From Methanothermococcus okinawensis (GTDB taxonomy: Archaea > AGJL01 > Methanococci > Methanococcales > Methanococcaceae): a DNA stretch of 47,837 bases. The position numbers and the translations under genes are program-made. Positions 1 to 47,837 of the stretch are shown one piece after another; positions within the stretch are counted from its first letter, which is position 1, and every line of letters starts with the position of its first letter. The notes under the pieces are model-generated. The model was not told the origin of the DNA. It saw only the letters and a program-made list of their open reading frames with translations, and did not search any database. The stretch covers positions 1-47,837 of the forward strand of contig DQUI01000087.1 in NCBI GenBank assembly GCA_015662355.1, read 5' to 3'.

Positions 1-795
1 GCCTACGATGGACGTCATAGGGGATTCCAATCTCAACCTCATGGAAATACTGTATGTGATAATATATTGAGGGCTTTAGAGGAGTGTGGATATTTAAGTG
101 AAGATAGGAGAGGTATTATATTCTACGGCGGTAGAACTGACAAGGGAGTCTCTGCACTTGGAAATTTTGTAGTAGTCCATTTAAAAGAGGAGCCTAAACT
201 CTCCTATATCTACTCCAAGTTAAAGGATAGGGGTATATGGATACTTGGCTATAGGAGGATAGAGGAGATACCTGAGGTGAAGTATAGACACTACAGGTAT
301 ATCCTCCCTAGGGATGAGGACTATAATATAGATTTAATGATTGAGGGGTCTAAAAAACTTCTTGGAACTCACTCCTTCCACAACCTCTCCAAAAGGGATA
401 GATCTAAAGAAAAAAGTCCTATAAGGAGTATATACGATATAAGGATCTCTGAGACTGACTTCTATATTGTAATAGATGTTATAGGGAAGAGTTTCCTCTG
501 GAACATGGTAAGAAAAATAGTAACAGTACTCTCTGAGATAGGTAGAAATAGAAGGGAGATAAGTTGGATAGATGATCTCCTAGATGTTAATTACAGGATA
601 GGTGTACCTCCTGCCCCCCCTGAAGGTCTCATACTGGTGGAGGCTAAAACAGATGTGGAGTATATATACGACTCTTACGTAGTGAGGAGATTCTGGGAGG
701 ATTGGGGGAGGGAGTATAGGAGAAGTGTTGTAAGGTGTGGAGTATCTAGGAGTATGTTAGATCTACTGGAGTCTCCTTTTAACAGATTCATATAG
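1..795 (+). CDS. truA: tRNA pseudouridine synthase A (5' truncated by window edge)
   Basis: Frame is open from base 1 ([18 protein letters not shown]...); [15 protein letters not shown] catalytic Asp motif; [12 protein letters not shown]. Confidence 0.93.
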
Positions 796-1965
796 TGCTG
801 CCTGTAATCCGTAGTATTTGACTATAGCTCCCATCTCCCTCTGATCTATCTCCTTATCCTCAAAGGATACAAGGTCCTTACTGTATAGGGCATAGGGGCT
901 CTCCCTTCCAACAACCCAGTGGGCACCTCCGTATAACTTCAATCGAACCTTACCACATACCCTCTCCTGGGTCTTATCTATAAAACTGTCTAATCCCTCC
1001 CTTAGAGGTTCATGCCAGAGTCCCCTGTATACTAGATCTCCGTAAGTGGCATCTACTATCTCCTTGAATTTTAACTCCTCCCTAGTGAGTACTAACTGCT
1101 CCAAAGCCTTATGGGCTGTTATGAGCATTACAGCCCCTGGGCACTCGTAGTTCTCCCTGGATTTCAACCCTAGTATCCTGTCCTCTATAATGTCAATCCT
1201 ACCAATACCGTTCCTTCCACCTATCCTGTTACACTCCCTTATAAGATCCACAGGATCCATCTCCCTCCCATTTATACTAACAGGCACCCCTCTCTCAAAC
1301 TCTATCTCTACGTATTCCTCCTCCTTACATTCCCTTGGGTTTCTAGTCCATGAGAATATCTCCTCAGGAGGTTCAAATTTAGGATCCTCCAATGGACCTC
1401 CCTCTATACTCCTCCCCCAGAGGTTTTCATCAATACTGTATTTTTTACTCTCTGAGGGGATCTCTATACCGTGCTTTTTAGCGTATTCTATCTCTTCCCC
1501 TCTTGTAAGATTTAGATCCCTAATTGGGGCAATGATCTTTAGATGGGGTGCCTTCGCCCTGATAATAGTTTCAAATCTAAACTGGTCGTTTCCCTTTCCA
1601 GTACAGCCGTGGGCCACTGCCTCTGCACCTAACTCCTCCGCCAGTTGAACTAACTTCATGGCAATTAACGGTCTAGCTAAGGCTGTAGACAGGGGATATC
1701 CCTCATACATAGCATTTGCCTTTATAGCCCTAAATATAAACTCCTTTACAAACTCCTCCTTGCCATCTATGGTGTAGTGGTGATATACCCCGTATCTCCT
1801 TGCCTTCTCCTCACACTCCTTAATCTCCTCCTCAGGTTGTCCCACATCTACACACAGGGTTACTACCTTATAACCGTATTTTTCCTCTAACAACTTTAGA
1901 CAGCAACTTGTGTCCAGACCTCCTGAGTAGGCCAGTACTGCTATCTTTTCCTGGTTAACTCCCAT
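763..1965 (-). CDS. argG: argininosuccinate synthase
   Basis: [17 protein letters not shown]-loop; [13 protein letters not shown]; full-length 400 aa. Confidence 0.97.
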
Positions 1966-1969
1966 CTTT

Positions 1970-2758
1970 TCACCTGTCTACTGGTTCTACAAAGGACTTT
2001 ATTCTATCTATGTTCTTCCCTAGTATCTCCTCTACTTTTGGATATATGTCCTCCTCTAGAGAACTTACAGTTACAGCAGGGGTGTTTATCTCCCCTATGA
2101 ACTTCTTAACGTTTTTCTCGTGGAAGAGAGTACCTTCATAGTATCTAATATTTGGCACAACGTAGAGCACCCCTTCAAGTTCTCTGATCTCGTGACAGGC
2201 ATCTAGTATAGTGTCTATAGTTAAGGTCATAGTTCCAGAGGTCTTTGAAACCCTGGAGATTCTATAGGTGTTTAACAACCCTTTTCTCCTACCTGTTTTT
2301 AACTTCTCCCGGGAGTTATCTGCCTGGAAGATGTCCCTGTCGTATATTCCCTTGGGATTCTCCACGATAAGAACCTCTGGATCGAAGTTAGAGAGAACCT
2401 CTGGACTTACACCTCCCAAACCTGTTAAGTCAATAACTAGATCAGGGTTTAACCTCTTATTTCGCAGGGCGAGATTGAAGGTGTTTATATCCATAAAGGT
2501 TATCCTCTCATTTAATACAATGTCCTTTAAATGGGGATATTTATCCACAAGGATTACCTTCTCAGAGTCGTTTAAAAGGGAGGAGGCCATATAGTGTCCA
2601 CAGAGGTAGGCCCCAAATATAAGGGTCTCCCTAAACTCCTCCCCCTCTAGGAAGTACTTTACAGCTTTTGTCTTCTCCTCTACAATAGAGTGTATTACAT
2701 CTACAACCTTGGTCTTTGACTCCAAGGTTTTAACACTCTCTGTTATACCGTACTTCAT
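1970..2758 (-). CDS. hcgC: HcgC-like FeGP (Hmd) cofactor biosynthesis methyltransferase (DUF1188)
   Basis: Recognised family pattern ([20 protein letters not shown]..., [29 protein letters not shown]); adjacent to hcgB. Confidence 0.85.
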
Positions 2759-3251
2759 AGCTATCCCCTAATATTCCTATCCTCCTCAGTGCCTCCAACA
2801 ACTCCTCCCTAACAACATCTTCAACACTTCTCCTGTGTATAACAGAGGGAGGAGATATGGAGCCACTTAAGATTCTCCCTTTATTATCCATAATAAGAAG
2901 CATGGAACCTGAACCTGGCACTCCCAACCTTCCCCTTGCAATAACAAGTTGAGCATCTGTAGTATCTACAGCTATTAAACCCTTGTTAAGTGCAGGCATT
3001 CTTGTAAGATCTGCAGCCTCAGTAGGTACCTCTATCCTGGATATTTCCACCTCCCTCTCCTTATAAACCTCCTTCAACAGCACCTCCCTAATTACCTTGT
3101 ATTTATTTAAGTTTTTTGTAGCTACAACTATCTTTTTTACGTTGAGGATGTAACTCCTTATAGCCTCTACCTCCTCCCACTTATCCCCCTTCCTCTCTCC
3201 CCTAGAGGATTCAAGATAGGCCTTTAGAATACAGCTCTCCAATATATTCAT
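2730..3251 (-). CDS. hcgB: HcgB-like FeGP cofactor guanylyltransferase (DUF3236)
   Basis: IVVATKNLNKYKVIREVL, ARGRLGVPGSGSMLLIMDNKGRILSGSISPPSVIH; adjacent to hcgC. Confidence 0.83.
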   Translation of the reverse strand: MNILESCILKAYLESSRGERKGDKWEEVEAIRSYILNVKKIVVATKNLNKYKVIREVLLKEVYKEREVEISRIEVPTEAADLTRMPALNKGLIAVDTTDAQLVIARGRLGVPGSGSMLLIMDNKGRILSGSISPPSVIHRRSVEDVVREELLEALRRIGILGDSYEVRYNREC

Positions 3252-3267
3252 CTTTTCCCCTAAGGTG

Positions 3268-4431
3268 TTATAAAATACCTCCCAACTTCTTTCCCATTGC
3301 CACTATTCCAAGGATAGGAGGTAAACCTGGAGATTCTGGAAATACTGAGGCGTCGCAGACGTAGAGATCCTCCACCTCAGTTTCAAAGTTTTTATCCACC
3401 ACCTTGCCCATGGCACAGGTGCCCCCAGGATGGGATCCTCTAAGTACAGTCCTATATATCCTATCAATCCCCATGTCCTCTAGTATATGGGAGGCCTTTT
3501 TTATACCCTTTGAAAGTATTCTTTTATCCCTCTCAGTTACCCCTTTGTACACCTTATTCCCCTCTACAAACCCTTTACCCTCGTCCCCTATCTTCACCAT
3601 TATCCCGTAGATATCCCCACTACTTACATCTCTTTTCTCTTCCTTTATAGCACGATAGAGGTGGAGGGAGTAGTGGGGGGACAGTAGAAACCTGTCGTAT
3701 CTTTTATAGAGGGCCATAGGTACAGATCTATCTAAGTTACAGTTTTTCAGAACTCCCCCTACTGTAAGAAAGATATCCACAAATAGATTCTTTCCCAGGT
3801 GTTCGTTATCCAGTATAGAAGATAGTACTCTTGGGGAGTTAATACCTCCACCACATACTATAACCTTCTCCCCCTGAAATGTCACTTTTCTCCCAGTGAG
3901 TAGTTGATAGCCCTCCACTTTAAAAATATCCCTCTCCTTAACAATAGAGGATACGTAGAAGTTAGGGATTACTTTACTGTAGGGATTGGACATATTTAAA
4001 AATCTTAGAGGGGTCCACTTGTAGGGGCATAATTTCCTTGCACACATACCACAGGAACTACACCTGTTAAAGTCTATAAACTTTGGGGTTCTTTTAAACC
4101 TGTAGCGAAATAGATATCTACTTCTCTCGTTGATATGACTATCTGGTACTACCCTTACATTTAACTCCCTCTCAATCTCTTCGTATATTTCCCTATCTCT
4201 TATACCAATATCTCTCAGATCTATCCTCATGGCGTTTCCCACTGCTCCTAGCCCTGAACCACCGAGAGCTGTTATATAGAGTATCTGGACCTCACTTCCT
4301 GTACTGTTGTATCTTATTCTCCTGTCCCCCATCTCCAACAGTAGTATCTTCTTATTGGGGTACTTCTCATTTAACTCCTTGAAGAGGGTACAACCTCCTA
4401 CTCCAGCACCTATAATAATAAAGTGATACAA
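3268..4431 (-). CDS. GMC-type FAD oxidoreductase with Cys-rich (ferredoxin-like) insert
   Basis: N-terminal IIIGAGVGGCTLFKEL dinucleotide-binding motif; C-terminal GSHPGGTCAMGKVVDKNFETEVEDLYVCDASVFPESPGLPPI typical of the GMC C-terminal domain; CSSCGMCARKLCPY. Confidence 0.75.
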   Translation of the reverse strand: MYHFIIIGAGVGGCTLFKELNEKYPNKKILLLEMGDRRIRYNSTGSEVQILYITALGGSGLGAVGNAMRIDLRDIGIRDREIYEEIERELNVRVVPDSHINERSRYLFRYRFKRTPKFIDFNRCSSCGMCARKLCPYKWTPLRFLNMSNPYSKVIPNFYVSSIVKERDIFKVEGYQLLTGRKVTFQGEKVIVCGGGINSPRVLSSILDNEHLGKNLFVDIFLTVGGVLKNCNLDRSVPMALYKRYDRFLLSPHYSLHLYRAIKEEKRDVSSGDIYGIMVKIGDEGKGFVEGNKVYKGVTERDKRILSKGIKKASHILEDMGIDRIYRTVLRGSHPGGTCAMGKVVDKNFETEVEDLYVCDASVFPESPGLPPILGIVAMGKKLGGIL

Positions 4432-4511
4432 CTTATCCCCTGTAAATAAATATAACTCTTATTATAACAGTGATCATTAAAAAAATTAGAGGTTATAATC
4501 TAGGGAGATGA

Positions 4512-5522
4512 ATGGAACCACTAAATAGAATAAAGTTAGGTATCCTAGTACTGTTAGCTATTATCCTCTCGGCAACTTTAGGTCTTATGTATCTAGAGGG
4601 TTGGGATTTCTTTACAGCCCTCTACGTTACAGTGATCACCTTATCCACTGTAGGGTACGGAGATATAACCCCTACTACCTTCTGGGGTAAGGTATTTACA
4701 CTGTTGTATATAGTTTGTGGTGCTGGGGCGATGGCCTACACCTTCGCCTCCATTGCAGGGTTTATAATAGAGGGAGAGTTAAAAAAGATACTAAGGTTGA
4801 AAAAGATGGAGAGTAAGTTAAAGAGTATTAAAGATCACTATATCATATGTGGGTTTGGAAAGATCGGTAAGGTAGTGGCAGAGAAGTTTGACAGTTTAGG
4901 TGTACCTTACGTAGTTGTGGATATAGATGAGAAGAAGTTGGAGAGGGAGGCTGAGAACTTTAAGAATCTACTGTACGTTGTAGGGGATGCTACCTTAGAC
5001 GAGGTTCTAAAAAAAGCTGGAGTGGAAAGGGCCAAGGGATTAATTGCAACAGTTAAATCTGACGCTGAAAATCTATTTGTCACCTTATCTGCAAGGGAGT
5101 TAAATCCTAAGTTGTACATTATTGCAAAAGCTGAGGCAGAGACTACAATAGACAAGCTCCTAAAGGCTGGTGCAGATAGAGTAGTATCCCCATATATCAT
5201 TGGAGGTATGAGGATAGCTGAGATGGCATTGAGACCTGAGATATTAGACTTCGTATCTACCTTAATGGACGAAGCCCACGACATGGAGGTTGGAAGATTC
5301 ACAGTCCATCCTCAGTCAGAGGTTGTTGGAAAAACACTCCATGAATCTAAGATTAGACAGAAAAGTGGTGCCACAATACTGGCTATTGTAAAAGACGATG
5401 AGGAGGTAATTATCAATCCAGGACCAGATGTTGTCTTGGAACCTTACAACGTTGTATACGCCTTTGGTACAAAGGAGCACCTTGAAAAACTTAAAAAGAT
5501 ATTGGGACCAGCTGAGAAGTAG
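4512..5522 (+). CDS. MthK-like potassium channel (2TM pore + RCK N and C domains)
   Basis: TVGYGD selectivity filter flanked by hydrophobic helices; IICGFGKIGKVVAEKF Rossmann (TrkA-N); C-terminal TrkA-C. Confidence 0.92.
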   Translation: MEPLNRIKLGILVLLAIILSATLGLMYLEGWDFFTALYVTVITLSTVGYGDITPTTFWGKVFTLLYIVCGAGAMAYTFASIAGFIIEGELKKILRLKKMESKLKSIKDHYIICGFGKIGKVVAEKFDSLGVPYVVVDIDEKKLEREAENFKNLLYVVGDATLDEVLKKAGVERAKGLIATVKSDAENLFVTLSARELNPKLYIIAKAEAETTIDKLLKAGADRVVSPYIIGGMRIAEMALRPEILDFVSTLMDEAHDMEVGRFTVHPQSEVVGKTLHESKIRQKSGATILAIVKDDEEVIINPGPDVVLEPYNVVYAFGTKEHLEKLKKILGPAEK

Positions 5523-5524
5523 AT

Positions 5525-7036
5525 TTAATCTAACCCCTCATAATCCCCTAGAGGTTCTTCTCCCCTGATCTTTTCCCTGTGGGACTTCTTCCAAATCTCT
5601 ACAATATCTAGATCCTCCCCTCCATATCTACCGTTAAACTTATTTATCTTAACTAGGGCTGGGATGTTTAGGGCAGGACCTATTATTATAGCCTCCCCTA
5701 CATTTAACCCAGGGAGTTGTTTAAGGAGGTCTTCACTTAAACTCTCTGAGGCCTGTTGCACATGCTGCTGGTCGTGAGGTTCAATTAACTTTGAGATGAT
5801 AAGGTTGTTACACTGGGAGAGGGCCTCAGGATCTAAGGTCTTAGGCCTCTGGGATACTAGACATAGACCTACTCCAAATTTTCTACCCTCTCTCGCTATC
5901 CTAGATATGTAAAGTTTTGACCTTGTAGTCCTATTCTTCGGTATGATGAGATGGGCCTCCTCAAGTACTATGAATATAGGTTTTGGATAACCCTCCCTCA
6001 GTGCCCTCTTTCTATCTGCAAGTATCTCCCTTGCCATATAGGATATAAAAACGTCCATGTCGTTTTCATCTAAGCCCTCTAAGGGTATTATGTTAATGTG
6101 ATTCTCCCTTATCTTCTCTACAGGGTTGTAGTGGAGGGTGATGAGATGTCTCTTAAACTTAAGCATGTCTTCAAGTCTAAATTTTGCAGTTTGTATACTG
6201 TTGTAATCCCTACTGTATTCCTCTGAGAGATTATCCAACGTATTTATTATATCCCCTATATATTCCTCTACAGATGAGAAGTCACTTTCCCTACGAATTT
6301 TCTTTTCCCCATTATCACCTTTCTTAACCTTATCTATAGCCTTTCTGATATATGGTCTCTGTTTCGTAGCTGCCACATCCACCCCAGCTAGATCTGCTAA
6401 ACTGTCACTGCTTATATTGTATACGTTTATTTTAGGCTCTAGAATATTAACCCTTAATCTGTTGTCAGGGTCGTAAGACTCTATATGTCTGTACTCACCG
6501 TGGATATCAAAGACTAGAACTGTAGCATTCAGTTTGTTTAACTCTGAGAGGAGTACTGCAACAGTGTTAGATTTTCCCATTCCAGTTATAGCCAGTATTG
6601 CCAGATGCCTGGAACATAACATGTTAGCATTTAACTTTACAGGTACATCTTTAGATAGGAGTTTTCCAATCTCAATGTGTCCCTGAGAGAACATCCTCTT
6701 TAGGACCTCATCACTGGCAGAGTAAACCTCTGTACCTGGTTTTGGAGGTATCTTTGGTATCTCCTTCTCCTCCACATCCCCTAAGATCTTTATCTTACCT
6801 ATAACCTGATAGGAATCATCCTTCTCCAATGTCCTAAGTTTCAGGATATCCTCTACATTTAACACCTCCTTAAAGATAGGACAATTTTGCACAACTCCCT
6901 CTACCATACCTAATACTTCCTTTCCATTGGGATACTCTATAGACACATAGCTACCTACTTCAGGTACTTTATTTGAGATAAAGCTAACCTCTGTAGTGGT
7001 GGTCTCTCCCACTATATAGCCTATAACCTCTTTCAT
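5525..7036 (-). CDS. herA: HerA/HAS-barrel family ATPase (DUF87 helicase-like)
   Basis: Walker A LAITGMGKSNTVAVLLSEL, Walker B PIFIVLEEAHLIIP, SRIAREGRKFGVGLCLVSQRP. Confidence 0.82.
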   Translation of the reverse strand: MKEVIGYIVGETTTTEVSFISNKVPEVGSYVSIEYPNGKEVLGMVEGVVQNCPIFKEVLNVEDILKLRTLEKDDSYQVIGKIKILGDVEEKEIPKIPPKPGTEVYSASDEVLKRMFSQGHIEIGKLLSKDVPVKLNANMLCSRHLAILAITGMGKSNTVAVLLSELNKLNATVLVFDIHGEYRHIESYDPDNRLRVNILEPKINVYNISSDSLADLAGVDVAATKQRPYIRKAIDKVKKGDNGEKKIRRESDFSSVEEYIGDIINTLDNLSEEYSRDYNSIQTAKFRLEDMLKFKRHLITLHYNPVEKIRENHINIIPLEGLDENDMDVFISYMAREILADRKRALREGYPKPIFIVLEEAHLIIPKNRTTRSKLYISRIAREGRKFGVGLCLVSQRPKTLDPEALSQCNNLIISKLIEPHDQQHVQQASESLSEDLLKQLPGLNVGEAIIIGPALNIPALVKINKFNGRYGGEDLDIVEIWKKSHREKIRGEEPLGDYEGLD

Positions 7037-7043
7037 ACTATCC

Positions 7044-8333
7044 CTACTTCACTGTTAATTTTGCCCCAAGGGACTTCATTACAGGGATAAAATCTGGGAA
7101 GGATACTTTTACACTTTCCTCTCCCTCAATTACAGTCCTTCCCTCTGCTAAAAGTCCAGCAACTGTAAAGGCCATTACAAGTCTATGATCCCTGTAACTA
7201 TTTAACCTGGCACCCTTTAACTTATTTACTCCCTCTATAATAAGTCCATCAGGTTTCTCTCTTATCTTTCCGCCCATCTTCCTCAACTCCACTGCACAGG
7301 CGTGTAGTCTATCACACTCCTTCAATCTTACATGTTCTCCGTTGTAGATCTCAGTTCTACCTTGGGCAAAACATCCTAAAACAGCTATAGTAGGTACTAG
7401 ATCAGGTATATCCTTTACATCTATGGAGATACCCTCTAGATGATAAGGTCCCTCTGTTATTACTTTGTCCCCTTTTATTTTTATATCAGCACCCATCTCC
7501 TTTAAAATATCCACTATTCTCCTATCCCCCTGTTTAGAGTTTTTAAAGAGATTTTTAACAACAATCTTAGAGTTTAGAAGTACCCCTGCAGCTAAGATAT
7601 AGGAGGCTGAGGAGTAATCGCCCTCCACCTTATAGTCACAGGGTCTATACCTCTGATTTCCCTCTACAAGGAATGCCATCTCCTCCTCTAGCATACTAAC
7701 CTTTATCCCAAATCTCTCAAGTACATCAACTGTTATATCTAGATAAGGTGCTGACTTTAAAGGTGTAGTTAGTACTATCTTACTGTCCTCCTGGGAGAAC
7801 GGTAGAGTCATCATGAGGGATGTGATAAACTGGGAACTTACATCCCCCCTTATTTTAACTAGGTTGTTCTCTATCTTACCTCCCTTAACAACTACAGGGG
7901 CTGTATTGTCCATCTTAGAGGAAAATGCCACGATACCCAACTGATTCAGTCCGTCTAACAGTGGTCCCATAGGTCTTCTCCTTATAGACTCATCTCCAGT
8001 TAATATTGCGTAACCTTTAGATATCTGGGAGGAGATACCTGTAAGTATTCTCAACGTTGTACCACTGTTTCTAACGTCTATAACGTTGTCAGGTGTCTTT
8101 GGACTGTTGTAATTCCCCTCTACTATCCATCTGTCTTCCTCCCTATGGATCTTAGCCCCTAAGGATATACACCCGTATACAGAGGAGAGACAATCTTCAC
8201 TGTTAAGGGGGTTTAAAATATTTGATACACCGTCTCCCAAGGATGCACATATGACAGCCCTGTGGGTGTAGGACTTTGAGGGAGGTGCATTTACACTACC
8301 CCTTAATTCCTCTGTCCTCTCTACAAGAAGCAT
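7044..8333 (-). CDS. aroA: 3-phosphoshikimate 1-carboxyvinyltransferase (EPSP synthase)
   Basis: PPSKSYTHRAVICASL, RNSGTTLRIL, GDRRIVDILKEMG, DHRLVMAFTVAGL. Confidence 0.96.
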   Translation of the reverse strand: MLLVERTEELRGSVNAPPSKSYTHRAVICASLGDGVSNILNPLNSEDCLSSVYGCISLGAKIHREEDRWIVEGNYNSPKTPDNVIDVRNSGTTLRILTGISSQISKGYAILTGDESIRRRPMGPLLDGLNQLGIVAFSSKMDNTAPVVVKGGKIENNLVKIRGDVSSQFITSLMMTLPFSQEDSKIVLTTPLKSAPYLDITVDVLERFGIKVSMLEEEMAFLVEGNQRYRPCDYKVEGDYSSASYILAAGVLLNSKIVVKNLFKNSKQGDRRIVDILKEMGADIKIKGDKVITEGPYHLEGISIDVKDIPDLVPTIAVLGCFAQGRTEIYNGEHVRLKECDRLHACAVELRKMGGKIREKPDGLIIEGVNKLKGARLNSYRDHRLVMAFTVAGLLAEGRTVIEGEESVKVSFPDFIPVMKSLGAKLTVK

Positions 8334-8337
8334 AGGA

Positions 8338-9468
8338 TCACCTCTTTCCTAAATTCTTAACAAGGGGTAAAAACTTATCCCCTATGTAACTCCCCAGGAT
8401 ATTACCCTTCATATCTATTATAATACAGCTGAAGTCTATCTTCTTCCATCTGTTCCTGGCCCTCTCCACTACCCTTCTAGCTATATGATCAAACACCTTG
8501 TGAAGGACCCCCTCTCCCCTAAGGATATCCACTATCTCCTCTGTTGTATTACTATAGAGTATCCTTCTCAAGGTGTCCCTACTATCTATATAGAGGGAAC
8601 TGTAAGCTGTCAATATCTCGTTCCTTCCATCTGCAACTTTAGAGTGGGTGTTGTATATACCTCCTGCAAGTTTTACTATCTTACCCCCATGTCCAAATAT
8701 AAGTATACCTTCAACACCTTTCTCCTGTGCCTTATCTATCATAAAATCCCAGAAGTTTGAAACCTCTACTATCTGATCCTCCTCTACATCAAGAAGTTCC
8801 CTAGCATATCTTGTACCAATATTTCCAGGAGTAAATACCAGTATTCTGTGATTCTTCCCTAGGGCAATATCTATCTGCGGTACTAGGGACTCCCTGTAGG
8901 CCTCATTGGACATAGGTCTCACTATACCTGTAGTTCCAAGAATAGATATACCTCCTAATATACCAAGTTTAGAGTTCAACGTCCTCTCTGCTAACTCCTC
9001 CCCTCTAGGAACAGAGATCCTCACTACAACCCCTTCATCCTCCTCTAGAAGAGGGGTTATGTTTCTAACGATAAGTTCCCGAGGTTTTGGATTTATAGCC
9101 CAATCCCCTTTTTTAACCTGTAACCCATCCTTTGTAACTATACCTATACCTCTCCCTCCAACTATCTTTATCCTCTCTCCCCCTTTCCACTTTACAATTT
9201 CACTATTCACTACAACCTCTATCCCATCTGTAATATCTATGTCTTCACCTGCAAACTTTCTAACAGTAACTGTGGCACACCTGGAGGAGAGGTCCCCCTC
9301 TATCTTCTCCACAGGGATAATAAGTATGTCCCCTCTGTCATTCTCTATCTCTACGTAGTCTAACTTCACACCTTTCTTCAGATAGTAGATTCCACAGTAG
9401 GCTCCCGCTGCTGCACAGGCACCTGTGGTATATCCGTATCTCTTCTCCTTTCTAAAATCGTATATCAT
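8338..9468 (-). CDS. cbiD: cobalt-precorrin-5B C1-methyltransferase CbiD
   Basis: MIYDFRKEKRYGYTTGACAAAGA N-terminus and ILIFGHGGKIVKLAGGIYNTHSKVADGR. The ORF track start (9597) is upstream; start placed at the Met 44 codons in. Confidence 0.93.
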   Translation of the reverse strand: MIYDFRKEKRYGYTTGACAAAGAYCGIYYLKKGVKLDYVEIENDRGDILIIPVEKIEGDLSSRCATVTVRKFAGEDIDITDGIEVVVNSEIVKWKGGERIKIVGGRGIGIVTKDGLQVKKGDWAINPKPRELIVRNITPLLEEDEGVVVRISVPRGEELAERTLNSKLGILGGISILGTTGIVRPMSNEAYRESLVPQIDIALGKNHRILVFTPGNIGTRYARELLDVEEDQIVEVSNFWDFMIDKAQEKGVEGILIFGHGGKIVKLAGGIYNTHSKVADGRNEILTAYSSLYIDSRDTLRRILYSNTTEEIVDILRGEGVLHKVFDHIARRVVERARNRWKKIDFSCIIIDMKGNILGSYIGDKFLPLVKNLGKR

Positions 9469-9520
9469 ATTTATCCATCTTTTAATAATATTTTTTATCA
9501 ATAGATAGTTGGTGATACCT

Positions 9521-10864
9521 ATGGATATAGAGGAGTACGTTAGGAGACGTCTAAGGAAGAACATACCTGAGGATGTTATTATTGAGGAAGGTGTCAAGTT
9601 AGTTATGGAGTTTAAAGAGATAGATAAACTGTTAGCCAGGGAGTTTGTTGAGGCAGTTCTAAAGGAGGTGAAAACTGTAGAGTCCTATAAGAAACTGGCA
9701 GATCCTAAACTGAAGTATCTCCTAGACTACAGGAGATCTGGAGTTAGTATGGGAGAGATTGGCGGGGGCAGTAGAGGGGAGGGTGACTTCTTCTTACATC
9801 AACTCATAGGAAAGATTGTTGAAAGTACTGGACAGAGGGCAGTTGTAGATAGTAGGGATCAGGACGACGGTGGAGTTGTAGAGGCTGAAGGTAGATATAT
9901 AGTGGCTACAGTAGATGGTACCCACTCTAGATTAAGTGAGTTTCCCTTCCTAGCAGGTTTCCATGTGACGAGGGCATGTCTTAGAGACGTATATGTTATG
10001 GGTGGAGAACCTGTAGCCCTTCTAAGTGACATCCACCTGGCAGATGACGGGGATGTATCGAAAATATTAGACTTTACAGCGGGTATATGTACAGTGTCTG
10101 AGAGTATAGGAGTTCCCCTAGTTGGAGGGAGCACCCTTAGGGTAGGTGGAGATATGGTCTTAGGGGAGAGGATGGTAAGTTCAGTAGGTGCCATAGGTGT
10201 AATAAAGGAAGGTAGGCCTACTGCTAGGAAGAGAGCCCAGGTTGGAGATGTAATACTTATGACTAGAGGTAGTGGGGGAGGTACTATTGCAACAACTGCC
10301 ATATATCACGGGATGTTCTCTGTAGTATATGAAACCCTCAACATAGATTTCTTAAAGGCGTGTAAGAGTATATTTGAAAGTGACCTCCTCAAGTACATCC
10401 ACGTTATGACAGATGTGACAAATGGGGGACTTAGGGGAGACGCCTACGAGATCTCTAAATACGCCAAGGTTTCCCTGGAGTTCTATATGGATAAAGTCCT
10501 AGATGTTATAAACCCTAAGGTATTGGAGATGTTGAAAAAGTTGAATATAGATCCCCTAGGGGTCTCCATAGACAGTCTCTTAATAATAGCCCCTGAGGAA
10601 TACGTAGATGAGATAAGGAAAAAAACAGGGGCTAAGATAGTGGGAGAGGTGAAGGAGGGAGAGGGAAGTTATATAGTAGATAGAGATAGACGTATACCTC
10701 TCAAGCCTAGATTTAGAGAGTCCCCCTATACCCCTGTAAAGAAGGTTGTAGATAAGATGAAACCTGATAAGGAGGAGTTTGAACTTATGAAGAAAAGGAT
10801 AGAGGAGGCCTGTAGAGAGGCTATTAAAAAGAAGGATTTTGTAAAGGGTTTACTGTTAAGATAG
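9521..10864 (+). CDS. AIR synthase-related (PurM/SelD/HypE fold) protein with ~90-aa N-terminal extension
   Basis: ATVDGTHSR, GVPLVGGSTLR, GDVILMTRGSGGG, HVMTDVTNGGLRGDAYEI; ggtgat RBS then ATG at 9521. Confidence 0.8.
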   Translation: MDIEEYVRRRLRKNIPEDVIIEEGVKLVMEFKEIDKLLAREFVEAVLKEVKTVESYKKLADPKLKYLLDYRRSGVSMGEIGGGSRGEGDFFLHQLIGKIVESTGQRAVVDSRDQDDGGVVEAEGRYIVATVDGTHSRLSEFPFLAGFHVTRACLRDVYVMGGEPVALLSDIHLADDGDVSKILDFTAGICTVSESIGVPLVGGSTLRVGGDMVLGERMVSSVGAIGVIKEGRPTARKRAQVGDVILMTRGSGGGTIATTAIYHGMFSVVYETLNIDFLKACKSIFESDLLKYIHVMTDVTNGGLRGDAYEISKYAKVSLEFYMDKVLDVINPKVLEMLKKLNIDPLGVSIDSLLIIAPEEYVDEIRKKTGAKIVGEVKEGEGSYIVDRDRRIPLKPRFRESPYTPVKKVVDKMKPDKEEFELMKKRIEEACREAIKKKDFVKGLLLR

Positions 10865-10872
10865 GTGAAATT

Positions 10873-11544
10873 ATGGAGGAACTTCTAAAGAGGATATATG
10901 AAGCTCTAAATAGAGAGGATATATATAATCTAGAGCTATCCAAGATATTCCCCTATATTGAGAACAGTAAGTTTAGGGAGTACTACTCCCTTCTCTCCAC
11001 TTTATGTAGTAAAAAGGTAGTGATGCACTGTCTGGCAGTATCCCTCTACACCTATGAAGTTGGTTTAAAATTAAAGAACAGAGGTCATAACATAGATCTA
11101 GATCTGGCAGTATTTGGTGCCCTCCTCCACGACATAGGGAGAAGTAGAACTCACACTATAAAACATGGTGTAGAAGGGGCAAAAATAGTGAGAGAGCACA
11201 ACTTAGACGAGAGGCTGGCCTTGATAGTGGAGAGACATATTGGAGGGGGGATAACAAAAAAGGAGGCAGCTGAGTTAGGACTACCTCCAAGGGACTATAT
11301 CCCTAGAACACTGGAGGAGAAACTTGTAGCCCACTGTGACAATTTAACAAGTGGTACAAAGAGGGTAGATATAAACTTTGTAGTGGAAAAATATAAGGGA
11401 AAACTTAGTTGTGATAGTATAGATCACCCTGTAATAACTAGGATTGTAAAACTGAATAATGAGATTATTTCCCTGTTACTGGAAGAGGATACCAGTCATG
11501 TTCAGGGCTACGTAGAAGGCCAACATACCAAAGGTCATACATAG
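10873..11544 (+). CDS. HD-domain phosphohydrolase (TIGR00295-like)
   Basis: VFGALLHDIGRSRTHTIKHGVEGAKIVREH; HD residues present. Confidence 0.82.
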   Translation: MEELLKRIYEALNREDIYNLELSKIFPYIENSKFREYYSLLSTLCSKKVVMHCLAVSLYTYEVGLKLKNRGHNIDLDLAVFGALLHDIGRSRTHTIKHGVEGAKIVREHNLDERLALIVERHIGGGITKKEAAELGLPPRDYIPRTLEEKLVAHCDNLTSGTKRVDINFVVEKYKGKLSCDSIDHPVITRIVKLNNEIISLLLEEDTSHVQGYVEGQHTKGHT

Positions 11545-12366
11545 GGCGCAACCTATTACCATCCTACTAGCCTTCAAACCAAACAGTGGGACTGTAAACA
11601 ACAGACCAAAGATTCCAGTACCTATCTGGACAACCTCCATACACTTGGCAATCTCTTCTGGTTTTACAGGGGGTGCATTAGGTACTAAACTTGAAACGAT
11701 ATCTAAATAACCTCCAATAATACCTGCAGTTGCAGGAACTACTCCACAGAGTATTACTAGCCCTACTGCAAGACCGTTTGCAGTAACACTTAACAACTGT
11801 GACCTTAGGTTTTGTAGGTCCTCTAAGGTTTTTGCAAGGGTCCTTAAGGTTTCTGCCAACTCCCCTCCATACTTCCTCGTCTCAATAAGGAGTCTTCCAA
11901 CTAACTTGAATATATAGGAATCCATACTGTTTGCAACTATATACACTGCCTCCTCGAAACTCATCTTCCTCTCCTTGATAAGGAGAATAATTTTTAAGAA
12001 AACTTTATCCACCTCCTTAATACCACTGTCAACAACCTCCTGAATTGCATCAACTATGGAACGCCCTGACTCCAGGGAGAGTACCATAACATAGAGGGCC
12101 TTAGGGAGGTTACGCTCAAACTCCTCTATCTTCAACTCGTATATTACTTTGGGAATCATAAGGACTGAGAGGACATACACGACAATCAGTAAGGTAACAC
12201 TTCTTATATTAAGATGGACTACATACTTGAAGACTATAGGAATAATAACAGCCAGTAGTATTATCATTAAATACTTGTTTTCATCTATATTTTTAAATCC
12301 TGCCTTTCTAAGTAAGATTATGTTGGATTTTATAATATGTTGTAATATCTCTCTGATATCTGCCAT
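11476..12366 (-). CDS. type II secretion/FlaJ-TadC-like integral membrane protein
   Basis: Multiple hydrophobic helices; LESGRSIVDAIQEVVDSG..RKMSFEEAVYIVA; adjacent to a second T2SF-like protein and a secretion ATPase. Confidence 0.8.
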   Translation of the reverse strand: MADIREILQHIIKSNIILLRKAGFKNIDENKYLMIILLAVIIPIVFKYVVHLNIRSVTLLIVVYVLSVLMIPKVIYELKIEEFERNLPKALYVMVLSLESGRSIVDAIQEVVDSGIKEVDKVFLKIILLIKERKMSFEEAVYIVANSMDSYIFKLVGRLLIETRKYGGELAETLRTLAKTLEDLQNLRSQLLSVTANGLAVGLVILCGVVPATAGIIGGYLDIVSSLVPNAPPVKPEEIAKCMEVVQIGTGIFGLLFTVPLFGLKASRMVIGCALCMTFGMLAFYVALNMTGILFQ

Positions 12367-12370
12367 AGTC

Positions 12371-13426
12371 TCACTCGATCTTGAATTTTACAAAGAGTGC
12401 AAAGACTAGAGCTAAGACAGGTGCTATCTTTGTAAGTACTAAATCTAAGGTGTTGATTACACCGGTGAGTCCAGTATTTCCCTGGATAGAGGACAACATC
12501 ATCCCTGAGAAGGGGAGTATTACACCTACTCCAAATACTAGGTTACCTAGGTTAGTTATCTGGAATTTCGAGGACTCTATCTTGGACATAGACTCTCTCA
12601 GTATCTCCTTGTACAGGTTTCTCAGAAGTAGTTGCGCCCCTCCCTTATTTAGAGAGATAAGTAGTTGAGTGTATAGTTTTTTCATCAGGGGTATCTTTGT
12701 CCTCTTCCTTGCCCTTTCAAGGGCCTCTTTTAAACTGTAACCTCTCTCTATATCTTTGACAATACTTCTAAACTCGAAGGATGGAATACCAAACTCTGGA
12801 CTTTCTGCTATGTTTTTAATAGCCTCCTGGAGAGACATTCCAGCATTTAAAAGAGCTATCATAGTTAACAGTGCTACAAGTATCTGCATCTTTATCTCGC
12901 CACGGAATAACAACAGCTTTATCTTTGGATAGAATATCCCTAGGATGAACACTACAATACTTGCTATTATACCACTTACAATAGCCATAGGAGGGTTATC
13001 CAGGAGGTATAAGAAGTATGCTATCCCCACAAGGATGGAGAATACAGTTAACTTCAGAAAGTACTTGTTAATATCCTTAATACCAGCATATTGGAAATCT
13101 ACCTTAGAGGGTAAGAACTTAGTACGTATTACCTGATAGGATATCTCCTTAGTGTATTTTTTAAGGACCTCTACCTCTATATCTTCCATTATCTTGTCAA
13201 TGTCCACCTCTGTCTCCAATTTTCTCCTATCTAATACACCTTCAGTTCCTTCATAGACTTCGTAAAACTCTAGTAGCTCATCTCTAACTTCATCATAGAT
13301 AGTAGGTACTTTTTCACTAACTGTGGAAATTTTTTTTCTTCTTCTCCTTCGCCCTCTTATGAGGTATACTATCTCATCTAAAAAATCTGTTATACTTGAA
13401 AAAAATTTTCTCAATGTCTCTACCAT
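12371..13426 (-). CDS. type II secretion F/TadB-like integral membrane protein
   Basis: LLNAGMSLQEAIKNIAESPEFG..DIERGYSLKEALERARKRTKIP; C-terminal TM helices; operon context. Confidence 0.8.
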   Translation of the reverse strand: MVETLRKFFSSITDFLDEIVYLIRGRRRRRKKISTVSEKVPTIYDEVRDELLEFYEVYEGTEGVLDRRKLETEVDIDKIMEDIEVEVLKKYTKEISYQVIRTKFLPSKVDFQYAGIKDINKYFLKLTVFSILVGIAYFLYLLDNPPMAIVSGIIASIVVFILGIFYPKIKLLLFRGEIKMQILVALLTMIALLNAGMSLQEAIKNIAESPEFGIPSFEFRSIVKDIERGYSLKEALERARKRTKIPLMKKLYTQLLISLNKGGAQLLLRNLYKEILRESMSKIESSKFQITNLGNLVFGVGVILPFSGMMLSSIQGNTGLTGVINTLDLVLTKIAPVLALVFALFVKFKIE

Positions 13427-13453
13427 GGAACCACCATAAAAAAATAATAGATA

Positions 13454-15631
13454 TTACCCCCTAATACTCATAAGTAGTCCCTCAGGATTCTCCTGATATC
13501 TCATTATCAGTTCTCCAACTCTCTTTATATCCCTTATGTTGTTCTTGTATGCATACTTTAATACCTCTATTCTATTTTTTCTATCCTCCAGTAGTTCCTC
13601 CCTTGTTATACCTGCAATATTACAGACCTCCTCCTCCCACATACAGATACCTACTTTCTTTAGGGCATCCTCTGTACCGTCGTATTTAAAGAGAGTTGTT
13701 TTTGATATCTCTCCAGCGGAACCTATAATCTCTATAACCTCTAGTATTCTCCTAATGGTCTTTCTATTTCTTTTTATCCTCTGCTGATTTATAATAAAGT
13801 CTAGGGAGGAGAGCATAATCTTAGGGACGTTCATCGGCGGGTTTATCAACCTAGTTATAGCCTCACTTGCACTGTTTGCGTGGAGAGTTCCAGAACAGTT
13901 AGATACTACAATACCCCCATTACTTCCCCCTATATAGGTGTGATTATCCACAACTGTTAAATCGTATATGTAGCCATTGTACGTTACCTCTTCAATGGAG
14001 ACTACTACGTCCCAGGAGATATCTAGAGAGGGGTATACACTTTCTACTACTACCTCCCCATCTGTGGTGGAGGTAGTTATTAACTTCCTGTAGTTCCCAG
14101 GGATAGCTATGTAGTCCCCAACCTTCAGGGAGTAGGGGTTAATTTCAAAGATAATCCCCCTTAGTACGTAAAGGGGATGGTCGTAGGTAAGGGTTATCTC
14201 TCTACCAGTTGCAGTCTTTAATTTTAAAAGTTTTCCAGTGTATCTCTTTCTCCAGACGTGGGATATTAACTTATCTTCAATTTTTAAGGATTTCTTGTTA
14301 AAACTGTTGATGTATATACCCTCTTCACTTATATCTATCCATTCAAATCCGTTATCCTCCTTAACTGTCCTATATCCCCTCTGGAAGAACTTGTCTACAA
14401 AGTTTCCTATATTTACAACTCTTCCCCTAGATAAATATATAGGTTCATCATTCACTAGGGCACCGTCGTGACCTGTGTTCATGGCGACTAGGAGAGAACG
14501 GGCCTCCTCCCCCCTTACCTCTCCTACAAATATCCTATCAGGTCTCATCCTCAGGGCGTTTTTAATTAAATCGTCCATGGTGATCTCGTAGTCAGGGACT
14601 CCAGGTCTCGGTGGCCTAGTTACCATTCTAATTACGTGATCGTGGGGTATCTGAAGTTCTGGAGTATCCTCTATAGTAACTATTCTATCGGTATACATGG
14701 AGAACATAGATATTACATTTAAGGTGGTAGTTTTACCAGAACCTGTACCTCCTACAATTAAGGTGTTAGCAGGTTTAGATCCGAAGTAACCTTCAACAGC
14801 CTGCCATAGGAAGGCTGCAAATTCAAAGCTAAATGTACCAAACCTTATAAGATCTATTACAGTCAAAGGATCCTTGGAGAACTTACGAATAGTTAAAGTG
14901 TTTCCATCTGGTGTAACCTCCTTTAAGGTAGCATTTACCCTACTACCGTCAGGTAAAAATGCATCTAGCATCGGGGTCCTAGCGTCTATGGTCCTCCCTG
15001 CAAGTAGTGCTATACTCTCTATAATCCTTGTTAACTCCTCCTCATCGAAGACAATATTGGACCTACACATCTGATACTTCCTGTGGAATACGTAGGTAGG
15101 TCTGTACTCTCCGTTAACCATTACCTCCTCTAGCCTGTCGTCCTTAAGGGGTATTTCCAAAAACCCTAATCTACCAAGAATTAGATAGAAGTACTTTGCC
15201 AAACTTTGTATTTCAGGCTTTTTAAGGTTTAAATTGTTTTTCTCTACGTAGTCCTGTAAAAACCTGTATATCTCCCCAACCTTTTCAAATCCCTCCTCAG
15301 AGAGGATAGATTTTATCTCCTGAACAGTGTCTTTAGGTAACTTAGAGAGTATACTCATTATTACATCTACTTCAGGTACTATGTACAGTGTTCGTCCCTC
15401 TTTTTTTCCAATAACTATGTCAAAATCTACTTCTTCCACCTGCACAGTGTATGTATCTAGAACGTTAGATAAATTTAAGTTATTACTAACTACTTTATTA
15501 GAGGTAGTAGGTTTTTTAGAGGGAGTTGTAATATTGGTGGAAACACTCTCTCTGTCTTCTTTTAAAGTGTCACTCTTTTTAATGGAAATTCCAGCTTTAT
15601 TCTTCTTTTTAATTCTATCTAATAACCCCAT
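13454..15631 (-). CDS. klbA: KlbA/CpaF-type type II/IV secretion ATPase, interrupted by an in-frame intein
   Basis: Walker A LIVGGTGSGKTTTLNVIS; RMRPDRIFVGEVRGEEARSLLVAMNTGHDG | intein | CSGTLHANSASEAITRL. Confidence 0.95.
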   Translation of the reverse strand: MGLLDRIKKKNKAGISIKKSDTLKEDRESVSTNITTPSKKPTTSNKVVSNNLNLSNVLDTYTVQVEEVDFDIVIGKKEGRTLYIVPEVDVIMSILSKLPKDTVQEIKSILSEEGFEKVGEIYRFLQDYVEKNNLNLKKPEIQSLAKYFYLILGRLGFLEIPLKDDRLEEVMVNGEYRPTYVFHRKYQMCRSNIVFDEEELTRIIESIALLAGRTIDARTPMLDAFLPDGSRVNATLKEVTPDGNTLTIRKFSKDPLTVIDLIRFGTFSFEFAAFLWQAVEGYFGSKPANTLIVGGTGSGKTTTLNVISMFSMYTDRIVTIEDTPELQIPHDHVIRMVTRPPRPGVPDYEITMDDLIKNALRMRPDRIFVGEVRGEEARSLLVAMNTGHDGALVNDEPIYLSRGRVVNIGNFVDKFFQRGYRTVKEDNGFEWIDISEEGIYINSFNKKSLKIEDKLISHVWRKRYTGKLLKLKTATGREITLTYDHPLYVLRGIIFEINPYSLKVGDYIAIPGNYRKLITTSTTDGEVVVESVYPSLDISWDVVVSIEEVTYNGYIYDLTVVDNHTYIGGSNGGIVVSNCSGTLHANSASEAITRLINPPMNVPKIMLSSLDFIINQQRIKRNRKTIRRILEVIEIIGSAGEISKTTLFKYDGTEDALKKVGICMWEEEVCNIAGITREELLEDRKNRIEVLKYAYKNNIRDIKRVGELIMRYQENPEGLLMSIRG
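13898..14461 (-). other. Mini-intein in KlbA ATPase (188 aa, Ala1, no endonuclease domain)
   Basis: Insertion between TGHDG and CSGTLHAN; starts ALVNDEPIYLSRG; block B-like GREITLTYDHPLYVL; C-terminal blocks NGYIYDLTVVDNHTYIGGSNGGIVVSN followed by Cys+1; exactly 564 nt. Confidence 0.95.
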
Positions 15632-15700
15632 ATTACAACACCTGTTAGTGATAGAACTTGTTATAAATTGTATTAAATTTCTTATAAAAATAGTTATCTA

Positions 15701-15727
15701 GGAGAAAAAAATAAAATAGAGAAAAAG
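15701..15727 (-). terminator. U-rich terminator candidate downstream of tfb
   Basis: Reverse strand reads ctttttctctattttatttttttctcct just after the tfb stop. Confidence 0.4.
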
Positions 15728-16699
15728 TTATAAGGTAACATCTATATCTAGATGTTCTGTTAACTCCTTGTATCTATTCCTTATAGTAACCTCTGTAACA
15801 CCTGCAACATCTGCAACCTCTCTCTGGGTTCTCCTTGTCCCGTGGAGTACACTGGCTATGTATATGGCAGCTGCAGCTACACCTGTAGGTCCCCTACCAC
15901 TTGTTAACCCCTTTTCACTGGCTTTCTGAAGGATAGCAATAGCCTTGGACTCCACCTCCCCAGGTAGATTAAGTTCTGAAACAAACCTTGGGACGTAATC
16001 TATTGGACTAGTTGGAGCTAGCTTTATATTTAACTCCCTTGTCAGAAATCTGTAGGTCCTACCTATCTCCTTTCTATCTACCCTGGAAACCTCTGCAATC
16101 TCGTCTAATGTTCTTGGAACTTTACATATCCTACAGGCGGCGTAGAGGGCGGCGGCAGCTACCCCCTCTATACTCCTACCTCTAATAAGCCCCTTCTCTA
16201 CAGCACCCCTGTAGAGTATTGCAGCGTTCTCCCTTACGTTCCTTGGCAGTCCCAACTTAGATGCTATCCTGTCTAACTCTGAGAGGGCATAGGCTAAGTT
16301 CCTCTCTGAGGCATCTGATACCCTTATCCTCCTCTGCCACTTCCTCAACCTGTAGAGTTGAGCCTTCCTCTCTGCAGATATCTCCTTCCCATAACTGTCC
16401 TTGTTCCTCCAGTCAATAACGGTGGACAACCCCTTGTCGTGGATAGTGTATGTTATAGGTGCCCCTACCCTACTTCTCTTTACCCTCTGTTCATGGTCGA
16501 AGGCCCTCCACTCTGGCCCTGTATCAAATAGATTCTCCTCTAAAACACACCCACAATCTGCACATACGATTTCTGCCCTCTCGTAATCTTTAACTATGTT
16601 CTTACTGTTACATATAGGGCAGATGAACTCCTCCTCCTTATCAATGATAACATTTTTTGACGCCCCAGTATTTTTAATATGAGATGCTCCCATTTTCAT
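15728..16699 (-). CDS. tfb: transcription initiation factor TFB
   Basis: Zn ribbon [27 protein letters not shown]; two cyclin-like repeats; [18 protein letters not shown]; no intein. Confidence 0.97.
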
Positions 16700-16724
16700 A
16701 GGTAAACACCGTTAGGATAAACTT

Positions 16725-17000
16725 TTATTTACGTGGATTCCTCCTTTTGGAGTACCTCCCCCTCTTCTCATCTGAGATAAAGGCCTCCCCCCTTCTCAGT
16801 GCCATCCTCTTTGCAGTTTTATCTGTAGGTATTATAGAGATGTAAGGTTTCTTCACTGGTCCAAAAACCTCGTATACCCTTCCTAACACCCTCCTCCTAT
16901 ATCTGTCTGCAAAAACAGTGGATTTCAACTTAGGTTGATAGTCTGCCCTACCTACAATCCGCCCGTTGGGAAGTTCATGTAGTATCTCTATCCTCCTCAC
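16725..17000 (-). CDS. gar1: H/ACA RNP component Gar1
   Basis: VFADRYRRRVLGRVYEVFGPVKKPYISI; basic C-terminus; GTG start; next to tfb as in many archaea. Confidence 0.9.
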   Translation of the reverse strand: MRRIEILHELPNGRIVGRADYQPKLKSTVFADRYRRRVLGRVYEVFGPVKKPYISIIPTDKTAKRMALRRGEAFISDEKRGRYSKRRNPRK

Positions 17001-17028
17001 GGTACTCCTCCAATAATAGATTTAGAAG

Positions 17029-17060
17029 TATGGATATAATGTTGATGCAGTATATCCATA
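17029..17060. repeat. 10-bp perfect inverted repeat TATGGATATA-N12-TATATCCATA upstream of gar1
   Basis: Direct base-by-base inspection. Confidence 0.85.
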
Positions 17061-17152
17061 TATCCCTTTTGCACCACTCCTATATAAACTTTTCGAAAAA
17101 TATATATATAACTATTCCTCTCCTTATTTAAACCCTATACATTAAGGATAAA

Positions 17153-17782
17153 ATGATACCTGTATTTATTAAGTTAAAGGGCTTTAAGGTATGTATCTTT
17201 GGATTTGGAGAGGTGGGAAGGAGAAGACTGGATAAGATAGTAAGTGGTGAACCAGAGAGGATAACTGTATATACTAAAGAGGAGATTGATGAAGAGACTA
17301 AGAGGCACTACGAGAGTATCTGTAACATCCAGTTTATAACATCTAACTTAGAGGAGTTAGGAGATAGAGAGATCGAGGAGATAGTAAAGGAGCATGACTT
17401 TATAATAACTGCCATGGGGGAGGAGAACAACAGGAGAATTGTAAATATAGCTAAAAGATGTAAAAAGTTTATAAACTCCTCTACATTTGAAAGGGATATC
17501 AACTTTATAATCCCTGCATACTGCTACAGAGATGGAATATACTTTGTTATATATACAGAGGGAAGGAGTCCATTAATGGCCAGGAGGATTAGGGAGTTAG
17601 TGGAAAAATATATGGAGAATCATAGGGAAGAAATAGAACTTCAGAGTAACTTAAGAACCTTTTTAAAAGAGTGTGTTCCATCCCAGAGGGATAGAAGGGA
17701 TATTCTAGAAAAGGTTTTTAAGAATGAAGAGTTCAAGAGGGAGTTGTTAAATCTAATAGAAAAGTATGGGAGAAAGAAGTAA
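17153..17782 (+). CDS. precorrin-2 dehydrogenase / sirohydrochlorin ferrochelatase (Met8/CysG-N-like)
   Basis: FIKLKGFKVCIFGFGEVGRRRLDKIV; YTEGRSPLMARRIRELVE. Confidence 0.9.
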   Translation: MIPVFIKLKGFKVCIFGFGEVGRRRLDKIVSGEPERITVYTKEEIDEETKRHYESICNIQFITSNLEELGDREIEEIVKEHDFIITAMGEENNRRIVNIAKRCKKFINSSTFERDINFIIPAYCYRDGIYFVIYTEGRSPLMARRIRELVEKYMENHREEIELQSNLRTFLKECVPSQRDRRDILEKVFKNEEFKRELLNLIEKYGRKK

Positions 17783-17814
17783 TAAAAAAATCTACAACTA
17801 TCCTAGGGGGTCCT

Positions 17815-18789
17815 ATGAAATTGAAAGAGATTGTAGAGGCTATAAAGAACTTTGAAGGTGTCATTAGAAAGAGGGGTATAAAGGAGATAGTATCTAACTT
17901 TAAATTTGAGGACGAGGACTACAACTTTGATATTATAGCCTCCTTTGGAGAGGATGCAGCTGTAATTGGTATAAAAGATAAAGAGGCTATCTTACTAGCT
18001 GCAGATGGTATATGGGACAAGGTATTGGAGGTAGATCCCTGGTGGGCAGGATACTGCTCTGTACTTGTTAACGCCAACGACATAGCAGCTATGGGTGGGA
18101 GACCTATAGCTATGACCAGTATAATAGGGGTAAAAAACTGGGAGGTATGTAGGGAGGTGCTGAAAGGTATTAGATACGGGATAGATAAGTTTGGCATCCC
18201 TATGGTTGGAGGCCACACCCACCCAGATGCAAAGTGTAACGTTCTCGATGTTTCCATTACAGGTATTGTAAATAGGGACAGTATACTGAGAAGTGACACT
18301 GCCAAGGTTGGGGATAAGATAGTATTCGCCTACGATCTAGAGGGTAAAGTCCATGAAAAGTTCAACCTTAACTGGGATACTACCACTATGAAGCCAAAAA
18401 AACTTGTAAGGGATCAGTTAAGGACCCTTGAGGTAATTGGGAGGGAGAAGCTAGCTAACTCCTGTAAGGACATAAGTAACCCAGGTGCCCTAGGTACCTT
18501 GGGAATGCTCCTTGAGGTATCTAGGAAGGGAGGTTATGTAGATATTAGAAAGATACCAAAACCTGAAAACATTCCCCTTGTCCAGTGGTTGAAGATGTAC
18601 CCTGGATGTGGATTTGTATTTACAACACCTGAGGAGAAGGTAAAACCCCTTAAGGAGATACTGGAAGATGTAAATATAACTGCCCAGGTTTGTGGAGAGG
18701 TAGTAAAAGATAGAAAACTTGTAATAGGGGATGGAAAGGAGAAGGAGGTTCTATTTGACTTTGAGAAGGAGTACATCTGTGGATGTTAA
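17815..18789 (+). CDS. methanogenesis marker protein 2 (AIR synthase-like fold)
   Basis: [68 protein letters not shown]. Confidence 0.87.
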
Positions 18790-19910
18790 ATCTTCTTTTT
18801 TTCTATAGCTAGTATAGATCTATCTGAGCAGGTAAAACAGGGATCACAACTTGTTATAATTACCTCTGCATCAGAGACATGATGCCCTTTAAGTATAGCC
18901 TCCATACAGGCTAAGTTTGTCTCTGTAGGTGTCCTAACCTTTGCATGGGTAACTCTACCTTCACTGTTTACACCGTAGGAGTAATACACCTGTCCCCTCT
19001 GGGCCTCGTTGTATGTATCTATAGGTTTAAACTCCTTTATCTCGTAGTTTGGATTGTAAAACCTCTTATCTAAATGATAGAGAGCATCTAACCCTTGTCT
19101 TATTATTTTACAACTTTCAAAACACTCGTACATCCTTACAACTACTCTAGATAGTACATCTCCATCGTCTAAGAGGATTTCCTCAAACTCAAAGGGATCG
19201 TACTCTGGGACATAGCCCATCTTCCTCATATCACATCTTATACCACTAGCTCTCGCTGTAGGACCTAGGGCGTGATACTTTGCGGCGATCCTTCTGTCCA
19301 CTACACCTATGTCCTTCATACGGGAAACTAGTAGAGGGTCCCTTAACGTCCTATCTAAGAGTTTCTCTATCTTCTCTTCAAATTTCTCTATCCTCTCTAT
19401 TAGAGAGGGGATACGTTTATCTGGGATGTTGCACCTTGGCCTAATGCCCCCTATTATAGGACAGGAGTACTGGATTCTACTTCCACTTATCTCATAGAGA
19501 ATCTGAAGTATAGGTTCCCTGATCATAAAGGCCCTCATGGCCATGGTCTCGTGACCTAACACCTCAAAGATATGGCCAAAGAGTAAGGTATGGGAGTGTA
19601 ACCGCTCTAACTCCTCCACTATAACCCTGATATAGTTGGCCCTCTCTGGCACCTCTATATCACATCCTATCTCACTAACTCTCACTGCACACCATAGATG
19701 GATATGGGAGCATATACCACATATCTTCTCTGTAAGTATAGTGGCCTTCTCTGGAGGTAGCCCCTCCATCAGTAACTCTACCCCCCTGTAGTTAACCCCT
19801 ATTGTAAGTTCTGCATCCTTTATTATCTCGTCCTCTATAAACAACCTCAACCTATGGGGTTCAAGAATAGCTGAATGTATAGGTCCTATAGCTATCTCTC
19901 CCTCGTACAT
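18786..19910 (-). CDS. ehbN: energy-converting [NiFe] hydrogenase B large subunit EhbN
   Basis: [11 protein letters not shown] and C-terminal DPCFTC Ni-binding Cys pairs; RxRxxGxRPRCN-type membrane hydrogenase large subunit. Confidence 0.87.
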
Positions 19911-19985
19911 ACTACCACATGTTTATAACGATAAATAATGATAAAAAACTAAAATAATATTAAAATCTTTTTATATAGGGGGAGT

Positions 19986-20336
19986 ATGTACAAGCAGGTT
20001 ATCGTTGTCAGGACAGATCTAAATATGGGTAAGGGAAAGATAGCTACCCAGGCATGCCATGCCTCTATAGATGCATTTATAAAGGCCCAGAGGGAGTGTC
20101 CAGAGGTTGTTGAAAAGTGGTTAAGTGAGGGGCAGAAGAAGGTTGTAGTTAAGGTGAAATCCCAGGAGGAGCTTATGGAGGTATTTAAGAAGGCTACTCT
20201 AGAGGGGCTACCCTGTAGTTTAATAAGGGATGCTGGGAGGACTCAACTGACACCTGGAACATGTACTGCAGTTGCCATAGGTCCTGAGAGGGAGGAGAGA
20301 ATAGATAGAATAACTGGAAAGTTGAAACTACTATAG
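19986..20336 (+). CDS. pth2: peptidyl-tRNA hydrolase (Pth2)
   Basis: [43 protein letters not shown]. Confidence 0.96.
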
Positions 20337-20345
20337 AGGGTTAAA

Positions 20346-20990
20346 ATGGATCTTAGGGATATCTACAGTAGACTCCTCTCCTACTTTGGACCTCAAGGTT
20401 GGTGGCCTGCTGAGACCCCCTACGAGGTTGTAGTAGGGGCTATACTAACCCAGAACACCTCCTGGAGAAATGTGGAGAGGGCTATAGACAACCTCAGGAG
20501 ATACAACCTGTTGGATGAGGAGAAGATACTGGATACATCTATAGAGGTACTGAAAGATCTCATAAGAGTTGCAGGATTTTACAATATAAAGAGTAGGAGA
20601 TTGAAGAATATCACAGAATATATAGTAAAGAACTACACCAGTACAGAGGGATTAAAAAAATGTAACAAGGATCTCTACAATTTAAGGGAGGAACTCCTCT
20701 CCATTAAAGGAGTAGGTAGAGAAACTGCAGACACTATACTACTTTACAGCCTAGAGAGACCTATATTTGTAGTGGATAACTATACAAGGAGGATACTCAG
20801 TAGATGGGGGATTGTAGAGGAAAACCTAGACTACGACAGGATACGTACATTGTTTGAAAGTAATATTCCCAGGGATATAGAGATCTACAAGGAGTATCAT
20901 GCCCTTATAGTCCAACTGGGAAAGACCTTCTGTAGAAAGAGGCGCCCTAGATGTGAGGAGTGCCCCCTAATGAAGATCTGTAGAAGTTAA
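20346..20990 (+). CDS. endonuclease III-related HhH-GPD DNA glycosylase with [4Fe-4S] cluster
   Basis: GAILTQNTSWRNVERAI; LLSIKGVGRETADTILLYSLERPIFVVDNYTRRIL; CRKRRPRCEECPLMKIC. Confidence 0.93.
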   Translation: MDLRDIYSRLLSYFGPQGWWPAETPYEVVVGAILTQNTSWRNVERAIDNLRRYNLLDEEKILDTSIEVLKDLIRVAGFYNIKSRRLKNITEYIVKNYTSTEGLKKCNKDLYNLREELLSIKGVGRETADTILLYSLERPIFVVDNYTRRILSRWGIVEENLDYDRIRTLFESNIPRDIEIYKEYHALIVQLGKTFCRKRRPRCEECPLMKICRS

Positions 20991-20999
20991 TGCTAGTGT

Positions 21000-22463
21000 T
21001 TGAGGGATATGATGGGATTTCTAGATAAAATACTTAGTATATTTAAAAAAAGTCCAAAGATCCCCTATGGAAGATCCCAGAGTGTAGATCTACTGGAGTT
21101 GAAAAGAAACCCCTATTATATCGTTGCATCTGTTGAGTTGGGAAATACTACAACAAAGTCTATAATTACAGCAACTAACATGGACACAGGTAATACCTAT
21201 ATCGTCAGTAAGTACGTTAGGATGACAAGGGATGTAAGGCCGCCAAGGAAGGGAGAGGAGGTATTTGGGAAGACTATCTGGGGAGTAGAACTAACTAAAG
21301 AGGCAGTTGCAGATATGGTGAAGGACGTACTACTTGGAGCCCTGAGAAAGGGAAACCTTACAGTGGATGACCTCCACTTCGTAGTTAGAAGTACTGGGGT
21401 AACTGCAGGATTTGCCACACCAGAGGAGGTATCCAACATGATAATAGCCCTTGCAGAGGGATGTTTAGAGGCTGGGGTTCCTCCATCAAAGATGACCCCT
21501 GCTATGACTAAGAGTCAGCTTCCAAAACCTTTTGACAAGTACAGTTTAATGGATAAGATTATATTTGACGGTGCAGTTACAGGGGTGCTACCTCCCACTG
21601 GTAAGGAGGTAGTAGCCAACGAGATGGAGGGAGAGTTAGTTACTGCAGGTATAAAGGTAGGATCAAAGTGGACCTATGTAGATTTTAGAAATCCCTGTAT
21701 GAGTATAGACTTTGGTACAACCCTTGCAGGTAGGATAACAGATGACAGTAAACCCTATGCCCGTGTTGTTGGTAACCTATGTGGCCTTGCAGGTGCCATT
21801 GCAGACAGTATAGTTAGAGGCAGTGGATTAGTAAGTAGGGATAAAGGTGCAGTGTTAGATATTGAGAAGAGGGGAGGTAAGATAGATAGGGAACTTGCAG
21901 AGAAGTACGGAGAGGAGATACATAAATATATAAAAATCTGTGAAGTTCCCAAAGGTGTGAAGAGGTTTGGAACTGTCCCTGTAGATCCAGAAAGTGCAGA
22001 GAAAGCTGGTACAACCCTTATAGGTTGTGATGTAGGAGAGAATGGAAGTGACTTACCTAAGCTAGAAGAGATTGGAAGGAGAATACTAGAGGAGAGTAAC
22101 GTCCCAACTCTACTTTACACCTTAGATGTAGTATCTGCAAAGATCACTGAGAGACTTGTAAAGTTAGCCTGGGATAAGGGTCTTATAAGTGATAAAAGTG
22201 CCATTGGAATAACTGGGAGAGCAGGGATAACTGGGAATAAACCTAGGTTAATATGGGAGAGGTTAGATAACCTAGGTATATGGGATAAAACTGAGGATAA
22301 CCTAGTATTTGTTGAAGATGGTCTTGCACTGGGAGCCAGTATTATGGCCAGGTGTATGAACTGTCTAGGTACTCCTCAAAATCCAGTTGGAGGGAATAGA
22401 GGGGATAGATGTATACTTGGAGAGAGGAGGAGATGGCAGAAGGAGAGAGGTATGATAAGATAA
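21000..22463 (+). CDS. methanogenesis marker protein 14
   Basis: YYIVASVELGNTTTKSIITATNMDTGNTY; NPCMSIDFGTTLAGRITD; characteristic methanogen-specific family; start probably the internal ATG in MGFLDKILSIFKK. Confidence 0.87.
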   Translation: MRDMMGFLDKILSIFKKSPKIPYGRSQSVDLLELKRNPYYIVASVELGNTTTKSIITATNMDTGNTYIVSKYVRMTRDVRPPRKGEEVFGKTIWGVELTKEAVADMVKDVLLGALRKGNLTVDDLHFVVRSTGVTAGFATPEEVSNMIIALAEGCLEAGVPPSKMTPAMTKSQLPKPFDKYSLMDKIIFDGAVTGVLPPTGKEVVANEMEGELVTAGIKVGSKWTYVDFRNPCMSIDFGTTLAGRITDDSKPYARVVGNLCGLAGAIADSIVRGSGLVSRDKGAVLDIEKRGGKIDRELAEKYGEEIHKYIKICEVPKGVKRFGTVPVDPESAEKAGTTLIGCDVGENGSDLPKLEEIGRRILEESNVPTLLYTLDVVSAKITERLVKLAWDKGLISDKSAIGITGRAGITGNKPRLIWERLDNLGIWDKTEDNLVFVEDGLALGASIMARCMNCLGTPQNPVGGNRGDRCILGERRRWQKERGMIR

Positions 22464-22468
22464 AAAAG

Positions 22469-23251
22469 TTAACCGATATATCGTAGGTCCTCCTCCCTCT
22501 GTCTCTTATCCTTCTCCCTAACTATGAGATGCCCCTGCTCTAACTGTTTCTCAAACTTCTTAATCCTCTCTAAGAAGGCCTCCATCTCCCTAGCTCTTTT
22601 CTCCAACTCTCCCATATCTATCTCAATGTTTAGAACTTTAGAGAGTACTTCAAGTACCTTCCTTGCAGATTTTGGATCTATGAGATAACCAGGTGTTTCC
22701 CCCATGAGACATGCCCCTTCAATACCCCTCAACTTTGAGAATGTTAGCATCAAACCTGCAGCACCTACTATACCTCCACCGTCTGCCCTGAAAAGTGCTC
22801 CATGTGCCCTTATCCTATCTGCAAGTTCCTTTGAGGTAGCTGCAACGTATACTAGAGGATCCTCCTTTATACGTCCTATGCCAAATCCCCCGAGGGTATA
22901 GGTCGTCCTTGCACCGTACTTCATTCCAATATCCACCAACTTCTTGGAGAGCTGATACTGTCCTGTAGGGGATAGGGCCTGGGTATTCCCAGTAACTACT
23001 ATCATTGGGACAGGTTCCCTTATAACATAGATCTCGTTATTCATACTCTCTATAGTACCGTCCTCGTTTACTAACACCTGAGGGGGGAAGTCGTCACAGT
23101 AGAGCTCCATAACCTTCTCCCCCTGGAACTCCTGTATAAGATGCTCCGCTGCTATCCTACCAACGTGTCCTATTCCTGGGAGTCCCTCTATAAGTACTGC
23201 ATTTTTTAGTGGTTCAACCTTCTTTATTACCCTCTCTATAATCTCCACCAT
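22469..23251 (-). CDS. PAC2 family protein (proteasome assembly chaperone-like)
   Basis: AVLIEGLPGIGHVGRIAAEHLI; YTLGGFGIGR; GGGIVGAAGLML. Confidence 0.87.
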   Translation of the reverse strand: MVEIIERVIKKVEPLKNAVLIEGLPGIGHVGRIAAEHLIQEFQGEKVMELYCDDFPPQVLVNEDGTIESMNNEIYVIREPVPMIVVTGNTQALSPTGQYQLSKKLVDIGMKYGARTTYTLGGFGIGRIKEDPLVYVAATSKELADRIRAHGALFRADGGGIVGAAGLMLTFSKLRGIEGACLMGETPGYLIDPKSARKVLEVLSKVLNIEIDMGELEKRAREMEAFLERIKKFEKQLEQGHLIVREKDKRQREEDLRYIG

Positions 23252-23299
23252 AGTTACACCCTATTTTTTTAAATATTATATAGTTATTATCTTTTATGT

Positions 23300-24424
23300 T
23301 TATATCACTATATCCCTATCCCTAGTGTCGTATAACTTTAACAACTTGGCACAGAATTCCATGTCTTTATCGCTGATCTTTACATCCTCATGACTTCTCC
23401 TAAGTATATAGGGATATCCTCCTACAGATATGTCCCTTAGATTTATAAAGAATTTCTCATCTAATCTTTTAAAGGAGGTAATATTTAGTACCCCTGCCCT
23501 GTTATCCAACCTTGCAAACTGATAGTACAGCTCAGGGATATGGAGGTCAAATCTCTTCAAGTAGTGTAGGCTGTAGTAGATGTTGTAATCTATCTCATTT
23601 TTATCTGCTAGATTAATAGGTTTAGAGTATCCAGTACCTTCAATACTTGAAAAGATCCCTATGTCTGGGATAGTTTTAAAGATAGATGTCCCGTTGTTGT
23701 TGTACTTCTTAAAGTATATACTCATCTTAGAGGTTTTTGATATCCCTAGAAACTTCTCCCTGTATTTATTAAAAATCTCCCCTAGTAACACTATATACTC
23801 AACCTGCTCCAAGGTAATCCTAAGTTTCTCATCTCCAGCATTTTTAACTGTTGTAGTAACAGGGGTTAAGCTGTTATTCCTTATATCCTCATAGATGTTT
23901 TCCCTTATCTCTCTTTTATAGTCCCTGTAGTACTCCAGTATATCCTTGTAGTCTTCCCTTATCTCTCCGTTAATCCTACCGCCGTAGGTATGGGTTTGTA
24001 TAATGAGGGAGTAGAGGGAGCCGTCAAATAGATAGTAATCTATATCCCTGTTTTCCAGATTCCAGAGGGCAGTTTTCAACTCCATGTTGATCATATAGAG
24101 TTTAAGTCTATAATCTACGTATCTGTAGGGGATAACAATACCAGGTTCCCAGAAGGAGATAGAGTCCTCTAACTTCTCTCCCGCCTTGTTTGTATAGGAG
24201 ACAGAACCTACTAGGTAGAGACATAGGTCGATATAGTCTATCCTGTTGAAACTACCGTCCCCTCCTCCAAAGGTATAATGGTATCCGTTACCTTGGAAGT
24301 TGCAACTTATCCAGCACTCTTCAAGTATCTGTCTTTTATAGTCGATCTCCCTCTTTATCCTCTCTATCAACTTGGAGATCTCCTCCTTTTTACTGAGGAT
24401 GTAAAAATACTTCAAAGGAGACAC
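23300..24424 (-). CDS. nurA: NurA-domain nuclease
   Basis: GGGDGSFNRIDYIDLCLYLVG acidic active-site motif; DGSLYSLIIQTH; RSHEDVKISDKD. Confidence 0.75.
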   Translation of the reverse strand: MSPLKYFYILSKKEEISKLIERIKREIDYKRQILEECWISCNFQGNGYHYTFGGGDGSFNRIDYIDLCLYLVGSVSYTNKAGEKLEDSISFWEPGIVIPYRYVDYRLKLYMINMELKTALWNLENRDIDYYLFDGSLYSLIIQTHTYGGRINGEIREDYKDILEYYRDYKREIRENIYEDIRNNSLTPVTTTVKNAGDEKLRITLEQVEYIVLLGEIFNKYREKFLGISKTSKMSIYFKKYNNNGTSIFKTIPDIGIFSSIEGTGYSKPINLADKNEIDYNIYYSLHYLKRFDLHIPELYYQFARLDNRAGVLNITSFKRLDEKFFINLRDISVGGYPYILRRSHEDVKISDKDMEFCAKLLKLYDTRDRDIVI

Positions 24425-24529
24425 CTTATCTATCTATTAAAAAATCTAAATAGATTCTTCTTTTAATATTCTTATATATAGTTTTTATAATAGTTGTATA
24501 TAAATTATATATAAACCTATCTTTAAACA

Positions 24530-24907
24530 GTGATAGATGGTGGTACTATGAAAGACAGTGAAAATAAAGTAGACATTGTAAAGATTGCCGCAGATGAGAT
24601 GTTAAAAGGTTCCAAGATGTTGGGAGAGCACTGTAAGGTATGTGGCTTCCCCCTCTTCCAGGATAAAAAGGGAAATAAATACTGTGTCTTATGTAGTACA
24701 GTAAAAGAAAGTGAAAAAATAGAGGGGAAAAAGGAGGAGAAAAAAGACGGGGCGCCACTTTACTCTGGAGGTGATTATAGAGGTATAGTAGATAAAAAGA
24801 TAGAGTATCTCTTTAAAAGGTTAGAGGGGGAGTACGACGTGGCCAGGATAGTTGAGATCACTGAAGCTATTAAAGTACTCCTTAAGTTAAAGTCTAAATT
24901 AGAATAG
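24530..24907 (+). CDS. Sjogren's syndrome/scleroderma autoantigen 1-family zinc-ribbon protein
   Basis: LKGSKMLGEHCKVCGFPLFQDKKGNKYCVLC. Confidence 0.88.
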   Translation: MIDGGTMKDSENKVDIVKIAADEMLKGSKMLGEHCKVCGFPLFQDKKGNKYCVLCSTVKESEKIEGKKEEKKDGAPLYSGGDYRGIVDKKIEYLFKRLEGEYDVARIVEITEAIKVLLKLKSKLE

Positions 24908-26173
24908 AGGTAGCACACTTCCCACTGGAGGGGCGAAGGTAGGTACCTTAAGGGACTTCCATATAGTCATAGCCAGGGAGAGGGATTGATACCTCTCCCC
25001 ATGTACTACAAATACCTTATTTGGAGTAGGTATCTTTTTTAGATATCTTATAAGGGAGTTGTAGTCACCGTGTGCAGAGAACTCTATCTTAACAACCTCT
25101 CCCCTAACAGGTATCTCGTTTTTAAAAGGTTTGATTATCTTTGCCCCCTCCTCTAACGCCCTTCCTAAGGTATCCTCTGCCTGATAACCAGTTAATATGA
25201 TCTTGTTCTCTGGATACTTTAAGAGTTTTAAGTACTGGAGTACTGGGCCTCCCTGGAGCATCCCAGAGGTGGATATTATAATACAGGGGCCCTCGTTGAA
25301 GACACTACTATCAGCCTTCTTCACATATTCAAAGGGGTTCTGTCCACTTTCTAACATCCTTCTTATCTTGGGATTTAACCACTGGGAGTAACTTAGATGG
25401 ACCCCTGTAGTATGGATAATAGAGCCATCTACGTATACAGGTACCTCCTCCAAGGCTCCACTTTTCATATAGTGATATATAACTGCTATTATCTCCTGGG
25501 CCCTACCAACTGCAAATACAGGTATGATCACCTTACCCTTTTTCTCTACAGTACTTGAGATCTCCTCTATAAGCTGCCTCTCCAGTGCCTTCCTAGCAGG
25601 TTTTATATCTAGAGGGGAACCGTAAGTGGATTCTATTATAAGGGTATCTATCTCCCCTATATCTGTATCTGCAGGTTTTAACGTCCTAGTTTCCCTCTCG
25701 TTTATATCTCCTGTATATAATACCTTCTTCCCCTCAATATCTAGATATATAGAGGAGCTTCCAAGGATATGGCCGGCGTCGTACATCTCCACAGTGATGT
25801 CCTCAGTTATCCTCCTCTTTTCCCTGTAGTTTACAGTTTCTATAACATCTAAAGCTCTTTTTATCTCCTTTTCACCGTAGATTTTTGAGAGTTTTGAGAC
25901 GTCCTTCCAAAGTATATACATGAGATCTGCAGAGGGTGTTGTACAGTATATCCTTTTGAAGTTGAAACAGGGTATAGCTCCACAGTGATCCAGGTGGGCA
26001 TGGGATACTAAAAGTGCATCTATGTCCCTGTCATCTATTGCAGGTATTGTGTTCTTGTTTGGATCCATCCCACAGTCTAGAAGTATCTTAGACTTCTTCG
26101 TGTCTATCTCTATACAGGACATACCTATCTGATGACATCCTCCGTGAAACTTAACTATAGACATAATTCCCAC
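24899..26173 (-). CDS. metallo-beta-lactamase/beta-CASP ribonuclease (aCPSF2-like)
   Basis: SHAHLDHCGAIP; YDAGHILGSSSIYLD; TSGMLQGGPVLQYLK; EFSAHGDY; no N-terminal KH domains. Confidence 0.9.
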   Translation of the reverse strand: MGIMSIVKFHGGCHQIGMSCIEIDTKKSKILLDCGMDPNKNTIPAIDDRDIDALLVSHAHLDHCGAIPCFNFKRIYCTTPSADLMYILWKDVSKLSKIYGEKEIKRALDVIETVNYREKRRITEDITVEMYDAGHILGSSSIYLDIEGKKVLYTGDINERETRTLKPADTDIGEIDTLIIESTYGSPLDIKPARKALERQLIEEISSTVEKKGKVIIPVFAVGRAQEIIAVIYHYMKSGALEEVPVYVDGSIIHTTGVHLSYSQWLNPKIRRMLESGQNPFEYVKKADSSVFNEGPCIIISTSGMLQGGPVLQYLKLLKYPENKIILTGYQAEDTLGRALEEGAKIIKPFKNEIPVRGEVVKIEFSAHGDYNSLIRYLKKIPTPNKVFVVHGERYQSLSLAMTIWKSLKVPTFAPPVGSVLPLF

Positions 26174-26202
26174 TGTAAAAATATTTATAAGAATAGCTGT
26201 AA

Positions 26203-26997
26203 TTAGAGGAGATATCCCTTTATAATATATCTTGTTCTCTTACCCACATCTATCTTATCTCTCTCCAAGGTTAACCCTAAATTAACAATCTCCTCTTCGA
26301 TTATCTCCCTTCTCTCCCTAGGTTTGTGGGGCATCATCAACCCTATAACCCCCCCTTCCCTTAAATATTTTATACCCTCTCTAAGGATCCTCAGGGAGAA
26401 TTCCTCCCCGTATTTTCCCCCACCGATTAGTTCCACATCCCTGGCGTAGGCACCTCCAAAGCCCCTCTTAGAGGGTACAGAATGTAGGGAGTAGAAGGGA
26501 GGATAGGATAGAATTATATCGAATTTTTTACTCTCAATTTCCTCTATACCTTCAATTACCCTGCCCCTGGAATCTACTATCTCCACCTTATCCTCTAAGT
26601 TGTTTCTCCTAAGGTTCTCCCTGGCTATCTCTATATACTCTTTTACAACTTCTGTGGCGTAGACCTTACACCTGTAGTACTTGGCAGCCATGATAGCCAG
26701 GATAGCTGAGCCTGTTCCAATCTCCAGTACCTCTTTTCCATCCCTACTATTTTTCTCCTTAAAACTTTCAAACAGATTTTTTATAAAGAGATAGCGACTG
26801 ACAGGTGTAGGTATTAAGGCATCCCTGTGAAAGTCCATATCTATATTAAATACATGTTTTAGTAGAGTCTTATTGTAGAGGTAGAGGGCATCCTTATCCC
26901 TAAAGTCTATCCTCATCTTTCCATTTTTATAGTAGGTGTACTTTTTTAACTTAGGGTTTAACTTTACAGCGTCCTCTATTTTTAGACCTAGCTTCAT
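26203..26997 (-). CDS. RlmF/METTL16-related SAM-dependent methyltransferase
   Basis: VLEIGTGSAILAIMAAKYYRCKVYATEV; DIILSYPPFYSLHSVPSKRGFGG. Confidence 0.85.
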   Translation of the reverse strand: MKLGLKIEDAVKLNPKLKKYTYYKNGKMRIDFRDKDALYLYNKTLLKHVFNIDMDFHRDALIPTPVSRYLFIKNLFESFKEKNSRDGKEVLEIGTGSAILAIMAAKYYRCKVYATEVVKEYIEIARENLRRNNLEDKVEIVDSRGRVIEGIEEIESKKFDIILSYPPFYSLHSVPSKRGFGGAYARDVELIGGGKYGEEFSLRILREGIKYLREGGVIGLMMPHKPRERREIIEEEIVNLGLTLERDKIDVGKRTRYIIKGYLL

Positions 26998-27018
26998 AGG
27001 AACCCCATAAATGTTAAA

Positions 27019-27033
27019 TAATAACTGTTATTA
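27019..27033. promoter_or_regulatory. 15-bp palindrome TAATAACTGTTATTA in a divergent intergenic region
   Basis: Direct inspection: perfect 7-1-7 palindrome. Confidence 0.6.
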
Positions 27034-27053
27034 ATACTGTTTTAAAATTACAG

Positions 27054-28169
27054 GTGATCACCTTGCAGTTTGTACATATAGCAGATAACCACCTTGGATA
27101 TAGGCAGTACAACTTAGACGAGAGGGAGAGGGATATATACAGGGCATTTAAGGAGTGCATAGACAAGATAGTAGAGATAAAGCCAGACTTTGTTGTACAC
27201 TGTGGGGATCTCTTTGAACACTCAGAACCTTCTGTTAACGCCCTATATACAGCGATAGAAGGTTTTAAAAAATTGAAGGATCACAACATACCTGTCTATA
27301 TAATCCATGGAAATCACGACAAACCTAAGAGGGATTCTAAGAAATCTCCCTTTACAATACTTAAAAGTATCCTAGGTAAATCCTTTACAACATTCGTTAG
27401 AAAGAAGTATCACATATTGGAAAAGGAGGGTAAGGAAATATTTATAGGGGGCAGTGATTTCACCTCAAAGAGTAACATACATACCCTCCTTGAGACCTAT
27501 AGAACTATAGAGCAGGCCTCTAAAGATTACAAACATAGGATACTCCTTTTCCACCAGAGTGTATACTCCTACTCCAACCTTCCAACCTATGAGATACAGT
27601 TAAATGATCTCCCCCAGGGATTTAAATACTACGCTGGAGGACATATACATCGGCGGATATTGAAGAGGTTAGAGGATGGGGTTTTCGCCTACAGCGGTTC
27701 CACAGAGATATACACCTACGACGAATACGAAGATTACGAGAAAAATGGAAAGGGATTTTATCTCGTGGATATCAGTGGAGATGACTGTGATGTGGAGAGG
27801 ATAGATATAAGATGTAGGGACTTTGTAGTGGAGAGGGCTATAACAGATAGGGAATCCCTTAACAGATTCCTGGAAAAGTTAAGGTCTAAAGATAAACCTG
27901 TAGTTATCTGCTCAGTTCTCAGGGATCTAGCTGAGAAGGTGGAGAAAGCACTGGAAAATAGGGAAACCCTCTACAACAGGATAACGTATCTAGATAACAT
28001 CACTGAAGAGGAGATCCTGGACATCCTTCATACAGATGTGGATGAGATATTCAAGGAGTTCCTGAAGAGTAGGAATTACGATGTAGATTTTGTATATGGA
28101 ATATACGAGGAGGTAACAAAGGGAGGAAACCTCTACAAGTATCTAGAGGACTACCTTAGGAACTTTTAA
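27054..28169 (+). CDS. mre11: DNA double-strand break repair protein Mre11
   Basis: FVHIADNHLGYRQYNLDERERD; HCGDLFEHSEPS; IHGNHDKP; YAGGHIHRRI. TTG at 27063 is an alternative start after the ggtgat RBS. Confidence 0.95.
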   Translation: MITLQFVHIADNHLGYRQYNLDERERDIYRAFKECIDKIVEIKPDFVVHCGDLFEHSEPSVNALYTAIEGFKKLKDHNIPVYIIHGNHDKPKRDSKKSPFTILKSILGKSFTTFVRKKYHILEKEGKEIFIGGSDFTSKSNIHTLLETYRTIEQASKDYKHRILLFHQSVYSYSNLPTYEIQLNDLPQGFKYYAGGHIHRRILKRLEDGVFAYSGSTEIYTYDEYEDYEKNGKGFYLVDISGDDCDVERIDIRCRDFVVERAITDRESLNRFLEKLRSKDKPVVICSVLRDLAEKVEKALENRETLYNRITYLDNITEEEILDILHTDVDEIFKEFLKSRNYDVDFVYGIYEEVTKGGNLYKYLEDYLRNF

Positions 28170-29098
28170 ACTATCTTCACTGGATACTCCATAAAGTCCT
28201 CTGCCACTATAACATCTATATCTTTCTCTTTTCTAAGTGTTTCAACCTCCTTTAGATAGTCCTCTCCCTCCTCCTCATATCTTGCAGAGATGTGGGTTAG
28301 TATAAGTTTCTCCACCTTTGCAACACACCCGATGTTTATAGCATCCTCTACTGTAGAGTGCATAGTCTCAATGGCGTGCTCCCTCTTAGTACTGTCAAAG
28401 GTAGCCTCGTGGATCAATATCTTACAGTCCAGGGATCTTATAAACTCTCCAAAGCCCTTAACAGGTAGGGTGTCCCCACTGTAAGCCACAGATATCCCTC
28501 TCTTTGGAGGAAGGAGGACTTCCTCAGGGTATATCTTTTTTCCACTCCTAGATATTACAGGGTATCCCTCTTTCAACCTTCTAAGATCTGGTCCTATTTT
28601 TACCCCTAGATCTATCGCCCTCTTTATATCCAACTGTGGTTTTTTCTTCTCCTTAAATATATAACCTAGTGTAGGTACTGAGTGTTTCATAGGGTAGGAG
28701 TACACCTGATAACTCTCCTCATCTAGGACACACTGGGGTTTGTCAGTGGGAACCTCCTGTATATATACGTCAAAGGTTGTATGGAAACCTAACTTCATTA
28801 TACATTTCATTATCTCCTCAGTTTCAGGGGGACCGTATATATAAATAGGGGTAGTTCTCTTATTTAGCCCCATAGATTGTAGAAGGCCTGAGATACCTAG
28901 TATATGATCCCCATGGAGGTGAGAGATAAATATATACTTTACCTTCATAGGTGAGATATCTGTATAGATCATCTGCCTCTGGGTACCCTCTCCACAGTCG
29001 AATAGGAGCACATCACCTCTGTATTTAAGGGCAATTGAGGGCTGGTTTCTCTTCTTTGTAGGTATGGAAGAACCTGTTCCCAGGAATACTATCTTCAT
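28166..29098 (-). CDS. rnz: ribonuclease Z
   Basis: FLGTGSSIPTKKRNQPSIAL; FISHLHGDHILGI; SGDTLPVKGF; LTHISARY. Confidence 0.96.
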   Translation of the reverse strand: MKIVFLGTGSSIPTKKRNQPSIALKYRGDVLLFDCGEGTQRQMIYTDISPMKVKYIFISHLHGDHILGISGLLQSMGLNKRTTPIYIYGPPETEEIMKCIMKLGFHTTFDVYIQEVPTDKPQCVLDEESYQVYSYPMKHSVPTLGYIFKEKKKPQLDIKRAIDLGVKIGPDLRRLKEGYPVISRSGKKIYPEEVLLPPKRGISVAYSGDTLPVKGFGEFIRSLDCKILIHEATFDSTKREHAIETMHSTVEDAINIGCVAKVEKLILTHISARYEEEGEDYLKEVETLRKEKDIDVIVAEDFMEYPVKIV

Positions 29099-29106
29099 AG
29101 TATCCC

Positions 29107-29505
29107 TTATCTTCTGTTTTTAACGTACTCCTGAATATAGTCCTCTAACTCCCCAGTATCTATAGCTTCTATCCACCTTTTAACCTCATCACGCCACTCC
29201 TCTATAGTTTTTAATATTTTCTCTCTAACCTCAGTAAAGGGAATTGCCTCGTATCTGTAAAAATACCCACCCTTTTTAAGATTCACCTGTTTCCTCCTAA
29301 CAAGACCTGCCCTTATTAAGTTCTGCATAGATCTCTGAATTGTACTCCTGTCCCTATTTAACAACTCTGCAATGGCACTAACCTTAGAGGGGCCATTCTT
29401 TAAAAGTGTAAGATACACTGCAACATCTAAAGGCTTTATATCAAATATACAGCACATGATATTTTCCAAGGTTAAGGTAGGTGATTTTGAGAGAGGTCTA
29501 TTCAT
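29107..29505 (-). CDS. TrmB-like winged-helix transcriptional regulator
   Basis: VAVYLTLLKNGPSKVSAIAELLNRDRSTIQRSMQNLIRAGLVRRKQ wHTH. Confidence 0.82.
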   Translation of the reverse strand: MNRPLSKSPTLTLENIMCCIFDIKPLDVAVYLTLLKNGPSKVSAIAELLNRDRSTIQRSMQNLIRAGLVRRKQVNLKKGGYFYRYEAIPFTEVREKILKTIEEWRDEVKRWIEAIDTGELEDYIQEYVKNRR

Positions 29506-29589
29506 TAAATCACCAGTTATGTTTTTATGGTACTTAAATATAAAAGAGTAGATTATCTCTATTAATAATTTTTATAGTAATGGGAGTTT

Positions 29590-31041
29590 TTGGAAGTATG
29601 TAGAAAGTATATGGTGATAGTAATGGACAGAGAGGCTACTATGAAGTGTGGTTTAGAGATACATGTTCAAGTAGAGACTAAATCTAAACTCTTCTGTAGA
29701 TGTCCAACTAATTACAGCGAGGTACCTCCAAATACTAACATATGTCCTGTATGTATTGGGCTCCCTGGGGCAAGACCTATGCCTCCAAATAAGAAGGCTA
29801 TAGATATTGCCATCATGGTGGCAAAGATGCTAAACTGTGAGATAGTACTTAACAGAGATATCTACTTTCAGAGGAAACACTACGACTACCCAGATCTACC
29901 TAGTGGTTATCAGAGAACAACTGTTCCTATAGGCATAGATGGAAAATTCCTAGATATTGGAATAGCAGAGGTACATTTAGAGGAGGATCCTGGACAGTAC
30001 AAACCTGACTTAGGTCTTGTAGACTATAACAGAAGTGGTATACCCCTTATCGAAATCGTCACTGAGCCAGATATAAGCTCTCCTGAAGAGGCCAGGGAGT
30101 TTCTAAAACAGTTGATGAGGTTGTTTAGATATATTGGACATCTCAGGGGAGAGGGTACAATGAGGGTAGATGTAAACATCTCTGTGAACTACAACGGTAT
30201 CCAGGGAAACAGGGTTGAGGTAAAGAACGTTAACTCTATCAAGGGAGTTTACAAGGTTCTAAAGTACGAGTTCATAAGGCAGAAGAATATTCTCAAGAGA
30301 GGAGGGGAGGTTAAAAGGGAGACCAGGGGGTTTATGGAGTCTCAGATGATCACAAGGGGTATGAGAACCAAGGAAACTGCAGAGGATTACAGGTATATAC
30401 CTGACCCTGATATCCTACCTATTGTAATAGAGGAGAGGTGGGTTAAAGAGGTAGAGTCTCAGATGCCAGAGACTCCCTTAGAGAAGGAGAAGAGGTTTGT
30501 AAGGGAGTATGGAATAAAGGAGGAGGATGCAAAGGTTCTAGTCTCTGACTTAGCCCTTGCAGAAGTCTTTGAGAAGGTTGTCCAGGATCTAGGATTAGAG
30601 GAGAGAAATGTAAACCTTGCAGTAACTTGGATAAGGAACGAGTTAAAAAGGGTTCTAGCCTACAACAAGATAGACTTCCTGGAGAGTAACTTGAAACCAG
30701 AGCATCTTACAGAACTTATAAGACTTATCAACGACAACGTCATAAGTCAGAAGATCGCTAAAAAGGTCATTGAGATAATGGTGGAACAAAGGGGTAGTAA
30801 GTCTCCAAGGGAGATTGTAGAGGAGATGGGATTAACTGTAATCACTGAAGATGATGTTCTTCTAAAGGCCTGTGAGGAGGCTATTAAAAACAATCCAAAG
30901 GCAGTTAAGGATTATTTAGAGGGGAATAAGGTAGCCCTCCACTTCCTCATGGGTCAGGTGATGAAGTTAACTAGGGGAAGAGCTGAACCTAAGAAGGTTG
31001 TTAAAATACTGAAGGAGAAGTTAGATAGTAATAGGTCATAA
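29590..31041 (+). CDS. gatB: aspartyl/glutamyl-tRNA amidotransferase subunit B
   Basis: MKCGLEIHVQVETKSKLFCRC; CPVCIGLPGARPMPN; DYNRSGIPLIEIVTEPD; true start likely the ATG at 29623 or 29641. Confidence 0.96.
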   Translation: MEVCRKYMVIVMDREATMKCGLEIHVQVETKSKLFCRCPTNYSEVPPNTNICPVCIGLPGARPMPPNKKAIDIAIMVAKMLNCEIVLNRDIYFQRKHYDYPDLPSGYQRTTVPIGIDGKFLDIGIAEVHLEEDPGQYKPDLGLVDYNRSGIPLIEIVTEPDISSPEEAREFLKQLMRLFRYIGHLRGEGTMRVDVNISVNYNGIQGNRVEVKNVNSIKGVYKVLKYEFIRQKNILKRGGEVKRETRGFMESQMITRGMRTKETAEDYRYIPDPDILPIVIEERWVKEVESQMPETPLEKEKRFVREYGIKEEDAKVLVSDLALAEVFEKVVQDLGLEERNVNLAVTWIRNELKRVLAYNKIDFLESNLKPEHLTELIRLINDNVISQKIAKKVIEIMVEQRGSKSPREIVEEMGLTVITEDDVLLKACEEAIKNNPKAVKDYLEGNKVALHFLMGQVMKLTRGRAEPKKVVKILKEKLDSNRS

Positions 31042-31068
31042 TCTGTTTTTTAACTATGGTGGGATAAA

Positions 31069-32295
31069 TTGAATAGGGAGCTCAACCCTAAGGAAACTGT
31101 AATTATACTGTGGTTTATATCCTTTATTACTATGCTTGGTATAGGTTTAATAGCGCCCCTTATATCAAAGTACGCCCAACTCCTCGGGGCATCAAACTTT
31201 GAGATCGGTATAGTATTTGGCTCATTTGCCCTTGCAAGAACCTTTGCACAGATACCTGTAGGATATCTCTCAGATAGATACGGGAAGAAGATATTTTTAC
31301 TCCTAGGTATATTCTTCTACGGCTTCTTCACAATACTCTATCCCTTTGCAAACTCAGTAATCCATCTGATAGTGTTGAGAATACTTAATGGAATATCCTC
31401 TTCCTTTATAAATCCAGTGGCTGGAGCCTACGTTGCCACAGTTGCACCTAGGGGAAAACTTGGAGAGTACATAGGATTATTCAACTCTGCACTACCTTTA
31501 GGTTTCTCCCTTGGACCTCTACTGGGAGGGATTATGGCACGTTTTTACGGGATAGAGGCACCTTTCTACTTCTGTGGTATTCTAAGTTTCATATCCTTCT
31601 TTATCTGTCTCTTTAAATTAAAAAATATAGAGATAAAGAGGGACGGGAGTTTCAGATACGTCTCAAAACTTATAGTAAAATACAGGGGACCCCTTAAGAG
31701 AAGGTTTTTCTCTCTAGAATTTTTAAGGGATAGACACTTCCGCTCTGCCTTTATTATAAACATGGCGTACTACGTGGTGAACACTGGTATTATCGCCTAT
31801 CTAGTGGTTTACGTCAGTGACTATCTAGGACTAGATCAAGTTGGTATCTTGATTGCCTCTACAAACTTAACTATGGGTGCCCTCCAGAGGAAATTTGGAG
31901 AGATATACGATAGAACAGGGGGAACTTTGTTAATATGTGGAGGACTTCTCTTAAGTGCCCTAGGGTTATATCTCCTCTCCATATTTCCCCAATACCTTAC
32001 AACTGTTTCCCCTATCCTCAAGATATTTTCCGCCTTAGAGCTGGTAGCTATTGGTGGAAGTATGTATCTCCCTGCTGTAAACGCCCTGGCTATGAAGGGG
32101 ATAGATATAGGGGAGAAGGGAGCAGCTATGGGGCTGTTTACCACAAGTTTAAATATTGGAATGTTCCTAGGTGCTGTAGTGTTAGGATACCTGGCAGATC
32201 TCTTTGGACTCTCAAACATGTACAAGATATCCTCTCTTATACTAACTGCTGTAGGGTTATACTCCTACTTCTCTATGAGGCTCTTTTATAGATAG
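31069..32295 (+). CDS. major facilitator superfamily transporter
   Basis: 12-TM-like hydrophobic profile; GYLSDRYGKKIFLLLG motif A; TTG start. Confidence 0.9.
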   Translation: MNRELNPKETVIILWFISFITMLGIGLIAPLISKYAQLLGASNFEIGIVFGSFALARTFAQIPVGYLSDRYGKKIFLLLGIFFYGFFTILYPFANSVIHLIVLRILNGISSSFINPVAGAYVATVAPRGKLGEYIGLFNSALPLGFSLGPLLGGIMARFYGIEAPFYFCGILSFISFFICLFKLKNIEIKRDGSFRYVSKLIVKYRGPLKRRFFSLEFLRDRHFRSAFIINMAYYVVNTGIIAYLVVYVSDYLGLDQVGILIASTNLTMGALQRKFGEIYDRTGGTLLICGGLLLSALGLYLLSIFPQYLTTVSPILKIFSALELVAIGGSMYLPAVNALAMKGIDIGEKGAAMGLFTTSLNIGMFLGAVVLGYLADLFGLSNMYKISSLILTAVGLYSYFSMRLFYR

Positions 32296-32345
32296 TTAAC
32301 AACTAATACCTCCTGAGACGTAAATGAGCTAATTCAAAAGGGAGA

Positions 32346-33005
32346 GTGAAAAACATGAACGTTATAGAGGAGATGATTCCAGTAGTGGAGCATTTAAAGA
32401 GGGCAGGGTATATTAAAAATGAGAAAGTTATCCAGGCCCTTTTAAAGGTTCCAAGGGAGGAGTTCCTACCAGAGGAGTTGAAGAAGTACGCCTATATAGA
32501 TACACCTCTAAGTATTGGATACGGCCAGACTATCTCTGCAATACATATAATAGGTATGATGTGTGAGGCGCTAGATCTAAAGGAGGGACAGAAGGTTTTA
32601 GAGGTAGGTACAGGCTCAGGGTATCACGCTGCAGTAGTAGCTGAGATCGTTGGAAAAGATGGACTGGTAGTAACTATAGAGAGGATACCTCAGCTGGCGG
32701 AGAGAGCTAGGAAGACACTTAAGAGGTTAGGTTATGACAACGTTATAGTTGTATGTGGAGACGGTACTCTAGGGTATCCCCCTCTATCCCCCTACGACAG
32801 AATATACGTTACTGCAGCAGGACCTAAGATACCTAAACCACTGATAGATCAGTTAAAGGATAGGGGGAAGTTGGTGGCCCCTGTAGGTAAGGACATTCAG
32901 GAGTTGATACTCCTGGAGAAGAGGGGAAATAAAATATTCAAGAAAAAGTTAGGTCAGGTTGCATTTGTTCCCCTTATTGGAGAGGAGGGATGGAAGGAGT
33001 ATTAA
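32346..33005 (+). CDS. pcm: protein-L-isoaspartate O-methyltransferase
   Basis: [53 protein letters not shown]. Confidence 0.96.
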
Positions 33006-33040
33006 CTTATATAAGTTAATAAAAACAACAATACTTAGAG

Positions 33041-33298
33041 GTGATACTAATGATAATCAAAGTGCTAGGAACAGGATGTCCCAAGTGTAAAAAAACCTAC
33101 GAGAATGTTAAGAGGGCTGTGGAGGAGTTAGGGATAGATGCAGAGATCCAGAAGATTGAGGATATAGAGGAGATATCTGAGTGGGTTATGCTCACCCCAG
33201 GGGTGGTCTTTGACGATGTAGTAGTATTTGAAGGTAAGATACCAACTGTAGAGGAGATAAAGAAGGAATTAATAGATTACTTAAAGATTAAAAACTGA
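33041..33298 (+). CDS. small thioredoxin-fold protein (CPKC active site)
   Basis: IKVLGTGCPKCKKTYENVKRAVEEL...TPGVVFDDVVVFEGKIP; MTH895/TM0996-like. Confidence 0.88.
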   Translation: MILMIIKVLGTGCPKCKKTYENVKRAVEELGIDAEIQKIEDIEEISEWVMLTPGVVFDDVVVFEGKIPTVEEIKKELIDYLKIKN

Positions 33299-33308
33299 GG
33301 TGATAGAA

Positions 33309-33701
33309 ATGAAGATAGCTATAATTGCATGTGAAAAGATGACTAAAATGGGATGTCCAGGGAAGGAGGCCTGTGTATCCTGCTTCAAGGCAGTGAATGA
33401 AAAGAGTGGAGCCTTTGAGAGATACAGGGATGTGGAGTTAGTGGCATTTACCAACTGTGGAGGTTGTCCAGGGAAGAGGTTTTCATCTAGGATAAAGCTT
33501 CTTAAAAATGTCTCCAATGTAGAGGCTATCCATATAGCAAACTGTACCTTTTTAGAACCTAAATGTCCATACATAGACTTTGAAAAAATCAGTGAAAAGT
33601 TGATGAAGGAGTTAGGGATTCCTATAGTATTTGGTACCCACACGATGATAAAAAAAGATATTCTAGTATGTAGTTGTGAAGAGGGGCGTAAGGAGGAATA
33701 A
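33309..33701 (+). CDS. CGGC-domain protein
   Basis: ELVAFTNCGGCPGKR; conserved Cys residues; ggtgat RBS precedes ATG at 33309. Confidence 0.85.
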   Translation: MKIAIIACEKMTKMGCPGKEACVSCFKAVNEKSGAFERYRDVELVAFTNCGGCPGKRFSSRIKLLKNVSNVEAIHIANCTFLEPKCPYIDFEKISEKLMKELGIPIVFGTHTMIKKDILVCSCEEGRKEE

Positions 33702-33726
33702 CTATTATTTTTAAGGGGAGATAAAT

Positions 33727-35214
33727 ATGAAGGAGGTTATAGATAGGACACTATCCATCTGTCCTAAATGTTTTAAAAGGATCCCTGCTATCTTCTACGA
33801 AGAGGAAAATGTTGTGTATATAGAGAAGATATGCCCTGAACATGGGATGTTTAAAGATATCTACTGGAGCGATGCCCAGTTATACAAAAAATTCAACAGC
33901 TACGAGTATATATCTAGTGTTAAGGTTACTCACAGGGAGACAGAGAAAGGCTGCCCCTACGACTGTGGCCTATGTCCCAACCACAAAACTCCAACAGTAC
34001 TTGCAAATATAGACCTTACTAACAGGTGCAACTTAAACTGTCCCATATGTTTTGCAAATGCAGGGAAAACTGGAGTAGTCTATGAACCAAGTTTCCAGGA
34101 AGTAAAGAGGATGATGGAGATCTTGAGAAGTGAGATTCCCCCAACCCCTGCTATACAGTTTGCAGGGGGAGAACCTACACTGAGGGAGGATCTCTTCCAT
34201 ATTATAGAACTAGCTAAAGAAATGGGATTCTTACATACCCAGTTAGCTACAAACGGTTTGAAGTTGAAGAACAGGGAGTACGTAAGAAAACTTAAAGAAG
34301 TTGGGCTATCAACAATCTACCTCCAATTTGACGGGATATCAGAGAGACCTTACTTAATAGCCAGGGGGAGAAACCTTCTACCCTTTAAGATGAAGGTAAT
34401 TGAGAACTGTAGGGATGTAGGTTTCAACAGTGTAGTGCTAGTCCCTACTCTAGTTAAAGGGGTTAACGATGGAGAGGTAGGGGATATAATAAGATATGGA
34501 ATAAAAAACTTTGACGTTATTAGAGGTGTTAACTTCCAACCAGTCTCCTTTACTGGAAGAATAGAGGAGGAGAAGAGATTAGAAGGGAGGATAACAATTC
34601 CTGACTTTATAAGGTTAGTGGAGGAGCAGACCCATGGGGAGATTAGTAGGGAGGACTTCTATCCTGTACCTGTTGTCGCCCCAATATCCCTCTTTGTAGA
34701 AAATATACTAGATAGGAAAAAACCTGTTCTAGGATCCCATCAACACTGTGGTGTATCCACCTACGTATTTGTTGAAGATGGGAAGATGATACCCTTCCCA
34801 AGATTCTTTGACGTTGAAGGCTTTTTAGAACTTATAAAGGAGAAAAATGAGGAGTTAATAGAGGGAAAGAAATCTAAAATTAGATCTGTTCTAGATTTAA
34901 GTTTAAGTATATTGAAACTTATTGACAGAGATAGAGCACCTAAAAGTATCAACGTAAAAACTTTGGCCAACTTTATAGTGGATATACTTAGAGGTAGTTA
35001 CACCTCCCTTGTCAAGTTACACCATAGTGTTCTTATGATCGGCTGTATGCACTTTATGGATCCTTACAACTTCGATATAAGGAGATGTGAAAGGTGCTGT
35101 ATCCACTACGCCCTACCAGATGGAAGGGTTATACCTTTCTGTACCTTTAACACTATACATCGACCTCTAATGTTCAAGGGACAATCCTGTTCTGGAGAAA
35201 AAGATAATAATTAA
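33727..35214 (+). CDS. tes: radical SAM protein, tetraether lipid synthase (Tes / MJ0619)-like
   Basis: Radical SAM CNLNCPIC; additional Cys sites CPKC...CPEHG, GCPYDCGLCPNHK and C-terminal CERCCIHY; overall MJ0619-like architecture. Confidence 0.8.
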   Translation: MKEVIDRTLSICPKCFKRIPAIFYEEENVVYIEKICPEHGMFKDIYWSDAQLYKKFNSYEYISSVKVTHRETEKGCPYDCGLCPNHKTPTVLANIDLTNRCNLNCPICFANAGKTGVVYEPSFQEVKRMMEILRSEIPPTPAIQFAGGEPTLREDLFHIIELAKEMGFLHTQLATNGLKLKNREYVRKLKEVGLSTIYLQFDGISERPYLIARGRNLLPFKMKVIENCRDVGFNSVVLVPTLVKGVNDGEVGDIIRYGIKNFDVIRGVNFQPVSFTGRIEEEKRLEGRITIPDFIRLVEEQTHGEISREDFYPVPVVAPISLFVENILDRKKPVLGSHQHCGVSTYVFVEDGKMIPFPRFFDVEGFLELIKEKNEELIEGKKSKIRSVLDLSLSILKLIDRDRAPKSINVKTLANFIVDILRGSYTSLVKLHHSVLMIGCMHFMDPYNFDIRRCERCCIHYALPDGRVIPFCTFNTIHRPLMFKGQSCSGEKDNN

Positions 35215-35223
35215 TATTCTCTT

Positions 35224-37551
35224 TTAGAGATCTAGGAAATCCTTTAAGGTAGATTGTCTACTTTCACTTTTAAGTTCCTCTTTAGATACTCCAAGAGACT
35301 CCATTATCCTTATTACAGGGGGAAGGACTTGATTATCTATATAGTAGTTTATATCGTAGTCCTGTGCATCCTCAGGTAACTCTGCCCTCTCACTTACAGG
35401 GCCGTTACCACTGGTAATAATATAACCTATTACATCCCCTGTCATCAATCTTCCACCTTTCCTCAGGATCTTCTTTGCAACTTCCACATGAGGGGCAGTT
35501 GTTTTATACCTAGATATATCCTTTGTAAGTTGAGTATAGATAACTAGATCCTCCTTCTTCACTTTACCTTTCCTCAGATCCTCTATAGTGTTGATAACAA
35601 TATCCTTCGCCATTTTAATGTCTCCCTTCTCCAGTAGCGCCTTCAACACCTCTCTCTGGGTCCTCTTAGCTATGTTGGACCAATCCCTCCTTACAAGTTC
35701 TAAGCCCTTTATCACTATCCTGTTGTTTTCATCTATAAGGGCGTATTTCTTCTTTGTAACAAATATACCCCTTTTGTAGTAGCCCTCAAATTCCAACTCC
35801 ATATCCCCTGGCAGTTTCTTATTCATCTCCCTTAAAAACTCATAGGTCCTCTTTAACAACTCCTCCTTACTTTTTACCCCTTCCATAGTGGCATATAGAC
35901 CATCTGTATCTGCGTATATCACCTTAAACCTGTACTTCTCAGCCTCCTCTATAGTCCTCTGGATATACATCCTACCTAAGTACGTCACTACCTCGGCGCA
36001 CTCCTTACAGTACCATCTAGCCCTTGGATAGGCGAGATAGCCGTAATGACTGTTAGCTAGCACCTTCAAGGATTTCTGCTCGTAATCTAGTAGTTTGTAG
36101 TGGGGGGAGCTAGGATCAGTGTTCTTTAACTCCTCCTTTATCTCCCTTCGCCTCTTGAGTAACTTATGGAGCACCTCAGGTATAAGGCCCCTTCTCCTCT
36201 TACAGAACCAGTGACCAAGTATCTTCTCAGATTCCCCCTCACAACATCCACAGTCTATAGTATCTGGGCTTATGTTGTAGGTAATTATTATAGAGGGATA
36301 CAAGGATCTAAAGTCCATACTTACTATGTTCTCGTGGACACCCTTAATAGGCTCCTTTACATATCCCCCCTCGTAGTACTCCCTAACTCTCCTCTTATAC
36401 TCCTCCTCAGAGGGCCTGTTAGGTGCTAAATAGTTTTTCCTATAGGAGTGTTTCAGTAGTAGATACTCTACCATCTGACTACTGCTCATCCTACTAACTT
36501 CAAAGAGAGTCTGATTTACAATCCTTGAAAACATTACCTCTAAAGGTAGAAAGTACTCCCCAACTAGATAGGTATAATAGGCATCCTGAAGGGAGTACTC
36601 CACTAAGTTACTATCCCCCTCCTCCCACAACCTACCTATGTTCCCATGACCAACCTCCAACTTACGTACTCCAAAGAGTTCGTAACACACCTCCTCTAAA
36701 GTGTACTTACTTAAGTTCAACATCCCCCTTACAATAGGATAGAGGTCTAGATGTATCCTCCCAGGGATATAACTCCTTAAGTACATCCCTCCCCTTGAAA
36801 TCCTTATCTCCATGGGAATCTTAACACCTAGGTATTTGGCCCTCTTCACCAAGTATGGAAAGTCGAAGTTGTCTCCGTTGTAGGTATAGATTAGATTGTA
36901 ATCCTTTAGGATCTCTACAGTTCTCTTTATCAACTCCCTCTCATCCTTCACTAACTCTAAACACTCATGTTCAAAAGGTTTATAGGATAGAACCTTCTTC
37001 ATCCCCTGGGAGTAGAAACTTACCATAAGTATAGGGTCCTTATCTACTACAGGTTCCCTACCTCTACAGTACACCTCCATATCGAAGGCCACTGCCTTTA
37101 ACTCTGGTATCTCCTTACTTACTATCTCTCTCCTCTCCCTGTCTTCAATGTTCCTGTAGTATACCATAGGGACTAAGTCGTTGTCTATAAGATATCGCTT
37201 TGTAAAGGGGATGTCATGTTCGTATATCTCCCCTAATTCCCTGAGCACTCTAAGTTTTGGCACGTCCTTGGGATACCTTACAACTACCCTTGTAACATTC
37301 TTCCTTATGATTCTATCCCTACTTTTCAAATCCCTGTTTATCACAATCTTCTCTGTAGTTTCCATCTTCTCTATACGGTCTAACAACTCCTTGTGATTTT
37401 CTTCAAGGAATCTCTCAATCTCCTCTGGAGGTGCATCTACGTAGAAGTAAGGTTTAAACTCCCTGTCCTTTATAAGACCCTTTAGGAGATAGAGGAATAT
37501 ACACTTCTCCTGGGGATTGTAATCCACATCTATTAAGGCATTTTTCTCCAT
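35224..37551 (-). CDS. polB: family B DNA polymerase, intein-free
   Basis: SMDFRSLYPSIIITYNISPDT; KVLANSHYGYLAYPRARWYCKECAE; VIYADTDGLYATM; exonuclease AFDMEVY. Confidence 0.97.
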   Translation of the reverse strand: MEKNALIDVDYNPQEKCIFLYLLKGLIKDREFKPYFYVDAPPEEIERFLEENHKELLDRIEKMETTEKIVINRDLKSRDRIIRKNVTRVVVRYPKDVPKLRVLRELGEIYEHDIPFTKRYLIDNDLVPMVYYRNIEDRERREIVSKEIPELKAVAFDMEVYCRGREPVVDKDPILMVSFYSQGMKKVLSYKPFEHECLELVKDERELIKRTVEILKDYNLIYTYNGDNFDFPYLVKRAKYLGVKIPMEIRISRGGMYLRSYIPGRIHLDLYPIVRGMLNLSKYTLEEVCYELFGVRKLEVGHGNIGRLWEEGDSNLVEYSLQDAYYTYLVGEYFLPLEVMFSRIVNQTLFEVSRMSSSQMVEYLLLKHSYRKNYLAPNRPSEEEYKRRVREYYEGGYVKEPIKGVHENIVSMDFRSLYPSIIITYNISPDTIDCGCCEGESEKILGHWFCKRRRGLIPEVLHKLLKRRREIKEELKNTDPSSPHYKLLDYEQKSLKVLANSHYGYLAYPRARWYCKECAEVVTYLGRMYIQRTIEEAEKYRFKVIYADTDGLYATMEGVKSKEELLKRTYEFLREMNKKLPGDMELEFEGYYKRGIFVTKKKYALIDENNRIVIKGLELVRRDWSNIAKRTQREVLKALLEKGDIKMAKDIVINTIEDLRKGKVKKEDLVIYTQLTKDISRYKTTAPHVEVAKKILRKGGRLMTGDVIGYIITSGNGPVSERAELPEDAQDYDINYYIDNQVLPPVIRIMESLGVSKEELKSESRQSTLKDFLDL

Positions 37552-37635
37552 GATAACACCTTAATAATAACCTATAAAAAATATTTTCCTAATTTTTTAT
37601 CCCTCTAGAAACAGTAGATATAAAGGTGATCTTTT

Positions 37636-38064
37636 ATGAAGGGAGAGGTCTTGGCACTTATTATAGCTGTTATGTGGGGGATATTTCCTATTATTGAAAA
37701 GAAGGCGTTGAACTATATTGATCCATCTACAGCACTATTTCTTATCGTATCTATGAACTTCCTTGTAATCTCCTCCCTATATATTTTACTGGGAAAGATC
37801 AGTATAGAGAGTCTTAAATCTCTACCTCTTAAGCCTGTTCTCTTCCTCGCTGTTGTATCCCTTGGAAGTGTTCTCTCCACATATCTATACTACAAGGCTC
37901 TAAAACTATCTTCCCCATCTAAGATTGTATTGATAACCAGTATTTACCCCTTCTTTACAATAATAGCTAATTCTGTTATAACACGGGAACTACCCTCTAT
38001 TAAGATATTACTTGGGGCTCTTTTTATATTCTTAGGTATATACCTTGTAATGGATTACCTCTAA
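37636..38064 (+). CDS. half-size EamA/DMT-family membrane protein
   Basis: ~5 hydrophobic helices; SLGSVLSTYLYYKALKLSSPSKIVLITSIYPFFTIIA. Confidence 0.8.
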   Translation: MKGEVLALIIAVMWGIFPIIEKKALNYIDPSTALFLIVSMNFLVISSLYILLGKISIESLKSLPLKPVLFLAVVSLGSVLSTYLYYKALKLSSPSKIVLITSIYPFFTIIANSVITRELPSIKILLGALFIFLGIYLVMDYL

Positions 38065-38119
38065 AACTATAAATATCACAATAGCTTAATTAATAAATCA
38101 AATACATCAGGTGGCAGAG

Positions 38120-38659
38120 ATGTTAAAAAGGTTAAAGAGATTTATTCTAGGTAACGATGATCCGCCGAAACAACTCCCTATTAAGGAGGAGTACGTAGTT
38201 ATAGGGGAGGAGGCTTCTGCCTACGAGATAAAGGGGGATGAGGAGATACCCCTACCTGAGTCTAAAATAGTGTCTAAGTTGAAACTAAAGAGAAGGGAAC
38301 CTCCACTAGATGGAGAGGATAAACCTGAGGGAGAGATTATTAAGAAGGAGGAGAAAAGTGAAAGTAAAGTAGTCATTCAAAAGATCCTACCTAAGATACT
38401 AACTGTTAGAATGAAGTCCCCCCATGACTTTGAAAACCTAAAGAAGATAATAGACCACGACGTAATCATTATAAATCATGAGGACATCTCCCTTGAGGCA
38501 TTTGAAAAGGAGTTCTTAGATTTTAAGAAGTACATGGAGACCTTGAATTACTCCCTGTGGAGAGTTGACGACAACGTAATTTTAATAGTTCGTTCTGACG
38601 TGGACATCGACAGGTACAAGTCTGAAACAGTGGTAGAGGGAATTGGAAGTAACAACTGA
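38120..38659 (+). CDS. sepF: archaeal SepF-like cell-division protein (DUF552-like)
   Basis: C-terminal ILTVRMKSPHDFENLKKIIDHDVIIINHEDISLEAFEKEFLDFKKYMETLNYSLWRVDDNVILIVRSDVDID matches SepF core pattern; basic N-terminus, disordered linker. Confidence 0.6.
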   Translation: MLKRLKRFILGNDDPPKQLPIKEEYVVIGEEASAYEIKGDEEIPLPESKIVSKLKLKRREPPLDGEDKPEGEIIKKEEKSESKVVIQKILPKILTVRMKSPHDFENLKKIIDHDVIIINHEDISLEAFEKEFLDFKKYMETLNYSLWRVDDNVILIVRSDVDIDRYKSETVVEGIGSNN

Positions 38660-38668
38660 GGTGATAGG

Positions 38669-39220
38669 ATAAAGCTAGCTATCACCGGGACCCCTGGAGT
38701 GGGAAAATCCACTATCTCCAAACATTTGAAGGATAAATTGACAAAGAGGGGCATCTCCCTTGAATATATAGATCTTACAGAGGTTGTAAAGAGAGAAAAA
38801 CTCTACATAGAGAAGGATGAACACATGGACTCCTACGTAGTAGACTTTCCAAAACTTAGAGAGTATTTAAAAGATGTTAAAGGGGATGTTGTCATCCTAG
38901 ATGGTCATATAAGCCATCTCCTAGATGTGGATTATATAGTGGTACTTCGATGCAACCCTCAACTAGTTAAGGAGAGATTAAAAAAACGAGGTTATTCTAA
39001 GGAGAAGATTAAGGAGAACGTAGGGGCTGAGATACTAGATGTCTCCTTAATAGAGTCCCTGGAGAGGTTGAAAAACGAGAACATCCCTGTATACGAAATA
39101 GATACTACTAACAGATGTGTAGAGGAGGTTGTAGAGGAGATTATAGAGAATATGAAGAATAAAAAAGTGAGGTATGGGGTAGTGGACTGGCTAGAGGATT
39201 TCATATCTATGATAGACTAG
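38669..39220 (+). CDS. putative adenylate kinase (AK6/Fap7-like), apparent ATA start codon
   Basis: IKLAITGTPGVGKSTISKHL P-loop; frame open only back to the sepF TGA (38657-38659); no ATG/GTG/TTG before the P-loop. Confidence 0.82.
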   Translation: MKLAITGTPGVGKSTISKHLKDKLTKRGISLEYIDLTEVVKREKLYIEKDEHMDSYVVDFPKLREYLKDVKGDVVILDGHISHLLDVDYIVVLRCNPQLVKERLKKRGYSKEKIKENVGAEILDVSLIESLERLKNENIPVYEIDTTNRCVEEVVEEIIENMKNKKVRYGVVDWLEDFISMID

Positions 39221-40230
39221 ATGTACTCTCTTACTCTTTTGGCAACCTCCCTGGCCATCTCAAAGGTAGTGAGGGAGCCACCGAGATCAGGTGTTGTAAG
39301 TCCTCTCTCCAGCACCTCCTCAAGTGCCCTCTCCACTATATTCGCCACCTCATCCTCTCCTAGATATCTCAACATAAGTACTCCAGCTAGTATTGTGGCA
39401 GTTGGATTGGCTATACCTTTCCCTGCTATATCTGGGGCAGAACCGTGTACAGGTTCAAAGAGCCCATATCTATCTCCAATGTTTGCAGAGGGTGCCATCC
39501 CCAATCCTCCAACTGTTCCAGCAGCTCCATCGGAGAGGATGTCCCCAAAGAGATTCGAGGTAACAACTACGTCGAAGGTTTCAGGTTTTGTAATGATATA
39601 CATATTCATGGCGTCTATGTAGTAATCCTCAGCCTCTATATCTGGATACTCCTCTGCAACCTGATAGAAAATTCTTTTAAACACTCCATCTGTAAGTTTT
39701 AGGACGTTAGCCTTGTGGGCACAACTGACCTTCCCCCTTTTACCTTCTCCCTTCCTCTTCTCTGCCAACTGAAAGGCAAATTTAAATATCCTCCTAGAGG
39801 CCCTCTCTGTAATCACCCTGGTTGCTGTATATACTCCTTCTGCCACCTGGGCCTCTATACCTTTATAGAGGTCCTCTGTATTCTCCCTTACTATTACATA
39901 GTCTATGTTATCCTTTAAACATCTTATACCCTTGTAGGATTTAACAGGTCTAACGTTGGCGTAGGTATCCAGTATCTTCCTCAGCTTAACTATAACATCT
40001 GCAGCAGTCTCCCCAGCAGCTCCAAAGAGTACTGCATCACACTTCTTTGCAATCTCAACTGTCTCCTCTGGAAGGGCAACTCCTCTCTTTTTAAAAACCT
40101 CGTCTCCAGCCTCTGCATGTATAAATTCAAAGTTCAGTCCTGTTGCCTTTAAAACCTCCAAGGTTGCAGGTACAACCTCTTTTCCAATACCGTCTCCCTC
40201 TATTACACATATTTTATACATCCCTCTCAC
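39217..40230 (-). CDS. leuB: 3-isopropylmalate dehydrogenase (LeuB type)
   Basis: ICVIEGDGIGKEVVPATLEVL; FGAAGETAADVIVKLRKILDTYANVRPVKSYKG; TSNLFGDILSDGAAGTVGGLGMAPSANIG. Confidence 0.92.
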   Translation of the reverse strand: MRGMYKICVIEGDGIGKEVVPATLEVLKATGLNFEFIHAEAGDEVFKKRGVALPEETVEIAKKCDAVLFGAAGETAADVIVKLRKILDTYANVRPVKSYKGIRCLKDNIDYVIVRENTEDLYKGIEAQVAEGVYTATRVITERASRRIFKFAFQLAEKRKGEGKRGKVSCAHKANVLKLTDGVFKRIFYQVAEEYPDIEAEDYYIDAMNMYIITKPETFDVVVTSNLFGDILSDGAAGTVGGLGMAPSANIGDRYGLFEPVHGSAPDIAGKGIANPTATILAGVLMLRYLGEDEVANIVERALEEVLERGLTTPDLGGSLTTFEMAREVAKRVREYI

Positions 40231-40232
40231 CT

Positions 40233-40937
40233 TTACTTTTTAACAGCTACAGCACCTATATAACCTCCCAGGTACTTTAAAAAGGTTTTGTATAGAAGGT
40301 TATCCAAGGGGGAGTTAGTGATAGAGGTGGCAAAGGTATACTTTATATGAAAGTTATGTTTTCTCAGGAGATTCTCCACCTCTCCCAAGGAGTAAAATCT
40401 AGTATTAACCTTTATCCTCCTCCCATCTATCACCTTTCTAATATCACCCCTCCTCCTCTTCATAGCCTTTAAGGTATCCCTCCATCCCCTCCTTAACAGG
40501 GATTTAACTATCCATTTTAGATCGTAGAGGTTGGCCACTGTAAATATAAATATACCTCCCTTAACAAGGACCCTCCTAATCTCCTTAAATACCCTTTCTA
40601 TATCCCCGTGATTTAAAGCTCCAAAGAAGGAGATTACACAGTGGAAGGATCTACTCTTAAAGGGGAGATGTTGTCCATCCCCTACAACTACAAATTTCCC
40701 ACTTTTATCCCTTGCCCTCCTTGCCATCTCTATGGAGATGTCCAAACCTACTGTATTGAAATCCCTGAGATATACTAGATGCTCTCCAGTTCCACATCCT
40801 ACGTCTAAGATTAGATAATCCTTTTTTATCTCATTTTTAACTACCTTATACTCTACAGCTCTCATATACTCCATATTCCTGTATATCCTGTCGTACTCCC
40901 TGGCTAAAGTGTTGTAGTAGTTTATCACCCTCTTCAT
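40233..40937 (-). CDS. class I SAM-dependent methyltransferase
   Basis: LILDVGCGTGEHLVYLRDFNTVGLDIS; CVISFFGALNHG. Confidence 0.88.
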   Translation of the reverse strand: MKRVINYYNTLAREYDRIYRNMEYMRAVEYKVVKNEIKKDYLILDVGCGTGEHLVYLRDFNTVGLDISIEMARRARDKSGKFVVVGDGQHLPFKSRSFHCVISFFGALNHGDIERVFKEIRRVLVKGGIFIFTVANLYDLKWIVKSLLRRGWRDTLKAMKRRRGDIRKVIDGRRIKVNTRFYSLGEVENLLRKHNFHIKYTFATSITNSPLDNLLYKTFLKYLGGYIGAVAVKK

Positions 40938-40975
40938 AATACCACAAAACTTTAATTAAATTAAACTTAAATAGA

Positions 40976-41002
40976 AAGCTATTTATAATAAATATTTAGC
41001 TT
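40976..41002. promoter_or_regulatory. imperfect palindrome AAGCTATTTAT-AATAA-ATATTTAGCTT overlapping a TATA-like element upstream of cbiM
   Basis: 9/11 matched arms by direct inspection; lies in the divergent intergenic region. Confidence 0.45.
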
Positions 41003-41043
41003 AAATTACTACATACCCCTATTTCTAGTTAAGAGGTGATATC

Positions 41044-41745
41044 TTGCACATAATGGAGGGGTATCTACCACCTATGTGGTGTGCAATATGGTACATCCTC
41101 TCAGGTATAGTGGTAGGTTACGGGATTATAAAGATAAATAAACTTCTCAAGGAGATGCCAGAGGTAAAACCTCTCCTGGCAGTTGCAGGGGCCTATATGT
41201 TCGTACTGAGCTCCCTTAAACTTCCCTCAGTTACAGGTAGCTGTTCCCACCCCTGTGGTAACGGTTTAAGTGCAGTACTCTTTGGAGTAGCGATTACTGC
41301 AGTTTTAGCTACAATAGTACTACTATTCCAGGCACTGCTGTTAGCCCATGGTGGATTAACTACCTTGGGAGCAAATATATTCTCCATGGGTGTTATGGGT
41401 CCTCTAGCAGGGGTAATTGTATGGAAACTTCTCAGAGGTAAGGTAAGCTCTACAATAGCAGTTATGTTGGCAGCTATTGCATCAGATTGGATGACCTACG
41501 TCACTACAGCTATACAACTTACCTTGGCATTCCCAGGAGACGATCCAGTAAAGACATTAATAACGTTCCTAAGTATATTCGCTGTTACCCAGATACCCCT
41601 TGCAATTGCAGAGGGTCTATTGACAGCAATAATCTGGGACAAGATAAAGGAGTTGAGACCAGACCTCCTCTTGAAGTTGGGAGTTATAGATGAAAGTGAA
41701 GTACCTCACTACACCCAAGTAATGGAGACTGGAGGTGCTGAATAA
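41044..41745 (+). CDS. cbiM: cobalt ECF transporter substrate-binding component CbiM
   Basis: MHIMEGYLPPMWCAIWY N-terminus (TTG start); SCSHPCGNGLSAVLFG. Confidence 0.96.
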   Translation: MHIMEGYLPPMWCAIWYILSGIVVGYGIIKINKLLKEMPEVKPLLAVAGAYMFVLSSLKLPSVTGSCSHPCGNGLSAVLFGVAITAVLATIVLLFQALLLAHGGLTTLGANIFSMGVMGPLAGVIVWKLLRGKVSSTIAVMLAAIASDWMTYVTTAIQLTLAFPGDDPVKTLITFLSIFAVTQIPLAIAEGLLTAIIWDKIKELRPDLLLKLGVIDESEVPHYTQVMETGGAE

Positions 41746-42044
41746 TGGAGACAAAACATATACTTATGATCTTAGGAGTTATTATCTTAATCATTATCCC
41801 CCTTCTCATATACGCAGGTAAGGGAGAGGAAGAGGGTTACTTCGGTGGAGCAGATGGGGAGGCTGAAGAGGCTATCATAGAGATGAACCCAAACTATGAA
41901 CCCTGGTTCAGCCCAGTATGGGAGCCACCAAGTGGAGAGATTGAGTCATTCCTCTTTGCCCTCCAGGCTGCCATAGGTGCTATAATAATAGGCTACTTCA
42001 TAGGATACAACAAGGCTAGAATAGAGTTAAAATCCCAGAGCTAA
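41745..42044 (+). CDS. cbiN: cobalt transport protein CbiN
   Basis: Two TM helices; GGADGEAEEAIIEMNPNYEPWFSPVWEPPSGEIESFLFALQAAIGAIIIGYFIGY. Confidence 0.95.
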   Translation: METKHILMILGVIILIIIPLLIYAGKGEEEGYFGGADGEAEEAIIEMNPNYEPWFSPVWEPPSGEIESFLFALQAAIGAIIIGYFIGYNKARIELKSQS

Positions 42045-42108
42045 CACTTTTTTCTATTTTTTTATAGTTATTTTAAAAAATATTTATTACTCTTTTTAGG
42101 TGAGTTAA

Positions 42109-42897
42109 ATGAATGCAAATATTATAGACCGTATTGCCCATAACAACAGGTTACGTCATATCAACCCTAAGTTAAAGGTGTTTTTTGCCCTATCTATGCT
42201 TTTAATTACTGTCTTTTCAAAATCTGTTATAGTCCCTCTAATTATAGCCCTTATTATGATAGTCCTAACTGTCTTCGTGGCCAAGGTTCCCCTTAGGATA
42301 TATCTACCTCTTCTATTAGCTCCCTTAGGATTTGGAGTAATTACAGTGATCCTCATGGGTATTATATACTCTGGAGGGAAGGAACTTCTCTCTATAAAGA
42401 TCTTCAACTTCACTATCTCCATCTACAGTTATGGAGTTAATCTAGGTTTGTTAGTATTTAGCAGGATGCTTGGAGGTATTGCCTGTACCCTCTTCCTGGC
42501 ATTGACTACCCCTATGACTGAACTCTTCTATATATTGAGGGATTTAAAACTCCCCTCCACCTTTGTAGATATAGCCATGATGATGTACAGGTATATCTTC
42601 CTGTTACTGGAGGAGATGATAAGGATAACAAACGCCCAAAACACTAGATTAGGATATAAGGATCTAAAAACTACCTATAAGTCCCTAGGTACACTGGGAG
42701 CTATTCTCTTTATAAGGGCCTGGGATAGGGGAGAGAAAGCCTTTATTACCATGAGCTGTAGAGGATACAACGGAGACTTAAAGTTAATAAAAAAGATAGA
42801 GTCCCCAGCTATTAAGTATATACTGTTAATAGTTATAGTGGACATACTACTGATAGCCCTCTCCTACTTAACAGGAGACTTTAAAGTGATCACCTAG
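42109..42897 (+). CDS. cbiQ: cobalt ECF transporter T component CbiQ
   Basis: Membrane protein; RAWDRGEKAFITMSCRGYNG (ECF-T motif region). Confidence 0.94.
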   Translation: MNANIIDRIAHNNRLRHINPKLKVFFALSMLLITVFSKSVIVPLIIALIMIVLTVFVAKVPLRIYLPLLLAPLGFGVITVILMGIIYSGGKELLSIKIFNFTISIYSYGVNLGLLVFSRMLGGIACTLFLALTTPMTELFYILRDLKLPSTFVDIAMMMYRYIFLLLEEMIRITNAQNTRLGYKDLKTTYKSLGTLGAILFIRAWDRGEKAFITMSCRGYNGDLKLIKKIESPAIKYILLIVIVDILLIALSYLTGDFKVIT

Positions 42898-43468
42898 ATT
42901 CCAACTCCTTATAAAACCTATGGAGTAACGCCCTGGACTTCTTCAATTTAGTGTTTCCAACCTTTAACAACGTCTTGAGATAATCCTCATCTACAAGGAT
43001 GTTTCCATCTATACCAACTGGTGCATCTATTTTATAGGTGCTTACTATCTCCACCACTACCCTCCTATCTGTTATAGACTTTATAGAGGAGGCCTTTAAA
43101 CCACTGTGGATAGCTGTATCCAGGAGTCTCTTGGCAGCAGGGATATCCCTAGAGGCTACATGGAGTATTGGAGAGTTCATCACAAAAACTAACATCTCAA
43201 AATCTTCAGATCTCCTCTCTAAGGCCTTAAACAAATCCCTCTCGTCTCCGTAGTGGTGCCACTTCCCTAACCATCTTGAGTGTACCTTGGGATTTCTACC
43301 CCTTGGAAACTCTATTAGCCCACATCTTCCTATACAGGAACTGGTGGTGTAGTAGTCCTCCATCTCGTTTATCCTGTGGAGTAAGTATAGTATACCTCTA
43401 TCTACAAGGTCCTTCTCCAAGGCCTCCCTTAATCTCTTCATAGCCTTTTCCTTATCCTCCTGAAACAT
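42890..43468 (-). CDS. taw3: Taw3/TYW3-like tRNA wybutosine-pathway methyltransferase
   Basis: DYYTTSSCIGRCGLIEFPRG; LGKWHHYGDERDLFKAL; ASRDIPAAKRLLDTAIHSGLKASSI. Confidence 0.9.
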   Translation of the reverse strand: MFQEDKEKAMKRLREALEKDLVDRGILYLLHRINEMEDYYTTSSCIGRCGLIEFPRGRNPKVHSRWLGKWHHYGDERDLFKALERRSEDFEMLVFVMNSPILHVASRDIPAAKRLLDTAIHSGLKASSIKSITDRRVVVEIVSTYKIDAPVGIDGNILVDEDYLKTLLKVGNTKLKKSRALLHRFYKELESR

Positions 43469-43529
43469 ATTAACACTTCCTAACTATTATATACTTCTAT
43501 TCCAACTATAAAGGGATAGAGGGGATAAT

Positions 43530-43742
43530 ATGGAGTTAGATGTTCGTGGTCTCGTATGTCCAATGCCTGTGTTGAAAACAAAGAAGGCTCTAGAGGGATT
43601 AGCTAAGGGAGAGAGATTAACTGTAATAGGGGACTACAAACCTGCCCTGGAGAATATTAAAAGATTCGCTGAAACCTACGGTTACAAGGTAGTGTCCATT
43701 GAGGAGTGTGGAGAAACCTTTAAAGTTGTAATAGAGAAGTAG
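43530..43742 (+). CDS. TusA/SirA-like sulfurtransferase
   Basis: LDVRGLVCPMPVLKTKKALEGL (CPxP motif). Confidence 0.93.
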   Translation: MELDVRGLVCPMPVLKTKKALEGLAKGERLTVIGDYKPALENIKRFAETYGYKVVSIEECGETFKVVIEK

Positions 43743-43744
43743 AG

Positions 43745-44098
43745 GTGATGATTGTGAAATTTACAGTGATAGTTACTACAGCTCCCTACGGGCATGAGAG
43801 GGCCTACTCAGCTCTTAGATTCGCCCTTGCCTCCCTGTTAGAGGGGATAGATGTAAATATATTCCTTATAGAGGATGGGGTCTATCTGGCGAAGAAATTC
43901 CAAAACCCCTCTGAGGTTCCAAACTATCTAGAGTACTTGAAGAACTGTATAGAATCTGGGGCAGTTGTAAAAGCCTGTGGTCCCTGCTGTAGAGCTAGAG
44001 GCCTAAGGGAGGAGGATCTAATAGAGGGGGTTAATTTAGGTACTATCCATGATCTAGTGGAGTTTGTAAAGGAGAGTGATAAGGTCATTACCTTCTAA
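43745..44098 (+). CDS. DsrE-family sulfur-relay protein
   Basis: YSALRFALASLLEGIDVNIFLIEDGVYL; KACGPCCRARGL; directly follows tusA-like gene; exact start among GTG/ATG codons uncertain. Confidence 0.88.
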   Translation: MMIVKFTVIVTTAPYGHERAYSALRFALASLLEGIDVNIFLIEDGVYLAKKFQNPSEVPNYLEYLKNCIESGAVVKACGPCCRARGLREEDLIEGVNLGTIHDLVEFVKESDKVITF

Positions 44099-45177
44099 TC
44101 CACTGCAAAAAATAGACACTTTAAATACTCTAAATTTTTATTGGCCATGGAGATCACATGATCTGGGGATTGGGTCCTATAACCTCCAATTTGTTTAATC
44201 TCCCTTTTAGCCCTTAGAGAGGCAGATACTACAGTACTCTTAAAGGTCTCCCTGTCTATGTGATGGGAACAGGAGCATGTAACTAACATCCTTCTACTAA
44301 GTTGGAGCCCTAGATAGTTAAGGGTGTTGTAGGCCCTTAGAGCATTTTTTACATCCTCTGAGGTTCTTGTGAAAGATGGGGGATCTAGTATTACTACGTC
44401 GAAGAACTCCCCCTCCTCTATAAGATCCCTCATCACGTCAAAGGCGTTCCCATGTATAAGGTGATAGTTATCTATGTTGTTTAATCTCATATTCTCCTCT
44501 GCAACCTCTAAGGCCCTCTTGGAAATATCCACTCCCCAGACCTCTGCACCTATCACCCCACAGTGTACAGAGAAGCCACCTGTATAGCAACATACATCTA
44601 ATACCCTATCCCCCTCTCTCACGTAATTCTCTATGTCTATCCTGTTGTCCCTCTGATCTAGGAAGAAACCTGTTTTGTGCCCCTTTACGTTTACCTTGAA
44701 TTTTCCCCTACCCTCCTCTATAACAGTTTCCACATTCCTCCTATCTCCAAATATTCTAGGTTTTATCCTATCTCCCTTCTTAGCACCTTGGACATATAAG
44801 GTGCTAATATCTCCAAGCTCCTCTACACATTCGAATATTACAGGGGCGAATCTCTCCATAACCTTGGAGGAGATCTGCATAGAACCTATGTTGTTGTATC
44901 TATCTAGCACTATACATGGTAGATAGTCGCCTTCAGCGTATATCATCCTGTAGGTGTTCTTGAAACCAAGGATCTTCTCCCTGTACTCTATAGCTTTTTT
45001 TATCCTCTTATAGAAGAAGTCTTTATCTATCTCTTCTCTCTCCAGAGTAAGTATCTTTAAAGTAGGGCTGCCCCTGTTGTAGATAGCCCTAGCTACAAAT
45101 CTCCCCCTGTAGTAGAGGTCCACTATCTCATCCCTTTCAGGTAGATCTTCCCTGTTCACTATCCCCTTAACATACAC
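44095..45177 (-). CDS. RlmI-like class I rRNA SAM methyltransferase (PUA-like N-term)
   Basis: GHKTGFFLDQRDNR; VLDVCCYTGGFSVHCGVIGAEVWGVD; DVVILDPPSFT. Confidence 0.92.
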   Translation of the reverse strand: MYVKGIVNREDLPERDEIVDLYYRGRFVARAIYNRGSPTLKILTLEREEIDKDFFYKRIKKAIEYREKILGFKNTYRMIYAEGDYLPCIVLDRYNNIGSMQISSKVMERFAPVIFECVEELGDISTLYVQGAKKGDRIKPRIFGDRRNVETVIEEGRGKFKVNVKGHKTGFFLDQRDNRIDIENYVREGDRVLDVCCYTGGFSVHCGVIGAEVWGVDISKRALEVAEENMRLNNIDNYHLIHGNAFDVMRDLIEEGEFFDVVILDPPSFTRTSEDVKNALRAYNTLNYLGLQLSRRMLVTCSCSHHIDRETFKSTVVSASLRAKREIKQIGGYRTQSPDHVISMANKNLEYLKCLFFAVD

Positions 45178-45249
45178 TATCCTGGAGAAGTTCTCTATAG
45201 ACTCATAGGCTCTCCTATCTATCTGAAGCTTTATAATGTTATCACCTCT

Positions 45250-46911
45250 CTACTCTTTCTCCTCCCCTAGAAACCTTGAATTACTTATCTCTATAAACTT
45301 GTCACAGACAACCTCTGGATCTCCCTCCATCTCTATTTTCCCCCTGTCTATAAGTATTACTCTGTCGCTTATCTCCTTTATCAGAGGTATATGATGACTG
45401 ATCAGTACTACAGTGGTACTGTATCTGTCGTTTATCATCTTTAGATAATTTGCAACATTCCTCAAGGTTATAGGGTCTAAATCTCCAAAGGGTTCATCTA
45501 ATAGGAGGATCTTTGGTTTTGTTATCAGTTGTAGGGCAAGGGCTACTCTAACCTTCTCTCCACCACTTAACTCCTCAGCTCTCCTGTTCAGCACCTCCTC
45601 ATCTAAGTCCAACATTTTAAGTATCTCCACAGGGTTAAAATCCTCGTCAACAATAGCAGGGAATAGAGTATTTATAATATTGTAGGAGAGGCCTAACCTC
45701 TCAAGTTTACTCCTCCTCTCCTCCTCAGGGAGATCTATCAGCTGATAGATCCCATCTACAACCTTCGGGGATATACCTAGCTCCTGGGATTTTAATTTGG
45801 CAGCGGTAATAGCCCCCTCTCCCTTCACTCCAGCTCTGTACTTCAACATATCCCTAACTGTTAGATAGTGAGGTATAGAGAACTCCTGGTGTAGTATACC
45901 TATCTTCCTACGTAACTCTATTCTCTTCCATCCGTACTCACTTAGATCTACGCCGTCCACTATGATCTTCCCACTATCTGGAAGCTCAAGCCCTCCAAGG
46001 AGTCTTAAAAGTACAGATTTTCCAGCACCACTTGGCCCAATAATAGAGAGTATCTCCCCCTCTCTAACATGGAAGGAGATATTCCTCATGTTCAAGGTCT
46101 CCCCTCCCCTCACTACAAAGTATCTCTTAGATACATTCTTTACCTCGATTATAGCCCTATCCTTAGGTTTAGATCTTCTAATATAGGGAGGTGCCATCTC
46201 CTCCAGGAACTTCTCTATCACCTCCTCAGGTTTTCCATCTAGTATCACCTTCCCCTCCTCTAGAAGGATAGTCCTATTACATAGATATCTGTGTATCTCA
46301 GGGAGGTGGGAGGTAATAACTATAGGGATGTTTAACTCCCTGTTAATGTTCTTCAACACATCTAAGAGGATCTGCTTTGAGGCTGGACAGGCCATAGTTG
46401 CAGGCTCGTCTAAAAGTAATACTCCCTCACCTTTCTCGTATATCTTTGCTATCTGTCTAGCTAGTATTAGACGTTGCTTCTCCCCTCCACTTAACACGTT
46501 TGCAAGGACGTCCTTCTTATGTTCCAGCCCAACTAACCTCAATATCTCTAGAGCCTTTTTTTCATACTCCTCCCACTCCTCCTCCATAGGTAGGGATTCG
46601 TCACAGTTGTTCCTTACAGCGTATAACTTTCTTATGATGTTGTAGATTGCAGGCTCAGCCCACAGTGCAAAGTTCCTCTGAAGGTGTATAGCTGTAACCT
46701 CCCTGAAGTTATCCCTCCTACCAAGTATCTCAACGTACCCCTCATAGTCCCTATCGATCCCCCTAAGTATCCTTATAAGTGTAGACTTTCCAGCTCCAGA
46801 TTTCCCCACTACTCCCAGTATCTCCCCCTTCTCCACCTGGAAGGAGACGTTATCCAGGGCTATTTTATTGTTGTATCTCTTCCTAAGGTTTTTAACTACC
46901 ACTGCAGTCAT
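45250..46911 (-). CDS. atwA: methyl-coenzyme M reductase activation component A2 (double ABC ATPase)
   Basis: Two Walker A (GKSGAGKSTLIRIL, GPSGAGKSVLLRLL) and two signature motifs (LSGGEKQRLILA, LSGGEKVRVALA); CPASKQILLDVL. Confidence 0.92.
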   Translation of the reverse strand: MTAVVVKNLRKRYNNKIALDNVSFQVEKGEILGVVGKSGAGKSTLIRILRGIDRDYEGYVEILGRRDNFREVTAIHLQRNFALWAEPAIYNIIRKLYAVRNNCDESLPMEEEWEEYEKKALEILRLVGLEHKKDVLANVLSGGEKQRLILARQIAKIYEKGEGVLLLDEPATMACPASKQILLDVLKNINRELNIPIVITSHLPEIHRYLCNRTILLEEGKVILDGKPEEVIEKFLEEMAPPYIRRSKPKDRAIIEVKNVSKRYFVVRGGETLNMRNISFHVREGEILSIIGPSGAGKSVLLRLLGGLELPDSGKIIVDGVDLSEYGWKRIELRRKIGILHQEFSIPHYLTVRDMLKYRAGVKGEGAITAAKLKSQELGISPKVVDGIYQLIDLPEEERRSKLERLGLSYNIINTLFPAIVDEDFNPVEILKMLDLDEEVLNRRAEELSGGEKVRVALALQLITKPKILLLDEPFGDLDPITLRNVANYLKMINDRYSTTVVLISHHIPLIKEISDRVILIDRGKIEMEGDPEVVCDKFIEISNSRFLGEEKE

Positions 46912-46938
46912 ACTATCACCTGGTAAATTGAATTATAA

Positions 46939-47706
46939 GTGATTGTTATGACAGAGGATAGAGTAAATAAGTTGAAGTATATTATAAAATCCCTTGGAAT
47001 AGAATCTGCAAGACTGATAGAGGAAAAAATAGATCTACAGTATCACTATCTGAAGAACCTTAAAGAGAGGTTAAATAATCAGGCGTTATTTCTAAAGTTG
47101 ATAATACTTAACGCCCTAGTGTCCTATCAACTCTCTACCACTGGAGAGAACTGGTGGAGAGAGTTTTCAGAGTACCCCTGGGAGAACATATCTGGGGATG
47201 TAGTGGAGGAGTATATTAAATTCCTCTCTAACTCAAAGGGTAATAGGCGATATTTAGATAAGAAGATAAAGAGAATAAATAAGTTAAAGTATTTTCTAAG
47301 TACCCGCTCCCTAGAGGATTTTAAAAACTACTACAACAACATGGAAGCCCTTAGAAAAGCCCTTGCAAAGGTGTTAAACACTAAAGGTCACTCTAAAACT
47401 GTAGTATTCGCCGTGAAGATCTTTGGATATGGAGCCAGGATGTCATTTAACAGGTTTATCCCCTATCCCTACTCTATAGAGATCCCTAGAGATAGTAGAA
47501 TAGAGAAATACACTGCAAAATTTACAAGGGGAGACGTGTTAAAATTTTGGAGTGAAGTTGCCAGAGACAGTGGAGTTCCTCCTCTCCACATAGACTCTAT
47601 ACTGTGGCCAGCTCTAGGAGATTGGGAGAGGGTAAAAAAACCTCTGAAAGCCTTAAGTGAAGATGTATACAAAAAGGTGAAGATGTTAATAGAACTAGCT
47701 AAATAG
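46939..47706 (+). CDS. N-glycosylase/DNA lyase (archaeal 8-oxoguanine DNA glycosylase, AGOG)
   Basis: LNALVSYQLSTTGENWWREFSEY; KTVVFAVKIFGYGARMSFNRFIPYPYSIEIPRDSRIEKYT. Confidence 0.92.
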   Translation: MIVMTEDRVNKLKYIIKSLGIESARLIEEKIDLQYHYLKNLKERLNNQALFLKLIILNALVSYQLSTTGENWWREFSEYPWENISGDVVEEYIKFLSNSKGNRRYLDKKIKRINKLKYFLSTRSLEDFKNYYNNMEALRKALAKVLNTKGHSKTVVFAVKIFGYGARMSFNRFIPYPYSIEIPRDSRIEKYTAKFTRGDVLKFWSEVARDSGVPPLHIDSILWPALGDWERVKKPLKALSEDVYKKVKMLIELAK

Positions 47707-47709
47707 GGA

Positions 47710-47837
47710 TTAAGGTTTCTCTATTTTCACTACTTTCCCGCCCCTCCACTCTACGAAGATTGGCTCCTTAGGGAGATCCTCTAAGGTTTTAAAGTACTCC
47801 ACTGCAGCCTTTGTACCCCATCTGTCAGAACCTGCCA
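47710..47837 (-). CDS. C-terminal fragment of an unidentified protein (truncated by window edge)
   Basis: Reverse frame reads AGSDRWGTKAAVEYFKTLEDLPKEPIFVEWRGGKVVKIEKP-stop. Confidence 0.55.
   Translation of the reverse strand, partial: AGSDRWGTKAAVEYFKTLEDLPKEPIFVEWRGGKVVKIEKP

What the first reader, a model, noticed from the sequence alone, without database searches (positions are those of the whole stretch)
13898..14461. 188-aa Ala1 mini-intein in the KlbA secretion ATPase
The ATPase is split at TGHDG|CSGTLHAN by a 188-aa in-frame element beginning ALVNDEPIYL and ending VVSN before Cys+1. There is no room for a homing endonuclease. Ala at position 1 means the usual N-terminal Cys/Ser thioester cannot form. 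Known biology: the Methanocaldococcus jannaschii KlbA intein is the reference for this alternative splicing mechanism, with direct attack by Cys+1. The residue before the terminal Asn is Ser rather than the canonical His, and there is an extra segment (about YRKLITTSTTDGEVVVESVYPSLDIS) before the C-terminal blocks. It may be a useful new thermostable member for protein engineering.
Basis: partly seen in the sequence, partly recalled or inferred. Interest (0 to 1): 0.72.

Follow-up and report, generated by a model that had tools for sequence, protein, structure and literature searches.

The report
Class 2 KlbA mini-intein, methanogen archaeon
A pilus/secretion ATPase gene of a Methanothermococcus-like archaeon carries a self-removing protein insert (a KlbA intein that starts with alanine and has lost its DNA-cutting part); this is a new but ordinary member of an already known class, and its one odd segment looks like a decaying leftover loop.

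Summary
Window 14461-13898 (minus strand) encodes a 188-aa in-frame Hint-domain intein, ALVNDE...VVSN, splitting a 725-aa T2SSE ATPase at TGHDG|CSGTLHAN. It is an ortholog of the Methanocaldococcus jannaschii KlbA intein: best PDB match by sequence (2jmz, E=5.6e-54) and by fold (RMSD 1.6 A, 54% identity), at the same insertion site. All class 2 residues are present: Ala1, Thr B:7, His B:10, Asp F:4, Ser G:6, Asn G:7, Cys+1. The 'unusual' Ser before the terminal Asn is a defining class 2 trait, invariant in all 22 KlbA inteins I recovered. Thirteen related genomes have the precise empty site. The 'extra segment' lies exactly at the homing-endonuclease insertion point. It is the only low-confidence part of the AlphaFold model and evolves near neutrality (dN/dS about 0.5-1.4), while the splicing domain is strongly conserved (0.07-0.15). 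Relatives form a size series from 451 aa (LAGLIDADG plus HTH) through 262-232 aa (HTH only, or neither) to 188-199 and 166-172 aa. The window's genome has no match to that LAGLIDADG family, so the intein appears immobile and vertically inherited. Splicing chemistry and thermostability remain untested. New member of a known kind; low surprise.

The parts
13454..15631 (-). KlbA (MJ0781-type) T2SSE-family secretion/pilus ATPase precursor, 725 aa; predicted spliced product 537 aa
   Evidence: Pfam T2SSE 6.5e-39
14462..15631 (-). N-extein, 390 aa, ending ...AMNTGHDG
13898..14461 (-). 188-aa class 2 KlbA mini-intein (no Cys in the intein itself)
14459..14461 (-). Ala1 (no N-terminal nucleophile)
   Evidence: invariant in 22
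14177..14188 (-). Block B T92-x-x-H95 (Thr B:7, His B:10)
   Evidence: invariant in 22
14024..14098 (-). Extra segment, intein residues 122-146: relic loop at the homing-endonuclease insertion point
13961..13963 (-). Asp167 (block F:4)
   Evidence: invariant in 22
13940..13942 (-). His174 (block F:13)
   Evidence: invariant in 22
13898..13903 (-). Ser187-Asn188 (block G:6, G:7)
   Evidence: invariant in 22
13895..13897 (-). Cys+1, attacking nucleophile; also present in intein-free orthologs
13457..13897 (-). C-extein, 147 aa, starting CSGTLHAN (stop codon at 13454-13456)
12371..13426 (-). Downstream T2SSF membrane protein, likely same operon
   Evidence: Pfam T2SSF 2.9e-16
11476..12366 (-). 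Second downstream T2SSF membrane protein
   Evidence: Pfam T2SSF 4.3e-12

Best explanation
The segment is a class 2 (Ala1) KlbA mini-intein, orthologous to the M. jannaschii KlbA intein. Inferred mechanism: Cys+1 directly attacks the Gly(-1)-Ala1 peptide bond, helped by Thr92/His95 (block B) and Asp167 (block F). This gives the branched thioester; Asn188 then cyclises and the acyl shift yields a continuous 537-aa ATPase with ...TGHDGCSGTLHAN.... The element probably descends from a mobile intein with a LAGLIDADG plus HTH endonuclease region, which was lost before the six-genome window clade diverged. The roughly 25-residue extra segment is what remains at that site and is now a nearly unconstrained loop. 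Shown: sequence, insertion site, catalytic residues, predicted fold, empty site in relatives, selection pattern, the size series. Inferred: the splicing chemistry and the direction from large to small.
For: PDB sequence match 2jmz/2jnq E=5.6e-54, 2.5e-78 with the family profile. AlphaFold model mean pLDDT 87.3, with residues 125-144 as the only low-confidence stretch; best PDB fold 2jmz, E=7.8e-16, RMSD 1.6 A, 54% identity. Class 2 residues invariant in 22 inteins, matching the published definition (PMC4031507). Empty sites in 13 genomes. Splicing-domain dN/dS 0.07-0.15 against 0.5-1.4 for the extra segment. G033 carries LAGLIDADG_3 (2.6e-18) and HTH_3 (4.9e-11) at the same loop. The endonuclease of PI-PkoII lies at the equivalent point, query residue about 123. 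The window intein falls in the same six-genome clade in the intein and extein trees. No LAGLIDADG_3 match in the window's genome.
Against: No splicing data. The extra segment has no detectable sequence similarity to the G033 endonuclease, so its relic status rests on position, the size series and neutrality. The segment is only 25-34 codons, so each dN/dS estimate is wide (5-95% intervals from about 0.2 to 4). The direction of size change is not rooted.
Confidence: 0.95

Rival explanations
1. The extra segment is a functional thermophilic loop that fixes the two Hint subdomains, as a linker or degenerate endonuclease at this site is reported to do in MjaTFIIB, rather than inert leftover.
For: A linker at this site is needed for MjaTFIIB splicing and a loop extension stabilises a CDC21-1 intein (PMC6801210). 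All six window-clade genomes keep a loop of similar size (188-197 aa inteins).
Against: Its sequence is near-neutral and its length varies; no confident structure; Methanocaldococcus-type orthologs at 166-172 aa lack it.
Confidence: 0.2
2. The intein is a decayed, non-splicing element and the ATPase is not functional in this strain.
For: No splicing data; fragmentary assembly of 90 contigs.
Against: Open frame, all catalytic residues kept, and purifying selection on both intein and extein.
Confidence: 0.03
3. It is a class 3 or standard class 1 intein, or a non-intein Hint (BIL-like) domain.
For: General Hint fold matches to class 1 inteins and a BIL domain.
Against: Position F:4 is Asp, not the Cys that defines class 3; residue 1 is Ala; Asn G:7 and Cys+1 are present; the closest relative is the class 2 reference.
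Confidence: 0.01

Closest known systems
Methanocaldococcus jannaschii KlbA intein (MJ0781; PDB 2JMZ, 2JNQ), class 2 reference
   Same: Same host gene, same insertion site, Ala1, Ser G:6, Asn G:7, Cys+1, block B/F residues, fold, no endonuclease
   Different: 188 aa instead of 168; about 22 residues more at the endonuclease-site loop; about 61% identity to the 168-aa ortholog in G004
KlbA inteins of other Methanothermococcus-group genomes (L001-L003 and G028, G022; 189-197 aa)
   Same: 71-77% identity, same loop type, same clade in both trees
   Different: Loop length and sequence
Long KlbA intein of genome G033 (451 aa, LAGLIDADG plus HTH)
   Same: Orthologous splicing domain with Ala1 and SN|C
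   Different: Carries an endonuclease region that the window intein lacks

Membership tests
Class 2 (KlbA) intein | Ala at position 1 | tested here: met
Class 2 (KlbA) intein | Ser at G:6 and Asn at G:7 | tested here: met
   definition PMC4031507
Class 2 (KlbA) intein | Cys at +1 | tested here: met
Class 2 (KlbA) intein | Thr B:7, His B:10, Asp F:4 | tested here: met
   T92, H95, D167 invariant in 22
Class 2 (KlbA) intein | Ortholog of Mja KlbA intein at the same site | tested here: met
Class 2 (KlbA) intein | Splicing by direct attack of Cys+1 on the N-terminal junction | not testable with these tools
   needs biochemistry
Mini-intein | Hint domain without endonuclease | tested here: met
Class 3 intein | Cys at F:4 (WCT motif) | tested here: not met
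   F:4 is Asp167 and the intein has no Cys
Class 1 intein | Cys/Ser/Thr at position 1 | tested here: not met
   Ala1

The most novel reading that the evidence does not exclude
The endonuclease-less KlbA intein, vertically kept under strong purifying selection in the window clade, has become a temperature- or condition-dependent switch for pilus/secretion ATPase assembly, with the retained loop tuning it.
Probability: 0.05. Interest if true: 0.6.

Novelty: new member of a known kind. Interest (0 to 1): 0.2.

Why it matters
It adds a member from a thermophile group to a small intein class with one well-studied reference protein. The 22 orthologs give a graded series of endonuclease loss at a single site, which makes it testable whether the loop left behind matters for splicing. 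The intein has no internal cysteine, which is convenient for engineering.

Tried and rejected
Segment as a native ATPase domain: rejected, 13 genomes have the empty site. Class 1, class 3 and BIL: rejected on residues. Viral origin: a viral-contig scan gave no relative; plasmids gave one remote intein-like hit, 29% identity, under an SNF2-related protein of Arthrobacter. Direct sequence homology of the extra segment to the endonuclease of G033: nothing recognisable in the alignment. Search beyond Methanococci: the phylum search returned the same 36 genomes, so Thermococcales KlbA inteins were not compared. Primary KlbA papers (PMC2206692, PMC314217) are not held. The first AlphaFold model with 9 sequences was weak (pLDDT 70); the 22-sequence model replaced it.

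Full report
Observation. The ORF at 13454-15631 on the minus strand encodes 725 aa. Residues 391-578 form the 188-aa insert exactly as described, between ...AMNTGHDG and CSGTLHAN.... The host protein matches T2SSE (6.5e-39) and the insert matches Intein_splicing (1.3e-22), plus the NCBIfam intein N- and C-terminal models above cut-off. Two T2SSF genes follow downstream, so the gene sits in a secretion/type IV pilus-type operon. The name KlbA rests on orthology with MJ0781; the more specific NCBIfam ATPase models were below cut-off.

Identity. The best solved relative is the M. jannaschii KlbA intein precursor 2jmz/2jnq, E=5.6e-54 by sequence and 2.5e-78 with the family profile. An AlphaFold model from 22 orthologs has mean pLDDT 87.3 and its best PDB match is again 2jmz, RMSD 1.6 A, 54% identity.

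Comparative set. Of 36 Methanococci genomes, 22 carry the intein at this site and 13 have the uninterrupted site TGHDGCSGTLHAN; the KlbA ATPase was not found in G011. Named relatives are Methanothermococcus. All 22 inteins have Ala1, end in SN and are followed by Cys+1. Thr92, His95, Asp167, His174, Ser187 and Asn188 are invariant. A review states that all class 2 inteins known then are KlbA orthologs with Ala1 and Ser G:6, and that Thr B:7, His B:10 and Asp F:4 are required (PMC4031507). Penultimate Ser is therefore a class trait, not an anomaly. The attacking Cys+1 is a normal residue of intein-free orthologs too.

The extra segment. Against Mja KlbA the additional residues fall between window residues 123 and 148. 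In the same phmmer output the two halves of the PI-PkoII intein, which flank its endonuclease, align to window residues 15-123 and 120-179, so the endonuclease lies at the same point. In G033 this point holds a LAGLIDADG_3 domain and an HTH_3 domain. G024 (262 aa) keeps the HTH only; G034 and G035 (262 aa) keep a weak HTH-like insert (E=8.7e-6 for G035); G029 (235) and G030 (265) match neither, and G031 (265) and G026 (232) align with inserts lacking both motifs. The window clade is 188-197 aa, G001 199, and the other seven orthologs of its genus 166-172. In the window clade the splicing domain has dN/dS 0.07-0.15 in the pairs bootstrapped, comparable in constraint to the extein, whereas residues 122-146 have 0.55-1.45. 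The same stretch is the only part the AlphaFold model cannot place (125-144). A decaying relic loop is the simplest reading; a stabilising loop with free sequence but needed length, by analogy to MjaTFIIB (PMC6801210), is not excluded.

History. The six short-loop genomes form the same clade in intein and extein trees, so the endonuclease region was probably lost before they diverged and the intein has since been inherited vertically. The window's genome has no LAGLIDADG_3 match, so that family cannot mobilise it in trans. Elsewhere in the group transfer is likely: the inteins of G001 and G033 are 77% identical while their exteins are 62% identical.

Mechanism (inferred from the reference protein): direct attack of Cys+1 on the Gly-Ala1 bond, branched intermediate, Asn188 cyclisation, acyl shift, giving a 537-aa ATPase. 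None of these steps was observed here.

Verdict. It is a new member of a known kind with no exceptional feature.

Noticed in passing
L024 520-1872 (G033:C1): A 451-aa KlbA intein with Ala1 that carries both LAGLIDADG_3 and an XRE-type HTH domain: a probably mobile class 2 intein.
   Followed up: partly
L026 2668-3453 and L028 1147-1932 (G035, G034): 262-aa KlbA inteins with no LAGLIDADG match but an HTH-like insert that is under strong purifying selection between the two genomes (dN/dS 0.07, 5-95% 0.04-0.16), unlike the neutral loop of the window clade. The function of a conserved endonuclease-less insert is unexplained.
   Followed up: partly
L020 and L021 (G031, G030): 265-aa KlbA inteins whose insert is Asn/Tyr/Ser-rich low-complexity sequence with weak constraint (dN/dS about 0.68).
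   Followed up: partly
L012 and L024 (G001, G033): Inteins more alike (77%) than their host proteins (62%), suggesting transfer between genera.
   Followed up: partly
L006 (G000:C41:3218-4057): Second intein of the window's genome, a Cys1 class 1 type in the DNA polymerase II large subunit, ending HQ before Cys+1.
   Followed up: no
G018:C1:1057422-1075172: Four KlbA gene copies with identical match scores, 5405 bases apart: tandem amplification or assembly artefact.
   Followed up: no
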